Source of the DNA: Acinetobacter bereziniae | Lineage (GTDB): Bacteria > Pseudomonadota > Gammaproteobacteria > Pseudomonadales > Moraxellaceae | Assembly (NCBI GenBank): GCA_009912575.1 | Contig: WNDP01000014.1 | Span: 1 to 49,489, forward strand | Reading direction: 5' to 3' | Length of the DNA: 49,489 nt | Part shown: positions 1 through 49,489 of the stretch, piece by piece | How the letters are laid out: every line of letters starts with the position of its first letter | How positions within the stretch are numbered: the first letter of the stretch is position 1 | The notes under the pieces: model-generated | What the model was told of the DNA's origin: nothing | The model's database searches: none | The model's input: only the letters and a program-made list of their open reading frames with translations | Position numbers and translations under genes: made by a program

Positions 1-253
1 TAGCGCGTTGCAGTTCTTTATTTTCACGTTCCAGTTGTTTTATACGTTCTTGATCTGAAAGATGCTGTACTTTAACTGGATTTTGTTGATCCAAATATTT
101 TTGATGCCAAACACGCAGTGTTTCAGGGGTACAACCTATCTTGGGAGCAATAGCAGTGATTGCAGCCCAATTCGATGGATAATCTTTTTCGGATTCAATA
201 ACAAGTTGAACCGCTCTTTCTTTGATTTCAGGGGTATAGTTTGATTTTTTCAT
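1..253 (-). CDS. IS3-family transposase OrfA (partial)
   Basis: Start codon is the ATG at 253-251; 84 codons are visible before the window edge. The protein begins MKKSNYTPEIKERAVQLV and contains a helix-turn-helix of the HTH_Tnp_1 kind (a GCTPETLRVW recognition-helix region near residues 40-50), followed by a leucine-zipper-like segment (QERIKQLERENKELQRA). In the family, OrfA binds the terminal repeats and is joined by frameshifting to OrfB, the DDE catalytic part. OrfB would lie left of the window and cannot be judged. Confidence 0.88.
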   Translation of the reverse strand, partial: MKKSNYTPEIKERAVQLVIESEKDYPSNWAAITAIAPKIGCTPETLRVWHQKYLDQQNPVKVQHLSDQERIKQLERENKELQRA

Positions 254-303
254 CGGAGTAGTTTCTCAGAATGTTGAGTCTCCGACAAACATGGTACGGT
301 TCA
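1..303 (-). mobile_element. IS3-family insertion sequence, terminal part
   Basis: The right-hand end of an IS3-family element that continues beyond the window. Read leftward, it starts with TGAACCGTACC, the kind of terminal inverted repeat used by the IS51 branch of IS3 elements, and about 50 bases later comes the start codon of an OrfA transposase gene. The boundary at 303 is inferred from the terminal TG...CA rule; the other end and the target duplication are outside the window. Immediately right of it lies a flavoprotein gene lacking its N-terminus, so the element probably inserted into that gene or caused a deletion there. Confidence 0.8.
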
Positions 304-732
304 AATATGCATGTAAATATTGCTAGTGTGTCTATCAAGGGAATACCTAACATTACTCCAATAGGAACAGTTTTCTTGAATGATGATGGAACAGGTTTTC
401 TGTTTGATTCATTTTCTCATCAATTAGCAGAAAATCTAAAACAAAATAAAAATGTTTGTATCTGTGCTGTGAACTCAAGCAAAGTTTTTTGGTTCTTGTC
501 ATTCATTAAAGGGCAATTTAACTCTCATCCTGGTGTAAGACTCTATGGTGAGCTTGGGGATTTAAGACCTGCAACAGAACAAGAAAAATTAAAAGTAAAT
601 CTGCGTATTCAGTCCTTAAAGTGGACGAAAGGCAGTAGATTAATTTGGTCTGATTTTACTCATGTTAGAGAGTTTAAGGTTAATAACTATAGGTGGGTAA
701 AATATCCTAATATGATGGATCATTTAATATGA
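304..732 (+). pseudogene. PPOX/FMN-binding split-barrel protein, 5' end removed by IS
   Basis: An open frame of about 143 codons runs from the IS boundary to TGA at 730-732. Its start, around NIASVSIKGIPNITPIGTVF, matches the early beta strands of the pyridoxamine-5'-phosphate-oxidase-like flavoprotein fold (typically 'ATVDENGIPNVSPKGS'), and the rest (GVRLYGELGDL, then a C-terminal FKVNNYRWVKYP) fits a small enzyme of about 150-160 residues. The first 10-20 residues and the natural start are missing, replaced by IS sequence. It may still be translated from ATG 308 or from an IS-provided start, but is probably non-functional. It could be host DNA flanking the prophage or phage cargo. Confidence 0.6.
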
Positions 733-744
733 TGGATCATTTAA
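711..744. repeat. 17-bp tandem direct repeat
   Basis: Two exact head-to-tail copies of TATGATGGATCATTTAA (711-727 and 728-744), followed by a partial TATAATGG. The first copy contains the last codons and the repeat junction supplies the stop codon of the truncated flavoprotein gene. It lies between that gene and the end of the phage lysis operon, close to where a prophage boundary is expected, but no matching sequence was found next to the integrase. Confidence 0.85.
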
Positions 745-771
745 TATAATGGTCTTTATACGAATTAGCCC

Positions 772-1272
772 TCACTCCGAGGGCCATGTTTCATCTAATT
801 TTTCTTTATCAACTCGCTCTGCATCAGCTCGTTCTGCCATTTTTGTATATTCTCTGACGCAATAGCTGAGTACGTTTGATTCGATTTCAATGTACTCAGT
901 TTTGGCTTTACAGGAAGCACTGGACAAGCGACTGCTTGCAATTTTGAGTTGCTTTGACAAGCTGTCAGCGCTGGCATTAGCAAGATCAGCATCAGACTTA
1001 ATTTGCTTAATTTTGGCATTATAGTTTTGCTCCGCTTTTAACTGTTGTTCAGACCATTGTTTTTCTTTCAGCGCTACTGAGGCTTTGGCTTGCTCCGCCA
1101 GTGCTTTAGCTTCAGCTACTTCTGTTTTATATTTTGCATTCAATAATGTGTATTCGCTTTTAAAGTGATTTACACGCCATGATTGAATGCCTAATGCAGT
1201 TATGATCAACAATAAAAAAACCGCCATTGCGATAATGACGGTTTCATAGAATTTTGCTAAGAATGCTTGCAT
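772..1272 (-). CDS. Rz-like inner-membrane spanin
   Basis: A 166-residue protein starting at ATG 1272, which overlaps the endolysin stop (TAATG) and has a GGGGG ribosome site 7 bases upstream; an in-frame GTG at 1290 is less likely. Residues 10-32 form one N-terminal membrane anchor (VIIAMAVFLLLIITALGI), followed by a long Lys/Glu/Ala-rich coiled coil, the usual layout of Rz (i-spanin). A second reading frame inside it encodes a small lipoprotein (Rz1). Together the pair would join inner and outer membranes and disrupt the outer membrane in the last step of lysis. Final gene of the leftward late operon. Confidence 0.8.
   Translation of the reverse strand: MQAFLAKFYETVIIAMAVFLLLIITALGIQSWRVNHFKSEYTLLNAKYKTEVAEAKALAEQAKASVALKEKQWSEQQLKAEQNYNAKIKQIKSDADLANASADSLSKQLKIASSRLSSASCKAKTEYIEIESNVLSYCVREYTKMAERADAERVDKEKLDETWPSE
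795..1019 (-). CDS. Rz1-like outer-membrane lipoprotein spanin, nested in Rz
   Basis: A 74-residue protein wholly inside the Rz gene in another frame. It has a lipoprotein signal (MPKLSKLSLMLILLMPALTAC) with lipobox LTAC, cleavage before Cys21, and a short proline-containing mature part (CPVLPVKPKLS). Embedded Rz1 genes are typical of lambda-type spanin pairs: the lipoprotein sits in the outer membrane and binds the C-terminus of Rz. The combination of nested position, lipobox and prolines makes this a real gene and not a shadow frame. Confidence 0.82.
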   Translation of the reverse strand: MPKLSKLSLMLILLMPALTACQSNSKLQAVACPVLPVKPKLSTLKSNQTYSAIASENIQKWQNELMQSELIKKN

Positions 1273-1781
1273 TACTGTACCCCCATGCACTTGTTATAGC
1301 GATCTTGTTGTCTAGTCCAAACCCCATAGCAACCATTAGACCGCACTGAGCAATCACGCTTTGCTACGTATTTGTATTTCAACAATGAAGCACATGCTTG
1401 TTTGTATTGGCCTGCTTTGAGATTTCTAAGCATTGAAGAATTGCTAAAAGCTCTCATCCCGTATTGATAAGAGAAATCAAGATAAATGTCATATTCAGTC
1501 TGAGATAACTTCACACCTTTCAAAAGATTCTTATAAGTTACCTCAAGCTTTGAAACATCATTTCTAAGCCATTTATCCGCTGTTTCTCGTGAAATAGGAG
1601 GATCTGACATTTTCACTGGTTGACCATTGGGCTTGACTGTAGAGCCATGCCCCTGAGTTGGCACATCGCCTTTGACTGGAATTACAGGTTTAGCTGTATA
1701 GCCCTCATCCTTTTTTACAGCGACAAAAAAAACAGCCGAAGCTGCCAGTAATACTACTGATATTTTAGTCTTGTTTGACAT
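1272..1781 (-). CDS. SAR-type endolysin, GH24-like lysozyme
   Basis: A 169-residue muramidase-type endolysin. Residues 7-22 (ISVVLLAASAVFFVAV) form a weakly hydrophobic signal-anchor-release segment, so it can reach the periplasm through Sec without a holin. The catalytic region is KDEGYTAKPVIPVKGDVP then TQGHGST, with Glu26 as the likely acid and Asp39 and a Thr of 42/48 completing the GH24-type site; this resembles the GDVPTIGYG sub-branch rather than the T4 spacing. Four cysteines near the C-terminus could form disulfides. ATG 1781 has GGGAAG upstream and overlaps the holin end by 17 bases. Confidence 0.82.
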   Translation of the reverse strand: MSNKTKISVVLLAASAVFFVAVKKDEGYTAKPVIPVKGDVPTQGHGSTVKPNGQPVKMSDPPISRETADKWLRNDVSKLEVTYKNLLKGVKLSQTEYDIYLDFSYQYGMRAFSNSSMLRNLKAGQYKQACASLLKYKYVAKRDCSVRSNGCYGVWTRQQDRYNKCMGVQ

Positions 1782-2040
1782 TGCATTCTTCCCTCAATTT
1801 TTTAACTCGCAATAGATGCTCTTCTTTACGCATTTCATGCTCGGCTTTTTCACGGCGGTTTTTAGCAATCGCAAAGTAAAGTTGAATAAATAAACCTATT
1901 AATGCAACACATAGACCAGCCCAAGCGATAACATCAACTTTTGCTAGAAATGCAAAGAATGATGTTGTACCGCTTGCAAGAGTAACTTTCTGTGTTATTG
2001 CAACTGCACTCGCTTCTATTGCGCCTTGTGTTTCAGACAT
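1765..2040 (-). CDS. Phage holin, single membrane segment
   Basis: A 91-residue protein starting MSETQGAIEASAVA; ATG 2040 has a strong GGGGGAAG site 3-8 bases before it, so the 20 codons upstream in frame are not used. One long hydrophobic segment (residues about 32-57, VDVIAWAGLCVALIGLFIQLYFAIA) is followed by a very basic/acidic tail (KNRREKAEHEMRKEEH). Position directly before the endolysin and the topology support a small phage holin or pinholin that sets lysis timing. No detailed family is recognised. Confidence 0.7.
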   Translation of the reverse strand: MSETQGAIEASAVAITQKVTLASGTTSFFAFLAKVDVIAWAGLCVALIGLFIQLYFAIAKNRREKAEHEMRKEEHLLRVKKLREECNVKQD

Positions 2041-2096
2041 ACTTCCCCCTAATTTTTGGCAATAAAAAACACCTTTCGGTGCTATGATTTTTTTGT

Positions 2097-2660
2097 TCAT
2101 GGCAACACAAGTTTGCCGACAGCTTGAGGCTGAATGTAAAATAAACCAGGCAAAAAAGTGTATTGCTGCGTAAGCATTTGATCTACATCGATTGCTGTTT
2201 GCTCATCATAAACTTCTAGATTTGACACATATTTTATAGTTCCATTGTCATTACTACTTGCGAATAGAATAAAAGCAATGGGGGCATAGCTTGGACCAGT
2301 CGCAAAAACTTTGTAATTTTTATCTCTTAGAGTAAAAATAGGGTTAGCATTTCCATAATACTTATGATTAAGCATTCCTCTTATCCATAAGTTTCCATCA
2401 ATTCGAGCTAGTTCAATGCCATGACTGATTCCATTAATGATTACATTTTCAACAGCAATGTTATTTAAAAATCCAACTTGCTCAACTGGAACCCACTCTA
2501 CAGCCAATTGCTCTTTGATATTATCTGCTGAACCTTTCGGATCAGCTCCAACATCCTCAGCATTTAAGACAACATCTCCGCGCTTTCCATTCACTCTCCA
2601 CACGGCATTAACAATATTGCCTAGATTAGGAATTTCACCTAATTTCAATTTAAAGTTCAT
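2097..2660 (-). CDS. Fibre-tip-like phage structural protein
   Basis: A 187-residue protein; ATG 2660 overlaps the previous stop (ATGA), and an in-frame start 10 codons earlier has no support. Residues 16-40 (VNGKRGDVVLNAEDVGADP) carry the 'VNGxxGDVVLxAxDVGA' motif that recurs in phage tail or head fibres. The remainder (VENVIINGISHGIELARIDGNLWIRG...) looks like a beta-rich receptor-binding or domain of unknown specificity. It is the last structural gene before the lysis cassette, after a collagen-like fibre and a small partner. Exact role (tip, host recognition) is inferred from location and motif only. Confidence 0.5.
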   Translation of the reverse strand: MNFKLKLGEIPNLGNIVNAVWRVNGKRGDVVLNAEDVGADPKGSADNIKEQLAVEWVPVEQVGFLNNIAVENVIINGISHGIELARIDGNLWIRGMLNHKYYGNANPIFTLRDKNYKVFATGPSYAPIAFILFASSNDNGTIKYVSNLEVYDEQTAIDVDQMLTQQYTFLPGLFYIQPQAVGKLVLP

Positions 2661-2974
2661 TCCGTAATACTCCCGACAACATTGAAGCAATATTTTTCAG
2701 AGTGTTTGATAAATTCGCCTAGCATTACTTTTAGATCCATTTCAGCAATGCCACGACTCCATTCTGAAGTTTGAACAATGAAAGCGATCTCTCCTATATT
2801 CTGAGTTTGATCAAGCACAGTTAATTCGACAGGATATTTTTTTTCATTGATCTTGATTGAGCTTTTAAAAATCAGCTCATCATTGATTGTAATTGGATTA
2901 CCTTCTTCATCAACATAGACCCATGTTCCAAAAAAGGTGTTACCCAAAGTTATGCTTGGTCTTAATGAGTTCAT
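2657..2974 (-). CDS. Small protein between two fibre genes
   Basis: A 105-residue protein of unknown function. The start taken is ATG 2974 (GAGAAATCA upstream); a TTG at 2992 is also in frame. The sequence alternates short beta-type segments (TFFGTWVYVDEEGNPITI, ELIFKSSIKINEKKYPVELTVLD), similar in style to the BppU/Ig-like N-terminal domains that hook fibres to baseplates, but I cannot assign it to a family. It overlaps the next fibre-like gene by 4 bases (ATGA), implying translational coupling and probably a shared structure. Confidence 0.55.
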   Translation of the reverse strand: MNSLRPSITLGNTFFGTWVYVDEEGNPITINDELIFKSSIKINEKKYPVELTVLDQTQNIGEIAFIVQTSEWSRGIAEMDLKVMLGEFIKHSEKYCFNVVGSITE

Positions 2975-2988
2975 TGATTTCTCACAAT

Positions 2989-3843
2989 TCAAAGTGCAAT
3001 GATAACAATTCTAGGAGCTGAAATTGGTTCATCAGCATTTGCCTTTGGTAAAATGCCAGCCATACCAGACAAATCAGAGCCATAATTCAAACGTTTTGCA
3101 GATAAGCTATCAATGACTACAGTTGTATCAGAAATCATTGCAATTTGAGGGGCATTCACATCACTAGGTTTGAAAATAACATCTGGAATAATCAATTTTA
3201 TTTCTATGTACCAGCGACCTGAACTTGAATGGAAGTTTGGACCACTTGTATATAAATTTGCATTCTTATGTTCTAAAACATTTCCTTGCGAATCTATATA
3301 CACAAACATAGATTTCAGTTTTACATTAACTGTCGGAATACGCCCTGCTGTAAACTGCGCATTACTAGGCAAATAAAATCTGTTTTTATAATACAAATAA
3401 CAAGAAAATGAATCCGTTGTTAATTGCCGTTTGAAAAAATAACCTGCTGCATCATTTAAATTTTGCCCATTAGACGCATCAGGGCTTAACATTGATGACA
3501 TATTGTATGTTGACATGAATGGGCCTGGATCACCTTTGTCTCCCTTTAACCCTTGATCACCTTTGTCACCTTGATTGCCATTAATACCTGGCACACCTTG
3601 ATCGCCTCTATCACCTTTTTGACCTTGTGCGCCATCTTTACCTGGTTGACCATTTACTCCCGGTGCACCGTCTTTACCATCAGCACCGTTCTTACCTGGT
3701 TGCCCGTCCTTGCCTTTTAATAAAGTAGCCTCGGCACTTTTAGATTCATAACTACCATCCTGTTGCTTTTGGCTGATAAGCAGTAAATCTACATCTTGAA
3801 TAAAACTTGCGCGTGGTTTTTGGGATATAGGTTCATTAGCCAT
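2989..3843 (-). CDS. Collagen-like phage fibre protein
   Basis: A 284-residue protein with an N-terminal 43-residue head (MANEPISQKPRASFIQDVDL...), then about 22 Gly-X-Y triplets at residues 44-110 (KGKDGQPGKNGADGKDGAPG and onward, ending DPGPF), then a 170-residue globular C-terminal domain. Gly-X-Y triplets in phages form trimeric rods in tail or head fibres. The DNA of the triplet region is repetitive and could change length by slippage. ATG 3843 is preceded by AAGGTGA. The C-terminal domain is the likely trimerisation or receptor-contact part; no family recognised there. Confidence 0.75.
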   Translation of the reverse strand: MANEPISQKPRASFIQDVDLLLISQKQQDGSYESKSAEATLLKGKDGQPGKNGADGKDGAPGVNGQPGKDGAQGQKGDRGDQGVPGINGNQGDKGDQGLKGDKGDPGPFMSTYNMSSMLSPDASNGQNLNDAAGYFFKRQLTTDSFSCYLYYKNRFYLPSNAQFTAGRIPTVNVKLKSMFVYIDSQGNVLEHKNANLYTSGPNFHSSSGRWYIEIKLIIPDVIFKPSDVNAPQIAMISDTTVVIDSLSAKRLNYGSDLSGMAGILPKANADEPISAPRIVIIAL

Positions 3844-3852
3844 ATATTCACC

Positions 3853-4038
3853 TTATTTTTCAAATGAAATAAATGAGATATCTTCAGCCAATATCAAGTC
3901 GTTAATATCAACTTCAGAGCATAAGTAATGTGTCTGGGGTACTGGATCAACAGAAGTAATAACATCACCATTGACTGCTAATTCGCCAAAAAATAAAGGG
4001 ACTCTTAAGCCCCTTGGTATTTTTTCAAATGGAATCAT
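3853..4038 (-). CDS. 61-residue protein with a tail-sheath-like N-terminus
   Basis: Starts at ATG 4038 with AAAAGGAAATAG upstream. The first 20 residues, MIPFEKIPRGLRVPLFFGEL, align without gaps with the start of the tail sheath encoded at 14306-15814 (MIPFANLPNDVRVPLFYAEV), 11 of 20 identical, while the remaining 41 residues show no resemblance. In contractile sheaths the N-terminal arm links neighbouring subunits. The protein sits between the fibre chaperone and the collagen-like fibre. Function unknown; a sheath-interacting or capping peptide is only a guess. Confidence 0.6.
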   Translation of the reverse strand: MIPFEKIPRGLRVPLFFGELAVNGDVITSVDPVPQTHYLCSEVDINDLILAEDISFISFEK

Positions 4039-4050
4039 TTCTATTTCCTT

Positions 4051-4464
4051 TTATAGCATCATTGCGTTTTCCCAAAGTGCATTCAACTTTTTTTCGTCCA
4101 AGCCTATTAATGCTGCAATACTTAATACTGACTCGCTAAAACGCTCAAAACTTTGTGCATCTTTGTACTCAATACTGATCATTTTGCGCTGTTTTACATC
4201 TTCAATATTAGCAATTGCAGATTCAACCTTTTTATCAAGATCATTCTCAACAAGTGTCAACATGAACTGGCGGCGTGTGAGAGGGTGTAAGGTTTTAAGA
4301 TACACTTGATATTTTTCAGCTTTGGAGAGATATTTTTCAGGATATAAATGTCTATCCACTTCATTATCTGTCATTTGCTTCATATCATCAGTGATAAAAT
4401 CATCTTGTGCATCATCGGATTCAAAGGCATATACTTCGCCATCATTTTTTCTGAAGTATTTCAT
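4051..4464 (-). CDS. Phage tail/fibre assembly protein (chaperone-like)
   Basis: A 137-residue protein starting at ATG 4464, which overlaps the tail-fibre stop (TAATG) and has GGAG 9 bases before it. The N-terminus MKYFRKNDGEVYAFESDDAQ and the middle (LTRRQFMLTLVENDLDKKVESAI, then RKMISIEYKDAQSFER, then LGLDEKKLNALWENA) match the common phage protein found directly after fibre genes, thought to assist fibre assembly or attachment. Location after the fibre supports this. The family has little direct experimental work, so the role is inferred. Confidence 0.6.
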   Translation of the reverse strand: MKYFRKNDGEVYAFESDDAQDDFITDDMKQMTDNEVDRHLYPEKYLSKAEKYQVYLKTLHPLTRRQFMLTLVENDLDKKVESAIANIEDVKQRKMISIEYKDAQSFERFSESVLSIAALIGLDEKKLNALWENAMML

Positions 4465-5501
4465 TAAAATAACTCCGTCCATTTTGTGAAATTCCCTTCA
4501 GCTCTGTAGGTCGATTTTGGTGGTACAATAATAGAGCAAGCTCTCGATGTTCCCCACGCTGTAGTATTAGACAAAGAGTATAAAAAAACTCCATCTGCAA
4601 ACACATTAACCACAGCACCATTTCCACCAGCTTCCAAAAAAATACAGAATTCAATCGGATATGGTTTAGTGTTTGTGTAGGTTGTATGTGAGGCACGATT
4701 AGCAGTCATATCTCGCCACATTTGAGTTGTACCAAATGCACTGTCACCAGTTAGTGTTACCCAGCCTCCTCCAACTTCTGTAGGAGCACGTATTGGCTTA
4801 TCAAAAAAGTAGCATTCAATTCGATTACCAGAAATGGCTGTTATTTGCGTATCTTGTCCATTCGTTGGAGTATTGGGGCTAAAAATAACTCCACCATTTG
4901 GCGAGTCTGTATTAACTCCAAGAACCCCATTTACATGCACATCACCACTTACCACACCACCTGTTTTGTCATATTTCAGGTTAATGTTATTTTGTAATGC
5001 ATTATCTGCGGATGTCCTTTGTCCTATTTCATAATCAATTTTGTTATTCAGCAAGTTATCACTTGAAATACGGGCATCACGTTCGGCTTGTATAATATTT
5101 TCAAACTCACTGGTTCCCATTAAAGCCCAACCAGTTAAGTTATTATTTAAATTATTTTTGTTCCCATCAATAGTACTTACATAGATACGCAAGCCATCAT
5201 CTGAGATCAATTGAGCGCCCTTGTGGTAGCCACCAATTGCATTGGCTAATTCACCACTAAATTTATACTTACCGCCTGCATTTAACCAAACTTGATGTTG
5301 ACTTAAATGGTTAAAAATACCATTAAAGTCATAACCACTTGGTGGAATACCCCCTGCAAGTTTTTTCACCATAGTTTCATAAGGAAAGCCCTTTTCAAAT
5401 GAAGCAGCTCCACGAACATTGGTGGTCTTTGGTATCAAATTTTTTAGATTGCTATTTACAGCAAAGGCAATAGCATTTAACTCTGGCTGAGATAAAGGCA
5501 T
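4464..5501 (-). CDS. Tail fibre protein
   Basis: A 345-residue fibre. Residues 45-115 (KLAGGIPPSGYDFNGIFNHL, QVWLNAGGKYKFSGELANAI, GGYHKGAQLISDDG) are the well-conserved N-terminal domain of phage tail fibres that attach to the baseplate. It is followed by a helical stretch with repeats (AERDARISSDNLLNNKIDYE, QRTSADNALQNNINLKYDKT) and a glycine-rich C-terminal half likely to bind the host surface. ATG 5501 has GGAGTAAAAA upstream. It lies right after the gp48-like baseplate gene, the usual fibre location in Mu-like tails. Confidence 0.82.
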   Translation of the reverse strand: MPLSQPELNAIAFAVNSNLKNLIPKTTNVRGAASFEKGFPYETMVKKLAGGIPPSGYDFNGIFNHLSQHQVWLNAGGKYKFSGELANAIGGYHKGAQLISDDGLRIYVSTIDGNKNNLNNNLTGWALMGTSEFENIIQAERDARISSDNLLNNKIDYEIGQRTSADNALQNNINLKYDKTGGVVSGDVHVNGVLGVNTDSPNGGVIFSPNTPTNGQDTQITAISGNRIECYFFDKPIRAPTEVGGGWVTLTGDSAFGTTQMWRDMTANRASHTTYTNTKPYPIEFCIFLEAGGNGAVVNVFADGVFLYSLSNTTAWGTSRACSIIVPPKSTYRAEGNFTKWTELF

Positions 5502-5516
5502 TTTTTACTCCAATAC

Positions 5517-6203
5517 TTATTTGTAGAATCGACCTTGATTAAATGGCTCCGCATCATCTTCAGCCTCCATAAAGCCAAAAATAGGATCTTCACCAATTTC
5601 TATAAAATCGAATAAAGTTGAATAAAATTGTGTGTGTGCAGGTTTATATCTACTGAGTAGACACATCATTGCAATGTAAGCATTTGAGTTTCTAATCGCA
5701 TTTTCATCTCCTGAAAACTCAACCAATGAAGGGGAGTTAACATCTATAACGACTTTCCAAATGTGCCACCAATCATCAGGTTTAGTGATCAATCCATCTG
5801 GTACATCTACATCAAAATGAGTCGGGGTAAACTCTCGAATAACGATATTAATACCCAGTGATTTGGCGATTGAGATGTAATAGTCATTGCTTTGACCACC
5901 ATTTGCGATCAACTTAGCAACAATGTATTGCCTATTCTGTTCAATTGAATCTGGTGCACCAAAACAAAAATCGGGTATTCCGACTGTTAAGTTCCACTCA
6001 TTGAGTAATTGGGTTGTGGTTGCTGGAAATGCTTCAATTAATAACTGTGATGCATCTGCATCCACCTGTTTAAATGATTGAGCAATACCTTCAATCAAAC
6101 CATGCTGTACGCCTGTTGTTGCACGTGACCAAACTCGACCACGTGGCAATAATGCTTTTATCGCTGCGGTGTATTGTTCAAGCGTATATCTTGATTGCGC
6201 CAT
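5517..6203 (-). CDS. Baseplate protein, Mu gp48/YmfQ family (DUF2313)
   Basis: A 228-residue protein beginning MAQSRYTLEQYTAAIKALLP RGRVW, the characteristic N-terminus of the DUF2313 family (Mu gp48, E. coli YmfQ), with LLNEWNLTVGIPDFC near residue 70. In Mu-type tails this protein ends the baseplate wedge and connects to the tail fibre. It follows the gp47 gene with one base between them and precedes the fibre gene, the same order as in Mu. Confidence 0.82.
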   Translation of the reverse strand: MAQSRYTLEQYTAAIKALLPRGRVWSRATTGVQHGLIEGIAQSFKQVDADASQLLIEAFPATTTQLLNEWNLTVGIPDFCFGAPDSIEQNRQYIVAKLIANGGQSNDYYISIAKSLGINIVIREFTPTHFDVDVPDGLITKPDDWWHIWKVVIDVNSPSLVEFSGDENAIRNSNAYIAMMCLLSRYKPAHTQFYSTLFDFIEIGEDPIFGFMEAEDDAEPFNQGRFYK

Positions 6204-6204
6204 A

Positions 6205-7311
6205 TCAACTCCAATTTATATCACCGAGTACCGCAATTGAACTTGATGCAACAGGAACATCAGCATTAGGAGAAAGAATATTGAAATCATTTACACTTTC
6301 GACTTTATCAACTGCTGCCCATAAAGATGAAATTTGAACTTTTCTACCTGGTGCAGAATTATTTAAAAGTGATTGCTGTAAAGATGTTCTAACTGCTTCT
6401 CGATCTGATTGCCTAACTCCCTGAATACTCAGATTGATTTTTTCCAGTGTAGGAGAAAGCGCATAAACCAAAGCGGTGGTAGGTCTTAATGGATAAATGT
6501 AATTTGCGACAATCAACTGATCACCTGTAGCAGGTGTGTCTCGTTCTTCAGCATTGGCTACCCCATTGCTCCCTTGTGGTAAGCCCATCAGATTATTGTC
6601 ACTACTTTTCACAAGAAAATAGACTCCAACTGTACCAGCACCATAAATTAATGGCACACACCATGCTCTTGTTACACTTGGAACTTCTGTGGCCCATTCT
6701 TCATAATCATTTTTTGCTCCACCTTGAGGTGTTGATTGATATGCAGCAATTACCCGAGCTTTAAAATCTTCCTCACTTTCTATATCTGCACCACCCACAA
6801 TTGGACCCGAAATACCTGAGGAATTCACACCTGAAATCGATTGCTCTAAAGAAAATTGAGTCCCTGCCTCGCAATTTCCATCAACCCCATTCAAACCGTT
6901 AGGATCTGCTAAAGCCTCAACAGTAACAGTAATCAAACCAGCCGTTTGTACTGAATCAATCACAATATATTGCTTACTATCACTACGAATGACTTTTGTA
7001 TCATTGGGAATTACAGCCCCAACCACGGCAGGGAATTGAACAGTACCCAGTGCCTGAGTAGCCGCTTTGCGATACACTCCTCTTAATGCCCCCCAAGCCG
7101 CCAAATATTCATCTGTTGCTGTATATGGGGTTGCTTGAAGCGCAATATAATCTAAGTACCCGTAGTGTTGATGCGTCATACCAGCAACAGTTGTACCAAG
7201 CACATTTAAGTTAGAAAATCTGAGTAATGCATCTGAGTTAGGTAAACTTGAAATGATATTTTGAAGTGATCTTTTTATTAACTCGCTTAATGATGGTCTG
7301 ATAAATGCCAT
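6205..7311 (-). CDS. Baseplate J-like protein (Mu gp47)
   Basis: A 368-residue protein with the Baseplate_J pattern: an N-terminal helical part (FIRPSLSELIKRSL...), a central ALRGVYRKAATQALGTVQFP segment, then EEDFKARVIAAYQSTPQGGA and the DYEEWATEVPSVTRAWCVP motif typical of gp47/gpJ. It forms the wedge ring of the contractile baseplate together with gp46 and gp48. Starts directly behind gp46 (7312) with no gap. Length is normal for the family. Confidence 0.88.
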   Translation of the reverse strand: MAFIRPSLSELIKRSLQNIISSLPNSDALLRFSNLNVLGTTVAGMTHQHYGYLDYIALQATPYTATDEYLAAWGALRGVYRKAATQALGTVQFPAVVGAVIPNDTKVIRSDSKQYIVIDSVQTAGLITVTVEALADPNGLNGVDGNCEAGTQFSLEQSISGVNSSGISGPIVGGADIESEEDFKARVIAAYQSTPQGGAKNDYEEWATEVPSVTRAWCVPLIYGAGTVGVYFLVKSSDNNLMGLPQGSNGVANAEERDTPATGDQLIVANYIYPLRPTTALVYALSPTLEKINLSIQGVRQSDREAVRTSLQQSLLNNSAPGRKVQISSLWAAVDKVESVNDFNILSPNADVPVASSSIAVLGDINWS

Positions 7312-7758
7312 TTACCATAGCTCCTCTGAAATTTCACTTATGATGCTGCCATTTTGTCGATAAGCGATTACCGTCATTCTTAATTGATTGCCGAAAACAA
7401 ATTTGGCTTGAATATCAAATCTAGCCACTACATTGTCATCAAGCATCCATTGAAGGGCCTCGGTTGCATAATTCAAAGCATCATTCTCTATGTTCATTGG
7501 GGCTTTTGATCGATCTAATAGATATAGTCTTGACCCAATTGGATACTGCTGTCCTGTATCACCCCACCACCCACGGCGGTCATTTAATACCGATGTGGTT
7601 GCATCGGGGAGGTCGTCATTAATGTCTGCCAAACGATCTGTAAATAAACTGATTAGTACCGCTGTTCTAACATCATGCCCTGAGCTTAAAACACCATCTT
7701 CAAGAACATAGTTGCCTCGACCATTTTGAGTGTCCCAAACTGTCTGAATATCTGCCAT
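7312..7758 (-). CDS. Baseplate protein GP46 family (Mu gp46)
   Basis: A 148-residue protein. MADIQTVWDTQNGRGNYVLE, LISLFTDRLADINDDLPD and DRRGWWGDTGQQYPIGSRLY are signature stretches of the phage GP46 family, a gpW/gp25-like lysozyme-fold baseplate wedge component (without lysozyme activity). A leftward intrinsic terminator lies just upstream (7774-7797), so its translation unit begins immediately after a hairpin. Confidence 0.88.
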   Translation of the reverse strand: MADIQTVWDTQNGRGNYVLEDGVLSSGHDVRTAVLISLFTDRLADINDDLPDATTSVLNDRRGWWGDTGQQYPIGSRLYLLDRSKAPMNIENDALNYATEALQWMLDDNVVARFDIQAKFVFGNQLRMTVIAYRQNGSIISEISEELW

Positions 7759-7773
7759 TATGTTTTATCCATT

Positions 7774-7797
7774 AAAAAGCCCCTTCTACAGGGGCTT
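7774..7797 (-). terminator. Intrinsic terminator between gp45 and gp46 genes
   Basis: Read leftward: stem AAGCCCC / GGGGCTT (7 bp; 7791-7797 with 7777-7783), loop of 7, then T residues (7773-7778 shared with the stem end). It lies inside the late operon, so late RNA polymerase must be modified or only partly stopped here. Confidence 0.75.
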
Positions 7798-7808
7798 GTA
7801 TATTTCAT

Positions 7809-8345
7809 TTAAGGAAGTGGTGGGCTTGTATCCCCATTTCTTGAATCTTTATGACGATGCTTAATTTGTGATATTTCACCCGCAATAAAATCAGTGCCTT
7901 TGGCGACTCCATCTTTGAATTTAACACCATTGATCATAAAAGTATCATTACTATTGATTGAGCCCTTACCATCGCCTGTCAGCACAATTTTAGTTCCTGC
8001 TTTATCAATCAAGGTAATGCCATCACGAGATATAAAAACCTGTTGGCCTTGATCATCGGAAATACACACCTCACCTTTTAATAAGCCTTTTTTTCGGCTC
8101 TTAGCATGATGTGTAGCAACGACAATACCAGTGCTTTTATTTCCACCAAAAAATAGAACTAAGGCATTATGACCATCGGGTGGTGAAGACTGAAATCCAT
8201 ACTCGGTAAAACGTGTGATATTGTCTTTTGTTTCCACTTGATTGAATTTAACTTGGATTTTTTGGGTATCCTCATCATCATTGGCAACAATTCCCCAACC
8301 CAAGCCTAAAATGTTTTGTAAGCCATGATAAAGTTTATCGAGCAT
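7809..8345 (-). CDS. Baseplate spike/assembly protein (Mu gp45, gpV-like)
   Basis: A 178-residue protein. The middle carries an OB-fold-type segment (KIQVKFNQVETKDNITRFTE YGFQSSPP) and then the repeated GDGKGSINSN and ITLIDKAGTKIVLTG strands of a beta-helix; the C-terminus ends with the HRHKDSRNGDTSPPLP motif. This is the membrane-piercing central spike of the contractile tail in the Mu gp45/P2 V family. Its ATG (8345) overlaps the hub gene stop. The His residues in the C-terminal HRH could bind a metal at the tip, as in P2 gpV. Confidence 0.85.
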   Translation of the reverse strand: MLDKLYHGLQNILGLGWGIVANDDEDTQKIQVKFNQVETKDNITRFTEYGFQSSPPDGHNALVLFFGGNKSTGIVVATHHAKSRKKGLLKGEVCISDDQGQQVFISRDGITLIDKAGTKIVLTGDGKGSINSNDTFMINGVKFKDGVAKGTDFIAGEISQIKHRHKDSRNGDTSPPLP

Positions 8346-9430
8346 TATTGTGTCACTCCTTGATTTGCTTCTAAAACATCTGTTGGTAAGCCTTTAAACG
8401 GAATGATTGGCTCAGGGGTAAATCCACCGATTGGCATAACAATTAGATCGCAACGTGTTCCCATTTCATCTATTCGATAAGTCACTTCACCAATCAACCA
8501 ATTTTGCATGACGATTTTTAGACTTGGAATATTGATTTGGACTTGGGTATTTGGTTTATACAGTATGCCCTCAACATTTCGCCAGTTAGATACCGTAAGA
8601 TTCAATACATTGCTTCTTGCATATCGTCTATTTTGCTCCCACATAGCACGTTTTTCTGCAACCTTAAACCCTGCATCTCCATCCTCTGGAATAATATATA
8701 AAGGTCGATAACGATTAATGAATTTGTCTTTAACAATATAGTAACCAATGTTTTGATCTTCAATTTGATCTGCATTTAATGCAGCACTCGGAATAACCAC
8801 AATATAGTCTGAATAAAGCTGATCTCGTCCTTTTGTAAATGAGGCTGTTTCTATATTTTTACCTTGTACCAAAGATCCAACAGGTCCATCATTTCGTTCG
8901 CGACTGAGGATTAAATTTCCGTTTTCATCTTCATAGTAAAGCACCTGAGCGACACGACACACACGGTCTAATACTGCTGCAGGTGTTTCTCCAATATTGA
9001 TATTTTGAACAGAAATAACATCTGTTTTGACTTCTGAGGAAACTTTGATCCCATAATCTTCACACAATGACTCAGCTATTTTTAGAGCATCCATATTTTG
9101 AAATTGCATACCTTTCCAAACAGCCGAGCAATCCACCAAGTCTGAACACTTACCACGTCCCGTGACTTGATAAATATGTTGATTTGCTCTCACGGTATTG
9201 GTAAAGCGGTCAATATATCCAGTAACCACAACATCTTCACCAATGTAAACAGTACATTTATCTCCTGGTATGACTTCAACATAAGCAAGATCAGGAACTT
9301 TTTCAGACATTTGCAAACTAAAACTATTCGGAATACGTTCAATCCCACATGTAATACTGACTTGTGTCCAACCTTCTATAGCAAATTGGTTTGTACCTGT
9401 ATCTATAATCAGTTTCACTTTATTATTCAT
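8345..9430 (-). CDS. Baseplate hub protein (Mu gp44 / P2 gpD family)
   Basis: A 361-residue hub (late control D/GPD family). N-terminal strands (VKLIIDTGTNQFAIEGWTQV) are followed by the DKCTVYIGEDVVVTGYIDRF barrel, the central LKIAESLCEDYGIKVSS repeat (usual 'a-x-ia-x-LC-pfGI'), and the C-terminal MWEQNRRYARSNVLNLTVSN region. The protein trimerises to connect the tail tube to the spike; neighbours on both sides (DNA-circularisation protein and gp45) are in Mu order. ATG 9430 overlaps the preceding stop by 4 bases. Confidence 0.87.
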   Translation of the reverse strand: MNNKVKLIIDTGTNQFAIEGWTQVSITCGIERIPNSFSLQMSEKVPDLAYVEVIPGDKCTVYIGEDVVVTGYIDRFTNTVRANQHIYQVTGRGKCSDLVDCSAVWKGMQFQNMDALKIAESLCEDYGIKVSSEVKTDVISVQNINIGETPAAVLDRVCRVAQVLYYEDENGNLILSRERNDGPVGSLVQGKNIETASFTKGRDQLYSDYIVVIPSAALNADQIEDQNIGYYIVKDKFINRYRPLYIIPEDGDAGFKVAEKRAMWEQNRRYARSNVLNLTVSNWRNVEGILYKPNTQVQINIPSLKIVMQNWLIGEVTYRIDEMGTRCDLIVMPIGGFTPEPIIPFKGLPTDVLEANQGVTQ

Positions 9431-10767
9431 GATAAAAGCGCCTTAAACTGTATTGGCATAAACGCAGGATGAATTGGGTTCACTGATTTCACCAACTCAC
9501 CTTCACGTTTACTGTCTTGATAAAGTTGTTGTGCCCAAACCAAAGAAGGCAAACTGGTAGCAGCATCAATTTGCTTAATTTTAGCTAAATCACCACCTCT
9601 TAAAGTTAAGTCTTGAGACACTGAGGTTTTAAGCTTTTGAAGGCTGTTATAAGTTTTGTCCAAGCCTTGATCACCTGCCAGTCTCATTTCATCATCAAGT
9701 AATTTGCAGACAATATCACGGGTATTTCGAGCATCATCATAGGAAAGATATTGCCGATCCGCTGTTGATTGAGCTACACAAATCACTGCAATACGGTGGA
9801 TAAGATCATTGATGAGATTGAAGCCTTTGGCATCATCTGTACCCTCTGGCATGTTTGGCATATTGATTAAAGGCAACATGGCATTCATTGCTTGCAAAGG
9901 ATCAGGATTCGCCTCAAAAACTGCAACAACAGTATCAGCAATACCATTTACAACTTTTTCAATGTTCATATCTTCTAGATCAGTTGCAAGCTTTTGTACA
10001 TTGTTGAGCACATTCACCCGACTCGCTGAACCTAACCCAATTAATTGAGATACTGTTTTTTGAGTTTTTTTGTCTCTCGGTACTGCTGAACCAATGTAAC
10101 GCCCAATCTCACCCGGTAAACTTGTAATCATGGTGAATAGACTTGTTGCTGTAAATATGACTTGCCTCACTTGAGTGGTGAAACGATTTACTTTTGTTAA
10201 TATCCCATTTCTATAGCGACGCACCTCACCTTTGAGCTTAAATAAGGTGTCTATAATTGTGGCTTTTTTAGCTGCTTTTACATTATCATCTACATCTTTT
10301 TTTGGTGTAGCCAAAATCATTGATGTGGGATTTACAGCATTTTCAATGAATGTAAAGCGAAGTGATGCCGTGCGTCCCTGCAAGTCTTGATCAATTTCAA
10401 GGTTTTGCAGAGCCATTTTTGACCTTACGCCAAGTGTGGGGTGGCAAAGTATTCCATCCTCCCACTGTAGAGCAATTTTTTCAAAAGCTTCGATTTGTTC
10501 TTTCAATGAACCTTTACCACCATAAGCCCCTCCACCCTCAACAATAAAGCCCATAATGTGAAAGTTTTTACCCTTAGCACCTAAATCCTCAACCCAAACT
10601 CCGTCTGTGTACGGGTATTCATGGATTGCTAATTTTCTTCCCAGTGACATAGATGCCGAAGTTATTCCAAATGGAATATTACGCCATGATGCAGGTTGTA
10701 AACTTTGAAAAAATGGGAGGTTGATATTGTTTGTTTTTTTGGTTTTATCAATACTGTTGAAGTCCAT
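9427..10767 (-). CDS. DNA circularisation protein (Mu gp43/N)
   Basis: A 446-residue protein from ATG 10767, which has GGAGAAAAT directly before it; an upstream in-frame start would run through a terminator hairpin. The N-terminus PASWRNIPFGITSASMSLGR, then HEYPYTDGVWVEDLGAKG and FHIMGFIVEGG, matches the DNA_circ N-terminal domain of the Mu N family. In Mu-like virions this is a tail/hub-associated protein, named for its role in circularising injected DNA. It is separated from the tape-measure gene by an 800-base insert holding a gene on the other strand. Confidence 0.85.
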   Translation of the reverse strand: MDFNSIDKTKKTNNINLPFFQSLQPASWRNIPFGITSASMSLGRKLAIHEYPYTDGVWVEDLGAKGKNFHIMGFIVEGGGAYGGKGSLKEQIEAFEKIALQWEDGILCHPTLGVRSKMALQNLEIDQDLQGRTASLRFTFIENAVNPTSMILATPKKDVDDNVKAAKKATIIDTLFKLKGEVRRYRNGILTKVNRFTTQVRQVIFTATSLFTMITSLPGEIGRYIGSAVPRDKKTQKTVSQLIGLGSASRVNVLNNVQKLATDLEDMNIEKVVNGIADTVVAVFEANPDPLQAMNAMLPLINMPNMPEGTDDAKGFNLINDLIHRIAVICVAQSTADRQYLSYDDARNTRDIVCKLLDDEMRLAGDQGLDKTYNSLQKLKTSVSQDLTLRGGDLAKIKQIDAATSLPSLVWAQQLYQDSKREGELVKSVNPIHPAFMPIQFKALLS

Positions 10768-10782
10768 ATTTTCTCCAAATGT

Positions 10783-10803
10783 AAAAACCCACCGTAGTGG
10801 GTT
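10783..10803 (-). terminator. Leftward intrinsic terminator before DNA-circularisation gene
   Basis: Read leftward: AACCCAC (10803-10797), loop TACG, GTGGGTT (10792-10786), then TTTA. The T run leads within 20 bases to the GGAGAAAAT site of the next gene. It would stop a transcript arriving from the tape-measure gene antisense to the moron. Confidence 0.75.
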
Positions 10804-10850
10804 AGGTTTAAGAGGGATATTTAACGCCTTTGTGAAATGAACAACCCCTA

Positions 10851-10879
10851 TTGTTAATTCAAAGTATCTCAAATATAGT
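10851..10879 (+). promoter_or_regulatory. Promoter of the Ivy-like moron gene
   Basis: TTGTTA at 10851-10856 and TATAGT at 10874-10879 with a 17-base spacer, 50 bases upstream of the rightward gene at 10930. The gene is opposite to all its neighbours, so it needs its own promoter; this one is good enough for constitutive expression in a lysogen. Confidence 0.6.
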
Positions 10880-10929
10880 TCATAATATAACCAAAACTTA
10901 ATAATTGAGATTTTAAAAAAGGGCTTGGC

Positions 10930-11535
10930 ATGAAATATTTATGTGTATTATTAATAGTTATGACATCAAGTGCGATTGCAGCTAAATCTAAAAATGATAT
11001 GTTTTTTTTGGTTGGTAAACACCCTTATACAGCCATTCAAAACAAGCTAGCTTTACAAGCTATTCCAACTAACATTCCAAAAAAAGATTTCCAAAAGATT
11101 AAGGATAGACTTTCTGTAGGTGGAAAAGTTACAACAGATGGTCAATATGTCATATTAGAAGGTTGTAAAGCACACCTATGTGATACTGATGCTGCTATTG
11201 TGGTTTTTGACAACATAAATAAGCATTCTTATGCTGTATACATAGAAAACCTTAATGGAGCATTGGGCGCTCCAAATGTTCAAATATATCAAAATACAAG
11301 ATCAGACCTAAATACAATACCGCCAATTTATCAATTTTTGACTGATTATAAAATTTCCCTGACTACGGTTTTTGAAAATTCTCAAGGTTCTGTAAAACCA
11401 ATATCACGCAATCCAGGTTACAGGATAACATCACAAAAGACAGTTATTATTGATTCAAGTAAAAGAGATGATGGGGTGGGAGTCTCATCACCTCGAAATA
11501 CGAACAATAGAAATAACACTATATCTAATGAATAG
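10930..11535 (+). CDS. Secreted Ivy-like lysozyme inhibitor (moron)
   Basis: A 201-residue protein with a clear Sec signal (MKYLCVLLIVMTSSAIA, cleavage near residue 17-18). Residues 65-110 read DGQYVILEGCKAHLC then DAAIVVFD and HSYAVYIEN. This matches the core of Ivy-family inhibitors of vertebrate lysozyme, whose active loop is CKPHDC followed by a strand pair; here the loop is CKAHLC with both Cys and the His kept but Pro and Asp replaced. A 40-residue Ser/Asn-rich tail is extra. AGGG lies 8 bases before ATG 10930. It is inserted between tape measure and gene 43 in opposite orientation, with own promoter: the layout of a lysogenic-conversion gene. Inhibition of lysozyme is inferred from the motif; ligand could differ. 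Confidence 0.6.
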   Translation: MKYLCVLLIVMTSSAIAAKSKNDMFFLVGKHPYTAIQNKLALQAIPTNIPKKDFQKIKDRLSVGGKVTTDGQYVILEGCKAHLCDTDAAIVVFDNINKHSYAVYIENLNGALGAPNVQIYQNTRSDLNTIPPIYQFLTDYKISLTTVFENSQGSVKPISRNPGYRITSQKTVIIDSSKRDDGVGVSSPRNTNNRNNTISNE

Positions 11536-11556
11536 AAAAGAGCTAAATTTCTAAAT

Positions 11557-13479
11557 TTATTCCATAATACCTGGCGCATTATGTTTGATTTTAGCACCCT
11601 GAGGTGTTGTGACTTTAGTAGTTGTGCCTCCACCTGGGTGTACAGTTGTTTGTACATTTACATTTAATGGGATTGTAGGACTACCACCTGTACCAGGGCT
11701 AAACATTTTGTTTAAATATCCCTGAGTTTCTTTTGGTGCTCTGACTTGCCAATTATTTCCATATTTTTTAACAGATTTATCAACATTGCCCTCTCCCCAA
11801 TTATATGCTGCTGTAGCTTTCTGAGTATCTCCTTTATAGTATTTCAATAAATTTTGTAGCTTTTTAGAAGCAGCAATGGCAGAAATCTCAAAATTCATGG
11901 TATCTGCTTCAGTCATACCATATTCTTTTGCAGTTTTTGGCATAAATTGAAAATGACCTGTAGCACCTGCTGGAGAACGCATATTTTTACCTCTGCTTGA
12001 CTCCATCCACCAAACCCTATCTAGCATTCCTTTTGGTAAACCATGTTTCTTCTCTAGAGTATCAAATAGCAAACTCGACTTAATTAACTCTTTACCGCTG
12101 GGCTCTTTGAATTTCCCTATTGATGAATCGTACTTTTCCATATTCGCAACAGATTCTTTTGCACTAGGCAAACCAATGAATGCAAGACCTTTTGTGATCT
12201 TTTCACCCATCCAATCATCAATTTTTTGACCTGTTTCTGTTTTTAAGTACGTCTCTCTAATTTTTGTACCAATCTGCCATCCAGCAAAGCCTGCAAGAGT
12301 TAGAAGTGCGAGACTTCCTGCTAAACGCAATGCTCCCATTGCCCCTGTAGCAATTCCCAATTTGGCGATCATGCTACCCAAACTGCCAATAAATGCACCA
12401 ACACTTGCTACAAAGCCAACACCTATTAATACACCTAGACCTTTTAAAACATTACCCCAACCGCCAAGCTTTTCAACAGTTCTGTCAATCCATTTGACCA
12501 CTTTGACACAGCCCTCAATGAATCTAACAATCCCATCTAAAACTTTTTCAAAATCTATCTTGTCTAACCATTTTGCTAAACGTTCAGCTAACTCCGCAAT
12601 CTTGGTACTAATTCTCTCCCTATTTGCCACCATCCATTCAGTCCACTTTTGAATCAATGGCTGAAAAACTGGAATCAATTTGTCAGCAATTGCAGCACGC
12701 ATTCCGCCTGTTGCAATTTTCATATCATCCAACTTTCTGGTAAAGTCCTTGGCTCGCTTCTCCATTGCCGGTGTTATATCACCTTGAAGCCTTCGTACTT
12801 CACTCTGATATTGGCGCATTGCTTTACTTCCCTGCATCAAAACAGGTAATAGTTCTTCTACACCAAATGTTTGAGCAAGTTTTCGTGCCGCTGCTGGATC
12901 TCGCTTTTGAATGACTTTGATCTTATCGACTAATTTTAACAAGACAGCTTCAGTATCAATTACACCAGTACGAGTATGTTTAAGACCAATACCAAGCATT
13001 TGCAACATGCCAAAAACAGCTTGATTTCGCCCCCACTTGGCATCTTGTAAGGTGTCTGAAAACCCTCTTATTCCTTGGGTCATCTGTTCAGATGAAATGC
13101 CAAAAAGTGTCCCCATGTTCTGCCAACTCATGAGTTCATTCACACCAATATTCAAGATTTGTGAGGTTTTTTGTGTTGCTGTTCCGAGTCTCGCCCATCC
13201 CTCTGTCATCTGATACAGCCCTGCAATAGAGCCACCACCAAACAATGCAAGCAAAGGCGCACCAAGCTTTAAAACCAAACCAAGCAAAGCCCCTACTTTT
13301 GATGTAAGCCACCCCATACCTCGGGCTAATTTATTAACGCCTGAAACATCTCCCAAGCGTTTGATTGAGCTGCCTAAACGTGAGAAAGGTTGGGACATAC
13401 GCTCAACTGAATTATTAATCCTGTTAATCACTTCTGTTGCTCGATCAACAGCGGTAATTGTGTATTGAATCGGTCTCAT
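11557..13479 (-). CDS. Tape measure protein with C-terminal lytic transglycosylase domain
   Basis: A 640-residue tail tape measure. It starts MRPIQYTITAVDRATEVINRIN, has heptad-rich segments and hydrophobic stretches near residues 62-88 and 345-410 (likely inserted into the host membrane), and ends in a soluble-lytic-transglycosylase (SLT/goose-lysozyme-like) domain at roughly 465-600: LDRVWWMESSRGKNMRSPAG with catalytic Glu, GATGHFQFMPKTAKEYG and ATAAYNWGEGNV. Such domains open peptidoglycan during DNA entry. Its ATG overlaps the stop of the frameshifted chaperone (ATGA). The length predicts a tail of roughly 90-100 nm before processing. Confidence 0.88.
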   Translation of the reverse strand: MRPIQYTITAVDRATEVINRINNSVERMSQPFSRLGSSIKRLGDVSGVNKLARGMGWLTSKVGALLGLVLKLGAPLLALFGGGSIAGLYQMTEGWARLGTATQKTSQILNIGVNELMSWQNMGTLFGISSEQMTQGIRGFSDTLQDAKWGRNQAVFGMLQMLGIGLKHTRTGVIDTEAVLLKLVDKIKVIQKRDPAAARKLAQTFGVEELLPVLMQGSKAMRQYQSEVRRLQGDITPAMEKRAKDFTRKLDDMKIATGGMRAAIADKLIPVFQPLIQKWTEWMVANRERISTKIAELAERLAKWLDKIDFEKVLDGIVRFIEGCVKVVKWIDRTVEKLGGWGNVLKGLGVLIGVGFVASVGAFIGSLGSMIAKLGIATGAMGALRLAGSLALLTLAGFAGWQIGTKIRETYLKTETGQKIDDWMGEKITKGLAFIGLPSAKESVANMEKYDSSIGKFKEPSGKELIKSSLLFDTLEKKHGLPKGMLDRVWWMESSRGKNMRSPAGATGHFQFMPKTAKEYGMTEADTMNFEISAIAASKKLQNLLKYYKGDTQKATAAYNWGEGNVDKSVKKYGNNWQVRAPKETQGYLNKMFSPGTGGSPTIPLNVNVQTTVHPGGGTTTKVTTPQGAKIKHNAPGIME

Positions 13480-13918
13480 GTTGCCCCTGCCTCTCTTAAC
13501 ATTTCCATTCGATTAACCCAAACAAGCAATTTTGTGAGGGTTAAATTCTCAGCATCAACAGGACTCCACTTAAAAAACCAAGTCACACATGCAATCATGG
13601 CTTCTTTGTCGTGTTGTCCTAATCGCCAAAAAAATAGTCGTAATACTTTTGAATCGCACTAAAGTCACGTGCACCAATTTTCTTGATCGTTGGCACATCA
13701 AGCTCAGAATGATTGGCTAACATGATTTGAAAAGCTTTAATTGAATTAAACTTTTGAGTATTGGTTGTAAGCACTTCAATTTCCGCAATAGTTGGCTCCT
13801 GCAGGTTGATGTGGGAAATTTTTCCTCCATCTGGACCATCTACAGGTGCAATCAGCTGAAGTGAGTATGGCGTTTCAAATTTCTGTTCATTTTCTTGGTT
13901 TAAATCTTTAATACTCAT
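13476..13918 (-). CDS. Frameshifted tail assembly chaperone (long form)
   Basis: The short chaperone frame ends ...TAT TTT TTT GGC GAT TAG. Seven T residues (complement of 13628-13634) form a slippery T-TTT-TTT site; a -1 slip gives WRLGQHDKEAMIACVTWFFK and continues to TGA at 13478-13476, which overlaps the tape-measure ATG. The product is about 147 residues. Two-form chaperones made by -1 slippage between tube and tape-measure genes are general in long-tailed phages (lambda G/GT, P2 E/E'). The open downstream frame with no start or ribosome site of its own and its precise join to the tape measure are strong support. Confidence 0.82.
13619..13918 (-). CDS. Tail assembly chaperone (short form)
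   Basis: A 99-residue protein, MSIKDLNQENEQKFETPYSL then QLIAPVDGPDGGKISHINLQEPTIAEIE, of the tail-assembly-chaperone kind (phage_TAC, Mu gp41 / P2 E-like). It sits between the tail tube and the tape measure. It would coat the tape measure during tail assembly together with the longer frameshifted form, and is absent from the virion in related phages. Confidence 0.8.
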   Translation of the reverse strand: MSIKDLNQENEQKFETPYSLQLIAPVDGPDGGKISHINLQEPTIAEIEVLTTNTQKFNSIKAFQIMLANHSELDVPTIKKIGARDFSAIQKYYDYFFGD

Positions 13919-13921
13919 TGA

Positions 13922-14296
13922 TTAATTCTCCGTAACTGAGCCTGAGAACCCTTCAAAACGCACTTCAAAAGTGGCTTCTTGGGTTTTTACTTCTTGTGCG
14001 TCTACAGTCCACATATTGCGACCTGTGACGGTTTTCCCATTTGCCAATTCAAGATGAATTGTGGCATTGGTCATATCGTTAAAATCTTTAACTGTAAGGC
14101 CACTTGAATCACGAAGAGTCCCTGATATAAAAGGGGCTCTTGGCATTTCAGAATAACCGTGAATCTGGTCTTGCCCTTGTAACGACTTTCGCTCAACATC
14201 TGCAGGTGAATAGGTTAATTCGCCACTCAATAAATAAGTGACCCCATCTACCGAAATGTTGGCGATACCTGCCAAGCGATTTGCATTATTCGCCAT
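13922..14296 (-). CDS. Tail tube protein (Mu gpM family)
   Basis: A 124-residue protein: MANNANRLAGIANISVDGVT, YLLSGELTYSPADVERKSLQ and TVDAQEVKTQEATFEVRFEG match the Mu-type tail tube family (PF10618). It forms the inner tube of the contractile tail. It follows the sheath gene with 9 bases between them, the conserved sheath-tube order. Normal family length. Confidence 0.9.
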   Translation of the reverse strand: MANNANRLAGIANISVDGVTYLLSGELTYSPADVERKSLQGQDQIHGYSEMPRAPFISGTLRDSSGLTVKDFNDMTNATIHLELANGKTVTGRNMWTVDAQEVKTQEATFEVRFEGFSGSVTEN

Positions 14297-14305
14297 ATCT
14301 ACCTC

Positions 14306-15814
14306 TTACAATTTAAATTGAGCCATCAGCGCAAAGATGTTTAATTGATTAATTAAAGTTCCTGGCCATAACACATCAATGCGGTTTGGATTTTCAGCAT
14401 TCTGTTCAACAATGAGCCCTTTAGCAAAAGCATCTGAATCTTGAACGTGTCCGTTAAATTCCAGTTCTTGATATGCGGCAATTACATCTGAACGAATAAT
14501 ATTAGGTGTAACGATTGCTGAACCTTGAGCAAATCGTGTTCCATTTGCCGCTAATTTCATACGGCTATATTTAGTGGTAATGCGAGTTTTCATGTAGCGT
14601 AAAATAAAAGCGAGCAGATACATGGTTTCAATTTTCAAATATGAATTATCAGGTGATCCAAACGCATTTTTTTGATAAGTCGTAATAATCGCTTCAATAC
14701 GACAATAACCATCATCACCTACTGAAAATGTTGAAACCCCGTTATACAGAAGTGTATTTCGTTCAGTCAGTTCAAAACGACTGGCTGTAGGCGGTGCAAA
14801 CATGCCTGCAATGGGTAGCGTTTGCAGTGGTCGCCCAGGATCATTTTTAAGAGATTGTACAATTGCGCCCACATACTGAGCTGCAATAATCCATGATGGT
14901 GTAGGAGAGTCATACACACCCAAAATACATCCGTAAGGACTATTTCGAGTCACTCCTAATGTTGTTTGATCCCCAAATGTTCCGCTATTTACTGCAAAGT
15001 AGTTGCCATATAGTTGTTGACTCCAAGACCAACGACCTGTTTGCATATTCAGGAAACCATCTAAGGCATTTAGTGAGGCTGTATCTACATAAGGACAGAC
15101 AATAAAATCAAATGTCTTGTCGCCAAGATTTGATAATGCACTCTCTAAACTTGGGTTTACTGTTCCACCCGTGAGTTTTTGTGAGTCAATTTCAATATTG
15201 ATTCCCTGTGGGATTGCTTGACCACCCAAAGCATCGAGATAGTTCAAACGCAAATCTATTTCATTACCGATTGACCCTGCATGAACTGCTGTAAATTTAA
15301 TAACCCCATTCCCAGTGTTATTGGCTTTTACAGGGGATTTCAAATCTGAATTAATTAACTTGGTAATTGCTTCAGCGATAGTTGACGTAGTTGAGAATGT
15401 CGTTACAGGGACTTGATATAACCCCGTACCATCCCCCCAATATCCACCTCCACCAATATAAAGACTTATTGTTCCGTTTTTTGTGGGTGTACCTGTAATG
15501 GTCATGGATGCAGATGCTTTCGGTGAGGCATCAGGATCGGCAAGTGGCAAGCACCAAACTTCACCAAAATTATCATTTTTTCGATACGAAGCGACCATTG
15601 CTGTAAGTTGAGAATTAATCCCATATTTCGCTTGTGCATCACCAGTACCGCTACAAATTTGCGGAATATCAGCTTGTGCTGTTCCTAATGTGGTTTTTTG
15701 TCCAATAATGAGGGTGCGCTGAACGTTTGTTGCTGTATTTGCTTGAGAGTTATCAACCTCAGCATAAAACAGTGGCACTCGAACATCATTAGGTAAATTT
15801 GCAAATGGAATCAT
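14306..15814 (-). CDS. Contractile tail sheath protein (Mu gpL family)
   Basis: A 502-residue sheath subunit. MIPFANLPNDVRVPLFYAEV is the linker arm, TLIIGQKTTLGTAQADIP the first core strand, and GRPLQTLPIAGMFAPPTASR, FELTERNTLLYNGVSTFSV, YLKIETMYLLAFILRYMK the usual C-terminal core motifs of Mu-type sheaths. Makes this phage a myovirus. Start overlaps the preceding DUF2635 gene by 4 bases. The first 20 residues are echoed in a 61-residue protein at 3853-4038. Confidence 0.93.
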   Translation of the reverse strand: MIPFANLPNDVRVPLFYAEVDNSQANTATNVQRTLIIGQKTTLGTAQADIPQICSGTGDAQAKYGINSQLTAMVASYRKNDNFGEVWCLPLADPDASPKASASMTITGTPTKNGTISLYIGGGGYWGDGTGLYQVPVTTFSTTSTIAEAITKLINSDLKSPVKANNTGNGVIKFTAVHAGSIGNEIDLRLNYLDALGGQAIPQGINIEIDSQKLTGGTVNPSLESALSNLGDKTFDFIVCPYVDTASLNALDGFLNMQTGRWSWSQQLYGNYFAVNSGTFGDQTTLGVTRNSPYGCILGVYDSPTPSWIIAAQYVGAIVQSLKNDPGRPLQTLPIAGMFAPPTASRFELTERNTLLYNGVSTFSVGDDGYCRIEAIITTYQKNAFGSPDNSYLKIETMYLLAFILRYMKTRITTKYSRMKLAANGTRFAQGSAIVTPNIIRSDVIAAYQELEFNGHVQDSDAFAKGLIVEQNAENPNRIDVLWPGTLINQLNIFALMAQFKL

Positions 15815-16005
15815 GCTTTAACCTCTTGATCTATTTTATTTGATGATGCTGATTGGTTTCTAAGGGCCTTACCCTCAGTCACATCACCATCTTGTAAGCG
15901 GCGAATCCAGTAACTACTTTTTGTGACTTCTCGCCCTTGGGCTGGAAGAAAATCTTGCAGTTCTAAATCAGGGATTGAACTCCCTTTTTTGGGAATGACA
16001 TACAT
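15811..16005 (-). CDS. DUF2635 protein (Mu gp38-like)
   Basis: A 64-residue protein starting MYVIPKKGSSIPDLELQDFL PAQGREV with SYWIRRLQDGDV, the pattern of DUF2635, a short protein found immediately before the tail sheath in Mu-like tails. Function unknown; likely a tail completion or assembly factor. Four-base overlap with the sheath gene. Confidence 0.8.
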   Translation of the reverse strand: MYVIPKKGSSIPDLELQDFLPAQGREVTKSSYWIRRLQDGDVTEGKALRNQSASSNKIDQEVKA

Positions 16006-16008
16006 TTT

Positions 16009-16695
16009 TTATTCTCTCAAATTAATGTCTATATGAGCCTCATCACGACCATCAGGCCCATGTGTTCTAGGGGCTTTGACGACTGATTCTGGAAAACGTG
16101 AATTTGGATACTCACCTGTTTTATCAACCACATTGACTAAATCAAGATGAATATCCACATTATCTAAAGTCGTGGTTTTTGGTGTTTTTTGAGGGAAAGG
16201 TCTGACTGGTGGCTCAGATGCTTGGCTGTCATATACTTCAAATCCTTCGTAAACAAATGCTGCCGACATTGCTGCAATATGTTCATTTCCAGATGAAACT
16301 ATTTCTAGTTTGCTATCGACTGATTGAACATTTTGCAAAGAGCCAACAATTGAATAGTCAGTGAGCAATATGTTTTCAACCTGATACCAAAGTTGCTCCA
16401 TATCATCCTGTGCTTTCTCTGCGGTTGTTGAAGTTAAAACACACATCACATCAATGCTGATTGCGGTATCAAACTCGGGAATACCTGCTTTCATGATTGA
16501 TGCTTTGCCCTCTGTTGATGTGCGAACAAATATGCAAGGGAAAATCCCATCATCAGGTGTTTGTTGAATATTCCAATTCCCTGGTGAATCTATAGAAACT
16601 GGATCATCACCACACCAAAGATCAGCCTTTTGCAGTGCTGAAACGACAGCGATCCGCATTTGGCGCCGATACAACATGGGTAACTGAGGAATCAT
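16009..16695 (-). CDS. Probable tail terminator/minor tail protein (Mu gp37 position)
   Basis: A 228-residue protein with no strong motif that I recognise. MIPQLPMLYRRQMRIAVVSA LQKADLW, then FPCIFVRTSTEGKAS, ISIDVMCVLTSTTAEKAQDD and QLWYQVENILL, resemble the alpha/beta fold and layout of tail-terminator (lambda U-type) proteins. It lies between the head-tail joining gene and DUF2635, where the tail terminator is expected. Overlaps the upstream gene by 4 bases. Role is inferred from order and size. Confidence 0.55.
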   Translation of the reverse strand: MIPQLPMLYRRQMRIAVVSALQKADLWCGDDPVSIDSPGNWNIQQTPDDGIFPCIFVRTSTEGKASIMKAGIPEFDTAISIDVMCVLTSTTAEKAQDDMEQLWYQVENILLTDYSIVGSLQNVQSVDSKLEIVSSGNEHIAAMSAAFVYEGFEVYDSQASEPPVRPFPQKTPKTTTLDNVDIHLDLVNVVDKTGEYPNSRFPESVVKAPRTHGPDGRDEAHIDINLRE

Positions 16696-17084
16696 TGATC
16701 TTGTGTCCCGTTTTCAGAGGTAATATCGCAAGGTTTTGGCGCAATATTGAGTAGCAACTTGCACCCACCATGCCCATCCATTTCGACATTTTTAACGATG
16801 TACCATGTGTCAATTTTGGGAGCACCAAAGGCCAAAGCAAAAACTAATATTTGATCCTTTTGCCTTGGTGTTACAGGTAAGTCACTTAATGTAATTCCAA
16901 TGCATGGACTGACAGAAGTTACATGCAGACCATCAACAATTTGAATATCTATATAAGCCTCATCAAATATCCCACTCAGGGGATGTTTGACTTGATACCT
17001 ATCTTTAACTGGCGCATATAAAATAGGCTGTCCAAAGACAGCCACATTCGGGGATAACACTTTTTCTTGCCAATTAATCGCCAC
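16692..17084 (-). CDS. Probable head-tail joining protein (lambda FII-like)
   Basis: A 130-residue protein starting at GTG 17084, preceded by GGAGTAAATACC. It contains VAVFGQPILYAPVKDRYQV, HPLSGIFDEAYIDIQIVDGL and WYIVKNVEMDGHGGCKLLL, resembling the FII-type connector family (small beta barrel that caps the portal-gpW assembly for tail docking). Gene order after capsid E supports this. Confidence 0.6.
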   Translation of the reverse strand: MAINWQEKVLSPNVAVFGQPILYAPVKDRYQVKHPLSGIFDEAYIDIQIVDGLHVTSVSPCIGITLSDLPVTPRQKDQILVFALAFGAPKIDTWYIVKNVEMDGHGGCKLLLNIAPKPCDITSENGTQDQ

Positions 17085-17089
17085 GGTAT

Positions 17090-17299
17090 TTACTCCGCTT
17101 TGTCATCCTCAGCATCAGCTGTGACTTCTTCAAGTGGACGGATAACACCCAAGCCCAATAAGCGTTTATGCTCATCTTCATCTTTTAAATCAATCAATGA
17201 ACCTGCTTTAAAAACTTTGGTTTGGATTGTGTTTTCATTGCCTACTTTTTTCACAATGCCATGCTCAACCGTTTTGCCTTTGCAAACTACATATTTCAT
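17090..17299 (-). CDS. Small head-module protein of unknown function
   Basis: A 69-residue protein directly after the capsid gene: MKYVVCKGKTVEHGIVKKVG, then KAGSLIDLKDEDEHKRLLGL GVIRPLEE and an acidic tail. A basic first half with an SH3-like strand pattern and a 'GVIRPLEE' end resembles small proteins that follow the capsid gene in lambda-like heads. Possibly a connector or packaging accessory (FI position); not assigned. Confidence 0.6.
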   Translation of the reverse strand: MKYVVCKGKTVEHGIVKKVGNENTIQTKVFKAGSLIDLKDEDEHKRLLGLGVIRPLEEVTADAEDDKAE

Positions 17300-17311
17300 T
17301 TATTTATCCTC

Positions 17312-18370
17312 TTAAAACACTTTAGGGTCACAGACATTTGCAGAAAAGCTTGCATTGACACGAGATGGAATGACTAATGGTGCAGACTGCATCATTAAAA
17401 AGAGTTGTGGTGGATCTTGGTTTAGCCACATTTTTGGCGCATAAGCGAGTGAACCATAAGCAAATGCAGGGTCAAGAATTACACCAAAAGCACGGGTACC
17501 CATTAAATCTGCACCCGTCATAAGCACTGTCCCATCGACCAACATTGGTTTTTCAACATCATCAACAGGGTCAACATACCAATCGTTATACACCCATAAA
17601 TCATACTGTCCCCAACGACCTTTATAGACACCGCCACGTTGGATTTGAGCACCGATATTGATGGCATTGTCACCACCGCCATTCGGATACCAAACAGCTT
17701 GTTTTACCACTGGATCAGCAATAAAGTTCGCCCATGATGTTGTCGTAAATACAATATCAGTTGCCACACCACCCGATTTTTTGAGGATTTCATGCCCCCA
17801 ACGTTCAATATCATCGGATGGTACTACACCGGGTTGCCCCCATTTCAAAGCACCTGATAAGGTCACGGAAAGCGTTGGAGAGCGACCAAAATCAATCACC
17901 TGAGTCGGGAAGCCCTCACCCTCTACCGTAATGGTCCCAGTATTTAGGGCACTAGCTGCCATCCATTCAAGGCGACGATCGATAATGTCAATTTGATCTT
18001 CCATCTCGAAAGCAATGTTTGCTTCATAACGCTGTTGAGGTGAAAGGCTATTCCCTCCAATTTGCTCACCAATCATTCGACGCACTGGACGACGTAAATC
18101 TGGCGCACGTTTATCTTTAATGTATGCAGGTTTAAAGCGGTCTGTTTGGTAGCGACGACCCTCAACCAATTTACCTTCGACCATAGGGGACACGAAAGGC
18201 GCTAAACGTCGTTTACCCACATCAACATCAATGTCCACCTCTTCAGTGTCTGATAAAACGAGGTTTGGGAAAAACTTATCGAGTAAAAATTTTTGTGAAC
18301 GCTTTAAGTTTGGAACAACCCCAACCAAAGCCGCTGTTGAATAGACTGTCATATTTGCTTGACCTGTCAT
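17312..18370 (-). CDS. Major capsid protein (lambda gpE family)
   Basis: A 352-residue capsid protein. VVPNLKRSQKFLLDKFFPNL, RLAPFVSPMVEGKLVEGRR, LRRPVRRMIGEQIGGNSLSP, RRLEWMAASALNTGTITVEG and the C-terminal KPMLVDGTVLMTGADLMG, MQSAPLVIPSRVNASFSA are hallmark segments of the gpE family (HK97 fold). ATG 18370 has GGAGAAAATTC before it, fused to the T run of a terminator. With decoration protein D upstream it forms the T=7-type lambda-like shell. Confidence 0.93.
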   Translation of the reverse strand: MTGQANMTVYSTAALVGVVPNLKRSQKFLLDKFFPNLVLSDTEEVDIDVDVGKRRLAPFVSPMVEGKLVEGRRYQTDRFKPAYIKDKRAPDLRRPVRRMIGEQIGGNSLSPQQRYEANIAFEMEDQIDIIDRRLEWMAASALNTGTITVEGEGFPTQVIDFGRSPTLSVTLSGALKWGQPGVVPSDDIERWGHEILKKSGGVATDIVFTTTSWANFIADPVVKQAVWYPNGGGDNAINIGAQIQRGGVYKGRWGQYDLWVYNDWYVDPVDDVEKPMLVDGTVLMTGADLMGTRAFGVILDPAFAYGSLAYAPKMWLNQDPPQLFLMMQSAPLVIPSRVNASFSANVCDPKVF

Positions 18371-18382
18371 TGAATTTTCTCC

Positions 18383-18410
18383 AAAAAAAAGAGCTACTTT
18401 GAGTAGCCCT
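18383..18410 (-). terminator. Intrinsic terminator between decoration and capsid genes
   Basis: Read leftward: AGGGCTACT (18410-18402), loop CAA, AGTAGCTCT (18398-18390, one G-U pair), then eight T residues (18390-18383), directly followed by GGAGAAAATTC of the capsid gene. A strong terminator in front of the most highly expressed phage gene. Confidence 0.8.
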
Positions 18411-18426
18411 TAAAATGTTGTGTGTT

Positions 18427-18855
18427 TTAAGTTGGGTCGTTTGCTGATACTGGATTTTTGACAAAAATATTGGTTGGGATGAATGCTGCTTTTAATGCAG
18501 ATAATGCCACTGGACTGCCCTGTGCTCCCCAACTCGGATCATAAATCATGGCATTAAAATTAAACTCACCCATGACATAAATCCCACCACGTACTGGTGA
18601 GGCAGTAGTTAAATCACATTGATCAACAAGAATTGCAGCAGGAACTTGTGAACCATCTGCTGCAGTTTTAACTGATAATGTCCATTCACCTGTTGCAGTA
18701 ATCATTCCCAATACCGTTCCACGTTCTAAAACTGTATTACCTTTGATCTGAACATCATCAGTAACGAGTTTTAAATCACCTGCAATCAGTTGATCAGGAA
18801 TAAATGCATCGCTTACTCTCCCTGGCATCCAAGGATTATTTGTATAGTTTGTCAT
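18427..18855 (-). CDS. Head decoration protein (lambda gpD family)
   Basis: A 142-residue protein with AFIPDQLIAGDLKLVTDDVQ, TVLERGTVLGMITATGEW, AAILVDQCDLTTASPVRGGI and VMGEFNFNAMIYDPSWG, the pattern of gpD-type capsid-stabilising proteins that sit as trimers on the mature shell. It lies between scaffold and capsid genes as in lambda. Confidence 0.9.
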   Translation of the reverse strand: MTNYTNNPWMPGRVSDAFIPDQLIAGDLKLVTDDVQIKGNTVLERGTVLGMITATGEWTLSVKTAADGSQVPAAILVDQCDLTTASPVRGGIYVMGEFNFNAMIYDPSWGAQGSPVALSALKAAFIPTNIFVKNPVSANDPT

Positions 18856-18868
18856 TGAATAATATCCC

Positions 18869-19474
18869 TTAGCCGCGCGCAGCTTTCATTGATTCTAAGA
18901 TACTTGAAGCTGTTGCTTCATCACGATTTTTGAATTGCTTTCCAGCACCTACATTACTGCCAAGATTATGATTGTTGACTTGTGACATACGGTTGCCTAA
19001 ATTGCTTCCCCCTACATCCGCCTTAGATGCATTAATGGCAGCAATTGCTTGAGAAGCTGATAATCCAGTATCAAATGCAAGTACAGCAGCCTGATTCACA
19101 TTACCCGACTGAATGCCATGCGCAATAATTCGAGCGCAACGAACACGTTCAGAAGCTCGAACAGCCTTGGCTTTTTCATCGTCCTTTTCTTCATCAGCTT
19201 CAGGATCTTCGGTGATTTCACCCTCGGCTTTTTTGGCTTGTTCTTCTTCATTGTCCATCTGTTCCATGCGAGTTGCATAGTCGTCATCGGACTCATCTTC
19301 AAGCTGTTCACGATCAGGATCAGTCTCGGCTTTTTTCGCCCACTCTTCTTCCTTTTCAGCACGTGCATTATCTTTCTGAGTTTGATCCTCAGCATTGAGT
19401 TTCATGAAACTAGCAAAAGGTGCTGTGTTAATCTGAGCATTCTTTTTGCTAGTTTTAGTTGTTGGTTTAGCCAT
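18869..19474 (-). CDS. Capsid assembly scaffold protein (Nu3-like)
   Basis: A 201-residue, highly charged protein. Residues 30-105 are rich in Glu, Asp and Lys (NEEEQAKKAEGEITEDPEAD and similar), followed by ERVRCARIIAHGIQSGNVNQ AAVLAFDTGLSASQAIAAIN, the C-terminal motif seen in phage scaffold/protease fusions. In lambda, Nu3 overlaps the C protease; here scaffold is a separate gene next to a compact protease. Its low-complexity acidic region is expected to fold as a coil within the procapsid. Confidence 0.7.
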   Translation of the reverse strand: MAKPTTKTSKKNAQINTAPFASFMKLNAEDQTQKDNARAEKEEEWAKKAETDPDREQLEDESDDDYATRMEQMDNEEEQAKKAEGEITEDPEADEEKDDEKAKAVRASERVRCARIIAHGIQSGNVNQAAVLAFDTGLSASQAIAAINASKADVGGSNLGNRMSQVNNHNLGSNVGAGKQFKNRDEATASSILESMKAARG

Positions 19475-19483
19475 TTATAGCTC

Positions 19484-20344
19484 CTATTGAATTTTTTCAA
19501 AGAGGGTTGTAAATGCTTCATCAGGGGCAAGTACAGCATCAGCCAACCCTAATTCAACACCATTTTTTCCCAAGAATGTGGATGCCTCGGTCTTGCGAAC
19601 TACTTCGACATCTAAATTACGGTTACGAGCCACTGTGTTTACAAACAGCTCCCCCATTTCATTAATATCTTTCTGGAAACGCTCCAAAGCTTCTGGTGCA
19701 AGCTGTAACTCAGAAACCCCATCCGTTTTGTGTTTTCCATAATTGATAAAAGTGACTTTTAAGCCTGCGTTATCTATCGCTTTTGACATATCAACATGCA
19801 TTGTGATTACACCAATTGAGCCGACCCCACCAGTCCGAGGTACTGTGATGTAATCCGCTGCGCTGGCAATGGCATAGCCTGCTGAATAGGCATATTCATT
19901 CAAAATTGCCCATATCGGTTTTTTGCCACGTAAGTTATAAATGGCATCAACCAAATCAAAACAGCCTGCAACTTCTCCACCGGGTGAGCAAATATCTAAA
20001 GCGATTGCTTTAACATCAGGATCATTGATAGCAACATATAAATTCTGTCTAATGCCGTCATAGCCAGTCATACCGCTGTATGGTGAAAGGCTTCCCAACT
20101 TTTGAACCAAAGTGCCCTCGATCTGAATGATCGCCACTCCTCCAACAATTTCATAACATGCCTGTTTTTTGGGTCGAGCTTGTGAGGAAAATTCATAATC
20201 GTCATCCTCCATCATTGTCGCTCGTTGAATATGACTAATCCCCAACTTCTCAGACAATGCAGCAATCACAACCTCAGCTTTGGCTGGGTGTATGGCGAGT
20301 GGCACATTAAATAAGCGTTGTGCTAAAAAGCTAAATTTCCGCAT
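19484..20344 (-). CDS. Prohead protease, S49 family (lambda gpC)
   Basis: A 286-residue serine peptidase of the SppA/S49 group. AIALDICSPGGEVAGCFDLV is the oxyanion/substrate loop, and EYAYSAGYAIASAADYITVP with GGVGSIGVITMHVDMSKAID holds the nucleophile Ser (YSAGY) and following strand; RKTEASTFLGKNGVELGLAD near the end is also typical. It matures the prohead and removes the scaffold. It lies after the portal gene, as in lambda. Confidence 0.88.
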   Translation of the reverse strand: MRKFSFLAQRLFNVPLAIHPAKAEVVIAALSEKLGISHIQRATMMEDDDYEFSSQARPKKQACYEIVGGVAIIQIEGTLVQKLGSLSPYSGMTGYDGIRQNLYVAINDPDVKAIALDICSPGGEVAGCFDLVDAIYNLRGKKPIWAILNEYAYSAGYAIASAADYITVPRTGGVGSIGVITMHVDMSKAIDNAGLKVTFINYGKHKTDGVSELQLAPEALERFQKDINEMGELFVNTVARNRNLDVEVVRKTEASTFLGKNGVELGLADAVLAPDEAFTTLFEKIQ

Positions 20345-20345
20345 A

Positions 20346-22019
20346 CTAATCCGCCTCTGGTAGCTTTGTTGTTTGTTTGGCAGGTGGACTGGTTTCCTCT
20401 CCCTCGCCTGTCCATTTTGGTAATGGTAAATCTCGATCTTTAAACATCTTCACCTCATTGGCACGTTGATCTAGGATTTCTCGATAATCCGCACCATCCA
20501 ATTGAGCTGCCTCTTTTTCTAAAGTTGTTAACCCTGCATCCATACCTAGAATTGCACCTTGTTTTTCTTTAACGTCATCAACATAACCACGCCCTGGTCC
20601 CATCCATTTGCAACGACTGTACAAGCTTCGATATTGAATAAAATCAGGTGCTCCCTTTGGCAGAGGTAAATTCCCAGTTTCAAAGGCTTCCTCCAACCAA
20701 GCTGAAAAAAGTGGCTGACAAAAACCTGTAGAGAAGTTTGAACGACGGCGGTTAAAGGTTTTCCATGCTTCAAGCATTGCGGCACGATAAGAAGAATAAT
20801 TGACCTCTGACCAATTTTGGCTGATCTGTTGAGCACTCATGCCTGTACCCGCTGCAACATTACGAAGCACCGCAGATTCAAAGTCTGAAAAATTAGAATT
20901 GGGTCGTTGGGCAGATACGGTATTAATCGATTCACCTGGTGCAAGTATTGGCATACGAACCCCACCTAAACGAATACGACTGCTTTTATGAAAATCTGCT
21001 CTAAACTCTTGATAAGCACCTAAACCAGACTCTGTATCATTTCCAAATCCACCCAATGCTTCTTCAACAAACCCCGGGTCAAACGGACTGGTGATGTATG
21101 CACCAAAAATAGCATTCACAATAGATGCATCCAGTTCAGTACCATCATATTTAATGAGCATTTTTAGGCGTTCAAGGACAGGAGTTAATATCCCATTCCC
21201 TCCTCGATGCTGTGATGCTCGATCATGATCAAAGTCATGAATGATGACTGGACGCCCCCAATCTGTTTCTTTTTCAATGCGCTCCCATGTCACAGACTTA
21301 TCCGCATTAAACCAATCGCCTTGGTGTGCCTTTCTTATGTGGTAAGCAATCGGTGCGCCATCGTCATTGATCTCAACCCCACCCCGAACATTACGTTGAT
21401 CAAACGTGTAATTCGGGTTACTGAGGCGGTCAGGGTCAATAATTTGAATCGAAGTTGCAAAAAATGCTTTCCCATAGCCCATTTTTTCAGGACACCATTT
21501 GAGATAAGCCAGCGCATCACCATCAATGATCTTGTGACGAAATGCGAGATAGATCATCTGTGAGACAGTCAAACAACGTTCAACATCACAATAACGGTTC
21601 ACATCGTTTGCAAATAAACGCCAATAAGCATCTACTGCAAGACCAAACTCATTCGCCCATTCATGGTCAAAGCCTTTAATTCCTGTGACTTGCTGTAATG
21701 CGTAATAATCGGGTTTTGATAAAGGTCTAAATTCAGGACCAATGACATTATCTAAAGTCCGAGTGATTGCCGCATTTGCCCAACCATCATTACGAACTAA
21801 ATCGCGTGCACGTGACACAATGCGGTCACGGTACATATTCAATTCATTATCGGGTGACCAAAGTTGCGGTTGCCATCCTGCAGTATGTTCGCTACTAAAT
21901 CCCGCTGCATCATAAGGTGTTGAAAAAAATCCCTCATTCCCTGCCAAGGCTTTGGTTTTTTGGACAATGGGCTTTCCATGAACATCCAAAATACGAACAT
22001 TATCATTTTTCTCAGTCAT
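20346..22019 (-). CDS. Portal protein (lambda gpB family)
   Basis: A 557-residue portal. RDLVRNDGWANAAITRTLDN, VIGPEFRPLS, QMIYLAFRHKIIDGDALAYL, PIIHDFDHDRASQHRGGNGI and ERLKMLIKYDGTELDAS are characteristic of lambda-type portals, as is LPKGAPDFIQYRSLYSRCKW near the C-terminus. Twelve copies form the DNA channel at one vertex. Start at 22019 lies 2 bases after the gpW gene. Confidence 0.92.
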   Translation of the reverse strand: MTEKNDNVRILDVHGKPIVQKTKALAGNEGFFSTPYDAAGFSSEHTAGWQPQLWSPDNELNMYRDRIVSRARDLVRNDGWANAAITRTLDNVIGPEFRPLSKPDYYALQQVTGIKGFDHEWANEFGLAVDAYWRLFANDVNRYCDVERCLTVSQMIYLAFRHKIIDGDALAYLKWCPEKMGYGKAFFATSIQIIDPDRLSNPNYTFDQRNVRGGVEINDDGAPIAYHIRKAHQGDWFNADKSVTWERIEKETDWGRPVIIHDFDHDRASQHRGGNGILTPVLERLKMLIKYDGTELDASIVNAIFGAYITSPFDPGFVEEALGGFGNDTESGLGAYQEFRADFHKSSRIRLGGVRMPILAPGESINTVSAQRPNSNFSDFESAVLRNVAAGTGMSAQQISQNWSEVNYSSYRAAMLEAWKTFNRRRSNFSTGFCQPLFSAWLEEAFETGNLPLPKGAPDFIQYRSLYSRCKWMGPGRGYVDDVKEKQGAILGMDAGLTTLEKEAAQLDGADYREILDQRANEVKMFKDRDLPLPKWTGEGEETSPPAKQTTKLPEAD

Positions 22020-22021
22020 GC

Positions 22022-22291
22022 TTATGTCCTCGAGTATCTAAACCTTGCAGGTCTACGTCTTTGTATTGGTAAACCTAATGCTGCCTTAAGTAGCTTAATG
22101 AACTGCAATAACATCTGAAGATCAGTTTTTTCATACTTTACGGAACGTGAACCATCACCTTGACTATATGAAAACTCAACGCCTTTATTACCCGTCATAA
22201 GTTCGATATACGCTTTTTGAGCAAGTTCCAGTGCTGCCTTAAGTTGATCTTGACTCATGCCAGTAAGCGCAAATGTGTAGTGGTTATGCAT
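22022..22291 (-). CDS. Head-tail joining protein gpW-like
   Basis: An 89-residue protein from ATG 22291 (GGATAAATAT upstream); an earlier in-frame GTG at 22315 would be inside the terminator hairpin. FALTGMSQDQLKAALELAQKAYIELMTG, GVEFSYSQGDGSRSVKYEKT and DLQMLLQFIKLLKAALG match lambda gpW in fold pattern, and the position between large terminase and portal is the same. The C-terminal QRRRPARFRYSR is an Arg-rich tail for portal or DNA contact. Confidence 0.85.
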   Translation of the reverse strand: MHNHYTFALTGMSQDQLKAALELAQKAYIELMTGNKGVEFSYSQGDGSRSVKYEKTDLQMLLQFIKLLKAALGLPIQRRRPARFRYSRT

Positions 22292-22303
22292 ATATTTATC
22301 CAA

Positions 22304-22328
22304 TAAAAACCCCACGTTTAAGTGGGGT
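22304..22328 (-). terminator. Intrinsic terminator between large terminase and gpW genes
   Basis: Read leftward: ACCCCAC (22328-22322), loop TTAAAC, GTGGGGT (22315-22309), then TTTTT. The T run ends at ATTGGATAAAT, the ribosome site of gpW. Confidence 0.78.
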
Positions 22329-22330
22329 GA

Positions 22331-24271
22331 TTAGTTGTTTACCTCTGCCATTCGTTCAGCAAGAGTTTTCCTTTTGGGCTTTTGTGGTTCTGACTGAACT
22401 ATAATATTGGTGCTTTCGACATGCTCAGTCGTTAAACCATCATCATTGATAACCTCGGGTAAAGGCTCAAAATCTTGATTTTCCATTCGCTCCACTCTTT
22501 GGTTGAGTTTCAAACCAAAATATGTCAATCCACACAAGGCAGCATAAGCATAAACACGACAGTCTAAGGCTTCATTTGCTCGACCAGATGGAAGCTCCCA
22601 CACCTTGAAGCTTTTGCCTCCAATCTCTTTTCGGACTGATCGCTCAGATGTGAGTTGTTGAAAATAGCCCAAGTCTCGTTCACTCGGAAAATGCATATAA
22701 CCTGGTCCTGCACTTTCAATATGCAGTCTTGATCGAATCACATCCTTTGCAGTATTCACACCCAAGATAATAGGCTTAAATGATTTCTTGGTTCGGCTTG
22801 TCGGTTTCTTTGTTGGCCACACGGGTGAGCGTTGCCCTCCTCGAGCAGATTCACCTTTGATTGCCCAAACACGGCGACCTAAACGCTCCTTACAAAAATC
22901 ATAGACTTTTTGGGTATGCCCATCTTGTCCACCAGAGTCCAGACAAGCCGCTGCAATTTCAAAAGGTCGTCCATCGGCTCGTCTAAACTTTTTAGATAAA
23001 TACCGATCTATCTTTGCCCAAAACTCAGGATCATCAATATCACCGTGAATGGCTTCATAAGCTACAGACCAAGATTCCTCATATTTACCCCAGCCAACAA
23101 CCTCAATTTCACATCGGTCAAACTGGAAATCCACACCTGCAGTTAAAATTCCTACTCCGTCTGGAACTTCATCTGCCCAAATTTCACATCGTTCTAACAA
23201 TTTATTTTCAGCAAGCGCATGATCGCCTCGATCTTCATAGGGCTCACCCAAAACAAGGTTGTAAAATGTTTTTCGTTGTAATGGGTCTTTATGTACATCC
23301 AACCATTCTTCAACCAAGCGTGACCAACCTGCATTAGGCAAAAGTGAGTAACCAGACCAGATATGAAAGCCTGCATGCCCTCTGAATGGTGCAGTTGCTC
23401 GCCACTCACCCTGTCGGATCATCCATTCTTTGTGGCTCTCTTCAACAACACAGCCATTGATACAGGCATAATAAGCAGAATCTTCTATGTACTCGCCTAG
23501 CTCATTACGCTGCCATTTAATACCTTGTGGTATATCTTCACCGCCCCACTCTAAAACTTGATACGTTTGACAATGAGGACAAGGAACAAAATAACGACGC
23601 ATATCACTATTGAGCCAAGATTTCTCAATCCGACTGACACCTTTATTGGTTGGTGTTGAACCCAAGACAATAACCCTATTCCAAAATGTTTCGGTACGCT
23701 TTATCCCTAATGCAATTTGATCACCCTCAGCACCTGCACCACCAGTAGGATAACCATCAATTTCGTCAAACATCACGACTCGAACAGTGACACGACGGAA
23801 ACCACCCGGTGAATCTGCACCAATAAGTTTAACACTTGCGCTGTTCTGAAATTGTTTGACCAAAATTGTTTGGTTTGAAATCTTACTTTTTGGGTCACCT
23901 GTAAGTTCAGCCAATACCGGTATATCTCTCAGCATTGGTGCAATAACTTTTTTAGAATGATCTTCTGCGTCTGAGTTACGAGGCTGAACAATAAGAATGG
24001 GTGATGGGTCGTGATGAACAAAATAACCAAATGCATTATTTAATATTTGGGTATAACCAACACGTGCCGACTTCATCACCGTAATTGTTTTATTACGTGG
24101 ATCTGTCATTGCATCCATCATGCCATTTTGATATTCGTATGCTCTAAACCGTCCTGTACTTGCTGAATAATCGGCAGATAACACCATATTTTTTTCTGAC
24201 CACTGACTTAACGAAAGTATTGGCGGTGGTCTTAATGCATTCGCCAAACTTTTACGAATCATGATATTCAT
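22331..24271 (-). CDS. Terminase large subunit (lambda gpA family)
   Basis: A 646-residue packaging motor. ALRPPPILSLSQWSEKNMVL and GRFRAYEYQNGMMDAMTDPR, VMKSARVGYTQILNNAFGYF (adenine/Walker A region, residue about 70) and VVMFDEIDGYP (Walker B, about 167) form the ATPase; GVDFQFDRCEIEVVGWGK (Asp nuclease motif, near 375) begins the RNase-H-type nuclease. PSGRANEALDCRVYAYAAL closes the GpA pattern. Overlaps the small terminase by 20 bases, typical for coupled terminase genes. Confidence 0.93.
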   Translation of the reverse strand: MNIMIRKSLANALRPPPILSLSQWSEKNMVLSADYSASTGRFRAYEYQNGMMDAMTDPRNKTITVMKSARVGYTQILNNAFGYFVHHDPSPILIVQPRNSDAEDHSKKVIAPMLRDIPVLAELTGDPKSKISNQTILVKQFQNSASVKLIGADSPGGFRRVTVRVVMFDEIDGYPTGGAGAEGDQIALGIKRTETFWNRVIVLGSTPTNKGVSRIEKSWLNSDMRRYFVPCPHCQTYQVLEWGGEDIPQGIKWQRNELGEYIEDSAYYACINGCVVEESHKEWMIRQGEWRATAPFRGHAGFHIWSGYSLLPNAGWSRLVEEWLDVHKDPLQRKTFYNLVLGEPYEDRGDHALAENKLLERCEIWADEVPDGVGILTAGVDFQFDRCEIEVVGWGKYEESWSVAYEAIHGDIDDPEFWAKIDRYLSKKFRRADGRPFEIAAACLDSGGQDGHTQKVYDFCKERLGRRVWAIKGESARGGQRSPVWPTKKPTSRTKKSFKPIILGVNTAKDVIRSRLHIESAGPGYMHFPSERDLGYFQQLTSERSVRKEIGGKSFKVWELPSGRANEALDCRVYAYAALCGLTYFGLKLNQRVERMENQDFEPLPEVINDDGLTTEHVESTNIIVQSEPQKPKRKTLAERMAEVNN

Positions 24272-24830
24272 AAGCGTCTAAAAACTCATTCAATGCATTT
24301 GTTAATTCTGAACGCAAAAGATTTTCAACTTCTGCAGGTGAGTTCATAGCAGAAAGCCGAACAGCCAATTCAGAAGGTAATGACATAAGTTTTTTTTTAA
24401 GCTGTGAACCCACTTCAGCGTCATGCTGTGCAACCTCAGAAGCAAGTAATAACACTCCTTCTCTGACTTCTGTCTCATACTTGGCAGCTCTTGCACGTTC
24501 ACGTTCTACTCTCAACTTTTCGAGTGTTAAACGTCTATTGAGTTCTTTGGCAGGTAACCTTGTTTCAGGGTAATCAGAGAATTCATCTGAGTTTTCAGCG
24601 TTACCCTCAGAATCGTTACCTGTTTCCGTCACTTCGTTACCTTGGGTAACACTTAAAAACTCGTTGTCATCTGTTTGGTTTTTTATGGTTCTGTATTGTT
24701 CTAAATTTTTATTGCTTAGCTCTACATCAACCATGCCATCAGTGTTTAGAACTACCCAACCTTTATTTTTCCATGTTGTAACAGTCTTTTTACTCACAGC
24801 ATGGAGTCGAGCAAATTCAGCTTGATTCAT
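24252..24830 (-). CDS. Terminase small subunit (Nu1-like)
   Basis: A 192-residue protein from ATG 24830; GTG 24854 is in frame and could add 8 residues, but runs through GTAACA repeats. Residues 2-45 (NQAEFARLHAVSKKTVTTWK NKGWVVLNTDG) are a winged-helix DNA-binding domain, as in lambda Nu1. ELNRRLTLEKLRVERERARA AKYETEVREG is the coiled linker, and the C-terminal part binds gpA. The middle contains a low-complexity VTQGNEVTETGNDSEGN stretch that is driven by repeated GTTACC sites in the DNA. Confidence 0.87.
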   Translation of the reverse strand: MNQAEFARLHAVSKKTVTTWKNKGWVVLNTDGMVDVELSNKNLEQYRTIKNQTDDNEFLSVTQGNEVTETGNDSEGNAENSDEFSDYPETRLPAKELNRRLTLEKLRVERERARAAKYETEVREGVLLLASEVAQHDAEVGSQLKKKLMSLPSELAVRLSAMNSPAEVENLLRSELTNALNEFLDAYEYHDS

Positions 24831-24851
24831 GTTACCTGTTACCCTGTTACC
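24553..24851. repeat. Eight GGTAAC/GTTACC hexamers in and before the small-terminase gene
   Basis: GTTACC occurs at 24600, 24615, 24636, 24831, 24838 and 24846, and its inverse GGTAAC at 24553 and 24645: eight exact copies within 300 bases against about 0.15 expected. The last three form a near-tandem row (TGTTACCC spacing 7-8) upstream of the ATG. In lambda, Nu1-binding R sites lie in cosB next to this gene, so the cluster is a candidate binding array for the small terminase or for packaging initiation. Confidence 0.7.
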
Positions 24852-24854
24852 CAC

Positions 24855-24992
24855 TTTGAAAAAATTAGTAGCTAGTCAAAACACACGCTGCGCAATCCCC
24901 CTGTTTCAGAAAACCCTTGGGAAGTACCTTTTGACTGCACCATTTTTGTGCAAAAATTATAAGTTATTGATATTTCTATATGTTTCATAACC
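24855..24992. other. Non-coding gap upstream of terminase, candidate cos region
   Basis: A 138-base gap between the small-terminase gene and the next gene, AT-rich except for a GC-richer core (24890-24918, ACGCTGCGCAATCCCCCTG). This is where lambda-like phages carry cos. Cohesive-end cutting cannot be shown from sequence alone; no tRNA or clear promoter seen. Confidence 0.35.
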
Positions 24993-25649
24993 TTATCTCG
25001 CTGATGCAATTGCACTTGCCAAACTGCGCTCAAACATTGTCTTAGCATTGCGTTGAACTACTGCAATTGATCTCTGACCAAAGTTAAGCCTTTTGCGTGT
25101 ATTAACTGGCTCTGCAAATGAGACAAGAAGCTTTAAGCTTCCTGTTGTGTTAGCTAACCGCCCACCTTTCACTCTTTTCGCTCCACGGCGTGCCTGTGCT
25201 GTTGGTCTTTGCCATAAGCCGTACACCACACCACTTGAAGTCCGTACTTTGCCTAGAAACACATCTTTTCTGTTCATGTACTTCTTAATAGTGTTCCTTG
25301 GTAAGTTGCCATATTGGTTTGCTGTTGCATTGATCGGAACTAAATCAGCAGGCTTTGCACCAAGGTACTGTGTACCACCATACTCATAAGGTTCTATGTA
25401 CTTGGCAGCAATAGGCCTTATAAAGACAATGGCTGTTGGATTTCCTTTTCTTGCTGCTTTGATTGCTACTGAGTTCATTGTGAATGGTGTAGGATTATCA
25501 AAGAATGAGGCTAATCCTTTCTTCTCTTCTGCCTGAGCCAACTTTGCTAATTTGTTTACTGTTTGAGCTAAGGCAAAATCAATCTGATTTCTATGCTCTC
25601 GTCTTACTTGATTGATTTGGTCATTCACATTAATACGAATATTTAACAT
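24993..25649 (-). CDS. Phage protein, possible tail-completion/connector type
   Basis: A 218-residue, basic protein. HRNQIDFALAQTVNKLAKLA in the N-terminus and repeated KG/AR-rich stretches (RRGAKRVKGGRLANTTGSLK) recall the lambda Z / minor tail completion proteins, but no domain is certain. It lies upstream of the terminase genes, at the border between nin-type genes and the head module, an unusual place for a tail gene. ATG 25649 has GAGGTTGAT upstream. Confidence 0.5.
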   Translation of the reverse strand: MLNIRINVNDQINQVRREHRNQIDFALAQTVNKLAKLAQAEEKKGLASFFDNPTPFTMNSVAIKAARKGNPTAIVFIRPIAAKYIEPYEYGGTQYLGAKPADLVPINATANQYGNLPRNTIKKYMNRKDVFLGKVRTSSGVVYGLWQRPTAQARRGAKRVKGGRLANTTGSLKLLVSFAEPVNTRKRLNFGQRSIAVVQRNAKTMFERSLASAIASAR

Positions 25650-25656
25650 ATCAACC

Positions 25657-26172
25657 TCAGCTATTCATTTCCCATGCAAACATTAAGTCATCAGGTGTTT
25701 TTAGATAACAACCATGCTTCATACAAAAGCCGTGAATATCATTTAGATACTCAGTGAATTGTTCAATTGATGCATCCACTGTACTAATCAGACTATTCAA
25801 ACCATCTGCCACTTGTTGATACATCTCATGCTGTTGTTCTTTTAATACTTTTACAGCAGCAAATGTTTGTCTGTATTCTCCAACATCATCACGGTTAAAT
25901 ATCACAGCTAGAAATTGTTTTTTGAAATAAAGGTGTTCAGATTCCTTATCTGTACCTTGATACTTCGACCATTGTGTAAGCCACATCCAATACAAACGGT
26001 TTTGTGCTCTGCTTCTTTCTTCTTGCTTTTGATCTATCTTAACAACTAAGGGCTTACTGTCTATCATTGCTTGAGAATGATGTTTGTGCATGAAGGCAAT
26101 AACTCTGCCCACATCATCAAAAGCTTTTAAAACGAATACGACTGGTTCAATAGTTGGAGTCCTCTTATTCAT
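25657..26172 (-). CDS. ninB: NinB-like recombination protein
   Basis: A 171-residue protein with EPVVFVLKAFDDVGRVIAFM, PLVVKIDQKQEERSRAQNRL YWMWLTQWS, QFLAVIFNRDD and FTEYLNDIHGFCMKHG, the pattern of the NinB/Orf family. In lambda, NinB (Orf) mediates recombination by assisting loading of the strand annealing protein and by binding SSB. It sits in a run of small nin-type genes between the antiterminator and the late genes, as expected. The ATG has AGGATATAAA before it. Confidence 0.82.
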   Translation of the reverse strand: MNKRTPTIEPVVFVLKAFDDVGRVIAFMHKHHSQAMIDSKPLVVKIDQKQEERSRAQNRLYWMWLTQWSKYQGTDKESEHLYFKKQFLAVIFNRDDVGEYRQTFAAVKVLKEQQHEMYQQVADGLNSLISTVDASIEQFTEYLNDIHGFCMKHGCYLKTPDDLMFAWEMNS

Positions 26173-26189
26173 TTTATATCCTGAGTGTT

Positions 26190-26462
26190 TTAAAACACTT
26201 CATCATTTTTGGTCATCATCAATTCGACTCTCACCAACCACTGTTCAAATAGCTTTTCACTCTCTTCACGATTGCCTAATTCAAAACGGTCAAATGCACT
26301 GTGGCATTCATGGCATAATGGTACTGTGAAAGTGTCACTTGCTTTTATGCCTCGTCCTTTTCCGTGTTTTGATGAATTGGAGTGAGCTGCTTGACTATTT
26401 GGATTACCACAACGAACACAAGGCAGTTTGCGTATTTCTTTTAAATGCTTAGGGCTACGCAT
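26190..26462 (-). CDS. HNH/zinc-binding nuclease-like protein (Ref/DUF968 kind)
   Basis: A 90-residue protein with two Cys pairs: LPCVRCGNPNSQAAHSNSSK (Cys-X2-Cys plus His), then GKGRGIKASD and VPLCHECHSAFDRFELGNRE. This is the metal-binding beta-beta-alpha pattern of small phage HNH enzymes related to Ref/DUF968, often found in nin regions and thought to help recombination. Catalytic activity not certain. Overlaps the small gene upstream by 8 bases. Confidence 0.68.
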   Translation of the reverse strand: MRSPKHLKEIRKLPCVRCGNPNSQAAHSNSSKHGKGRGIKASDTFTVPLCHECHSAFDRFELGNREESEKLFEQWLVRVELMMTKNDEVF

Positions 26463-26625
26463 TTAAATTACTTTCAATTGTTTTAATTTGATCTTTGTGC
26501 CTGATTATTTTTTTATCTGTATCCACCATTTCTTTGGCAGTCATAAGATTGCGGCAAAGACTTTGTAATTTTTTAATTTCATTGTTAAGTAATTCGATAT
26601 TTTTACATGCTTCTATTTTGTCCAT
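26455..26625 (-). CDS. Small coiled-coil protein
   Basis: A 56-residue protein, MDKIEACKNIELLNNEIKKL onward, with a heptad-like Leu/Ile pattern through its length and no membrane segment. Its stop overlaps the downstream HNH gene start, and its ATG (26625) overlaps the previous gene's end by 13 bases, so it is part of the same translation chain. Too short for most gene calls, but frame, spacing and composition favour a real gene. Function unknown. Confidence 0.6.
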   Translation of the reverse strand: MDKIEACKNIELLNNEIKKLQSLCRNLMTAKEMVDTDKKIIRHKDQIKTIESNLNA

Positions 26626-26801
26626 AATTGCTCAGCCTGTACCCAGTATTTACCATGTTGCTGAATGCATTCTTGGCACTTGCAACATCTTCTTATTTCT
26701 ATACCTTTTATCATTACTGATAATTCTGCATGAACTGGATGTATGCAAAAACCAAAATGCTTACGAACCATGCACCATAGTGTGATTAATAAAGATTTCA
26801 T
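26613..26801 (-). CDS. Small cysteine-rich phage protein
   Basis: A 62-residue protein starting at ATG 26801 with GGAGAAAGTGGA upstream. It has a hydrophobic start (MKSLLITLWCMV) and a CCKCQECIQQHGKYW stretch that could bind a metal ion. First gene after a leftward terminator (26824-26839), so it may begin its own expression unit or depend on antitermination. Function not known. Confidence 0.5.
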   Translation of the reverse strand: MKSLLITLWCMVRKHFGFCIHPVHAELSVMIKGIEIRRCCKCQECIQQHGKYWVQAEQLWTK

Positions 26802-26823
26802 TCCACTTTCTCCAAAACAAAAT

Positions 26824-26839
26824 AAAACCCCTTTCGGGG
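26824..26839 (-). terminator. Intrinsic terminator after Gp49-like gene
   Basis: Read leftward: CCCC-GAAA-GGGG (26839-26828), a short GC stem with a stable tetraloop, followed by TTTTATTTTGTTTT and then GGAG of the next gene. Confidence 0.75.
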
Positions 26840-26866
26840 CAAAGGAAACGTAGCTAAAGGTTAGAA

Positions 26867-27232
26867 TTATTTATCTAATTCAGACTGATACAACTTTTCC
26901 TTAAGTAAATAACCTTCCAGTTGCCAAATTTTATTGCGAGCATTTTCATACGCAATTTTTTGCCCAATAATTTTGTCGAAATTTTCAGGGCTTGCACAAG
27001 CCGACTCACCAGTGACTGTAAAACCATTTTCCAAAGTTAAAATGCAAATAGTTAAACACGGAGTGCTTTTATCTTCCTTTGCAAAATAATCATCTTTTGC
27101 ATAAGCTGGAGGCACACCACCTGTTAAGTATCGAATTGCATGAATTTTTGAATCAATAAGATCAGGCGTTAATCGTGGTGCATTCAAACCCTTGTCTTGA
27201 ATTTCTTGTTCAATTTGCTTTTCGTTTGACAT
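26867..27232 (-). CDS. Gp49-family phage protein
   Basis: A 121-residue protein from ATG 27232 (GAGGAAAGTGAAG upstream; a GTG at 27238 is too close to the ribosome site). LTPDLIDSKIHAIRYLTGGV, PCLTICILTLENGFTVTGES ACASPENFD and QKIAYENARNKIWQLEGYLL are the conserved pieces of the Gp49-like family (PF13876), common in phage genomes of several phyla. Function is unknown. Flanked on both sides by intrinsic terminators, so it forms a one-gene unit. Confidence 0.8.
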   Translation of the reverse strand: MSNEKQIEQEIQDKGLNAPRLTPDLIDSKIHAIRYLTGGVPPAYAKDDYFAKEDKSTPCLTICILTLENGFTVTGESACASPENFDKIIGQKIAYENARNKIWQLEGYLLKEKLYQSELDK

Positions 27233-27251
27233 CTTCACTTTCCTCTAGGCA

Positions 27252-27280
27252 TTAAAAAACCCCAACAAATGTCAGGGTTT
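27252..27280 (-). terminator. Intrinsic terminator upstream of Gp49-like gene
   Basis: Read leftward: AAACCC (27280-27275), loop of 12, GGGTTT (27262-27257) followed by TTTT; the stem may add one more pair. Lies between hicB and the Gp49-like gene together with the stronger hairpin at 27356-27381. Confidence 0.6.
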
Positions 27281-27355
27281 ATGTCACAACATTTCTATTC
27301 AAAATCATCTTCTTGTGAAAAAACTTTGAATAAAAATGTCAAAGGTTTTGGCAAC

Positions 27356-27381
27356 AAAAAAGCCCACATGAAGTGAGCTTT
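27356..27381 (-). terminator. Intrinsic terminator of the hicAB unit
   Basis: Read leftward: AAAGCTCAC (27381-27373), loop TTCAT, GTGGGCTTT (27367-27359; one G-U pair), then TTTT. Ten bases after the hicB stop, so it ends the hicAB transcript. Confidence 0.78.
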
Positions 27382-27390
27382 AATGAAAGA

Positions 27391-27795
27391 TTACGCTCTA
27401 AGCATTTTTTCAGCACCAGCGGCTAAGAATGCAGAGCGTGATTTAAACTGCCTATCTTTACCTACCTTGTCATCAATCAAGCGAATTAACCGACTCGGTA
27501 AAGTGACATTGATTTTTTCAGCCTTACCTAGATAACGGCTTACATCAACATCAACTACAGCCCAAATAAAGCCTTTAAACTCATCGTCATTTAAATATTT
27601 ACTAACCTCAGAGGCCAAAGGAATTTCCTCACCATCTTCGGCTAAGATTTCTAAATGACCTGCAATTGCATCTTTCACATTAGTCAATGCCTCTTCAAAA
27701 GTATCACCTGCTGAGAAGCATCCTTTGATGTCTGGAACAATCACACCATAGGCTTCAACATCTGAGCCTTTTTCAACCGCAATTGGATATAACAT
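27391..27795 (-). CDS. hicB: HicB antitoxin
   Basis: A 134-residue antitoxin from ATG 27795 (AGGGGTGAGT upstream; GTG 27801 is the less likely start). The N-terminal part (VEKGSDVEAYGVIVPDIKGC FSAGDTFEEALTNVKDAIAG) is the HicB partial RNase-H-like fold; the C-terminal part (KINVTLPSRLIRLIDDKVGK DRQFKSRSAFLAAGAEKML) is a ribbon-helix-helix DNA-binding domain that would repress the operon. It neutralises HicA, encoded directly upstream. Cargo of the nin-type region, probably helping prophage retention. Confidence 0.9.
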   Translation of the reverse strand: MLYPIAVEKGSDVEAYGVIVPDIKGCFSAGDTFEEALTNVKDAIAGHLEILAEDGEEIPLASEVSKYLNDDEFKGFIWAVVDVDVSRYLGKAEKINVTLPSRLIRLIDDKVGKDRQFKSRSAFLAAGAEKMLRA

Positions 27796-27830
27796 ACTCA
27801 CCCCTTTTTAGAGAAAATCAAGTCTGGGTG

Positions 27831-27854
27831 AAGCGGGTCATTCTAGACCCGCTT
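27831..27854 (-). promoter_or_regulatory. Hairpin over the hicA stop codon
   Basis: Nine-base perfect stem AAGCGGGTC / GACCCGCTT with loop TAGAAT; the hicA TGA (27840-27838) is within it. There is no T run, so it is not a terminator. It could protect mRNA or set the hicA:hicB ratio. Confidence 0.55.
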
Positions 27855-28020
27855 GCTTCAAGATGCTTTTCACAGTGCCTTTTGGTAAATCCTTTTTAGG
27901 ATGAGGTACTGTAACCAGTCCCTCTTTGGTAGGATGTTTGAAGTGATGATGACTACCTCTAACCCTTTCCTCATACCAACCATCTGCTTCGATGATCTTG
28001 ATCAATTCCAGACTTTTCAT
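27838..28020 (-). CDS. hicA: HicA toxin (mRNA interferase)
   Basis: A 60-residue HicA: MKSLELIKIIEADGWYEERV RGSHHHFKHP, then GLVTVPHPKKDLPKGTVKSI LKQAGL. The double-stranded-RNA-binding-like fold with the catalytic His in RGSHHHF is intact, so the toxin looks active. Family members cleave mRNA independent of ribosomes. GGAG lies 7 bases before ATG 28020. Toxin-before-antitoxin order is normal for hicAB. Confidence 0.92.
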   Translation of the reverse strand: MKSLELIKIIEADGWYEERVRGSHHHFKHPTKEGLVTVPHPKKDLPKGTVKSILKQAGLE

Positions 28021-28047
28021 TTTAACTCCATCTGTCTTGATGAGTTA

Positions 28048-28091
28048 ATTATAACCCTAGAGTTATATAATGTCAATAACCCTAGGGTTAT
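28048..28091 (-). promoter_or_regulatory. Consensus hicAB promoter with two palindromic operators
   Basis: Read leftward, TTGACA (28076-28071) and TATAAT (28053-28048) with 17 bases between, an exact sigma-70 consensus. Two 16-base palindromes overlap it: ATAACCCTAGGGTTAT (28076-28091, perfect, touching the -35) and ATAACTCTAGGGTTAT as read leftward (28051-28066, one mismatch, over the spacer and -10). These are the likely sites of the HicB ribbon-helix-helix domain; centres are 25 bases apart, favouring co-operative binding. Confidence 0.85.
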
Positions 28092-28104
28092 TTTTTAAAA
28101 TAAA

Positions 28105-28401
28105 TTACGCTCTACAATTCCAAACCTTGACAGCAAAATTCACCACTTCATGCTCATTTTCCCAGTCTACTTGGTCATAATCATCTTTCAATGGGTGTGG
28201 AAAAGGACCTATATCACTATTTGGAGAAGCTGCGCCACATTCATGGCAACTAGCTTGAGCCGTCCATGTATTAAGATGCTCACCCTCATGCATTTCGGTA
28301 TCCACCACAACACCATGATCATAACCACACCAAGGGCAAGGCAAAGCTTTCACATCAGGACGCATATCATTTTCTTGGTCAGCATGCCAACGATTTTCCA
28401 C
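28105..28401 (-). CDS. Lar-like restriction-alleviation/zinc-ribbon protein
   Basis: A 98-residue protein; the GTG at 28401 with GAGG 8 bases upstream is chosen because earlier in-frame codons lie in a terminator. LPCPWCGYDHGVVVDTEM, then QASCHECGAASP make a CxxC...CxxC zinc ribbon like those in Lar-type proteins of phages and Rac, which relieve type I restriction. Trailing NEHEVVNFAVKVWNCRA fits the same family's C-terminal 'A...WN.R'. Restriction relief is inferred from family, not shown. Confidence 0.65.
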   Translation of the reverse strand: MENRWHADQENDMRPDVKALPCPWCGYDHGVVVDTEMHEGEHLNTWTAQASCHECGAASPNSDIGPFPHPLKDDYDQVDWENEHEVVNFAVKVWNCRA

Positions 28402-28430
28402 AGTATTACCCTCGAATTTTAGGCATAAAA

Positions 28431-28460
28431 AAAAGCTCATTAACTTAATAATGAGCTTTT
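28431..28460 (-). terminator. Strong intrinsic terminator after Q-like gene
   Basis: Twelve-base perfect stem AAAAGCTCATTA / TAATGAGCTTTT (28449-28460 with 28431-28442), six-base loop, then eight T when read leftward; also has T residues on the other side, so it may work in both directions. It is 56 bases after the Q-like stop, reminiscent of the tR' that lambda Q overcomes. Confidence 0.85.
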
Positions 28461-28515
28461 AATAACCTATGTGTTTTACGCATAGTTTTCAACTATAACC
28501 AATATTTCACACTTC

Positions 28516-28968
28516 TCATTTAAACGCAAGCTTTTTTTTCAATTTTAATTTTTTATCGTGCCCTGCAATATAAAACTCACCAGCATATAACATACCATTG
28601 ATTGAACTACGGCTTAATCTCAATTTATTCATTAGTTGATCCAAAGTTTGACCGCTCACCCATTTATCAATAAAAAGGTTCACACAAACCCTTGCTGAAT
28701 CACAAATCGTTATTGAGTGTTTAAGATCATAAATCTTTTGCTCTACCTGTAATGCTTCAAATTCACTTATCTCAAGTATTACCTGTTTTGAGTTAGGTTT
28801 AAGCTTTGCTTCCTTTTCACGAATTAACCAATAGATCTGATTAATCTCAAGATGATCAGGCTCATGACCGCCACGCATTCGATTTATAGAGATCCAAGCG
28901 CCATACTGTTTAAGCCATTCTTCAAATGTGAATTTTGACCAGTCCATAACTTTAACTTTTGAGTTCAT
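28516..28968 (-). CDS. Phage antitermination protein Q-like
   Basis: A 150-residue protein, the last gene before a strong terminator in the leftward early operon. DWSKFTFEEWLKQYGAWISI NRMRGG at the start and KWVSGQTLDQLMNKLRLSRS SINGMLYAGEFYIAGHDKKL at the end match the PF06530-type antiterminator Q (phage 82/21-like). Q binds DNA near the late promoter and lets RNA polymerase ignore terminators. The many terminators inside the late operon need such a factor. Family call from short motifs only. Confidence 0.62.
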   Translation of the reverse strand: MNSKVKVMDWSKFTFEEWLKQYGAWISINRMRGGHEPDHLEINQIYWLIREKEAKLKPNSKQVILEISEFEALQVEQKIYDLKHSITICDSARVCVNLFIDKWVSGQTLDQLMNKLRLSRSSINGMLYAGEFYIAGHDKKLKLKKKLAFK

Positions 28969-29026
28969 AAGATCACCTTTGAGCCTGTATTTAAATTATC
29001 GTCATGTTTTGTAGTGTTTAATTGAT

Positions 29027-30472
29027 TCATAGCCCCTCAAACCTCGATTTATACTTTGGCTTTTGATCAATGCTTGCCAACTGCTTTTGGAAATACTCCA
29101 GGTTCTCATTCGACACGTTTGAGAATCGACTGTATTGCAATTCTGAGAACAAGAATGTTTCGCCTGTTTCACCATCACGAACCTTTGAGGCAATGACTTC
29201 AAGCATTCCCTTAAACTGAGATTTGTTTTTGTTGTAATACTCATCTCGATAAAGAAATAGAATTACATCAGCGTCTTGTTCAATCGCCCCTGAGCCACGT
29301 AAATCAGACATAAGGGGTCTTTTGTTTGGTCGCTTCTCAACATCACGACTCAATTGGCTGAGAGCAAAGACTGGACAATCAAGCTCCATTGCAATCTCTT
29401 TTAAGCCTTTGGAAATCACTGTTAATCGCTCATGTTCTGCGATATTAGGGCTTAGGTGTGGGGTAGCTACCTTTTGCAAGTAATCAATGAATATAGCCCC
29501 TAAGTACCCATACTTAGCCTTAACTTTTCTTGCATGTCTTCTAATATCAACGAGAGTGACAACCCCGTCTTTGATTTCAAATGGTGATCGTTCAATAAGA
29601 CTTACAGCTTCAGTAAAACCAGTCCAATCATCAGGTTTCAAATCAGAATCTTGTAGGTGTCTTAAATCAACATTACCTATGGCGGCAGCAATACGTCTTG
29701 TTATTTTGTCCTCTTTCATCTCAATTGATTCAAACAGAACGGGTTTAACAAGATTGGTTGCAATGTGAGTAGAGATATTTTGAGCAAATGCAGTTTTACC
29801 CATACTTGGTCGAGCCGCAATAATGACTAAATCCCCTTTTTGAATTTCACCAATTTTGTTATCAAGTGCGATAAATCCAGTATTCACACCACGTACAGCA
29901 TAAGTTCCATCTAATTTTTCCTTTTGAATCTTATTGATCTCATCAAATAGGTCAATCATGCAATTGATTAGTGGTTTTGGATCATCATCACTGGTACCAG
30001 TACCAATATCGCTCAATACGCTATTTGCTCTTGCTATTGCGTCATCTGCCTCACCATTGCTCAAATCATTGGCGATTTTCTGAATGCGGTTGCCTGCATC
30101 TCGTAACTGTCTACGAGTCGCTAAGTCTTGCAATGTTTTCAAGTATGCAGAAACATTGTTGCTCAAGGTGACTGGTGCATTTTGAAATAAATCCAAAATA
30201 TATTTTTCGTTTACACCCTGTTTTTCTGAACCTAATGTTTTCAACGAGGTCATGATTGTAACCTCATCAATCGGCTCACCCTTTTCGTGAAGTTTTTTCA
30301 TAGCACGAAATAAAACAACATGGGTTTGGATTGTAAAATTTGACTCATTTGTCTGAGCAATAAATTCACAGCATTCCTGGTATGTGAACATTGAAACCAA
30401 GAAAGCTAGTTCACAAGCTGGATCGGATAATTGGTCCTCAATCATTCCTGAGAAATCAAATTGGGTATTCAC
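29027..30472 (-). CDS. DnaB-like replicative DNA helicase
   Basis: A 481-residue hexameric helicase from GTG 30472, which overlaps the upstream stop (GTGA). The N-terminal helical domain (CELAFLVSMFTYQECCEFIA, IDEVTIMTSLKTLG) is joined by a linker to the RecA-like core: GDLVIIAARPSMGKTAFAQN (Walker A), GYLGAIFIDYLQKVATP (Walker B), ELDCPVFALSQLSRDVEKRP and LSDLRGSGAIEQDADVILFL (arginine finger). It would replace host DnaB at the phage origin. Adjacent to an O-like initiator with repeats. Confidence 0.92.
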   Translation of the reverse strand: MNTQFDFSGMIEDQLSDPACELAFLVSMFTYQECCEFIAQTNESNFTIQTHVVLFRAMKKLHEKGEPIDEVTIMTSLKTLGSEKQGVNEKYILDLFQNAPVTLSNNVSAYLKTLQDLATRRQLRDAGNRIQKIANDLSNGEADDAIARANSVLSDIGTGTSDDDPKPLINCMIDLFDEINKIQKEKLDGTYAVRGVNTGFIALDNKIGEIQKGDLVIIAARPSMGKTAFAQNISTHIATNLVKPVLFESIEMKEDKITRRIAAAIGNVDLRHLQDSDLKPDDWTGFTEAVSLIERSPFEIKDGVVTLVDIRRHARKVKAKYGYLGAIFIDYLQKVATPHLSPNIAEHERLTVISKGLKEIAMELDCPVFALSQLSRDVEKRPNKRPLMSDLRGSGAIEQDADVILFLYRDEYYNKNKSQFKGMLEVIASKVRDGETGETFLFSELQYSRFSNVSNENLEYFQKQLASIDQKPKYKSRFEGL

Positions 30473-31371
30473 TTACCACCTCCAAAACCTTGACCATATT
30501 TGACAGGTATCGGTTTGATTTCAGGTGGTGGGGTTAAATCCTCCTCGATCTGTTGTTCATCAGAACCCTGCTGATATAACCGTGGATCTCGCTTAACCCA
30601 TTTCACAAAGTTCATGTACATGGCCCTTGGTTCAAGAGTCCCTGCCTCAAGTCTTGTTTGGTAGTAAGAATTTACCTCAAGCAAAATTTGATTAATCAAT
30701 TCAGGTGTCATCGGCATCAAGCCTGAACGCTTCAAGTAATCATTGAGCTGATTTACATCTGGTACCCAAACTTTTAAAACTTGATCAGTCAGATTTTCCT
30801 GATTTTCGATTTTTTGATTTTTTTCGTTTGCGCTTTGCTCTTGCTCTTGTTTCTGCTCCTGTTCTTTTTCCTGTTCCTGCTCTTGCTCCTGCTCTTGGCT
30901 TCCTAGGGGCTTGCAAGGGGCTTGTAAGGGGCTTGCTATTTTTGAAGAATTATCACGTTTTTGAGTCATACAGAATGATTTACTGTATTTATCATAAAAG
31001 CTTGCTAGGTAAGGGTTTGAGGGTAAAGAGTTATACTCATTTTGAGCACCTATACTGCGCTTATCAGTAGGCTTTAATTGATCAGCAATTTGAAATCTTG
31101 CCATCTCATGAACCCATACAATTTCTGTATCTTGGTCATAACTACAAAACCCTGCGTTTTCAGCCCATCGAAGCCCCTTTGAAGCCCCTTCTAAGCCCAA
31201 GCCTGTTTCATGTGCAATGTATAAAAGAGGAACATAGAAAAGCCCCAACATATTGGCGTGTGGGCATGTAATCAAATACATAGACACAATTAATGACTCT
31301 GGACATTTCCTTAATTCTTTGCCTGTTGTCCCTGCCCAGAAGTTAGGGGAAATTTTGGCGTAATCACGCAT
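30469..31371 (-). CDS. O-like replication initiator with DnaT-type C-terminal domain
   Basis: A 300-residue protein. N-terminal part (YAKISPNFWAGTTGKELRKC, NMLGLFYVPLLYIAHETGLG, AENAGFCSYDQDTEIVWVHE MARFQ) is the winged-helix pattern of phage initiators; the middle (about 165-190) is an EQEQEQ-type low-complexity hinge; the C-terminal part (MPMTPELINQILLEVNSYYQ, RAMYMNFVKWVKRDPRLYQ) resembles a DnaT-type single-strand binding domain. In lambda the origin lies in the hinge of O; here 11-base repeats occupy the same place. ATG 31371 has AAAGGAG upstream. Confidence 0.75.
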   Translation of the reverse strand: MRDYAKISPNFWAGTTGKELRKCPESLIVSMYLITCPHANMLGLFYVPLLYIAHETGLGLEGASKGLRWAENAGFCSYDQDTEIVWVHEMARFQIADQLKPTDKRSIGAQNEYNSLPSNPYLASFYDKYSKSFCMTQKRDNSSKIASPLQAPCKPLGSQEQEQEQEQEKEQEQKQEQEQSANEKNQKIENQENLTDQVLKVWVPDVNQLNDYLKRSGLMPMTPELINQILLEVNSYYQTRLEAGTLEPRAMYMNFVKWVKRDPRLYQQGSDEQQIEEDLTPPPEIKPIPVKYGQGFGGGK

Positions 31372-31408
31372 GTTTTAACTCCTTTGGAGGGGCTTGTAAG
31401 GGGCTTAG
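30904..31408. repeat. Clustered 11-bp iterons: candidate phage replication origin
   Basis: Copies of (A)AGGGGCTTG: three in a row at 30904-30914, 30915-30925, 30926-30936; two inverted copies GAAGCCCCTTT/C at 31170-31180 and 31181-31191; two more at 31387-31397 and 31398-31408, right before the initiator's start. All are spaced at 11 bases within a cluster. Within the initiator gene the first cluster encodes the hinge region, as in lambda ori. The adjacent 30835-30900 is an hexamer-type CTCTTG/CTGTTC repeat that is AT/GC-skewed. Confidence 0.7.
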
Positions 31409-31426
31409 TTGATTTAAATTTAATAA

Positions 31427-31699
31427 TCATAATTTACCTTTCGCCTCAATCATTTTTTTATATGCTGATTTGAATCTGTTAATTAACCCAAACTCATCTC
31501 GGTTTCTTTCTAGACCCTCAAGAATGTCGCCAAATAATGCACCCTCACCCGGTTTGCAAATTCTCACTACACCCAAAGCATCCTGAAGCTCCAACTCAAT
31601 GCTACGGAATTCCTCAAGAGCATCTGCATAGGCATCATGATCAATCCACCACTGATCATTTGCATCGTTCAAATCTTGTGCTATTATTTCTTTACTCAT
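31427..31699 (-). CDS. Small acidic phage protein
   Basis: A 90-residue protein of unknown function. DANDQWWIDHDAYADALEEF, RSIELELQDALGVVRICKPG and NRDEFGLINRFKSAYKKMIE suggest three helices. ATG 31699 has GGAGTAAACC upstream, placed directly after the T run of a terminator. It lies between the Cro-like regulator and the O-like initiator, the position of lambda cII, but it has no obvious helix-turn-helix. Confidence 0.55.
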   Translation of the reverse strand: MSKEIIAQDLNDANDQWWIDHDAYADALEEFRSIELELQDALGVVRICKPGEGALFGDILEGLERNRDEFGLINRFKSAYKKMIEAKGKL

Positions 31700-31713
31700 T
31701 TTGGTTTACTCCA

Positions 31714-31747
31714 AAACAAAACCGCCCTGCTGTCACAGTGGCGGTTT
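31714..31747 (-). terminator. Intrinsic terminator after Cro-like gene
   Basis: Read leftward: AAACCGCC (31747-31740), 13-base loop with a small inner hairpin, GGCGGTTT (31726-31719), then TGTTTTGGAG. The stem begins on the cro stop codon. The terminator T run is fused to the next gene's ribosome site. Confidence 0.78.
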
Positions 31748-31964
31748 AATTTTTTGATAAGTTGATTTCTTCAAGCTCACGTAAAGATGGGCAGAGATCA
31801 GCCTGAAGCTTCCCATTTGTTTTAATTTGCAAAACAGCTTGTGTAGTGAGAGGAATTCCAAATTTCTCCCACTTCCAAAGCGTTACTTCTGAGTAACCAG
31901 TTTTTTTAGAAAGATCTCTGCGTGTTTTGCATTGATGGAAATCTTTCAAATCTTGAGCATTCAT
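31746..31964 (-). CDS. Cro-like repressor
   Basis: A 72-residue DNA-binding protein divergent to cI: CKTRRDLSKKTGYSEVTLWK WEKFGIPLTTQAVLQIKTNG is a compact helix-turn-helix. Position, size and orientation fit Cro, the early regulator that turns down both cI and early transcription. Operators lie in the 107-base gap between it and cI. The recognition helix SEVTLWKWEKFG is unlike CI's, though both probably read the same CTAAC-type sites. Confidence 0.72.
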   Translation of the reverse strand: MNAQDLKDFHQCKTRRDLSKKTGYSEVTLWKWEKFGIPLTTQAVLQIKTNGKLQADLCPSLRELEEINLSKN

Positions 31965-31968
31965 CTTT

Positions 31969-32052
31969 ACTAACCTAAGTTTCTAAAATTCACTAATCAA
32001 AGTTAGCATTAATTAACCCAATTTTCAATAATATGTGCTAACATTAGTTAGT
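31969..32052. promoter_or_regulatory. cI-cro operator region with three CTAAC-N4-GTTAG sites
   Basis: ACTAACCTAAGTTT (31969-31982, half weak), ACTAATCAAAGTTAGC (31992-32007) and GCTAACATTAGTTAGT (32037-32052, near-perfect) share the form CTAAC-N4-GTTAG. They occupy the space between divergent cro and cI starts, as three operators do in lambda. Exact -10/-35 boxes are not pinned; AT-rich boxes overlap the sites on both strands. A matching operator is at 32897-32912. Confidence 0.78.
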
Positions 32053-32071
32053 ATTTTTACGGATTTTAGCT

Positions 32072-32743
32072 ATGTTTATGCATGAAAGAATTCAGCAAAA
32101 GCTTGAAGAAAAAAATTTGAAGCAAGCGGATATTGCTAGAGCAACAGGAAAATCAACCGCAGCCGTAACTAAATGGCTAAAAGGGGACAACATTCCTAAG
32201 GCAGAAAATTTGAAAGCGATTGCAAAGTTGCTTAATGTTTCTGATGAATGGCTTTTAACTGGAAAAGAAAACAAACAACCCGTTTCAAATATTGAACACG
32301 AGAGCAATGTTTCTTTTATTAGCACACCTTTGAGAGAAATACCGTTATTGGATTATGTACAAGCAGGGCTATTTCATGAAGTTGGATATGATGGAATCAA
32401 CCCTATCGGTTCATCTTGGACTACATATATGGGTGCAAAACCTGAATGTATTTTTTCATTGAAGGTTGAAGGCTTAAGTATGTCGCCTACTTTCATGCCA
32501 GGTGACGAATTGGTTGTTGATGGGTCATTAGAGGCAAAACCTGGCTCCCTAGTCATTGCTCAAGAAGTTCAGCACGGTATAGCAAGAACCACCTTCAAGA
32601 AGTATAGAGTGATTGGGGTTAATGAATTTGGTGTTGATATTATTGAATTAGTGCCTTTAAACCCAGATTTCCCAACACTAAATTCATTACAAATAGACAT
32701 TTCAATTATTGGTGTGGTTGTTCGACATAACAGAGAAGTATAA
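32072..32743 (+). CDS. CI-like repressor with S24 (LexA-type) self-cleavage domain
   Basis: A 223-residue repressor. Residues 12-55 are an HTH_3 domain (KNLKQADIARATGKSTAAVT KWLKGDNIP). The C-terminal part is LexA-like: cleavage site Ala98-Gly99 in DYVQAGLF, catalytic Ser136 in VEGLSMSPTFMPGDELVVDG and Lys176 in TTFKKYRV. All parts needed for RecA-triggered self-cleavage are present, so DNA damage should induce the phage. Keeps lytic genes off by binding the CTAAC-type operators. ATG 32072 has a weak ACGGA; ATG 32078 is possible. Confidence 0.92.
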   Translation: MFMHERIQQKLEEKNLKQADIARATGKSTAAVTKWLKGDNIPKAENLKAIAKLLNVSDEWLLTGKENKQPVSNIEHESNVSFISTPLREIPLLDYVQAGLFHEVGYDGINPIGSSWTTYMGAKPECIFSLKVEGLSMSPTFMPGDELVVDGSLEAKPGSLVIAQEVQHGIARTTFKKYRVIGVNEFGVDIIELVPLNPDFPTLNSLQIDISIIGVVVRHNREV

Positions 32744-32806
32744 GACTGCGAACCTGGCATAGTTTCGTTTGCTTTACCACTCAGCACTCATAACAAGCTC
32801 CACACA

Positions 32807-32835
32807 ACCCGACCCCTTGTCGGGTTTTCTTTTTT
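32807..32835 (+). terminator. Intrinsic terminator of cI
   Basis: ACCCGAC (32807-32813), loop CCCTT, GTCGGGT (32819-32825), followed by TTTCTTTTTT. Sixty-four bases after the cI stop. Confidence 0.85.
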
Positions 32836-32885
32836 CTATTAAAAACTAAAGTAAATAAAAACACTAACTTTTATCATTAACCCTC

Positions 32886-32914
32886 TTGACCATAATGCTA
32901 ACTGAAGTTAGTAT
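32886..32914 (+). promoter_or_regulatory. Rightward early promoter with CI/Cro operator
   Basis: TTGACC (32886-32891), 17-base spacer, TAGTAT (32909-32914). The perfect operator GCTAACTGAAGTTAGT (32897-32912) covers spacer and -10, the same motif as between cro and cI. A second, half site CACTAACTTTTATC lies 30 bases upstream. This promoter should therefore be shut by CI in the lysogen and drive the operon beginning at 33029. Confidence 0.82.
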
Positions 32915-32931
32915 AAATATCACAAACACAA

Positions 32932-32960
32932 AAAGCCCCACACTGTGGAGCTAATTTTTA
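32932..32960 (+). terminator. Possible attenuator in the rightward leader
   Basis: AGCCCCACA (32934-32942), one-base loop region around C, TGTGGAGCT (32944-32952) with one mismatch, followed by AATTTTTA. It is only 20 bases after the -10 of the early promoter and 70 bases before the first gene. It may stop most early transcripts unless an antiterminator acts. Confidence 0.5.
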
Positions 32961-33028
32961 AAACCTAATGCCCTTCTCTGTCCTCGACCAAAATTTCAGA
33001 GATGCATTACTATAACTGGTGATTCATT

Positions 33029-33508
33029 ATGGACCAAAACACAAATATTAGTCAAGTTCGTGATTCAAGCTCACTTGCTTTACTCGCAAAGAAATTTGAT
33101 GAAAGTTATGATGAGCGAGAGATTCCTCTAATGGCTTTTTCTTTTTCAGCAACACTTAAAGAAATTGAAAGCCTATTTGATCCTGATTGCACTCATCTTC
33201 CTGATGGTGTACGCAAACCAACCCGATTAAGCCTTATTAATATTGCGTCCTTGCTACTTTTCAAAGTTGATCTGTTTGTTGCTGAGTTGAGTGAATCTGA
33301 GCTTAATAATGAAGATATTGAGTCGATAATGACCATTGTTCATGATCTATCTTTTGCTTTGAATGCTTTAGAAGCCACAACATTAGCGGATCAACTAGCA
33401 TCAAGTTTTGCACGTGGACTCTATGCCATTAGTCAAGATTTAATTCGGATGGTAGAAAGTATTCCAGACCTCCTTAAGAAAATTATTAAGGAGCAAGGTA
33501 ATGTCTAA
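33029..33508 (+). CDS. Unknown early phage protein, all-helical
   Basis: A 159-residue protein, first gene of the CI-controlled rightward operon. EREIPLMAFSFSATLKEIES, LSLINIASLLLFKVDLFVAE and ATTLADQLASSFARGLYAIS suggest a helical bundle. Overlaps the next gene by 8 bases. No family recognised; first early genes in such operons often protect the phage against host defence, but there is no motif evidence here. Confidence 0.7.
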   Translation: MDQNTNISQVRDSSSLALLAKKFDESYDEREIPLMAFSFSATLKEIESLFDPDCTHLPDGVRKPTRLSLINIASLLLFKVDLFVAELSESELNNEDIESIMTIVHDLSFALNALEATTLADQLASSFARGLYAISQDLIRMVESIPDLLKKIIKEQGNV

Positions 33509-34214
33509 ATCCTCAACTAAAGTAAACGGCTTAGAACAAAAGCTAGAAAATTGGCTTAAAGATGAAGGCTTTTGTCACTACTTCGCTATCCAGATCAAAG
33601 GAGAAGAAGTTCTACCATTTGGCTTTGCTAATCGTCCATTTTACTCATTGGATCAGGCAAGAACCTATTTAGAACAACTGCAAACTACAAACCCAGAAGT
33701 TGATTATCACCTCTGCTTTAGTGGGATTGATGTCGATTGTGTTGATTTTGATAATCTTGAATTCCCCATGTGGCATCGAGTATGGATGAATCAACATCAG
33801 GTTCGATTGATTAAATTGCGCATGTGGAAAAAGTCAGAGCAAGAATTATCTAAATTAATTCAAAACTATGATGAAGTTATTGCTTGGCAAACTGCCAATA
33901 ACACAACTGAATTTTGTCATTATTACTATGTTCAGTCTTGTGATGATAAATCAATTGCGATGAGCTCATCACACACGCCAGATATATTCGAAGCATTAAT
34001 TACCAAAGTTTGCTTTGAAAAAACAATGCCTGAACGAGAATTTAAAATCGAACGAGGACTTATTCACACAGACTCAATATTGTCAATGGATGGTCGTACT
34101 GCGGACTTTTTTCAAGAATTCATTGATTACCACAAGGAAAGAATAACAAATCTCGATCCTGAATATCTGGTAAACCGTGAAATTGTCACAGAAACAAGAA
34201 AGGTAAAACGGTGA
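33501..34214 (+). CDS. Unknown early phage protein
   Basis: A 237-residue protein with AAGGAGCAAGGTA before ATG 33501. Contains aromatic-rich stretches (LPFGFANRPFYSLDQARTYL, EFPMWHRVWMNQHQVRLIKL RMWKKSE, FCHYYYVQSCDDKS) and a mixed alpha/beta pattern. I do not recognise a family. The gene is in a tightly overlapping early operon, so likely functional during early infection. Confidence 0.7.
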   Translation: MSKSSTKVNGLEQKLENWLKDEGFCHYFAIQIKGEEVLPFGFANRPFYSLDQARTYLEQLQTTNPEVDYHLCFSGIDVDCVDFDNLEFPMWHRVWMNQHQVRLIKLRMWKKSEQELSKLIQNYDEVIAWQTANNTTEFCHYYYVQSCDDKSIAMSSSHTPDIFEALITKVCFEKTMPEREFKIERGLIHTDSILSMDGRTADFFQEFIDYHKERITNLDPEYLVNREIVTETRKVKR

Positions 34215-34453
34215 TTTCAATGACTGACCTCTCTAACTTACCAATCAAGACCAAGCAACTCGCCTTTGTAATTTGGCTTCACAAGATTGGCTATAAAGGC
34301 ATTGTAAGACCTTGCGGTACTTTCGAATTTCAGTGCCACGTTGTAAATAAAAGATTCCCACGGAACGTAAAAATCGTTCCGAACTGGGGATTCAATAAAC
34401 CAGCCAAACAGTTGTATGCAGAATTTTTAGAACACTTGAGGGCTCCAGAATGA
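34211..34453 (+). CDS. Small unknown early phage protein
   Basis: An 80-residue protein. GTG 34211 overlaps the previous stop (GTGA) and lies 8 bases after AAGG; ATG 34220 is the alternative. KTKQLAFVIWLHKIGYKGIV RPCGTFEFQCHVVNKRFPRN VKIVPNWG is basic and beta-rich. It resembles small phage proteins of unknown function. Followed by an ATGA overlap to the clamp-like gene. Confidence 0.6.
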   Translation: MISMTDLSNLPIKTKQLAFVIWLHKIGYKGIVRPCGTFEFQCHVVNKRFPRNVKIVPNWGFNKPAKQLYAEFLEHLRAPE

Positions 34454-35028
34454 AAATATCAATTCCTTGGATTTTATTTGAGGCTGCTTCAATGTGTTCA
34501 GCTAAAACTGATCCTCGCCTTTATTTAAATGGTGTCACTTTAATTGATGGCCACATTGTTGCTACAGATGCAGAACGTGTTTTTTACTGCAAATTAGATG
34601 ATTTACCTAAGCTGAAAAAGCCTTTGACCATTCCATTAAAAGCCATCAAAAACCTTGAGAAAAAGTTAGGTAAAGACCGATCTAAATGTGTTGTCGATAT
34701 ATTGGACCATTGCGACAGTCTTGCCCTAAGTGTTCAAGATGCTGACTTTGAAGTGTTCACCCCCATCAAATCAATTTTCCCTTCTGAATGGCAAGCAATG
34801 ATTCCTCAAGATGATGGGCTTCAATTCAAAGGACTAGCGCCCCATTTTCAATGGCGTCACATGGTTGATTTTCAGAAGATCAACAAATTATTGGGTGCGA
34901 TCAATCCCGATGACACTTATTTGAAGCCAACAGGCTTAGACACCCCTGCTCATGTTTATTTTTATGGCAATGATTATTCAGGTGCCAAGGGTTTAATTAT
35001 GCCGATTAATGGACGGAGTGAAGCGTGA
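34450..35028 (+). CDS. Beta-clamp-like protein 1
   Basis: A 192-residue protein related to domains II-III of the DNA polymerase III beta clamp. ASMCSAKTDPRLYLNGVTLI DGHIVATDAERVFYC matches the E. coli DnaN stretch NVRYYLNGMLFE...TVATDGHRLAV, and PLTIPLKAIKNLEKKLGKDR corresponds to the following IVPRKGVIELMRML helix; EVFTPIKSIFPSEWQAMIP mirrors the VDGRFPDYRRVLP loop. Only about 1.5 of three clamp domains are present, so a ring would need higher oligomers or a partner. A paralogue follows immediately. Role in replication is inferred. Confidence 0.62.
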   Translation: MKISIPWILFEAASMCSAKTDPRLYLNGVTLIDGHIVATDAERVFYCKLDDLPKLKKPLTIPLKAIKNLEKKLGKDRSKCVVDILDHCDSLALSVQDADFEVFTPIKSIFPSEWQAMIPQDDGLQFKGLAPHFQWRHMVDFQKINKLLGAINPDDTYLKPTGLDTPAHVYFYGNDYSGAKGLIMPINGRSEA

Positions 35029-35576
35029 TGAAATTTAAGAAAACTATTGAACTCCAATACAAAAATCTTAAAGCTGCTGCCCTTTGTAAAGCCTATAGAG
35101 ATGTTCGGTTTTATTTGTGTGGCGTCTATGTGGGAGATGGTTTTATTGCATCGACCAATGGTCATATGGCTCTACTTTGTAATGAGGGTGATGCCAAAGG
35201 TATGGACCTTATAATCCCCGGTGAAGCTATTAATTCTTTAATTAAAAAGGTTGGTAACTCACCTATTGGTGAAATAACACAATTACATCAAGTCGATAAA
35301 GAATTTTGGATGCTTGATCATTCAGGCACTATGGAGATTTTCAGACCAGTTGAAGGGAAATACCCAGATATTAAGAGAATCGACATGGAAAAACCTAGCG
35401 AAATTCAATTTAAGGACTTCCCTCACTTTGACTTTACCTACCTTGGAATTTTTCAAAAGGTGGCAAAAATCTATAAGCAAAGTCGCCCACTCGTTTATCC
35501 GACAACAGAACGTGACCGCGCATATGTCGAGATTACAGAAAATGTCCACGGTCTTTTAATGCCTTGCAGAATTTAG
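35028..35576 (+). CDS. Beta-clamp-like protein 2
   Basis: A 182-residue paralogue of the upstream protein (ATG 35028; GTG 35025 overlaps the preceding stop and is also possible). RDVRFYLCGVYVGDGFIAST NGHMALLC, LIIPGEAINSLIKKVGNSPI and EIFRPVEGKYPDIKRIDM match the order of beta-clamp domain II segments even better than copy 1. The usual ATDGHR is STNGHM. Last part (VYPTTERDRAYVEITENVHG LLMPCR) equals the clamp's C-terminal YVMP(M)R end. A pair of partial clamps in an early operon is unusual. Confidence 0.65.
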   Translation: MKFKKTIELQYKNLKAAALCKAYRDVRFYLCGVYVGDGFIASTNGHMALLCNEGDAKGMDLIIPGEAINSLIKKVGNSPIGEITQLHQVDKEFWMLDHSGTMEIFRPVEGKYPDIKRIDMEKPSEIQFKDFPHFDFTYLGIFQKVAKIYKQSRPLVYPTTERDRAYVEITENVHGLLMPCRI

Positions 35577-35586
35577 GAGAGATTAC

Positions 35587-36066
35587 ATGAACTGGATTAG
35601 TGTAAATGAGCAACTCCCTGAATACGGCGTCACAGTCATGGCGGGAAGCAAGTCATTCGGTTTAGGAGAGTTTGATTGGTGGTTTTTTGAAAGGGTTGAA
35701 GATGGTGAAGTTTGGTTGTGGTCAAGACTAAATTCTTCATCGTTGCACGGTGATTTTGAGTGTGATGACGATTACCACATTACCCACTGGATGCCAATGC
35801 CTGAGCCACCTATTGATATTTCAAAGATCGAACTTAAACAAACCTGTGGTGAAAGTCCTGAACAATACAATGCCTTTTATAAAGGTAAACAAGTTGGCTA
35901 TCTCCGTTTAAGACATGGCGAATTTAGAGTCGATTACCCCGACTGTGGTGATGAGACAATTCTTTATTCAACAAAAGTGCATGGTGATGGAAAGTTTAAA
36001 GATGATGAGCGTGAGAATTTCCTTACCCTAGCAAAAGAAGCAATTGTTAAAAAATTAGAAGGATAA
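35587..36066 (+). CDS. DUF551-containing phage protein
   Basis: A 159-residue protein. The N-terminal 75 residues (MNWISVNEQLPEYGVTVMAG then DDDYHITHWMPMPEPP) are the DUF551 pattern WIsVkdrLPe...iTHWmPlPePP found in many phages and prophages; function not established. The second half (GKQVGYLRLRHGEFRVDYPD CGDETILY) is a separate domain. GGAGAGATTAC precedes ATG 35587. Confidence 0.8.
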   Translation: MNWISVNEQLPEYGVTVMAGSKSFGLGEFDWWFFERVEDGEVWLWSRLNSSSLHGDFECDDDYHITHWMPMPEPPIDISKIELKQTCGESPEQYNAFYKGKQVGYLRLRHGEFRVDYPDCGDETILYSTKVHGDGKFKDDERENFLTLAKEAIVKKLEG

Positions 36067-36071
36067 AACAG

Positions 36072-36656
36072 ATGAACGAATTTATTAAACCAAAAGTTAC
36101 TCGCGAAAATTTAAATAGCTTTGACGTACATGCACCTGAAATATTTGAATATTTAGTTGAACTTGCTCAAAACAAAGAGCCTATGACTGATGCTGAAGTC
36201 ATAATTTTGAGTTTTCTAGCTGAGTCTAATCCTGATGTAAAAGCTCATATTGATGAACTTGGCGGTGTATGTGTTCCTAGTTTATCAGACAAAACTTTCA
36301 GCCCTGAATTTACTGCTGCAATGGAAATCTACAAATCTATGCTAGATGAAAATGGTGAAGAAAACTCAGATGAAGCACGATTACAGTTTCAAAGAGCAAT
36401 GCTGCTTGCACCAGAATGGTTTAAGGAAGAAGCACATCAAATGGCTTGTGAGATGGGCTTATTACCTGAACCCACTGAATGTCTAGCAGATGGCACACCA
36501 GTTTTTACTGCTGAACAAGTTGCGAAAAACCTTGGTGTTCCAGTTGAGGAGGTTTTAAAAGGTATTAAGGAATTAGAAAAGCTTCAAGAGGAAGAAGGCT
36601 TAAGCGGATCTAATGCCTATCTGGTTGATGCCTCAGAAGTGCATAAGATTCAATAA
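36072..36656 (+). CDS. Unknown acidic phage protein
   Basis: A 194-residue acidic protein. MNEFIKPKVTRENLNSFDVH APEIFEYL, EESNP... helices and a C-terminal winged-helix-like part (VFTAEQVAKNLGVPVEEVLK GIKELEKLQEEEG) that resembles a MerR/HTH-type DNA-binding helix pair. No family recognised for the first half. Ribosome site AAGGATAAAACAG before ATG 36072. Could be a DNA-binding regulator; weak evidence. Confidence 0.6.
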   Translation: MNEFIKPKVTRENLNSFDVHAPEIFEYLVELAQNKEPMTDAEVIILSFLAESNPDVKAHIDELGGVCVPSLSDKTFSPEFTAAMEIYKSMLDENGEENSDEARLQFQRAMLLAPEWFKEEAHQMACEMGLLPEPTECLADGTPVFTAEQVAKNLGVPVEEVLKGIKELEKLQEEEGLSGSNAYLVDASEVHKIQ

Positions 36657-36666
36657 GGGGAATTGT

Positions 36667-36936
36667 ATGAACGCAATAGCTAAACCAGTAGTACAAACTA
36701 TGAGTAGCCGTCAATTAGCCGAAGTGTTAGTTAAGCGACATGACAATGTAAAGCGCACAATTGAAATGCTGGCTGAAAAAGGTGTCATATCCCATCCTCA
36801 GATTGAGGATGGGATTAAATCGGCAAATGGAGTTGTGTTTGCCGAGCTTGAAATAGATGTGCTCAAAACTGAGCGCATCTATTTAGACACCCCAAAGCAA
36901 AGCAACCTTGGAAGTAACAAGGAGATCAGAGCATGA
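36667..36936 (+). CDS. Rha-type regulatory protein, short
   Basis: An 89-residue protein from ATG 36667 (AAGGGG upstream); an earlier start within the preceding gene has no ribosome site. MSSRQLAEVLVKRHDNVKRT IEMLAEKGVISHPQIEDG is the N-terminal part of the phage Rha/pRha family, a DNA-binding regulator found near repressors. The rest of the usual Rha protein is missing, so it is a single-domain version. Its neighbour is a full antirepressor with the same N-terminal domain; the two overlap by 4 bases. Confidence 0.7.
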   Translation: MNAIAKPVVQTMSSRQLAEVLVKRHDNVKRTIEMLAEKGVISHPQIEDGIKSANGVVFAELEIDVLKTERIYLDTPKQSNLGSNKEIRA

Positions 36937-37679
36937 ACACTATTGTACCTATACAAACACATTCAATGAATAGCTTAGAAATTGCTGAATTAGTTCAGTC
37001 TGAGCATCGTGCAGTCACACTTTCAATAGAGCGTCTTGCTAAGAAAGGAGTTATCCAACTTCCTCCAATGGTGAAAGTTGAGAATAAACAATCAACTAGC
37101 CCAAATAGATTCACAAATGCTTATGAGTTTCTAGGTGAGCAAGGTAAGCGTGACAGTATTATTGTGGTTGCTCAGCTTTGTCCAGAATTTACGGCACATT
37201 TAGTAGATCGGTGGAAAGAACTAGAACAAAAAGTCTCTCAACCAATCTTTGATATATCTAATCCACACCACCTGTTACATGCTATTGAAATCCAGTCAAA
37301 GCAGAACATTGAACTTTCACATAAGGTTGAGGTTTTACAACCCAAGGCTCAGGCGCTCGATGTGCTATCCAATAGTTATGGTACTGAAACACTAGATTGT
37401 GCTGCTCATTCAATGGGTATCCAAGCTCGTAAAACATTAAGACCTTGGATGAAAGAAAATGGATGGTTACACAAGGACAAGGATGGAAATTGGAGAGCTT
37501 TAGGGCATCGTATTACTGCAGGCCATCTAATTGAGGTCGATCGAGTTTATACAGACGCCCAAGGTTTCCCCCAACACACAATTACGGTTTATATCACGCC
37601 AAAAGGCAAAACAGTACTTACTACCAGTCTTATCAAGGCAGGAATGATCAAAGGAGATCGTCATGAAACAGCCATCTAA
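36933..37679 (+). CDS. Rha-KilAC antirepressor
   Basis: A 248-residue protein. Residues 10-100 are an Rha-type domain (SMNSLEIAELVQSEHRAVTL SIERLAKKGVIQLPPM; NAYEFLGEQGKRDSIIVVAQ LCPEF), residues 115-140 a coiled linker and residues 140-240 a KilA-C domain (LDCAAHSMGIQARKTLRPWM KENGWLHKDKDGNWRALGHR; HTITVYITPKGKTVL). In P22, P1 and others such proteins disable the CI repressor or regulate lysis-lysogeny. A strong AAGGAG site is present. Under CI control here, so a feedback loop is likely. Confidence 0.82.
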   Translation: MNTIVPIQTHSMNSLEIAELVQSEHRAVTLSIERLAKKGVIQLPPMVKVENKQSTSPNRFTNAYEFLGEQGKRDSIIVVAQLCPEFTAHLVDRWKELEQKVSQPIFDISNPHHLLHAIEIQSKQNIELSHKVEVLQPKAQALDVLSNSYGTETLDCAAHSMGIQARKTLRPWMKENGWLHKDKDGNWRALGHRITAGHLIEVDRVYTDAQGFPQHTITVYITPKGKTVLTTSLIKAGMIKGDRHETAI

Positions 37680-37950
37680 ACTTATGTGTCAACTTGGATC
37701 ATTATCTCGTGGACTGGATAAAGAAAACCCTGAATTTGAGCCAAAATCTCGTTACAAACTTGCTCTGAAACTGAGAAAGATCGGAAAGAATGCGCGAAAA
37801 CTTGAGGAAGAAGAATTTAACGGTTTTTGCATCATCAATAGTGCTCGTGATGCAACTTTGGATCTATTGGATAGTTTAGAAAATAAATCAAAGGATGACA
37901 TTAAAAAAAGCTTGGTTGGGCTTATGGAAATCTTGGAAGGTGTGGAATGA
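37663..37950 (+). CDS. Unknown small phage protein
   Basis: A 95-residue protein overlapping the antirepressor by 17 bases, with AAGGAG before ATG 37663. KSRYKLALKLRKIGKNARKL EEEEFNGFCIINSARDATLD and DIKKSLVGLMEILEGVE are helical and charged. No family recognised. Translation is coupled to both neighbours (ATGA overlap with the next). Confidence 0.6.
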   Translation: MKQPSKLMCQLGSLSRGLDKENPEFEPKSRYKLALKLRKIGKNARKLEEEEFNGFCIINSARDATLDLLDSLENKSKDDIKKSLVGLMEILEGVE

Positions 37951-38207
37951 GTAGACAGACAAAACTTTCTAAAATGACAGAAGGCGAGAAACTCTTGGCC
38001 ACAAAGATTTTTTGGGAATCTCCAAATGATGCAATGTTTCCACCAACAACAATTGCGCTTGTATTCAATGTCTCAATCCCTTGGCTACAATTGAAACGCT
38101 GTGAAGGTGGAGGCGTCCCCTTTACTAAAGGCCTTCGTAAAATCTCTTATTCTAAGGGCGATGCGGTTAAATACTTTGAAGGTCAAAAACTAACAAATAC
38201 ACTTTAG
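37947..38207 (+). CDS. Excisionase-like DNA-binding protein
   Basis: An 86-residue protein at the end of the rightward operon, facing the integrase. FPPTTIALVFNVSIPWLQLK RCEGGGVPFTKGLRKISYSK GDAVKYFEGQ is a winged-helix pattern of AlpA/Xis-type factors (helix, turn, wing with Arg/Lys, then '..KY'). Location and size support excisionase function with the integrase at 38225-39466, but sequence identity to a known Xis cannot be claimed. Confidence 0.6.
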   Translation: MSRQTKLSKMTEGEKLLATKIFWESPNDAMFPPTTIALVFNVSIPWLQLKRCEGGGVPFTKGLRKISYSKGDAVKYFEGQKLTNTL

Positions 38208-38216
38208 CTAAACTCA

Positions 38217-38237
38217 GGAAGGAGTCATTCTCCTTCC
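38217..38237. terminator. Bidirectional hairpin between excisionase-like gene and integrase
   Basis: Eight-base perfect stem GGAAGGAG / CTCCTTCC with loop TCATT; the integrase stop is in the loop. No long T run on either side, so the termination strength is uncertain; it separates converging transcripts. Confidence 0.5.
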
Positions 38238-39466
38238 TTATATCCCTCAAATACAATATCTTCAATTTCCTGCATAGCAAGTCTCAGTTTTTTATCACTG
38301 ATCTGAATATACCCCTCTGTAACATCACCAGAAACTGTATGGTTCAATAATCTCTTAATGGTGTACTGACCATAATCTAGATTTTCAGCAATGGTACCAA
38401 AGGTTCGTCTAAGGTCGTGAAAGGTAAACTCAATACCTGTTTCATCAATGATTTTTTGCTTAGCTTCGTATAAATTGGTGGTGTAGCCTTTTTTCTTTGC
38501 TGAACTTGATGAAAAGACATATTCATTAATTTTTCTTGTTTCTCTTGATCTTAATATCTCTAAAAGTCTATGGCCAATTGGCAGCGAGTGAGCTTCTCTA
38601 TTTTTTGGATCTACAGATGTTATCCATCCATACTTCAAATCCACAGCATCCCACTTAAGACTCTGGCATTCGTTTCTTCGAAATCCAGTTAAAATAAGAG
38701 TCAAAAGGAAATCTTTTAATGTACCAGCATCGCGACCTGTATCATTAAAATGCATAACAGCATTAATCCAGTCAGCTAACTGCTCTTGTTTGACATACCC
38801 TTTTCTTCTTTTAATTTTATTCCATGATCTTTTGGCTTTTAAAGTTGCAATAGGATTAACAGAAGTAATTATTGACTCATCGTTAGAATCGAGAAAATGC
38901 TCAATTGAGAAATTAAATATTGCCCGAAAAACAGACATAGCTAAGTTTGCTTGAGCCGGACTTCTCTCTGTTAATTCTGCATATTTTTTTTGAACTTGAA
39001 TCCTAGATATATGTCCAATCTTAATATTTTTCCAATCCAGCAGATAATCATTAATAATGATATTATAATCATTAATAGTTCTTGGTTTTAATGTTCTATT
39101 TTTTAAGTATTCATTATAAGCTATTTCAAGAGTTGGATGCTGTCTTGATAGATTCATATCATGATCTAACTCAAGGCGCATAGCTTTTTTCGCTTCGTTG
39201 GGATTATGACCTTGAGCCATTTGAGAAAGCAATCCCTGAGCTAAAATCCTAGCTTGAGATAATGTTAAATTCCCATGTAGACCAATAGTCGAACGCACAG
39301 CTTTCCCTTTGACCTTTTTTTCGACAATATAAGTTTTGCATGTGGCATTCACTCTCACAGCAAAGCCAATTAACTCACTATCCCTGTAAATACCTGGAAT
39401 GCTTAAAGCATCAATCGCAGTCTTAGTGAATTTGATACGTTCTGATTTGGACACAGCATATCTCAT
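38225..39466 (-). CDS. int: Tyrosine-type phage integrase
   Basis: A 413-residue integrase. N-terminal arm-binding domain (DUF4102-like: AIDALSIPGIYRDSELIGFA VRVNATCKTYIV), core-binding helices from about 105, and the catalytic domain with Arg in LILTGFRRNECQSLKWD, His-X-X-Arg in FHDLRRTFGTIAEN and nucleophile Tyr in GDVTEGYIQ; the LLNHT box is present. The gene converges on the excisionase-like gene. Its upstream side (39467-39626) meets host-type sequence, so one attachment site should lie nearby, but no repeat with the left end was found. Confidence 0.93.
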   Translation of the reverse strand: MRYAVSKSERIKFTKTAIDALSIPGIYRDSELIGFAVRVNATCKTYIVEKKVKGKAVRSTIGLHGNLTLSQARILAQGLLSQMAQGHNPNEAKKAMRLELDHDMNLSRQHPTLEIAYNEYLKNRTLKPRTINDYNIIINDYLLDWKNIKIGHISRIQVQKKYAELTERSPAQANLAMSVFRAIFNFSIEHFLDSNDESIITSVNPIATLKAKRSWNKIKRRKGYVKQEQLADWINAVMHFNDTGRDAGTLKDFLLTLILTGFRRNECQSLKWDAVDLKYGWITSVDPKNREAHSLPIGHRLLEILRSRETRKINEYVFSSSSAKKKGYTTNLYEAKQKIIDETGIEFTFHDLRRTFGTIAENLDYGQYTIKRLLNHTVSGDVTEGYIQISDKKLRLAMQEIEDIVFEGYKEGE

Positions 39467-39626
39467 TTAAGCAATAATTAACACTAAATAGCAGTATATC
39501 CACTAGTCTACAATAAGTCTACTTTTAAAAAATACTATTCAAAAATCAGAAAAACCACCAACAAAAATAAATATAAGTCACTGTATTCTAATAATTAAAT
39601 TAAAATTAAAAAACATTTTAAAGATA
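39467..39626. other. AT-rich spacer between integrase and host genes (probable right prophage boundary)
   Basis: A 160-base region without coding sense. It should contain or adjoin an attachment site because integrase promoters lie next to attP. Compared by eye with 640-790, the longest shared word is 8 bases (TCATTTAA), which is not convincing. No tRNA is present here, so integration would be into an intergenic or the lipoprotein 3' region. Confidence 0.4.
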
Positions 39627-40184
39627 TTAAAACCCCAATATCTTATTCGAGATTTTATTTTTAACAGGCTCTGGATATTTTTCAACAACGGGTGGCGTTG
39701 TACCCGTATTACCATCTAAACCATTGTTAGGTGGTGTTTCTGTAGAGCCATTATTTGAACCGCCTGAACCATTCTCAGGTGGTGTTTCTGTAGAACCATT
39801 GTTTGAACCACCCGAACCATTCTCAGGTGGTGTTTCTGTAGAACCATTGTTTGAACCACCCGAACCATTCTCAGGTGGCGTTTCTGTAGAACCATTGTTT
39901 GAACCACCCGAACCATTCTCAGGTGGCGTTTCTGTAGAACCATTGTTTGAACCACCCGAACCATTATCTGGTGGTGTTTCTGTAGCGCCATTATTTGAAC
40001 CACCCGAACCATTATCTGGTGTTTCTGGTGTACCATCTCCAGGCAACTCATTTGTACCATCTCCTGGATTTTGTGGCAGATTTGATGGCTGGTCATTTAC
40101 AGAATGGCTATCGCCACCACCTCCACATGCAATCAACATTGCTGAAAGCGTACAAATTGTTAAATATTTAAACCTTAATTGCAT
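39627..40184 (-). CDS. Lipoprotein with 16-residue tandem repeats
   Basis: A 185-residue lipoprotein from ATG 40184 (GGGGGAGTTCTGTG upstream). Signal QLRFKYLTICTLSAMLIAC with lipobox LIAC, then GGGGDSHSVNDQPSNLPQNP linker and six copies of a NGSGGSNNGSTETPPE unit, ending EKYPEPVKNKISNKILGF. A low-complexity, Pro/Gly/Asn/Thr-rich surface lipoprotein without a folded domain. It could be host or the first gene outside the prophage; function unknown. Copy number likely to vary between strains. Confidence 0.72.
   Translation of the reverse strand: MQLRFKYLTICTLSAMLIACGGGGDSHSVNDQPSNLPQNPGDGTNELPGDGTPETPDNGSGGSNNGATETPPDNGSGGSNNGSTETPPENGSGGSNNGSTETPPENGSGGSNNGSTETPPENGSGGSNNGSTETPPENGSGGSNNGSTETPPNNGLDGNTGTTPPVVEKYPEPVKNKISNKILGF
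39730..40017. repeat. Six 48-bp tandem repeats in lipoprotein gene
   Basis: Six successive 48-base units (39730, 39778, 39826, 39874, 39922, 39970), each keeping frame (16 codons). The central three are identical or differ by one base, signs of recent expansion; the outer units carry more changes (GAGCCATTA, GCGCCATTA). Confidence 0.9.
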
Positions 40185-40490
40185 CACAGAACTCCCCCAA
40201 TATTTATAACGACTTATCTCTATCCTTGTTTTTTGAGACAAATTTGAAATTCTATTTAATTTCAATAACTTAAATATAACACATCAATTTAATTTTCATT
40301 ATTTATTTATAATTAACCGACGAAAAACCCATCACAGCATCAAAATATATGTGTGTTTGTCATTTAGAATAATGATTAATCTGAATAAAATATTGTTCAG
40401 TTTATAATTTTAGTCATTGTTATATTGGCCTTGCGACAAGCTTAAACAATGTTTACCTAAGCGAATTAATCTTTGAATTTTATTGACAAA

Positions 40491-41219
40491 TTATTGATGA
40501 AAATCTCGTATCAGCAATTCGCCACGCTCGCCGCGCCAAATCCATTTTAAATGGCTATCTACAAAGCGCTCACCCTCAAACCACACAAACAATCCTTCCA
40601 TCATTTCTGGCCAATCACTTTGATCAATCTGAGTACGTTTAGAAATCACAGCAATAATTGCAGCAAGAATCGTATCATGGCTCACAGCGAGGCTAATACC
40701 ATTGCTCACTGTTGGATGTGTTTCATAAATCAATTCAAGCACATCAACGACACCCCTAATAGGATGTTTCATTCCCGGTAGCGCATTATTCACAAAACTA
40801 TTAATAAAACCGAGTGCACCTTGCTTACGAAAGTATGGCGCAGCTTGCTTAATATCCAGCACGAAACTCCCGGGCTCAACCAATAAACCTTTTTCGATAA
40901 TTTCAATATGATGGGTATTGGGTTGAGGTGAAACACCATCTGCACACTGAATCATCAAAGCTGCAGTATCTACACAACGTTGAATCGGACTTGAAATACA
41001 ATGCTGAATCACACGATCTGTATGATCTATTAAATAAGAGCCCCAAGCATGCGCTAAGTCACGCCCCTGAGTTGTTAATTGTAAATCATAGCCAGCCAAG
41101 CCCTGTCCATTGACAACCTCACGAATTGAATGACGTGTAAACAAAGTCACGGGGGTCTGTGCATCTGGCAATAAATCTATTGCTTTCAGCATACTTCTCG
41201 GCAATAAATCTAACGCCAT
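40491..41219 (-). CDS. Histidine phosphatase superfamily protein
   Basis: A 242-residue protein with the RHG-type motif VTLFTRHSIREVVNGQGL (catalytic His in TRHS) near residue 27, the follow-on SSPIQRCVDTAALMI with the second Arg, and GISLAVSHDTILAAIIAVIS with the second His. A branch-2-like acid phosphatase domain. Substrate unknown. It runs divergent from nothing close by: 270 bases of AT-rich spacer lie upstream of the lipoprotein. Host gene next to the cysQ-like phosphatase, same strand. Confidence 0.8.
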   Translation of the reverse strand: MALDLLPRSMLKAIDLLPDAQTPVTLFTRHSIREVVNGQGLAGYDLQLTTQGRDLAHAWGSYLIDHTDRVIQHCISSPIQRCVDTAALMIQCADGVSPQPNTHHIEIIEKGLLVEPGSFVLDIKQAAPYFRKQGALGFINSFVNNALPGMKHPIRGVVDVLELIYETHPTVSNGISLAVSHDTILAAIIAVISKRTQIDQSDWPEMMEGLFVWFEGERFVDSHLKWIWRGERGELLIRDFHQ

Positions 41220-41306
41220 ATTAACTCAAAACTCTTTTTATACCAGTTTACTATAACATAACTAACAAAGCGTTAAATCATCTATAAAATAGATATCTAT
41301 ATCATC

Positions 41307-42158
41307 TTAAAAGCTAACATTGCCGAGCGCATCTAAGGCGATTTGTTTGGTTTCTTCGTCACGAAATGCAATAAAACCTTCATTCAATACAGTACTTCGT
41401 TGATTATAAGTAAACGGTACTGCCGTTAAGCTGACCAATCCACCACCAATACTTTCGAGCAAGCCTTGCCCTGCACTAGTGTCCCATTCCGAAGTAGGAT
41501 GGAAGCGCGGATAAATATCAATTTCGCCTTCCAGCATCATACAAAATTTATAGGCACTGCCCGCTTCACGTTTAATGACAGGCGACTCTTGTTCTATATA
41601 ATCAATATACTGCTGATATTTAGGATTTTTACTGCTATGGCTTAAACCAATTTGGATTGCATCTTCTTCAACTTCTTTAAACTTACAATAACGCTCCCAT
41701 GTTCCCTGAGTAAATGAATACTTATATGGAAGTTCCGTTAAGTAACCTAAATACATAACTTGTTCAGTCGGCACAGCAATGATGGAAAATATGGTTTGAT
41801 GATTTTGAATAAGACTTAAATTGATGGTGAACTCATCACGTTCATGAATAAATTCTTTGGTTCCGTCTAAAGGATCTAACAACCAGCACACATGCCAAGC
41901 ATGACGTTCTGAATAGTCACTTTCTTCAGACAATACTGGAATTTCTGGGGTAACTTGCGCCAATTGCTCAATGAGATAGGCATTGACCTTTAAATCAGCT
42001 TGGGTTACTGGAGACTGATCATCTTTTTGATCAATATTAAATGCTCGCCCAGCACAATAGTTTTGGTATTCCTCAAGTAAAATTTGACTTGCATTGGCCA
42101 AAACAGGAACCAATTTTGAAATTTGGTCATCTTGTGGTGCTTGAGTTGTAATAAACAT
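41307..42158 (-). CDS. cysQ: 3'(2'),5'-bisphosphate nucleotidase CysQ
   Basis: A 283-residue inositol-monophosphatase-fold enzyme: QSPVTQADLKVNAYLIEQL, VLSEESDY (metal), CWLLDPLDGTKEFIHERDEF (metal, DPLDGT motif) and TSEWDTSAGQGLLESIGGG (third metal Asp). CysQ hydrolyses PAP to AMP plus phosphate, clearing the by-product of sulfate assimilation; the KEFIHERDEFTINL stretch is typical of CysQ rather than SuhB. Divergent from the nucleotidase-hslR operon, with a 200-base shared control region. Confidence 0.87.
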   Translation of the reverse strand: MFITTQAPQDDQISKLVPVLANASQILLEEYQNYCAGRAFNIDQKDDQSPVTQADLKVNAYLIEQLAQVTPEIPVLSEESDYSERHAWHVCWLLDPLDGTKEFIHERDEFTINLSLIQNHQTIFSIIAVPTEQVMYLGYLTELPYKYSFTQGTWERYCKFKEVEEDAIQIGLSHSSKNPKYQQYIDYIEQESPVIKREAGSAYKFCMMLEGEIDIYPRFHPTSEWDTSAGQGLLESIGGGLVSLTAVPFTYNQRSTVLNEGFIAFRDEETKQIALDALGNVSF

Positions 42159-42358
42159 TGATCCGACCTGTAGGATGTCTGATTTTTGTGCTTAAGCCTA
42201 TCATTTTTTTATGTTGAGTGCATGAAAACAATAGCTTTTAAACAATTAATTGTACTTTAACTGGATGAGATGATTTTGAATATCATAATAGACTTATAAA
42301 TTTTTATTCGATTTACTATACTAAGCCCAGTTCAAAAGCTTTGGAAAATTTTATTACC

Positions 42359-43051
42359 ATGAAACCGATCATCTTTTTTGACATGGACGGTACGCTCCTC
42401 GATTTGGCTTTTGATGATCTCATCTGGAACACCAAACTCCCTGAACGCCACGCAACAACACATCAATGTAGTTTAGAACAGAGTCTTCAACAACTGAACG
42501 CTTTTTATCAACAACATAATCACACTCTATGTTGGTATTCTTCAAAATACTGGTCTGAAAAAGTCGGCGTAGATGTCTTAAAATTACAATATGAGTTTAA
42601 AGATAAGATTGCAACTCGACCTGGTTGTTTTGAATTATTGAAAGAATTAAAAGCACAAGGCTACCGTTGCTGGTTACTCACCAATGCAGATTGCGCAGGT
42701 TTGCAGCTTAAACTTGAAAATGTCGACTTAAGCCCTTATTTTGAAGTAATGATCAGTAGTGAAGAAATTGGATATTCCAAAGAGTTTATTGAGTTCTGGG
42801 AAATTCTTCAGCAAAAGCACCCTTTTGATCCTGAAAATGCCTGCTTAGTTGATGATACCGCTCCAGTACTCAAAGGTGCTGAAAAGTTTGGTATACAACA
42901 TTTGATTACAATTACTAAACCATCAAGTAGCCGTGCCGCACGTCATACACTTGAATTGGAATACCCTGCAATTCATCATTTGACTGAGCTTTTACCATTA
43001 CTCACACAGTTAAATTTAAAAAATAAGGATGTCGATGTCAAAACAGCCTGA
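42359..43051 (+). CDS. HAD-family purine 5'-nucleotidase (YrfG-like)
   Basis: A 230-residue HAD hydrolase from ATG 42359; the in-frame TTG at 42341 is less likely. IIFFDMDGTLLD is motif I, LLTNADCAGLQLKLENVDLS motif II with cap, and DDTAPVLKGAEKFG motif III/IV. Immediately upstream of hslR as in E. coli yrfG-hslR, whose product is a GMP/IMP nucleotidase. Overlaps hslR by 17 bases. Confidence 0.8.
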   Translation: MKPIIFFDMDGTLLDLAFDDLIWNTKLPERHATTHQCSLEQSLQQLNAFYQQHNHTLCWYSSKYWSEKVGVDVLKLQYEFKDKIATRPGCFELLKELKAQGYRCWLLTNADCAGLQLKLENVDLSPYFEVMISSEEIGYSKEFIEFWEILQQKHPFDPENACLVDDTAPVLKGAEKFGIQHLITITKPSSSRAARHTLELEYPAIHHLTELLPLLTQLNLKNKDVDVKTA

Positions 43052-43475
43052 GAAACAGCAATTTGAAACAATGCGTGTAGATAAATGGCTTTGGGCTGCA
43101 CGCTTCTTTAAGACACATTCGATTGCTAAAGACGCGATTGAGGGTGGAAAAGTTCATCACAATAACGAGCGTGTGAAAGTTTCAAAAGAAATTCGTGTAG
43201 GAATGGAACTGACAATACAACAAGGTTTTGATCGAAAAACTGTCGTTATCAAAGCATTGTCTGCTATTCGTGGTGGTGCACCAATTGCGCAACAACTGTA
43301 TGAAGAAACAGAAGTCAGTGTGGCGCGTAGAGAGTTGATTTCAACCCAAAGAAAATTGCATAATCTAGCACGACCTGATCATCGACCGAGTAAAAAAGAT
43401 CGACGACAAATTAGCAAATTTAAACAAGAAAATGATCAACAATTTGACCAATCTTGGTCCTATGATGATGACTGA
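43035..43475 (+). CDS. hslR: Heat shock protein 15, ribosome-associated S4-domain protein
   Basis: A 146-residue protein from ATG 43035 (AAGGATGTCG upstream; ATG 43029 is possible). MRVDKWLWAARFFKTHSIAK DAIEGGKVHHNNERVKVSKE is the S4 RNA-binding domain; the tail HRPSKKDRRQISKFKQEN is basic. Hsp15 binds 50S subunits that carry an unfinished peptidyl-tRNA and recycles them. Confidence 0.92.
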   Translation: MSKQPEKQQFETMRVDKWLWAARFFKTHSIAKDAIEGGKVHHNNERVKVSKEIRVGMELTIQQGFDRKTVVIKALSAIRGGAPIAQQLYEETEVSVARRELISTQRKLHNLARPDHRPSKKDRRQISKFKQENDQQFDQSWSYDDD

Positions 43476-43583
43476 ATTCGTTTAGGTTAAGCACGACACT
43501 CTATGTCGTACTTATGTTTTTAAAGATAGAACCGTTTTTTATTTTCTGTCACTATTACTCCTGTGGACGAAAGATTAAATTTA

Positions 43584-43612
43584 ATGACATCCACTTAAGA
43601 TATTAGTGATAT
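43584..43612 (+). promoter_or_regulatory. Possible recA promoter
   Basis: ATGACA (43584-43589), 17 bases, TGATAT (43607-43612), 23 bases before the recA start; GAGGTTTACGAG is its ribosome site. No LexA-type CTGT-N8-ACAG box is seen, in keeping with Acinetobacter lacking LexA. Confidence 0.35.
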
Positions 43613-43634
43613 TACATCGTTTGAGGTTTACGAG

Positions 43635-44681
43635 ATGGATGATAACAAAAGCAAGGCATTGAATGCAGCACTCAGCCAAATTGAAAAGCAATTTGGTAAA
43701 AATACAGTGATGCGTTTAGGCGATAATACTGTACAAGCTGTTGAAGCTGTTTCTACAGGCTCTTTAACACTTGATATCGCTTTAGGTATCGGGGGTTTAC
43801 CTAAAGGTCGTATTGTTGAAATTTATGGACCTGAATCTTCTGGTAAAACCACAATGACTTTACAAGCCATTGCGCAATGCCAAAAAGCCGGTGGAACTTG
43901 TGCCTTTATTGATGCCGAACATGCTTTAGATCCACAATATGCACGTAAACTTGGGGTTGATCTTGATAACCTTTTAGTTTCACAACCAGATAATGGTGAA
44001 CAAGCACTTGAAATTGCCGACATGCTCGTTCGCTCAGGTGCTGTTGACCTGATTGTTGTCGACTCTGTGGCTGCATTGACCCCTAAAGCTGAAATTGAAG
44101 GCGAAATGGGTGACTCTCACATGGGTTTACAAGCACGTTTGATGAGTCAAGCATTACGTAAAATTACAGGTAATGCAAAGCGTTCAAACTGTATGGTGAT
44201 CTTCATTAACCAAATTCGTATGAAGATTGGGGTAATGTTTGGTAGCCCTGAGACCACAACTGGTGGTAATGCATTGAAATTCTATGCTTCAGTACGTTTA
44301 GATATTCGTCGTATTGGTCAAGTAAAAGAAGGCGATGAAATCGTTGGTTCTGAAACCAAAGTAAAAGTTGTTAAAAACAAAATGGCTCCTCCATTCCGTG
44401 AAGCAATTTTCCAAATCATGTATGGTAAAGGTGTTAACCATTTAGGTGAGTTGGTTGATCTTGCTGTTTCTCAAGAACTGGTTCAAAAAGCAGGTGCATG
44501 GTATTCCTACCAAGGCGATAAAATCGGTCAAGGTAAAAATAACGTGATTCGTCATTTAGAAGAAACCCCGCAACTTGCTCAAGATCTTGACCGCATGATT
44601 CGTGAAAAGCTTTTAACGACAACAAATGCTGCACCAGCAGAAGAGAAAGAGGAAGAAGAACCTGACTTTTTAGATGTTTAA
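43635..44681 (+). CDS. recA: Recombinase RecA
   Basis: A 348-residue RecA with GPESSGKT Walker A (residues 67-74), [20 protein letters not shown] (Walker B, L1), [26 protein letters not shown] (L2) and an acidic C-terminus ([13 protein letters not shown]). It drives homologous recombination and the SOS response; here it would also trigger self-cleavage of the prophage CI 11 kb away. The start [20 protein letters not shown] is the Acinetobacter pattern. Followed by a strong terminator. Confidence 0.98.
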
Positions 44682-44719
44682 TCCCATCTATTATTTTCTT
44701 TGGTTTCTTTGTATTCTCT

Positions 44720-44745
44720 AAGCGCCTTCCGAGGCGCTTTTTTAT
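44720..44745 (+). terminator. Intrinsic terminator of recA
   Basis: AAGCGCC (44720-44726), loop TTCCGA, GGCGCTT (44733-44739), followed by TTTTATT; 38 bases after the recA stop. Confidence 0.9.
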
Positions 44746-44854
44746 TGCTTAGTTTTGTAGATTAAATACAACTGAACTTTTCGTAGAATTTTTTCTCTAA
44801 AAAGATTTCAGTGATCACTTGGCCAAAATTATACTGACTAGATATTTCATACTT

Positions 44855-45703
44855 ATGCAGACAAAAATCAGAACACTGGCTGAATATTTATTTTTTCGAG
44901 GCCCATACATCGATCAAAAACAAATTGATCAACATTTTAAAAATAAGACCATTTTAATTACCGGCGCAAGCTTTGGAATTGGCGAGTCTTGTGCAAAACG
45001 TTTAGCACAAACACAATGCACCTTAGTTTTAATAGCAAGGAGCACTGACAAACTTTTAGAACTTAAAAATGAATTAGAACGTGGTCAATGCCATGTTGAA
45101 ATGATCAGTGTAGATTTATATGAACTTGATGCAGCCGAAAATATATTTCAAAATCTGCAAATGAAAAATATCCAAGTCGATATTGTGATTCATAATGCAG
45201 GGAAATCGATTCAACGTTCAATCTGGGAGAGTTTAAATCGACCACAAGATATTCATCGCTGTATTGCGATTAATTATATCAACCCAGCCCAATTGACTCG
45301 ATTATTATTGGCAGATTTAAAACTGAAATGTGGTCAGATTTTGGTTGTTTCGACCATTAACGCAAAACTATTTGCGCCCCCTTTCTGGTCAAGTTATCAG
45401 GCATCTAAAACAGCTATGCAACAATGGATACTTTCCATCCAACCCGAACTCGCAGTTCATCAAGTCAATGCTTGCTTAGTTTATCTGCCATTGGTACGGA
45501 CACGTATGATCCTACCGACCAAACAGTATGATCATATGCCTGCCATGCACGTTCAAAGTGCAGCAAATGCGGTTTTAGATAGCCTCATCCGTCGAAAAAG
45601 ACAATGGCAACCTTGGTGGTTAACACTGGCACAATTGGCTTGTGGTGTATTATGGAGACCAATTGAATATTTTAATCGATCTATGCTTGCACGGAAAAAG
45701 TAA
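44855..45703 (+). CDS. Short-chain dehydrogenase/reductase
   Basis: A 282-residue SDR from ATG 44855; TTG 44819 is in frame and would add 12 residues, and neither has a good ribosome site. NAD(P) site ILITGASFGIG, then VDIVIHNAGKS (NNAG variant with His-Asn), catalytic Ser in VVSTINA and YQASK (Tyr-X3-Lys). A C-terminal hydrophobic helix (WWLTLAQLACGVLWRP) suggests membrane contact, as in lipid-acting SDRs. Stop is 1 base before the next gene, an AMP-ligase, so the two are probably one pathway acting on an acyl substrate. Confidence 0.85.
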   Translation: MQTKIRTLAEYLFFRGPYIDQKQIDQHFKNKTILITGASFGIGESCAKRLAQTQCTLVLIARSTDKLLELKNELERGQCHVEMISVDLYELDAAENIFQNLQMKNIQVDIVIHNAGKSIQRSIWESLNRPQDIHRCIAINYINPAQLTRLLLADLKLKCGQILVVSTINAKLFAPPFWSSYQASKTAMQQWILSIQPELAVHQVNACLVYLPLVRTRMILPTKQYDHMPAMHVQSAANAVLDSLIRRKRQWQPWWLTLAQLACGVLWRPIEYFNRSMLARKK

Positions 45704-45704
45704 A

Positions 45705-47135
45705 ATGTCATGGATAGACGTGATCAAATGGTGCTTGAGTCTATGTTTTAGCTGTATAAAACATGGAATCCATCTGTATAGTATTTTGGATGCCCAAGCA
45801 CGGATCAATAACAATAAAACTGCATTGATTATTGATGGTATCGAGTTTAGTTTTTATGATCTTAAATATCGAACAGATCAACTCATTTGTGAATGGTCAA
45901 AACCTGAATATAAAAGGCAATTTCCAAAACAAATTGGGTTAATGTTAAGTCAGGATATAGACGGTATAGCAGCTTTGTTTGCATTAAGTCGTTTAGCCAA
46001 AGATATTGTAATTCTTAACCCTTATTTAATGACATCTAAACTTCAGGCACTGATTGATCAGAAACAACTTTATCTGATTGGACATTCAACATTACTGCCT
46101 GACTTAAAACTCAAGAATTACTCTACGATCCCAGTACAACTGGAACAACATCATTTCTCGATCAAGCCTTATTATTTTAACAAAATCAGCGTCTGTTCTT
46201 CGGGTTCTACAGGTATTCCTAAAGTCGCAACACGACATGCAAAGCCGCTACAAAGCCTCTCCTTACTCAATCTAATGCTAAGGCAATTAAAATTCTTTAA
46301 AATTAAGCAAGTTTTTGTTATGACACCTATTTGCCATGCAGCTGGCTTAACCGCAACATTGATGGCATTGAGCTTTAGTAAGACCGTCATATTGCAAAAT
46401 CGTTTCGATGCACAGACTGCACATTTATGGATAGAAAAGTATCAAATTGATTGCCTAAACTTAGTCCCCACAATTTTACATCGAATGTATCAACATCAGC
46501 CTAGACTCAGTTCAGTCCAATACATTATTACAGGAAGTGCCCCATTAAGTGCACATTTGGTTGAACAAATCCATCAGCATACGCCACATATTAATTTGTT
46601 TAATTTATATGGAAGTTCGGAAACAGGCATCAATCTGTTTGCGACTCCGCTTGATTTGAGATTGCACCCAAACAGTATTGGTAAAGCCATACAGGGTGTA
46701 GATCTTAAAATTACTGATTCATTGGGTAAAAGCTTAGCGCAAGGCCAGATTGGTACCTTATGGAGCAAATGCCCATGGTCGATTACACCCAATCAATGGA
46801 TCGAATGCGGCGACTTAGCATTGCAAGATACCCAAGGATATTATTATTTAAAAGGTCGGTATGATGATATGTTGATTTGTGGTGGTATCAATGTTTATCC
46901 CCTTGATTTGGAGAATATCTTATACCTACATTCAGCGATAGATTATGCTCAAGCCTATGCTGTAGATGATGTAGATCTCGGTCAATGCTTGGCTGTAAAA
47001 GTGATGCTTAATCAGAAATTAGATATTGATCAATTACAGCATTGGATCAGTCAAAAAGCACCACGTTATTTACGCCCTAAATCGATTATTATCATCAATC
47101 AAATTGAGGTGGACAGTATCGGTAAACCTTGTTAG
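45705..47135 (+). CDS. AMP-dependent acyl ligase (acyl-CoA synthetase family)
   Basis: A 476-residue adenylating enzyme from ATG 45705. ISVCSSGSTGIPKVATRH is the P-loop-like A3 motif, MTPICHAAGLTATLMAL A4, NLYGSSETGINLFATPL A5, and GDLALQDTQGYYYLKGRYDD MLICGGINVYPLDLENIL A7-A8. The C-terminus stops at VDSIGKPC, where family members usually have a 'GKIxR' with catalytic Lys; the Lys in SIGKPC may be that residue, with the end trimmed. Probably activates a fatty acid for the adjacent SDR's pathway. Confidence 0.85.
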   Translation: MSWIDVIKWCLSLCFSCIKHGIHLYSILDAQARINNNKTALIIDGIEFSFYDLKYRTDQLICEWSKPEYKRQFPKQIGLMLSQDIDGIAALFALSRLAKDIVILNPYLMTSKLQALIDQKQLYLIGHSTLLPDLKLKNYSTIPVQLEQHHFSIKPYYFNKISVCSSGSTGIPKVATRHAKPLQSLSLLNLMLRQLKFFKIKQVFVMTPICHAAGLTATLMALSFSKTVILQNRFDAQTAHLWIEKYQIDCLNLVPTILHRMYQHQPRLSSVQYIITGSAPLSAHLVEQIHQHTPHINLFNLYGSSETGINLFATPLDLRLHPNSIGKAIQGVDLKITDSLGKSLAQGQIGTLWSKCPWSITPNQWIECGDLALQDTQGYYYLKGRYDDMLICGGINVYPLDLENILYLHSAIDYAQAYAVDDVDLGQCLAVKVMLNQKLDIDQLQHWISQKAPRYLRPKSIIIINQIEVDSIGKPC

Positions 47136-47270
47136 TACGCTGAATGATTTTCAGAATATAGGATTAAAAACCTTCTTCGGCTTTATCTGTACAGCATTTG
47201 CACTGTTAAATGTGCAAATTAAAGCTAAACTAAGCCTTATACGATATTTAATGATTTACGCTTCGACGAT

Positions 47271-47903
47271 ATGAGCCCAGCCAAATTTCCCAAAGTAGTA
47301 GACTATGAAAAGCTAAAGCAGCAGTTTGGTGAAGATGAGACTCAACCTCATCATCAATCCACTGCAATAGAGAGCAATCAATTCAATGCAGACCTCAATG
47401 ATGAGCACGCATTTATTGCTGATCAAGATTGTAAACCAGCTCCACAAGGCTTAACGGGAACACGTTTACGCTCATATGCTTTTGCAGTCTTGACACGCAG
47501 AGAATATTCCAAAGCAGATCTTATTGAAAAACTGATGACTTTGGCACAAAACCGTGAAGAAGTTTTAACATTAGTCGACGAGTTATCTGAAAATAACTAT
47601 CAAAGCGACCAGCGTGTTGCTGAAATGACAGTTCGTAGCCAAGTTCGCAAAGGTAAAGGTCCAAATCGAATTAAACTGGCCTTAAGAGCAAAACACCTTG
47701 ATAAAAGCCTAGTACAACAAGATATTGCTGAAATTGATTGGTATGAGCAAGCTTATCAACTCAAAGTCAAAAAATATGGTTTTGAAGTCAGCAAAGACCC
47801 TAAAATAAAGGCTAAACAAATTCGTTTCTTACAGTATCGTGGCTTTGAAATGGACGCAATTATGAAAGCGATTTCAAGAAAAGAAAATGATGACTACGAA
47901 TAG
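47271..47903 (+). CDS. recX: Regulatory protein RecX
   Basis: A 210-residue RecX. The C-terminal 150 residues carry the three-repeat helical pattern: RLRSYAFAVLTRREYSKADL IEKL, NNYQSDQRVAEMTVRSQVRK GKGPNRIKLALRAK and IRFLQYRGFEMDAIMKAI. RecX limits RecA filament growth. The 60-residue acidic, low-complexity N-terminus (HHQSTAIESNQFNADLND) is an extension. It is usually directly behind recA; here two genes for acyl metabolism lie between them. Confidence 0.88.
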   Translation: MSPAKFPKVVDYEKLKQQFGEDETQPHHQSTAIESNQFNADLNDEHAFIADQDCKPAPQGLTGTRLRSYAFAVLTRREYSKADLIEKLMTLAQNREEVLTLVDELSENNYQSDQRVAEMTVRSQVRKGKGPNRIKLALRAKHLDKSLVQQDIAEIDWYEQAYQLKVKKYGFEVSKDPKIKAKQIRFLQYRGFEMDAIMKAISRKENDDYE

Positions 47904-47989
47904 ATGATTCAAGTAAATTGAAGATGATCGTTAAAAATAATTGAGAAAAGAAAGAATGATTATATTTTAAAATTATGTTTAAAAATGGT

Positions 47990-48099
<110 letters not shown>

Positions 48100-48112
48100 A
48101 TTGCAAGAACAG

Positions 48113-48140
48113 AGTATAGAGATTTTTTATTTTCTTGCAA
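48113..48140 (-). promoter_or_regulatory. ffs promoter
   Basis: Read leftward: TTGCAA (48140-48135), 16-base spacer, TATACT (48118-48113), 14 bases before the mature 5' end; good -35/-10 pair. Confidence 0.75.
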
Positions 48141-48210
48141 GCCAAACATTGTGATTTTCTCAAGTTATTCATTCGTTTGCTTATTTCATCATCAATGTGG
48201 TTATTTTTTG

Positions 48211-48265
48211 CAAAAAAAAAGCCATAAAAAAAGTTGAGCGGATTAGACTCGCGACTTTATGGCTT
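48211..48265 (-). terminator. Leftward intrinsic terminator, long stem
   Basis: Read leftward: AAGCCATAAAGT... with outer stem AAGCCATAAA / TTTATGGCTT (48265-48256 and 48228-48219), inner stem AGT/ACT and CGC/GCG, then nine T (48220-48212). A strong terminator for a leftward transcript that begins right of 48265, for which no ordinary gene is visible; a small transcript must exist or have existed. Confidence 0.8.
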
Positions 48266-48315
48266 GAGGGGGAAACTTGGTGATCAATTAAAATCTATTG
48301 CGTTGTCTAATGATC

Positions 48316-48375
48316 TTAAGTCTGAGTGCTATGACATTGCGCAGTTAAATAAGCAATCAATGACTCAATATTCAC
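48316..48375 (-). CDS. Possible 19-residue small protein before a terminator
   Basis: A strong AGGAGG (48382-48377) is followed by the frame GTG AAT ATT GAG TCA..., giving MNIESLIAYLTAQCHSTQT and TAA at 48316. The GTG is only 1 base after AGGAGG, but the ATT two codons later is 7 bases away and could act as a rare start. A leftward terminator 50 bases further on ends this unit. Either a tiny protein/leader peptide or a small RNA with a chance ribosome site. Confidence 0.3.
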   Translation of the reverse strand: MNIESLIAYLTAQCHSTQT

Positions 48376-48419
48376 TCCTCCTGAGATTCAAATTGCTGAT
48401 TACTCTATAATTGATATTT

Positions 48420-49230
48420 AGAATGTATCTAAAAAAATAAAAATAATATTTAAATTCCGACAGAATGAAAATCAGTAATTATTAAAAAATATATTTAATC
48501 ATGAACAAAAAATTAAAATAAAAGTAAAAAACAATAAAAATATAGCAATACTTTTACTTAAACCAAAAAGAATTTAATATTATTCATATTTAAAATGAAT
48601 ATATTTTTTATAATTTTTTATGAAAAATAAAATAAATACACAATTTTAAATTATTTATTTATCAGTCGAATTTTAATCACTTTAAGCGCATAAAAATGCA
48701 CGATTTATTTTATTTAATGTGATTGCAAATAGAGTATAATTAAAAATCTTAAAATAAGCATCAATTATTTCCTATATTGCTAAACCCAACACATTTAAAT
48801 AAAGCACTAAAATATTAACGTTCCCCCTATTCTTTATACACATTCAACTTAAAATTGATCTTTTTTTAAGTTATACACTCAAAAAAATTAAAAATGCGTT
48901 CCCATTATAACCATCGTCTTTATAAAACAATCATGACGGCTTGAATGAAGATTCATTGAAGACCAAACGATGACATAAGAGATGGGCTCAAACCTTTAAG
49001 TACAAGATTAATTGGATGCAGAGTCCAAAAGGTTGAGCACAAGAAAGTAAAATATGCATGAATAGCACTGGTTTGATACAAAAAGCCTTCACATTCCACT
49101 AGAATTATCTGAACATTGTAAAAGCACCTTGCAATTCCGCTTCTAGCCGTTTTTAATGATCACATTTACTGGTTTTCAAGCAACTTTATTCCTTACTTAG
49201 GAAGATTTTGACTTTAATGGATTTTCAATT
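48420..49230. other. AT-rich intergenic spacer without recognisable genes
   Basis: Over 800 bases of very AT-rich DNA (about 48420-48900 is nearly 80 percent A+T) with no frame of note on either strand. A leftward TATAAT (complement of 48906-48911) may be part of a promoter for the small unit ending at 48211. No tRNA or clear hairpins otherwise. Confidence 0.6.
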
Positions 49231-49489
49231 ATGCTAAAAAAGCATGCTCTCTTTTCGATTGCCTTACTCAGTTCAGCATCTTTATATGCGATTCCAATTG
49301 AGTCTCGTGGATTAAGTAATAATGCATCTTCAGGAAATGATGTTGCAAATTCCCCTGCTCCAATTACTGGGAATATGAATTGGGATCTTATTCAAAAAAA
49401 TCAGCAACTCGAAAATCAGCTTCGTGAATTACGTGGCAAAATTGAAGAACAAGATCACGCCATTGACCAACTGAATAAAGAATTGAGCA
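49231..49489 (+). CDS. cpoB: Cell division coordinator CpoB/YbgF (partial)
   Basis: The first 86 codons of a periplasmic protein that runs off the window. Signal MLKKHALFSIALLSSASLYA with Ala-X-Ala type cleavage near residue 20, then an Asn/Ser-rich linker and a heptad coiled coil (DLIQKNQQLENQLRELRGKI EEQDHAIDQLNKEL), as in CpoB, whose coiled coil trimerises and which links Tol-Pal with peptidoglycan synthesis at the septum. The TPR part is outside the window. Ribosome site is weak. Confidence 0.82.
   Translation, partial: MLKKHALFSIALLSSASLYAIPIESRGLSNNASSGNDVANSPAPITGNMNWDLIQKNQQLENQLRELRGKIEEQDHAIDQLNKELS

Follow-up and report, generated by a model that had tools for sequence, protein, structure and literature searches.

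The gene under study lies at positions 10930-11535 on the forward strand of the window, which is the whole 49,489-bp stretch of Acinetobacter bereziniae DNA that was analysed, and encodes a protein of 201 aa (coordinates including the stop codon). Its neighbours are as the original prediction had described them, with the gene placed on the opposite strand between the tape-measure and DNA-circularisation genes of a prophage tail operon. It is convergent with the tape-measure protein (TMP) gene, whose end is 21 bp from its own, and the circularisation or baseplate hub gene, which runs leftward, lies on the side of its start. The features of the locus are as follows.

9427..10767, reverse strand: DNA-circularisation / baseplate hub protein (DNA_circ_N), with a probable start at 10767 by homology; the mechanically called ORF extends to 10872
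10786..10803, reverse strand: hairpin with a following T run, oriented with the operon and lying directly ahead of the circularisation gene; not above chance
10851..10886, forward strand: two overlapping promoter-like matches (9/12 each) from a scan, not above chance
10930..11535, forward strand: Ivy-like secreted protein (ORF list, Pfam, predicted structure)
10930..10983, forward strand: signal peptide, residues 1-18 (cleavage site placed by eye; residue 20 with a home-made heuristic)
11047..11385, forward strand: Ivy-fold core, model residues 22-134 (predicted structure, structure comparison)
11164..11181, forward strand: CKAHLC loop (residues 79-84), with a predicted beta strand on either side
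11386..11532, forward strand: low-confidence C-terminal tail, model residues 135-183 (pLDDT <50)
11557..13479, reverse strand: TMP with an SLT lytic-transglycosylase domain (PHROG tape measure 4e-41, SLT 1.2e-16)

The N-terminus of the protein, MKYLCVLLIVMTSSAIAAKS, resembles a signal peptide both by eye and with the heuristic, in agreement with what had been predicted, and the product may be exported to the periplasm. The G+C content of the gene was 32.3% versus 39.0% for the prophage, an atypical composition; 4 of 381 sliding windows (603 bp), possibly overlapping the gene, were as G+C-poor. Elsewhere in the window, the product of positions 1272-1781, which we take to resemble a GH24 endolysin of the signal-anchor type, is a possible in-house target for the Ivy-like protein.

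Two regulatory features of the original prediction fared less well. Sites resembling the gene's own sigma-70-like promoter exist, but the region 10000-12500 held five promoter-like sites against 8.7 +/- 3.1 expected from shuffled sequence. The hairpin described as a flanking leftward terminator is present, but the scan found two terminator-like hairpins against 1.6 +/- 1.4 expected from shuffled sequence, and none 3' of the gene. The hairpin at 10803-10786 is read with the operon on the reverse strand, ahead of the circularisation gene, and so does not terminate the Ivy-like gene. Hairpins with stems of 7-13 bp precede the circularisation gene in the window and in three related prophages (G133, L091, and L092); none was found at this place in G030, nor within 260 nt in L093 and L094.

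The profile search against the Ivy family for which the original prediction had called gave a Pfam Ivy (PF08816) score of 17.4 bits, under the gathering cut-off of 21, although the match to Ivy is beyond chance according to profile controls and structure comparison. The search of NCBIfam with the protein returned no match, phmmer against the PDB found no Ivy, and the A4 profile matched Ivy chains at E 1.2-1.4 only, amid other weak matches. Structure comparison was performed using VIA-align on the 1000 chains ranked highest by Foldseek, and the predicted structure matched the Ivy fold (PDB 4ps6, 1uuz, 1gpq, 1xs0). The model is of modest confidence (mean pLDDT 56, pTM 0.54), with block means of pLDDT between 59 and 80 over the core, the last few residues being lower, and the C-terminal tail is probably disordered, judging from the model. 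The predicted CKAHLC loop was found as described, at model residues 61-66, flanked by strands predicted for residues 55-61 and 70-76 of the model, and this position is the place of the Ivy motif. In Ivy, a loop between antiparallel strands is pushed into the lysozyme active site, according to the accessible part of PMC7677548. The relationship to Ivy therefore holds by predicted fold and loop and falls short at the family threshold; since the gathering score was missed, 'Ivy-like' is the right name, and 'Ivy' is too strong.

Loops were compared using a pattern search, which gave CKAHEC, CKAHQC, CKAHAC, CMAHAC, and CRPHMC for relatives of the window protein and CKPHDC, CKPHNC, CQPHNC, CEAHNC, and CEVHNC for Ivy proteins, together with CKPHSC for that of Escherichia phage PHB10. 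Both loop cysteines and the histidine are invariant in all proteins that such a search could reveal, and are kept in the window protein and in 7/7 further loop-bearing relatives (L002, L003, L035, L036, L043-L045). The change of Pro to Ala had been taken as a sign of a shifted target, an argument that is weak because the position varies within Ivy itself: CEAHNC and CEVHNC occur in Ivy proteins (L037-L039), of which L038 sits where the Pfam Ivy model gives 159 bits, and Ivy structures were matched at 2.5e-28 by a profile that includes L037 and L039. L007, which is without the loop His, outscored the window protein with the Ivy model (19.2 bits). The loop is present in L035 and L036, for which Pfam gave no Ivy match at E <= 1. 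The window protein thus shares with Ivy the predicted fold, a C-x-[PAV]-H-x-C loop between strands, and a signal-peptide-like N-terminus, whereas it differs in lying below the Pfam cut-off, in a GKHPY-type N-terminal motif common to Caballeronia and Trinickia proteins, and in a low-confidence C-terminal tail of ~50 residues.

No relative of the window protein was found by tblastn in phages, viral contigs, or 175 other genomes of the genus, so that it occurs in 1/176 genomes, its own; A4, searched in 229 further genomes, likewise matched only the own genome, and the DNA of the gene region had no match in phages. Over 115 genomes of the order, the Pfam Ivy model gave one genome above the cut-off, and the own genome was absent at E <= 0.01. 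Matches in G264 and G546 were set aside as apparent chance hits, given internal stops and an unrelated frame. The nearest relatives are domains inside large proteins of Caballeronia and Trinickia. The Caballeronia and Trinickia proteins (L002, L003:3990-5708; L043-L045) combine DUF4236 with the Ivy-like stretch, which scored 19.5, 19.4, and 15.3 bits in L002, L003, and L043, respectively, and they share the GK-PY motif and an EGCKAH-C loop with the window protein. They differ from it in being multidomain proteins of ~570 aa on plasmid and genome records, with a weak LprI-like C-terminus in L002 (11.4 bits) and L003 (14.9 bits; cut-off 22), L044 and L045 being outside the scan; L002 and L003 may thus each combine two domains that inhibit murein enzymes. 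A paralogue in the own genome (G000:C292:41379-41618; L046:6170-6706) has the domain without the Cys-His loop, and its family occurs in 6/176 genomes of the genus, one with two copies.

The interval between the TMP and circularisation genes was compared in the window and six near relatives, whose circularisation proteins are 63-72% identical to that of the window. In the window this slot holds the antisense Ivy-like gene. The slot of G133 (L085:4902-5711) holds a gene for a 269-aa signal-peptide protein with an LprI-like C-terminal stretch, also antisense. That of L094 holds a 169-aa protein and a lipoprotein, the former 60% identical to residues 1-139 of its G133 counterpart and stopping short of the LprI-like stretch. 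The slot proteins of L091 and L092 are 39% identical to each other and both belong to phrog_11546, and L093 has another signal-peptide protein, LprI-like by eye alone. G030 has no secreted gene, only a 49-aa membrane-like peptide. By the home-made heuristic, slot cargo looks secreted in 6/7 of these prophages. The signal-peptide control gave 0/55 but overlooked at least one likely lipoprotein (39627-40265), called with the wrong start, which means that the real background is above zero; this lipoprotein of the window is repeat-rich (ETPP..NGSGGSNNGST) and lies just past an integrase-like gene. For the secreted genes of L091, L093, and L094, internal ATGs were taken as starts, and two ORFs, one in L094 (116 aa, antisense) and one in G030 (120 aa, running into the circularisation gene), were left out as spurious before the slots were counted (7/7). 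Similar ORFs of 49-50 aa occur in the slots of L094 (3168-3317, just before the secreted gene) and L091 (3584-3736), possibly as a remnant or leader.

Of 25 circularisation-protein loci, three are those of the window, G133, and G030 and 22 are more distant; in 14 of the latter the two genes are 37-79 bp apart, and in eight there is more DNA or another ORF between them. Four annotated phages, out of 17 with a matching protein, had gaps of 36, 33, 4, and -4 bp. Two more distant prophages carry a 95-aa antisense slot ORF with no evident signal peptide (L078:1056-1340 and L081:1051-1335, reverse-complement numbering). In viral contigs no match was found for the G133 slot protein, nor for the circularisation protein as a single-sequence query. 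Because slot content varies among near and distant relatives, the site takes cargo, and the slot being empty or otherwise filled in relatives supports the earlier description of the Ivy-like gene as a moron.

The assignment of the G133 protein to LprI (PF07007) was at 19.2 bits, under the cut-off of 22, with phrog_4675 at 2.6e-9. An LprI profile of our own gave 19.0 bits versus 7.1 for the best control ORF, and hhalign gave 33.9; the call is nevertheless soft because the C292 paralogue reached 10.4 bits and an hhalign score of 32.5, the latter over the signal-peptide region. For the L093 protein, Pfam returned no LprI match, our own profile 5.8 bits (controls to 7.1), and hhalign 24.0 (shuffle 24.9). 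LprI genes are common, with seven matches in the own genome and occurrence in 18/19 sampled genomes of the genus and 23/29 overall. No murein link was detected for the slot genes of L091 and L092 or for the L094 lipoprotein.

All seven near-clade TMPs keep Glu493-Ser494, Gly505-Ala506, Gly508, Met513-Pro514, and Tyr559 (window numbering), which we take to be SLT transglycosylase hallmarks. Their N-terminal halves are well conserved, and by eye the transglycosylase domain is of two types, one with five members and the other in G133 and L091. Pfam SLT scores were 60.7 bits for the window, 57.8 for L092, 63.0 for L093, 31.6 for L094, and 57.3 for G030, with G133 at 18.9, below the cut-off of 21.3, and the L091 TMP outside the scan. 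Slot type does not follow enzyme type, as L091 and L092, and G133 and L094, share slot proteins across the types. Among distant phages the TMP carries SLT (phiNP), a tail-lysozyme domain (phiAP1, phiKM1), or neither at E <= 0.1 (BZS1), and their slots are empty. A link between slot content and TMP enzyme is suggestive only.

Ivy genes carried by phages are already present in sequence data. Escherichia phage PHB10 has a clear Ivy gene (QBJ00744.1; L152:4920-5333; Pfam 71.3 bits) annotated as hypothetical and placed between the endolysin region and terminase; it resembles the window gene in being carried by a phage, and differs in being a clear PF08816 member outside any tail slot. The family of the PHB10 protein, phrog_13619 ('unknown function'), could be named Ivy. 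Ivy relatives were also found in seven viral contigs (L145-L151), of which L146 and L149 were read for context; in at least one, L149, the gene adjoins apparent host genes, by eye. One viral contig, L146, carries two different Ivy genes ~2.5 kb apart (6004-6450 and 9009-9476), and in the second CNPDDC, without His, replaces the loop. A tblastn search of phages with a second Ivy query, L039, gave no match. The ivy gene described in the accessible part of PMC10977856 is plasmid-borne, and a literature search covering few subscription papers found no report of a lysozyme inhibitor as phage cargo in the genus or in a tail operon. The new elements are the divergent Ivy-like subfamily, its location in a slot of the tail operon, and the way in which other secreted proteins take its place there.

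The gene is tentatively interpreted, with somewhat less than even confidence, as a moron for a periplasmic Ivy-fold inhibitor of murein glycan-cutting enzymes, with the TMP transglycosylase of related phages as the proposed main target. An inhibitor of murein enzymes is the best reading because a putatively exported Ivy-fold protein adjoins a tail transglycosylase and because Ivy and T4 Spackle provide precedents. As in Ivy, the CKAHLC loop would reach into the catalytic cleft of the target, be it a lysozyme or a lytic transglycosylase; less certainly, the main target may be the lytic-transglycosylase domain in the TMPs of related incoming phages. The lysogen would then resist superinfection at the murein step, much as T4 Spackle acts against the tail lysozyme gp5, and by analogy the inhibitor would most likely serve the exclusion of related phages. 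Because it lies antisense to the tail operon, the gene could be expressed during lysogeny and shut off once the late operon is transcribed, which might spare the phage's own lysis enzymes. Spackle (gp61.3) is alike in proposed role only, as a periplasmic phage protein blocking a murein-cutting tail enzyme, and differs in fold, being a helical bundle, in its mode of inhibition, and in its timing, as it is produced immediately upon infection, as far as the accessible text of PMC7677548 describes; no homology is claimed. Both c-type lysozymes and lytic transglycosylases are inhibited by Ivy proteins, with a weak effect on the transglycosylases in E. coli, according to the accessible portions of PMC2267010, PMC10139938, and PMC3660660. 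Against the proposed target stand this weak published inhibition of E. coli MltA and MltB, the empty slots of phages with an SLT (phiNP) or tail-lysozyme TMP (phiAP1, phiKM1), and the failure of the slot protein to track TMP enzyme type. The sub-threshold Pfam score, the empty NCBIfam and weak PDB searches, the higher Ivy score of L007, the restriction of A4 matches to the own genome, the modest model confidence, and the softness of the LprI call and commonness of LprI genes weigh against the interpretation as well.

The main rival reading, possible though not probable, is the classical role of Ivy, in which the prophage would protect its lysogen from c-type lysozyme of animals that gets past a damaged outer membrane. 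The fold and loop suit it, c-type lysozymes are bound and inhibited by Ivy (PMC2267010, in the part accessible), and the Ivy genes of PHB10 and L146 lie outside tail operons, so that the tail link is not general; the original proposal of lysozyme resistance or shielding from muramidases would be compatible with the model. However, the sequence-level match to Ivy is limited to a short core, and the protein occurs in a single genome of the 176, with named relatives in Caballeronia, a 'Burkholderia' record, and Trinickia. It is rather unlikely that the protein is an Ivy-fold envelope protein of lost or different function in a slot for assorted envelope cargo, as would fit the slot genes without a detected murein link, the absence of co-variation between slot and TMP enzyme types, and the C292 paralogue without its Cys-His loop; the retention of Cys, Cys, and His here and in all seven further loop-bearing relatives argues against it. 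Restraint of lytic transglycosylases or autolysins of the host itself, to keep the lysogen stable or adjust lysis, is distinctly improbable. MltB or MltA is inhibited in vitro by members of the Ivy family, and an LprI-domain protein changes MltD levels, but in the accessible parts of the sources the effects of E. coli Ivy on its own transglycosylases are weak and partial, and the antisense position does not point to lysis timing.

Exclusion of related phages by an inhibitor of murein enzymes may be extended to the site as a whole, although this wider proposal is doubtful. The TMP-hub interval would be a swappable 'murein-guard' locus, where phages trade secreted inhibitors (Ivy-like, LprI-like, and unnamed folds) beside a swappable TMP transglycosylase domain and lysogens exclude phages at the wall-cutting step, in a manner resembling effector and immunity pairs. 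Two points caution against reading too much into the slot: the LprI-domain protein ScwA had no role in lysozyme resistance in the accessible text of PMC7933661, and LprI-type genes are common. If the tail enzyme is the target, the Ivy fold would be a second one, unrelated to the helical bundle of Spackle, for superinfection exclusion at the murein step, a solution taken from a family that owes its name to the inhibition of animal lysozyme, and this would give a reason for the presence of Ivy-type proteins in bacteria without vertebrate contact.
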